A stretch of 10,176 bases of DNA from contig JAKAXI010000046.1 of assembly GCA_021816665.1 (NCBI GenBank), positions 1 through 10,176 on the forward strand, read 5' to 3'. A model generated the notes under the pieces. It had not been told where the DNA came from. It saw only the letters and a list, made by a program, of their open reading frames with translations, and searched no databases. Both the position numbers and the translations under genes were made by a program. Origin of the DNA: Bacillota bacterium. GTDB taxonomy: Bacteria; Bacillota; Bacilli; Alicyclobacillales; Alicyclobacillaceae. This document shows, piece after piece, positions 1 to 10,176 of the stretch. Each line of letters begins with the position of its first letter. Positions within the stretch are counted from its first letter, which is position 1.

Positions 1-278
1 GAGCGGGTATCGTAGCACAAATCGGTGGAGTGGCTTTTGAACCTGAGCGGCCTTTCGTGGCACCTCGCGATCTCGACATTCATAGCGGCACTGGGCAGCT
101 TATCGCGCGAATTTGTGGGGGGTGACGCCGGATTAAGCAGCCGACAACCGCCAATCAGTGCCGGACAAACATACGATCGGGCCTTTCCGAACCCATACGC
201 CGCCCTGGACAGCTTATTGACCGCCTACGCGGGGCAAAGTCGTCGAATAAGCGGTTGTGGGCCGCTATCAGCGCTCGA
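1..278. other. Left-edge stretch with no supported gene
   Basis: No convincing gene is visible here. A plus-strand frame opens at a GTG at 25 and begins with a hydrophobic stretch. It has no clear ribosome binding site, resembles no family I know, and runs straight into the 7-bp tandem repeat, so I do not call it. A 7-bp inverted repeat (GCTTATT at 212-218, AATAAGC at 246-252) with a 27-nt loop is present and may be chance. Together with the repeat and a short tail, this forms a gene-free stretch of about 460 bases downstream of the pseudouridine synthase gene. Confidence 0.5.
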
Positions 279-376
279 CCACACGCCACACGCCACACGC
301 CACACGCCACACGCCACACGCCACACGCCACACGCCACACGCCACACGCCACACGCCACACGCCACACGCCACACG
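279..376. repeat. Tandem repeat, 14 perfect copies of the 7-bp unit CCACACG
   Basis: Fourteen consecutive identical copies of CCACACG fill exactly 98 bp, with no mismatch. Because 7 is not a multiple of 3, all three plus-strand frames stay open and encode the same heptapeptide cycle (H-A-T-R-H-T-P). The minus frames encode V-A-C-G-V-W-R. The apparent open frames across the array are therefore a by-product of the repeat, not evidence of coding. The complement strand is rich in G and T. Perfect identity suggests recent expansion by slipped-strand replication, so copy number probably varies between strains. The array lies about 90 bp beyond the stop codon of the pseudouridine synthase gene. Confidence 0.97.
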
Positions 377-463
377 CGACTGGCTGCCCGAGTGGCCCGG
401 CAGGTATGGATTAGACGTGCCAAGGGCCAGTTGTAGCCGCATAAGTATCCACCACTGATAGGT

Positions 464-1324
464 TCATTCGGCCACAGTCTTCAGGGCGGCCCGGAATGCC
501 CGGGGAATGGCTGTCTCAAAGCGAAGCGTCTTCCCCGACACGGGGTGCTGAAACGACAGGACGCGGGCGTGCAAGCCGAGCCTCCCGAGTGGGTTCGCCT
601 TCGCGCCGTAGCGCTTATCGCCGACCACGCTGTGTCCGATGCTCTGCATATGAACTCTGATTTGGTTCTTTCTGCCCGTCTCCAGTCGCACTTCGAGGAG
701 CGACAGCCCCGCCCCGCGTTCAAGCACCCGGTAGTGCGTCACAGCGTGTACCCCATCCCCTGCCCGGCAGACGTACATCGTCATCGTCTTGCTCTCTTTT
801 AACCAGGTGTCGATCGTACCTGCGTCGTCTTTGACGCGTCCTTGGACGAGGGCTACATACGCGCGTTCGATCACGGCCTCTTCCCAACGTTCCTGCAACT
901 GGTTCTTCACCTCAGGTGACTTGGCGAACAACATCAGGCCGGAGGTGTCGCGATCGAGACGGTGAACAATAAATACGCGGTCGCGATGGTTCCGCTGCTT
1001 CACGTGGTCAGTCAACAAGTGGTAGGCTGTGCGTTCCTTTTCATCGTCCGTGGCGATGGAGAGCAGTCCCGGCGGCTTGTCGATCACGATGATTGCGTCG
1101 TCCTCGTAAACAATCTTCATCCCAGCCGTGATCTGCCGCTGCTCGATGGCTCCCGTACTCAAAATCTGTACCTCATCGCCGGGTTTCAGTCCATGGTCGT
1201 GCCGCGTGACAACTTTACCACCGACGACTACCTGTCCACGCGTCAGCAGGGCTTTCACCTTGTTGCGGCCGCGGCTCGGATACTTTTCCAGTAAGTACGG
1301 CAACAGCTGTGTGTTTTCTTCCAC
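464..1324 (-). CDS. RluA-family pseudouridine synthase
   Basis: This enzyme is expected to convert specific uridines in structured RNA, most likely 23S rRNA, to pseudouridine in the cytoplasm. Residues about 1-60 form an S4-like RNA-binding domain (SRGRNKVKALLTRG, then a basic turn and LKPGDEV). The catalytic domain follows, with IDKPPGLLSIAT near 82-92 and the family signature HRLDRDTSG at 121-129; D124 is the expected catalytic aspartate. The conserved C-terminal GRKNQIRVHM and VGDKRYGA motifs are present. The length of 286 residues is normal. The given start is the GTG at 1324, the first conventional start after an in-frame stop, but it lacks a ribosome binding site. A CTG eight codons upstream (1348-1346) lies 8 nt from a good AAAGGTGG site (1364-1357) and is probably the true start, giving about 294 residues. 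The exact RNA target cannot be told from sequence. Confidence 0.93.
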   Translation of the reverse strand: MEENTQLLPYLLEKYPSRGRNKVKALLTRGQVVVGGKVVTRHDHGLKPGDEVQILSTGAIEQRQITAGMKIVYEDDAIIVIDKPPGLLSIATDDEKERTAYHLLTDHVKQRNHRDRVFIVHRLDRDTSGLMLFAKSPEVKNQLQERWEEAVIERAYVALVQGRVKDDAGTIDTWLKESKTMTMYVCRAGDGVHAVTHYRVLERGAGLSLLEVRLETGRKNQIRVHMQSIGHSVVGDKRYGAKANPLGRLGLHARVLSFQHPVSGKTLRFETAIPRAFRAALKTVAE

Positions 1325-1345
1325 TGTGAACTGGTTCTGCTTGTC

Positions 1346-1364
1346 CAGCGTTCATTCCACCTTT
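1346..1364 (-). promoter_or_regulatory. Ribosome binding site and probable CTG start of the pseudouridine synthase
   Basis: Read on the minus strand, AAAGGTGG (1364-1357) is followed after 8 nt by CTG (1348-1346). That codon is in frame with the pseudouridine synthase and follows an in-frame TGA. The eight extra codons read L-D-K-Q-N-Q-F-T before the GTG at 1324. The FTVEENT stretch this creates is, from memory, typical of the N-terminus in this family. An ATG at 1355-1353 lies only 1 nt from the ribosome binding site and is in another frame. A sequencing frameshift joining that ATG to the gene is the alternative explanation. Confidence 0.55.
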
Positions 1365-1390
1365 AGAGACGAATGTCGTCTATTTCTATT

Positions 1391-1957
1391 TTACCCGCCG
1401 TACACGGTCGCCAACTCCGCGAGTTGCTTGATCGTGTTCCAGTTGCGCGTTGTGGCGACAGTCCGGAGTTTGTTGAGTCCTTGCGCTCGCTTCGAGTCGA
1501 CAGTGCTTTGCCTCAAGTGCATATAGACTGTGCGTCCGACCACGGTAAACTCATCCTGTAAGGCATCGATCGACCTCCACTCGTCGACCGCCTCGGTTGT
1601 CGGCATATCGCGAAGGAGTGTCACCTGCAGGCTCTCTCCATCGCGCACGGCGTCAGGGTCGTAGGGACAGCTTGCGACAATCGCATGCCATTCGTCACGC
1701 GAACGGACAATCGCAGTCGTCCTCACTCCAAATACAGCGCCCATCCACTCTTCAATCTGCGTTTCTAGCACCTCCGGGCCTTCTGCTGACTGAAACAGCA
1801 CGTTGCCACTTTGAATGTACGTCTGTACAGTACCCAGCCCCTTTGCCGCCAGCAAGTCCCGAAGGTCCGCCATGCGGACCTTCCCGTGGCCTCCGACGTT
1901 GATGCCGCGCAAGAGTGCAATATAAACGGTCTTTGTCCCAGCGCCCGTTTCGCCCAT
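1391..1957 (-). CDS. DUF1697 domain-containing protein
   Basis: A conserved protein of unknown function, 188 residues, close to full length for DUF1697. The family signature is clear near the N-terminus: YIALLRGINVGGHGKVRM (about 12-29), then DLRDLLAAKGLGTVQTYIQS and GNVLFQS. The ATG at 1957 is used. The nearest purine-rich site (GAGG) lies 11 nt upstream, which is a little far, so the start is moderately sure. The stop is 42 bp from the probable CTG start of the downstream pseudouridine synthase gene on the same strand, so the two are likely co-transcribed. No enzymatic role is established for this family to my knowledge and none is proposed here. Confidence 0.9.
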   Translation of the reverse strand: MGETGAGTKTVYIALLRGINVGGHGKVRMADLRDLLAAKGLGTVQTYIQSGNVLFQSAEGPEVLETQIEEWMGAVFGVRTTAIVRSRDEWHAIVASCPYDPDAVRDGESLQVTLLRDMPTTEAVDEWRSIDALQDEFTVVGRTVYMHLRQSTVDSKRAQGLNKLRTVATTRNWNTIKQLAELATVYGG

Positions 1958-2023
1958 AAACTCAACCGCCTCTTCCCTGTTAGAATCCTAGCATAGGAAG
2001 TTCCCAGTAGTGCACTCGGCCGA

Positions 2024-2146
2024 TCATGGACTACCGCCGATGACTAGCATCAGAAGTCCGAAGCCTGCGGTGACCCACATACCCCAGTGACCGCCAAAAC
2101 CCGTGCAAATGTCAGGTGAAACGACACAGGTACACACCTTCTTCAC
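2024..2146 (-). CDS. Probable 40-residue membrane miniprotein
   Basis: A short frame starts at GTG 2146 and ends at TGA 2024. It is preceded by a good ribosome binding site, AAGGA (2157-2153), 6 nt from the start. The product begins with a basic MKK, has three cysteines (5, 7, 14), a glycine/aromatic stretch (GFGGHWGMW, about 16-24) and a C-terminal hydrophobic segment (about 25-38) that could span the membrane. The Gly/Tyr-Trp-rich lead into one hydrophobic helix recalls the very small YjcZ-type proteins of Bacilli, but this is only a resemblance. It ends 66 bp before the DUF1697 gene on the same strand. The frame is short, and chance cannot be excluded without homologues. Confidence 0.45.
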   Translation of the reverse strand: MKKVCTCVVSPDICTGFGGHWGMWVTAGFGLLMLVIGGSP

Positions 2147-2205
2147 TTTCAATCCTTGTGCACATGTCTCCACGTCCATCTTGGCATAATTCGGTACGAA
2201 TGCAA

Positions 2206-2364
2206 CGGGCGCTCGATATCCTGGTCAACAACGCCGGGATCATGGACAAAATGACCCCAGTGGGAGATCTGTCAGACGGACTGTGGGAGCGCGGTTGGGC
2301 CTCGACACCCGGCCGTGCCTTTTGGGCGCACTCGTTCTTTATGATGTCAGCTGAACTAATTTGA
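2206..2364 (+). pseudogene. Fragment of a short-chain dehydrogenase/reductase (SDR) gene
   Basis: The frame around 2206-2292 reads ALDILVNNAGIMDKM followed by PVGDLSDGLWER. This is the central NNAG motif of classical SDR enzymes and the residues that usually follow it. Neither the N-terminal Rossmann glycine motif nor the catalytic Tyr-x-x-x-Lys is present. Just upstream, an A-[stop]-F-G stretch in another frame looks like the preceding part of the same gene. Downstream of the WER the frame no longer resembles the family and stops at 2364. I read this as a frameshifted remnant of a once intact oxidoreductase gene, now reduced to about 150 bp. It lies just upstream of the sensor kinase gene on the same strand. 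Confidence 0.75.
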
Positions 2365-2422
2365 AGGGAGATTGAATTATTTCGCGAACTCATTCGTACT
2401 ACAAAAAGTCTGAGGTGACCTT

Positions 2423-4186
2423 GTGGAAGTCCCGCACCGAAATGCTCAGGCAAGGCGCGTTCTACTCGGCATCCTGACGCTTGGCGGGAACGGTCTGATT
2501 CTAAATTCGCTCCTCCACCTGTTCTCGTTAAGTGCCGGGCCCAAGTTCATCCTGTTCCTGTTTATTATGGTGCTGTTCGCCGGTACATCGAGGTTGTCGA
2601 TCCCGTTGCCAAGCGGCGCAAACTGGCGGCCTGGCCTTCTGTTATTGATGCCCGCCATGTTCGTACTACCGACCTGGCAAGTTCCGCTCGTAGGCATTCC
2701 AGGGCTGATTCTGCTGGCTCCAAAAGGCCAGTGGAAATGGACTCGCTACCCGCGAACGTTTGCGCACGTCGCGCTTGGCCTGTCTGCCGGTTCCCTGGTC
2801 TTCCACCTGGGGCTGACTCTTCGTCTATTCGAGTCTCATCACGTGCTCGGCCACACAATGACAGCTGCAGGACTGGCGCTCCTGACTCACCTTGTCGTCA
2901 ACCGCGTGCTGTCCGCACTCATTGTGGCAACCAGACAGCAACGGTCGTTTACACTGCAGCTGCGCTTGGTGGCGGGCGAACTGCACTGGGGCTACTTCGC
3001 TTCGTATATGGTCATACTTTCTACTTTCGTAGTTTCTATGACACACCTGTGGTGGGCGCTCGTGCTGAACGCCAGCATTCAACTTGGCCTCTACAAAATG
3101 ATGTCGTACTATCAGATGCTCCAAGAGAGTGAACAGCGCTATCGGTCTCTGAAAGAGCACCACCCGGACGGGATTTGTTCGCTCGATCTGCGAGGCAATT
3201 TTGTCACGCAAAACCCTGCATTTCGGAAACTCCTGGGGTATTCGGATGGTGTACTGTTTGGCAAGAACATCGTGGACCTGATCGACCGCACAGACGCTAC
3301 CGCGGAGGGCGCCTGCCGCGTACTTCTGTCCGGCGACGTGGACGGAGAAGTGCTGCTCTCGCTGCGCCACTACGAAGGGATGACTGTCGAAGTAAATTGT
3401 ACGAGCGTCCCCATTGTCGTGGAAGGGCGCCGCGCAGGCTTGTACCTGATCGTCAAAGATGTCGCTCTGCAACGGCGAGCAGAAGAACTGGTTGTACAGA
3501 CGGAGAAGATGACGATTGTCGGCCAACTCGCCGCAGGCGTTGCGCACGAGATCCGCAATCCACTCACGTCGCTGAAAGGTTTTGTTCAGTTAATGCGGTC
3601 CTCCGGCGTGCCAGAAGCTCAGCAGCGCTACCTCAACATCATGGAAGATGAACTTGACCGCATCGAAGTCGTCGCAGGTGAGTTTCTGATGTTGGCGCGA
3701 CCTCACGCAGTGCACATAGCCCGTGTAGACCTGCGCACCACTGTGCGTGACGTTGCAGCGCTGTTGACGACTTTGGCGACGATGCGCGGCATCCAGATCC
3801 AAACGGAATACTGCGGGGACGTTCCGCCGCTCGAATGCGACGAAAACCAACTCAAGCAAGTGCTCATCAACGTGGCCAAAAACGGGATCGAGGCGATGGA
3901 TGCTGGGACCCTGACCATTCGCCTGAGCAGCAACCAGACCTGCGTTTGGATTGAAGTTGAAGACGAGGGTGTCGGCATCCCGGAAGACGCTTTGCCAAAG
4001 CTAGGTTCACCATTCTACACCACCAAGCCGCAGGGGACGGGCCTGGGGCTGACAGTCAGCCAGAAAATCATCGCGTCGTACAACGGAGATATGCAAATTC
4101 AAAGTCGCGCCGGACGCGGTACAACCGTGACCATCTCCCTGCCCGCACCTGTCTCAGACAACTTGCCCGTGCTCGCGGACGTGTAG
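2423..4186 (+). CDS. Membrane-bound PAS-domain sensor histidine kinase
   Basis: A two-component sensor kinase of 587 residues. Residues about 12-210 hold roughly six or seven hydrophobic segments, forming a membrane sensor region. A short linker (YQMLQESEQRYRSL) leads to a PAS domain (about 235-350). The HisKA domain follows, with the phospho-acceptor H375 in VAHEIRNPLTSLKGF. The HATPase domain has an N-box around N483-N487, G1 DEGVGIP (514-520), FYTTK (531-535) and G2 GTGLGL (538-543). All key residues are intact. The GTG start at 2423 has a GAGGTGA site a few bases upstream. No response regulator gene is adjacent. The HisKA sequence resembles Bacillus sporulation-type kinases, so feeding a remote phosphorelay is plausible but inferred. 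Its signal is unknown. The gene converges on dabA. Confidence 0.93.
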   Translation: MEVPHRNAQARRVLLGILTLGGNGLILNSLLHLFSLSAGPKFILFLFIMVLFAGTSRLSIPLPSGANWRPGLLLLMPAMFVLPTWQVPLVGIPGLILLAPKGQWKWTRYPRTFAHVALGLSAGSLVFHLGLTLRLFESHHVLGHTMTAAGLALLTHLVVNRVLSALIVATRQQRSFTLQLRLVAGELHWGYFASYMVILSTFVVSMTHLWWALVLNASIQLGLYKMMSYYQMLQESEQRYRSLKEHHPDGICSLDLRGNFVTQNPAFRKLLGYSDGVLFGKNIVDLIDRTDATAEGACRVLLSGDVDGEVLLSLRHYEGMTVEVNCTSVPIVVEGRRAGLYLIVKDVALQRRAEELVVQTEKMTIVGQLAAGVAHEIRNPLTSLKGFVQLMRSSGVPEAQQRYLNIMEDELDRIEVVAGEFLMLARPHAVHIARVDLRTTVRDVAALLTTLATMRGIQIQTEYCGDVPPLECDENQLKQVLINVAKNGIEAMDAGTLTIRLSSNQTCVWIEVEDEGVGIPEDALPKLGSPFYTTKPQGTGLGLTVSQKIIASYNGDMQIQSRAGRGTTVTISLPAPVSDNLPVLADV

Positions 4187-4243
4187 TTAAGAGTGGTTAA
4201 GAGGATGACGAGGGACGTTGTTCTGCAATTCACAGTTGCAAAC

Positions 4244-6934
4244 TCATCTGTTCTCTGCACCGAGCGTGTGCCAACCCGTCTGTGGGTCGAGAACTGCAAA
4301 CCGGAGCCAACCCAAAGAAATCTTCTGGTGGAAATCTGGTAGACCGTCGAGCACTTGGCGCACATGAGTGAGCGGCGCCTCGACGACAATCAGCAGGCGC
4401 AGCGGCGCGTGATACGGAACTCCATCGGCCGACATGACACTCTGCACTGGCAAACCGGTCAACAGGTCACTGCCATTGCCTTGCATCACACCAATCCCGG
4501 ACGTCACCGTCTGCGTCGTCTTGTCCCCACTCCCGTAAGCACTCGCTGCGACAGTCGACGCATAGTATTGCAGGTTGATCCACTGCGCGACAACGCCCGG
4601 TCCGGCGAGAATACCCGCGAGAATCTGTCCGTCTTTGTCCTGTCCCCAATCGTAGCTGTGCAAAAATGCCCGCCCGTGCAAGTCCAATCCCTTCGTCAAG
4701 TCGCGCCGCCCGATCACGAAAGCCGCGTTTCGGGCCAACCCCCACTCTGGACGCGTTTCGCTCCAGTCATAGGCGTGCCGGGCTGTGCGCAGGTCCCGAC
4801 CGTGGTTGCCGAGGTCCGCACTTGGCAGATACGCTAGGCGCTCAGCCGTTACGTCCTCAGACACTGCTGGCACAGCACGTTGCACGGTTTCGAGAGCCGC
4901 TTGGGCCATTGGACTGAGGAGCGGTTTGTCGTCGAGAAAGCGGAGTTCGTCAGTCGTCGTAATGTGTTCCATGGCGGCGAACACGGTCGTCTCCGGGATT
5001 CTGACTCCACGCTCAGCCAGTCCTGCTCTTACATCCGGATCGTTACAAATAGCGCTGAAGACCTTGGCGTTTGCGGCACCAGAGGCACCGCCGCAGGCAC
5101 CGCAGTCGAGCGCCGAAGCGTACGGGTTGTTTGCGCTCTGGCTGCCGTGTCCACAGACGACAACGAGCGGTGCAAAGTGGTCGGTCAGCCCGATCGAGCG
5201 CAGAGTGGCGTGCACGTAGTCAATCTGGTCTGCCAGCGGGATCCCGACCGTGAGACCGTTCGCTGGCTTATCAGCCGTCTGCTCTGTTGGGGCAGACTGA
5301 GGTTTCACCTGCCAGCCGTTGTCCGCACCACCAGGCATGAGGTTGCGAATCTGGTTCATGAGCGAACCTGTGCTACCAGGCAGAACGCTGCGAGCGAGTG
5401 CCGACAAGCCAAGCCAAACCCCGCTAACTTCCGGCAGCGCCAAACTGGCAAACGAATCGCCTTTCACGCGCTTGAACGCCTGGCGGAGTGGGTCGAGAGC
5501 GGCAAAGGGGGTCACGTGATCCGCTACATCTTGCGGGTCAACAGGCCGCCGAACGATATGCCTGGGTTTGGCGATGACCGGTAGAGCAGGATGCATGTGC
5601 GTTCCCACCGCGTCCTGCAACGCGATCGGCAGTCCAAAGAAACCTGCCACGCCGAAAGTTTCAAAAAGTCCACTCTGCTCCAGACGGCGGCGAATTGGTT
5701 CAGACCGCACATCGATGCAGAACAGAAATTGTGCCTCCGGAACAGGGGACACCGCTCCCCTCTCGCCACTTGCGTCGAGCGCGGGACGCTCCGAATTGCA
5801 GAGCGTTTCGTGCAGACGAGCGCTATACGTGTCTTCCCACGCCTCCAAGTAGAGACGGCGCACCGTAAAGTCGTCAAATCTCCGAGCAAACTGAAGCCGC
5901 GCAGTTTGTTCACGCTGTGGCATGCCATCCCACGCCTCGATCGGCGTACCTCCCCAAACCTCCCATGCCACCAGGCAATCTACCAGGTCCAGTAAGCCTG
6001 ACAAGTCCTCGCCTGGCATTCTGCCGCGCGACAGCGGCAAGTGAGGTGCGACGAGTGCCCACTCCAAGGAAAGGCGGACTGCCATGTAATCGAACAGCAG
6101 GTTCGCGTCGCTCGCCTCATTCGCCGCCCGCCAGCGAATCATCCCCGCCCACCCTGGCAGCCGCAACAGACTGTCGCGCAGGTACGTCACGGCATCAACC
6201 TGCGTGACGTCGAGCAGGCGCAATGCCTGTGACAGGGCAAGCTCTGCATCCTCGGGCCAGTCTTGGAGCCGGCGGCGAACGCTGCGCGGAAGGGCGGGAT
6301 CGACTGTGACCAACTGCCTCCACGCCCGATAAAAACCGCGCTCCTTGTGCGGCATCGACCATCCAGACTGCCCTTCGTCGAGATAGAGTTTGCACCACTT
6401 GGTCACGTGGTAGTTGAGATCCCGGCCATACGAACCACGACCGAGTTGCTCTAACTGAGTGCTCCGCGCCACAATCGGCGTATGGTCATCCAGTGCGAGA
6501 CGGCGGAGGTCACGCGCCGTTCGCTCCACTTCGGGGTCGCTGCGCCTTGTCGCAGGCAGCGGTGAGAGTTTGAGCGCGCCGTTGCAATACACCTCGGTCA
6601 CATCGCGTGGCAATCTCGCCTCGACGCGGTCCAGCCAGTCTGCCAAGCGGCGTTCGAGCAAAACGGGGTCAATCTCACCTGCCAGGAACGCACTTTGCAG
6701 GACTTCCGCACTCGGATACAGGTCAATCCCGTGCTCCCTCTGCAATTCCTCCGCGACCTTCTCGAACGCTTGGTTCTCCAGCCCATACCAAGGCGACCTT
6801 GCGGCAAACGCCGTGATCGGCCAAAGTGGCGCAACTGCTCGCTCTGCTTCTCGAAGTGCATGCTCGAGGTTCGATGTCGGCAGGTGTTTCGATTCGGTTT
6901 GGCTGTGTTGAATTTGCGTGTTAGACGACGTCAT
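4244..6934 (-). CDS. dabA: DabA/MpsB, zinc-binding subunit of an inorganic carbon transporter (DUF2309)
   Basis: A full-length DUF2309 protein of 896 residues. With DabB it is known to form a membrane complex that accumulates inorganic carbon (CO2 or bicarbonate), driven by an ion gradient; the Staphylococcus counterpart is MpsB. DabA is distantly related to beta-carbonic anhydrases. The expected zinc site is intact: C406 and D408 with R410 in FLFCIDVRSEP, H596 in VVVCGHGSQS, and C611 in LDCGACGG. H596 and C611 are 15 residues apart, as in the characterised DabA. No transmembrane helix is evident, so it should sit on the cytoplasmic face bound to DabB. The ATG at 6934 overlaps the end of dabB by 14 nt, which suggests translational coupling. 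It is the last gene of the minus-strand cluster, 57 bp from the convergent kinase gene. No strong terminator follows; only a weak hairpin lies at about 4225-4240. Confidence 0.96.
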   Translation of the reverse strand: MTSSNTQIQHSQTESKHLPTSNLEHALREAERAVAPLWPITAFAARSPWYGLENQAFEKVAEELQREHGIDLYPSAEVLQSAFLAGEIDPVLLERRLADWLDRVEARLPRDVTEVYCNGALKLSPLPATRRSDPEVERTARDLRRLALDDHTPIVARSTQLEQLGRGSYGRDLNYHVTKWCKLYLDEGQSGWSMPHKERGFYRAWRQLVTVDPALPRSVRRRLQDWPEDAELALSQALRLLDVTQVDAVTYLRDSLLRLPGWAGMIRWRAANEASDANLLFDYMAVRLSLEWALVAPHLPLSRGRMPGEDLSGLLDLVDCLVAWEVWGGTPIEAWDGMPQREQTARLQFARRFDDFTVRRLYLEAWEDTYSARLHETLCNSERPALDASGERGAVSPVPEAQFLFCIDVRSEPIRRRLEQSGLFETFGVAGFFGLPIALQDAVGTHMHPALPVIAKPRHIVRRPVDPQDVADHVTPFAALDPLRQAFKRVKGDSFASLALPEVSGVWLGLSALARSVLPGSTGSLMNQIRNLMPGGADNGWQVKPQSAPTEQTADKPANGLTVGIPLADQIDYVHATLRSIGLTDHFAPLVVVCGHGSQSANNPYASALDCGACGGASGAANAKVFSAICNDPDVRAGLAERGVRIPETTVFAAMEHITTTDELRFLDDKPLLSPMAQAALETVQRAVPAVSEDVTAERLAYLPSADLGNHGRDLRTARHAYDWSETRPEWGLARNAAFVIGRRDLTKGLDLHGRAFLHSYDWGQDKDGQILAGILAGPGVVAQWINLQYYASTVAASAYGSGDKTTQTVTSGIGVMQGNGSDLLTGLPVQSVMSADGVPYHAPLRLLIVVEAPLTHVRQVLDGLPDFHQKISLGWLRFAVLDPQTGWHTLGAENR

Positions 6935-8522
6935 GTACGTTCACTCTCCGTTCCCGCACCTGTTGCGACGGTCTGTTCGACGGTTTCGGCTCCGGCTCGG
7001 CGGCAAGCGCACGCACTGCTACGAAGACAGAACGACTGGGTTCGCCGAGCCACACCAGCCACAGATACAACCGTGCCGCGACAACTCCCGGGGCAAACCG
7101 TCGCAGAAGCGCAAGGCCGAAAGTCGATCCGACGGCTACGCCGAGAAACACCGCCGTCATGACCTGTGCGCCTGGATGAAGCACAGTGCTCGACACCCCG
7201 CGGCGCAACAAGTCCGTGATCCCGACTTGCACGAGCATGAACACCGCCAACACCGCAGCCGTGAGGCCAAGCGCAATCAGGCGAATGCTTGTTTGGCGAG
7301 CGACAGTGGCAATCTGCCGCAGGGCCAAGGCGACGCTCCAGGCAAGTAGCGCTGCACTGAGGATGCGGTCACTGTGCAGCCCCGTCAGTGCTACGTAGAT
7401 AACACCAAATGCCGCTCCGCCAAGGACAGAGAAGGTAAACGACAGCAGTTGCGACGACTCCGGTTTGTCGGTGCCCACGGCCATCGCTTTCGAACCGGTT
7501 TTGGCCAGAGGTTTCGTCACTGCTGACCCGGATTGCAGGAACAAAGTAGACTTGAAAAACCCGTGCAAAATGAGGTGAATAATGGCCGCTGTATACGCTC
7601 CAATTGCGCACTGCAGCAACATGAACCCCATCTGGGCGATGGTCGAACCGATCAACTGGCGCTTGTAATCGGCGTGCACCAGCGCCACACCGGCACCACG
7701 CAAGATGGAAAGCACGGCTACCGCGAACAGGAGCCAGACTGCCCAGCCGCTGTGAAAGGCTGGCGAGAAACGGGCCAGCAAGATGCCGCCCATGTTCACA
7801 AAACCGGCATGCATCACAGCCGAGACCGGCGTCGGCGCGGCGACGCTGTCCAGCAGCCAGCGCGAAAACGGCCACTGAGCAGCCGGGGCAATAGCCGCCG
7901 CCACAAGCAAGCCGTCGAACACGAACGAAGAACTCAGCGGCAGGTGCGCGTGACTGAGCGCCTGGAACGCTACAGTCAGCGACCACGTGTGCGTCGCCGA
8001 GTGCAGCCAGACCGCGACCGCGATGAGCGCCGCGGCCCCGACCCCGAGCGTCACGAGCGTCTCCCGGCTGGCAACCACCGCATCCCGTCCTCGGTTGGTG
8101 AGCCGCTGCAACAGGGATAATCCAACCACTGCCGCCGTCCACCCGACAACCAGCCAGCGCAGGTCATTCACCAACCAAAGCTCGGCGAGCACGTCGAGGA
8201 CGATGGTCAAAGCCAAGAAATATTTGCGGTACGCGGCACTTCCAAGCAGGTATCGGACCGAAAACTTCTCCACCACCAGCGCAAGCAGTGTCACATACAC
8301 AGCGAAGACCCAGCCGAGTCGGTTTGTGGCCCAAGGTCCGATATGCGCATGTCCGGCAGCCATGCTGAGGCTGACGACAGCGATGACAAACGGGATCGCA
8401 AAGAGGTTCGCATGCACCCGGATGTACCGCAGCGGCACGCGATCTGTCAGGAACAGCAGTCCGCTCACGGCTGTAAGGCCAAGCGAAGCCAAGTATGCGA
8501 TAAGGAAGACTGATGCGCTCAC
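6921..8522 (-). CDS. dabB: DabB/MpsA, ion-translocating membrane subunit of the carbon transporter (NuoL/MrpA-like)
   Basis: A 533-residue polytopic membrane protein of the proton-conducting NADH dehydrogenase subunit 5/MrpA family. Hydrophobic segments fill residues about 1-500, followed by a charged tail. The family core is visible: APTPVSAVMHAGFVNMGG (229-246), HADYKRQLIGSTIAQMGFM (283-301) and HGFFKSTLFLQSGSA (320-334); K324 is a candidate ion-path lysine. In DAB/Mps systems this subunit conducts protons or sodium ions to power hydration or uptake of inorganic carbon by DabA. The adjacent overlapping dabA gene separates it from a complex I or Mrp subunit, since no nuo or mrp neighbours are present. 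The GTG start at 8522 has an AGAGGAGAG site about 9 nt upstream. It follows the carbonic-anhydrase-like gene after 103 bp. Confidence 0.95.
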   Translation of the reverse strand: MSASVFLIAYLASLGLTAVSGLLFLTDRVPLRYIRVHANLFAIPFVIAVVSLSMAAGHAHIGPWATNRLGWVFAVYVTLLALVVEKFSVRYLLGSAAYRKYFLALTIVLDVLAELWLVNDLRWLVVGWTAAVVGLSLLQRLTNRGRDAVVASRETLVTLGVGAAALIAVAVWLHSATHTWSLTVAFQALSHAHLPLSSSFVFDGLLVAAAIAPAAQWPFSRWLLDSVAAPTPVSAVMHAGFVNMGGILLARFSPAFHSGWAVWLLFAVAVLSILRGAGVALVHADYKRQLIGSTIAQMGFMLLQCAIGAYTAAIIHLILHGFFKSTLFLQSGSAVTKPLAKTGSKAMAVGTDKPESSQLLSFTFSVLGGAAFGVIYVALTGLHSDRILSAALLAWSVALALRQIATVARQTSIRLIALGLTAAVLAVFMLVQVGITDLLRRGVSSTVLHPGAQVMTAVFLGVAVGSTFGLALLRRFAPGVVAARLYLWLVWLGEPSRSVFVAVRALAAEPEPKPSNRPSQQVRERRVNVHDVV

Positions 8523-8593
8523 CGCGGTCGACTCTCCTCTCTACTCCCAAACTGGTCCGTATCGGTCCGAACACGGGGTGAACCCCGTTCAGG

Positions 8594-8616
8594 CAAGTTG
8601 GTGGCCCAAGTTGGTG
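8594..8616. repeat. Direct repeat CAAGTTGGTG x2 upstream of dabB
   Basis: CAAGTTGGTG occurs at 8594-8603 and again at 8607-8616, 13 bp apart, in the 103-bp gap between the carbonic-anhydrase-like gene and dabB. A small hairpin follows on the dabB side: ACGGGG (8571-8576) pairs with CCCCGT (8583-8588 region), an overlapping GC-rich palindrome near 8571-8588. The pair could be an operator or simply a short duplication. No regulator can be named. Confidence 0.5.
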
Positions 8617-8625
8617 ACTCGACAA

Positions 8626-9231
8626 CTAAATCTGCTCGCAAACACCTTCGGCCGGACGGTAAACAAATCCGGAGACCCGTACCGAGTCGGGCAGCAGGGG
8701 GTGGTCCGAAATTACCTGAACCGTTTGCTTGACCCGCTGGCGGATGTCGCCCGTGCCGAACCACTCATCGGGATCGACATTCAAGACGTGTTGCATTAGG
8801 TACTGAGCGGCCTCTGCAGCGGGCGATTCGCTGAGCTGGCTTCTGAACACAGGCTGTGACAAGGCAGTACTCCTGTCGTAGCCCACAACCACTACCTCCA
8901 CCGCGCCCGAAGTATAGGCGACACTTGCCACGATGCTTCTCATCAAGGAGCCGTAGGCGTCCCAGATCCAAGCGTCTGCGCAGCGCAACACCTCAAGGCG
9001 CACTTTGCCAGGTTTCACTTCGAGGTGGCCTGACTCCACAGGGCCTGACTTCACTTCAACGTTTCCGGACTCCACAGGGCCAGGCTTCACTTGAACGTTG
9101 CCGCTTTGAGCGCCTGAGGAAACGAGCTCTTGGACGGCGTTCTCAAACCCTTCATCGTCCGCAATATCTTGAATCAGAATCACTGTGCCACTGGCGACCT
9201 TAGCGTCGGTGCGTAAAATTTGAGTCGTCAA
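8626..9231 (-). CDS. Beta-carbonic-anhydrase-like protein lacking the zinc ligands
   Basis: A 201-residue protein. Its frame resembles the YtiB-type beta-carbonic anhydrases of Firmicutes. VILIQDIAD (17-25) aligns with the strand that normally ends in Cys-x-Asp-x-Arg. FGSIMRSI-like YGSLMRSIVASV (93-104) is followed by VEVVVVGYDRSTA (111-123), in the place of V-V-G-H-x-x-C-G. The C-terminus keeps VKQTVQVISDHPLLPDSVRVSGFVY in spirit (about 167-191). In this alignment the zinc Cys is Q21, the zinc His is Y118 and the second zinc Cys is S121; the Asp-Arg dyad is also lost. It is therefore probably not an active hydratase. Between the first strand and the conserved core sit three 12-residue repeats (42-77). 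The TTG start at 9231 has AAGGGAG about 9 nt upstream; an overlapping ATG at 9236 stops after two codons. The location between mpsC and dabB suggests a structural or regulatory role in carbon uptake. Confidence 0.72.
   Translation of the reverse strand: MTTQILRTDAKVASGTVILIQDIADDEGFENAVQELVSSGAQSGNVQVKPGPVESGNVEVKSGPVESGHLEVKPGKVRLEVLRCADAWIWDAYGSLMRSIVASVAYTSGAVEVVVVGYDRSTALSQPVFRSQLSESPAAEAAQYLMQHVLNVDPDEWFGTGDIRQRVKQTVQVISDHPLLPDSVRVSGFVYRPAEGVCEQI
9001..9108 (-). repeat. Three in-frame 36-bp tandem repeats inside the carbonic-anhydrase-like gene
   Basis: Three consecutive 36-bp units occupy 9073-9108, 9037-9072 and 9001-9036. They encode QSGNVQVKPGPV, ESGNVEVKSGPV and ESGHLEVKPGKV (residues 42-77). 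The first two units are closest, and the third has diverged more. The unit length keeps the frame, so copy-number change would alter only a loop or spacer. The alternating polar/hydrophobic pattern suggests short beta-strands separated by G-P turns. Confidence 0.93.
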
Positions 9232-9288
9232 GTCATCCGTCTCCCTTCCCGCATGGACTGCCGTTCAACCGCCGAGGGTCGAGGCTAC

Positions 9289-9334
9289 AAAAAACCGGAG
9301 CGCAGTGTGCCAGGTTGGCACTTGCCTCCGGTTT
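9289..9334 (-). terminator. Intrinsic terminator or attenuator between mpsC and the carbonic-anhydrase-like gene
   Basis: On the minus strand, a 9-bp stem AAACCGGAG (9334-9326) / CTCCGGTTT (9300-9292) encloses an inner stem GTGCCA (9321-9316) / TGGCAC (9312-9307). It is followed by six T residues (9294-9289, partly within the stem). This is the standard form of a Rho-independent terminator. It lies about 80 bp after the mpsC stop and about 57 bp before the TTG start of the next gene, so it can end the mpsC transcript or attenuate reading into the rest of the cluster. Confidence 0.85.
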
Positions 9335-9339
9335 GTGTC

Positions 9340-9363
9340 GGGCTCCCCTTACCAGGGGTTCCC
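9340..9363 (-). other. GC-rich leader hairpin with a symmetric purine internal loop
   Basis: Directly 5' of the terminator on the minus strand, GGG-AA-CCCC-TGGTAA-GGGG-AG-CCC (9363-9340) folds into two stacked stems. They are separated by a 2x2 AA/AG internal loop. Tandem A-G/A-A oppositions are common in structured RNA motifs. Only 5 nt separate this hairpin from the terminator stem. It matches no riboswitch consensus I know. Confidence 0.6.
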
Positions 9364-9414
9364 ACTCACCTACCTCAGAATAACTATCCAGAACTCGGTG
9401 AAAAACTGTCAGAA

Positions 9415-9762
9415 CTAGGCGATTTCCCGGTCCAGCATAAACACCATCACGCGCTCTCCTGTGCGGGTGCTGACGTCGGTGAAAAAACTCTGGACTGTAG
9501 CGCCCGTAATCTCGCCCATCAAGGCGTTCAACTGCGTGATCCCGGACTCCACAAGGTCTTGCCTCAATCGTTTTACGGACAGAAGCCCTTCCCTCGTTTT
9601 CGCCAGTTCCTGCTCCGCGGGGGTAAGAACTCCGTGCAGAACGACGATCACCATGTTGCGCAACAAGTCGGTTTTTACTAACACAGACCCGCGCCCGAGG
9701 AATTCTTTCTCCCACTGGGTGAGCGATTTGCTGATGCGGTCTTCGATTGCTCCCTTCGGCAC
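9415..9762 (-). CDS. mpsC: DUF2294 (MpsC-type) protein
   Basis: A small soluble protein of about 115 residues matching the DUF2294/MpsC family. Family features in order are ISKSLTQWEKEFLGRGS (about 9-25 of the ATG-initiated frame), a hydrophobic strand ending in VVLHGVLTPAEQELA, an amphipathic segment with KRLRQDLVES, and a C-terminal TDVSTRTGERVMVFMLDRE. No transmembrane helix is seen. In Staphylococcus the mpsABC genes, named for a cation-translocating, membrane-potential-generating system, lie together; MpsA and MpsB take up bicarbonate, while the molecular role of MpsC is not clear. Here it is the first gene of the cluster. I take the GTG at 9762 as the start because GGAGGTGG (9774-9767) lies just upstream. 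An in-frame ATG at 9780 would put that site inside the gene and abuts the T-run of an upstream terminator. Confidence 0.88.
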   Translation of the reverse strand: MPKGAIEDRISKSLTQWEKEFLGRGSVLVKTDLLRNMVIVVLHGVLTPAEQELAKTREGLLSVKRLRQDLVESGITQLNALMGEITGATVQSFFTDVSTRTGERVMVFMLDREIA

Positions 9763-9780
9763 AGGTCCACCTCCATACAT

Positions 9781-9825
9781 AAAAAAATCGGTATACCTCC
9801 GCCACGTCGTGGCGAGGACACCGAT
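9781..9825 (-). terminator. Terminator-like hairpin immediately upstream of mpsC
   Basis: On the minus strand, ATCGGT (9825-9820) pairs with ACCGAT (9792-9787), and CCTCGCCAC (9817-9809) pairs with GTGGCGGAGG (9805-9796) with one bulged base. A small internal loop lies between the stems and the terminal loop is 3 nt. Seven T residues follow (9787-9781). The T-run ends only about 7 nt before the mpsC ribosome binding site. It is either the terminator of an upstream gene beyond the window or, because no gene is recognisable for at least 350 bp upstream, an attenuator in the mpsC leader. Confidence 0.85.
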
Positions 9826-9854
9826 GTATCTGCGTCAGCCTCGCGAATTGTCAA
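9823..9854 (-). promoter_or_regulatory. Possible promoter upstream of mpsC
   Basis: A perfect TTGACA (9854-9849 on the minus strand) is followed by a weak -10 candidate, GATACA or TACATC, at 18-20 nt spacing. A start from here would fall within the 5' arm of the terminator-like hairpin, which makes the arrangement awkward. The -35 match is exact but the -10 is poor, so this is only a candidate. A second TTGACA at about 9982-9977 on the same strand has TATACA only at 24 nt and is a weaker case. Confidence 0.25.
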
Positions 9855-10176
9855 GTTCAGCGCCTCTCACACAGACTTCAAATCTGTAATGCCAGACAGC
9901 CTGGATGGACAAATCGCGATTCCCCAGATCCTTCGGTATATCGTTATGTATAAGACTACCGAACGAAACGGCGTAGTGTCAAGAGATGTGAGCGGACACG
10001 CCTTGTGAGTCGCACGTCGGCGCAGACCAATACTCCGGGGTCACGCTGCAACGCACCTGCTTCGGGTACAAGCTTGGTGAGGTGAGGTGAGGCACCCCGC
10101 CGCGTAGCGTCAAAATGGCGCAACAGCTGTCATAACGCCATTCTGGCGCTATCCGCCTGCGAGATCCTGTGGAATT
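9855..10176. other. Right-edge stretch with inverted repeats and no recognised gene
   Basis: No family is recognised in either strand. A plus-strand frame from ATG 9889 to TGA 10006-10008 (39 residues) lacks a ribosome binding site. A minus-strand frame is open from the window edge to about 9979 but has no recognisable motif. Inverted repeats include TTCGGTA/TACCGAA (9932-9938 and 9957-9963, around an AT-rich 18-nt loop), GTGTC/GACAC (9976-9980 and 9995-9999) and the long hairpin at 10105-10151. GGTGA occurs three times in tandem at 10076-10090. The mixture looks like intergenic or mobile-element-edge DNA. Confidence 0.5.
10105..10151. repeat. Near-perfect 16-bp inverted repeat (hairpin)
   Basis: The left arm at 10105-10120 (TAGCGTCAAAATGGCG) and the right arm at 10136-10151 match at 14 of 16 positions as an inverted repeat. 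One of the two differences is a G-U wobble in the plus-strand RNA. The 15-nt loop contains the 8-bp palindrome ACAGCTGT (10123-10130). There is no T-run on either side, so a simple intrinsic terminator is unlikely. It could be a REP-like element, a transposon end or an RNA structure. Confidence 0.8.

Follow-up and report, generated by a model that had tools for sequence, protein, structure and literature searches.

A carbonic anhydrase homologue without zinc ligands in bicarbonate importer loci of Bacilli tracks a live-type carbonic anhydrase elsewhere in the genome

Introduction

Why would a bicarbonate importer locus carry a carbonic anhydrase (CA) homologue that has lost its zinc site? According to the available text of PMC8552792, the importer MpsAB and CA seldom coexist, having both together "does not really make sense", and their distribution is without a clear explanation. 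The same source reports that CA co-expressed with MpsAB lowered growth, its authors reasoning that CA wastes the imported bicarbonate. It also notes for S. sciuri, B. anthracis and B. subtilis that a putative CA follows directly downstream of MpsAB, and suggests the different cell compartments of spore formers as a reason for keeping both systems.

A preliminary description of the locus studied here knew of no account of such a protein. This does not hold for its Bacillus counterpart YbcF, which the accessible part of PMC5515261 lists as one of three putative CA homologues (for B. subtilis mutants of one, two or all three, the calcite phenotype was very mild) and which PMC13414356, in its available part, terms CA-like. 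Our literature search, which covered the main texts of largely open-access papers, found no statement in the accessible texts that YbcF lacks a zinc site or tracks a live-type CA. Here we use CAL as a working label for importer-linked zinc-less beta-CA look-alikes, Bacillus YbcF included. The E. coli YbcF, a carbamate kinase, is a different protein under the same name.

Results

The window, that is, the whole 10,176-nucleotide stretch of DNA analysed, comes from a genome (G000) of 2.07 Mb that is 72.6% complete and shares its genus code with G032, taken here as Alicyclobacillus sp. ALC3. The gene order is mpsC-CAL-dabB-dabA, with CAL on the same strand as its neighbours (Table 1). The gene sits between mpsC and dabBA. 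A live-type CA of family PF00484 is encoded elsewhere in the same genome (C143).

Table 1. Features of the CAL locus in the window
Feature	Position	Strand	Evidence
CAL, zinc-less beta-CA homologue (YbcF-like), 201 aa, TTG start	8626..9231	minus	
dabB, NuoL/MpsA-like membrane subunit, overlaps dabA	6921..8522	minus	PF00361 9.4e-41; NF006373 over cut-off
dabA (MpsB, PF10070), zinc-site residues intact	4244..6934	minus	PF10070 E 1.9e-238; C/D/R/H/C present
mpsC (PF10057, DUF2294)	9415..9780	minus	PF10057 1.7e-36
Terminator-like hairpin and T run, mpsC/CAL intergenic	9289..9334	minus	read directly from sequence
36-bp tandem repeat, 2.7 copies, in-frame; encodes the CAL insert, first half of fold	9007..9103	minus	

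The intergenic hairpin had no Rfam match and was absent from the output of a simple terminator scan; the region from 9270 to 9345 folds at a z of -3.08. Elsewhere in the window, CCACACG is repeated 14 times at 279-377, and a PAS sensor histidine kinase gene (2423-4186, plus strand) is convergent with dabA. The best NCBIfam matches of this kinase, sporulation kinase KinD among them, all fell below the cut-off.

The window CAL and the ALC3 copy are 87% identical, with a dN/dS of 0.27, or 0.18 when the N-terminal tail and the repeat insert are left out. Because the CAL value is close to those for dabA and dabB, the gene is maintained under purifying selection, and the possibility of a pseudogene was ruled out by the same ratio. 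The repeat-encoded insert was modelled with low confidence (pLDDT under 50 at residues 52-74). Among 11 CALs compared, it is present solely in the window and in ALC3, and since the ALC3 insert is 5 residues shorter, the insert seems quick to vary.

The window CAL protein had no Pfam or NCBIfam match over the cut-off, PF00484 being unlisted even at E up to 1, and the PF00484 matches of G000 do not include its locus. A single-sequence search of the PDB gave four weak matches (three CAs and one CS2 hydrolase), the best at E 0.047 and none over the threshold. AlphaFold2 models of the window CAL (pLDDT 70.7) and of a Bacillus tequilensis homologue (pLDDT 77.8) both matched beta-CAs in the PDB, and all 50 structural matches listed for the window model have the beta-CA fold. 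CS2 hydrolase and COS hydrolase are among the matches of the CAL models. The predicted fold of the window CAL is that of a beta-CA, so that the fold comparison proposed in the preliminary description bears out the scaffold it had recognized.

To place the zinc site, we used the numbering of the live-type CA of G000, in which the ligands are Cys38, His96 and Cys99. The alignment held 33 dab-linked CAL rows, representing 32 distinct sequences (L055 and L093 come from the same genome); the short G177 copy L073, nearly the same as L117, was left out. As controls, 25 candidate live-type loci were passed through a motif-demanding filter and 24 were kept; L021, which failed, was a chance match, and the split CA L105 was left out. 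None of the 33 CAL rows keeps any of the Cys/His/Cys ligands, against 24/24 of these motif-filtered controls. An intact zinc site masked by misalignment was ruled out, as the alignment with the 24 live-type CAs recovers no Cys-His-Cys in the window CAL. Its ligand columns hold D22 (or Q21), Y118 and S121, confirming that the zinc ligands are replaced. The Asp-Arg dyad had also been described as gone: the Arg is indeed lost (its column holds G28), but the Asp column may still be D26.

Across the 33 CALs, Thr replaces the His ligand in 29, Tyr does so in both the window and the ALC3 copy, and Ala and Asn occur once each. The first-Cys column is Asp in 23 and Gly in 10, the second-Cys column holds seven residue types, and some acidic residues occupy former ligand places. 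The place of the first ligand is residue 12-14 in 29/33 CALs, 22 in the window and ALC3, and 32 and 35 in the other two, versus residue 38 or later in 24/24 live-type CAs, the N-terminal lengths of the CALs resting on start codons that we chose. Judging from the alignment, the window CAL is a beta-CA homologue that has lost the zinc ligands and the dyad Arg, and a loss of hydratase activity is predicted.

The zinc site of the window DabA was rightly described as intact, and its residues are likewise present in 67/67 aligned DabA sequences. The broken dabA of G003 was left out of this count and of the DabA tree (67 of 68). This gene (L052, G003:C1:738174-740562) is split among three reading frames; as G003 is CA-less, it would have neither system unless the break is a sequencing error.

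We then looked at which genomes carry CAL. We searched for DabA in three sets of genomes that overlap (41 from the window's family, 250 and 398 from its class), obtaining 68 distinct positives (Bacilli), and scored PF00484 CA in the same 68 genomes. CAL was found in 16/19 CA-positive and 0/49 CA-negative genomes (n=68; naive Fisher p 6.6e-13). Such a gene does recur in dab loci, then, in 16/68 DabA-bearing genomes, as the survey suggested at the outset could show. In these counts, G030 is CAL-positive and dab-linked, its CAL lying at the start of a different contig and its mpsC-dabAB at their own contig start. G177 is CA-positive like its relative G348: a frameshift splits its live-type CA gene (G177:C61, L105), which is whole in G348. 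The CA absence of G034 is weak, as this genome is only 62% complete.

The association is repeated within the DabA tree (67 rows). Among 10 independent pairs differing in CA, CAL in most pairings agrees in 8, opposes in 0 and does not differ in 2; the other pairings gave 7, 0 and 3, respectively, with a median sign-test p of 0.008. Supported branches require CAL presence to have switched at least 9 times on this tree, and genus codes g1, g4 and g25 each include CAL-positive and CAL-negative genomes. In the window's family (41 genomes), DabA and PF00484 CA are almost complementary, with 21 genomes having DabA only, 14 CA only, 6 both and 0 neither; CAL was present in 6/6 genomes with both and 0/21 with DabA only. 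An out-of-sample test on the last 19 genomes added gave CAL in 2/4 CA-positive and 0/15 CA-negative ones. From named genomes, 16/16 CAL loci tested, found regardless of CA, have a PF00484 CA in the genome; 15 of them are new (L078 is G148 again).

Three CA-positive DabA genomes lack CAL (G110, G273 and G358), and DabA is divergent in the first two but not in G358. In G273 the contig ends shortly after dabA, and a whole-genome search gave one match, its live-type CA. When the 49 CA-negative DabA genomes were searched in full with the profile, 47 gave no match, and what matched in G265 and G089 were fragments only. G265 has a CAL-like fragment beside dab and a live-CA-like fragment on another contig, which suggests decay of both genes in this genome. 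In G089, the pieces resemble a live-type CA and lie some 1.2 kb downstream of dabA. An alpha-CA, considered as a confounder, was found in 0/68 DabA genomes. Many CAL-bearing genomes are 4-6 Mb in size, while there are large CA-less genomes without CAL (G019, 5.0 Mb; G004, 4.3 Mb) and small genomes with it (G177/G348, 2.5 Mb). Beyond what the preliminary description had in view, CAL correlates most strongly with a live-type CA encoded elsewhere in its genome.

A CAL-only profile was also run over 79 CA-positive, DabA-less genomes, with G188 as control. Four of the 79 (G042, G150, G197 and G220) hold a dead CAL, always in the order MpsC-SbtA-CAL with an SbtA matching PF05982 at E 1.5e-102 or better, and none of the four has any zinc residue. 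The G042 copy is sister to the dab-linked L115 (100/96), which indicates that the transporter changed while CAL stayed; the G220 copy is weak (43 bits, very long branch). As the SbtA cases were drawn from CA-positive genomes only, they neither add to the CA association nor test it. With homologues beside SbtA in DabA-less genomes, CAL as a strict DabA partner was rejected, and the role specific to DabA/DabB proposed earlier is weakened.

MpsC (DUF2294) lies within the retrieved stretch in 61/68 DabA genomes (L027-L074, L106-L124 and the window) and adjoins SbtA in all five SbtA loci examined. Its presence near dabAB in most sampled Bacilli is contrary to a published remark that the two are collocated in staphylococci only. 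On a plasmid of Anoxybacillus amylolyticus (L142, NZ_CP015439.1), MpsC-SbtA stands without an annotated CAL near luxS. In two Bacillus strains, according to the available text of PMC8552792, it is the second CA gene that lies in the luxS neighbourhood, and a swap of CA for SbtA is possible.

In Staphylococcus pettenkoferi, a mobilizable plasmid of 44 kb (L143, NZ_CP066063.1) carries dabB-dabA-CAL-mpsC between two IS6 transposases, its CAL annotated as a hypothetical protein. A near-identity search of 72,556 plasmids matched the cassette in this record alone, and its CAL is equal or nearly equal to those of G177 and G348. The other DabA genomes of code g25, which we infer to be Staphylococcus or near kin, have dab and mpsC without CAL and no PF00484 CA. 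Another S. pettenkoferi strain is listed with a CA in the accessible part of PMC8567241.

CAL homologues were gathered by genome searches, and scanning named genomes turned up 25 CAL loci, from Alicyclobacillus, Aneurinibacillus, Bacillus, Cytobacillus and Virgibacillus among others. DabA is within the retrieved stretch in 24/25, the remaining one, L076, beginning at a contig end; MpsC was not found in the retrieved stretch of two, L076 and L097. In every intact locus with both genes on one contig, CAL and dabA are co-oriented.

The B. tequilensis and B. atrophaeus CALs stand at the position of ybcF in B. subtilis, and by this position we take them to be YbcF. Like these copies, which have no zinc ligands, the window CAL belongs to a DabAB/MpsC cluster. 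It differs from them in being only 24% identical to both, in carrying the repeat insert, and in lying upstream of dabB (likewise in G032, G068 and G318) rather than downstream of dabA. The C-x-P-E-F stretch common in other CALs is also missing. With the YtiB-type CAs (PF00484), a live-type paralogue of which is the C143 gene, the window CAL shares the fold and the C-terminal HPLxP...V.G motif, but it lacks the zinc ligands, the dyad Arg and a PF00484 match, and has a shorter N-terminus. Its identity is 19-29% to other CALs (G032 excepted) and 25-29% to YtiB-type CAs. In a 57-row tree all CALs fall on one side of a branch (97/89), with the window pair on a long branch; once the SbtA-linked CALs are added, the position of the pair lacks resolution. 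Because its identity is no higher to CALs than to live-type CAs and its placement is unstable in the larger tree, the window CAL may represent a dead CA of separate origin that came to occupy the same type of locus, by convergence rather than orthology.

Discussion

What could a dead CA do in an importer operon? Our first-ranked explanation, offered tentatively, is that CAL is a non-catalytic regulator of importer modules (MpsC plus DabAB or SbtA), kept where a live-type CA shares the cytoplasm and damping that CA. The importer would bring bicarbonate into a cytoplasm that also holds a live-type beta-CA; this enzyme would turn the bicarbonate back into CO2, which leaks out, and the job of CAL would be to prevent that. 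The likeliest route would be the formation of mixed oligomers between the live CA and CAL, a homologue of it that lacks zinc ligands and mostly has a shorter N-terminus, with CA activity lowered for as long as the importer genes are expressed. We rank control of the live CA first because CAL persists when one importer type is exchanged for another, and because CAL is a CA homologue that is absent where CA is absent. The joint remnants in G265 and the lower growth reported when CA was co-expressed with MpsAB (PMC8552792) are also in its favour. The three CA-positive DabA genomes without CAL, the 2/4 found in the out-of-sample test and the very mild calcite phenotype of the B. subtilis mutants (PMC5515261) weigh against it. 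The N-terminal stretch of beta-CAs is part of the dimer contact, and its shortening in CALs could weaken pairing, which speaks against mixed oligomers. In its boldest form, that importer operons of Bacilli encode a dedicated anti-CA, a dead enzyme that pairs with the CA of the cell, switches it off during pumping whichever the importer, and is lost together with the CA, the proposal is rather doubtful.

The patterns of CAL presence cannot tell which protein CAL touches. Ranked second, and somewhat unlikely, is that CAL acts on the importer itself, binding bicarbonate/CO2 or MpsC and gating DabAB or SbtA as SbtB gates the cyanobacterial SbtA, and becoming dispensable where the importer is the sole, always-on carbon supply. 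The link to CA would equally be expected if CA-bearing cells can do without an importer, and CAL is on the same strand as dabA in intact loci and directly adjoins SbtA in four. There is a precedent in SbtB and SbtC, which, in the accessible text of PMC13360264, restrain SbtA and limit leakage. Like CAL, each is a small gene beside a bicarbonate transporter, and both limit the loss of inorganic carbon; unlike CAL, they are not presented there as homologues of CA, SbtC being a small putative membrane protein and SbtB PII-like (PMC10991534, as far as available). On the other side, this reading requires a single protein that gates two unrelated importers, DabAB and SbtA.

The window DabA and DabB are homologues of DAB2/MpsAB, with the DabA zinc-site residues intact. 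The host of the solved DAB2 complex presumably lacks the gene arrangement described here. That complex, in the part of PMC13144422 available, consists of two subunits, DabA and DabB, with no CAL, which also counts against gating of the importer.

Third, the association with CA might be indirect, with transferable CAL-type dab cassettes settling in CA-bearing, often larger genomes, or with a shared reason such as the spore-former compartments mentioned in the accessible text of PMC8552792, and no functional tie. The complete cassette between IS6 transposases on the mobilizable S. pettenkoferi plasmid, with a CAL (nearly) equal to those of G177/G348, is what such transfer would look like, and the 4-6 Mb size of many CAL-bearing genomes fits as well. 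We nevertheless consider it improbable: CAL switches within the DabA tree, with at least 9 forced changes and both states in g1, g4 and g25, the large CA-less G019 and G004 lack CAL, the small G177/G348 have it, and G265 holds remnants of CAL and CA together. CS2 and COS hydrolases keep their zinc ligands, and the ligand positions vary among CALs, unlike an active site, so it is very unlikely that CAL has kept an enzymatic function based on another metal or substrate, as these beta-CA-fold hydrolases among its structural matches and the acidic residues at some old ligand places might suggest.

Taken together, the observation in the preliminary description is confirmed and its interpretation is partly supported. 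That Bacillus YbcF is a putative CA was already known; the pattern linking CAL to a live-type CA is new. The gene listed as a putative CA beside MpsAB has no zinc site in the close relatives aligned, so YbcF should not count as a CA in annotation, and it marks 16/19 genomes with both systems in this sample. CAL is thereby a specific candidate for how cells run MpsAB and CA together, the puzzle raised in the available text of PMC8552792, and is of relevance to carbon supply in bacteria and to the transplanting of bicarbonate pumps into CA-containing cells.
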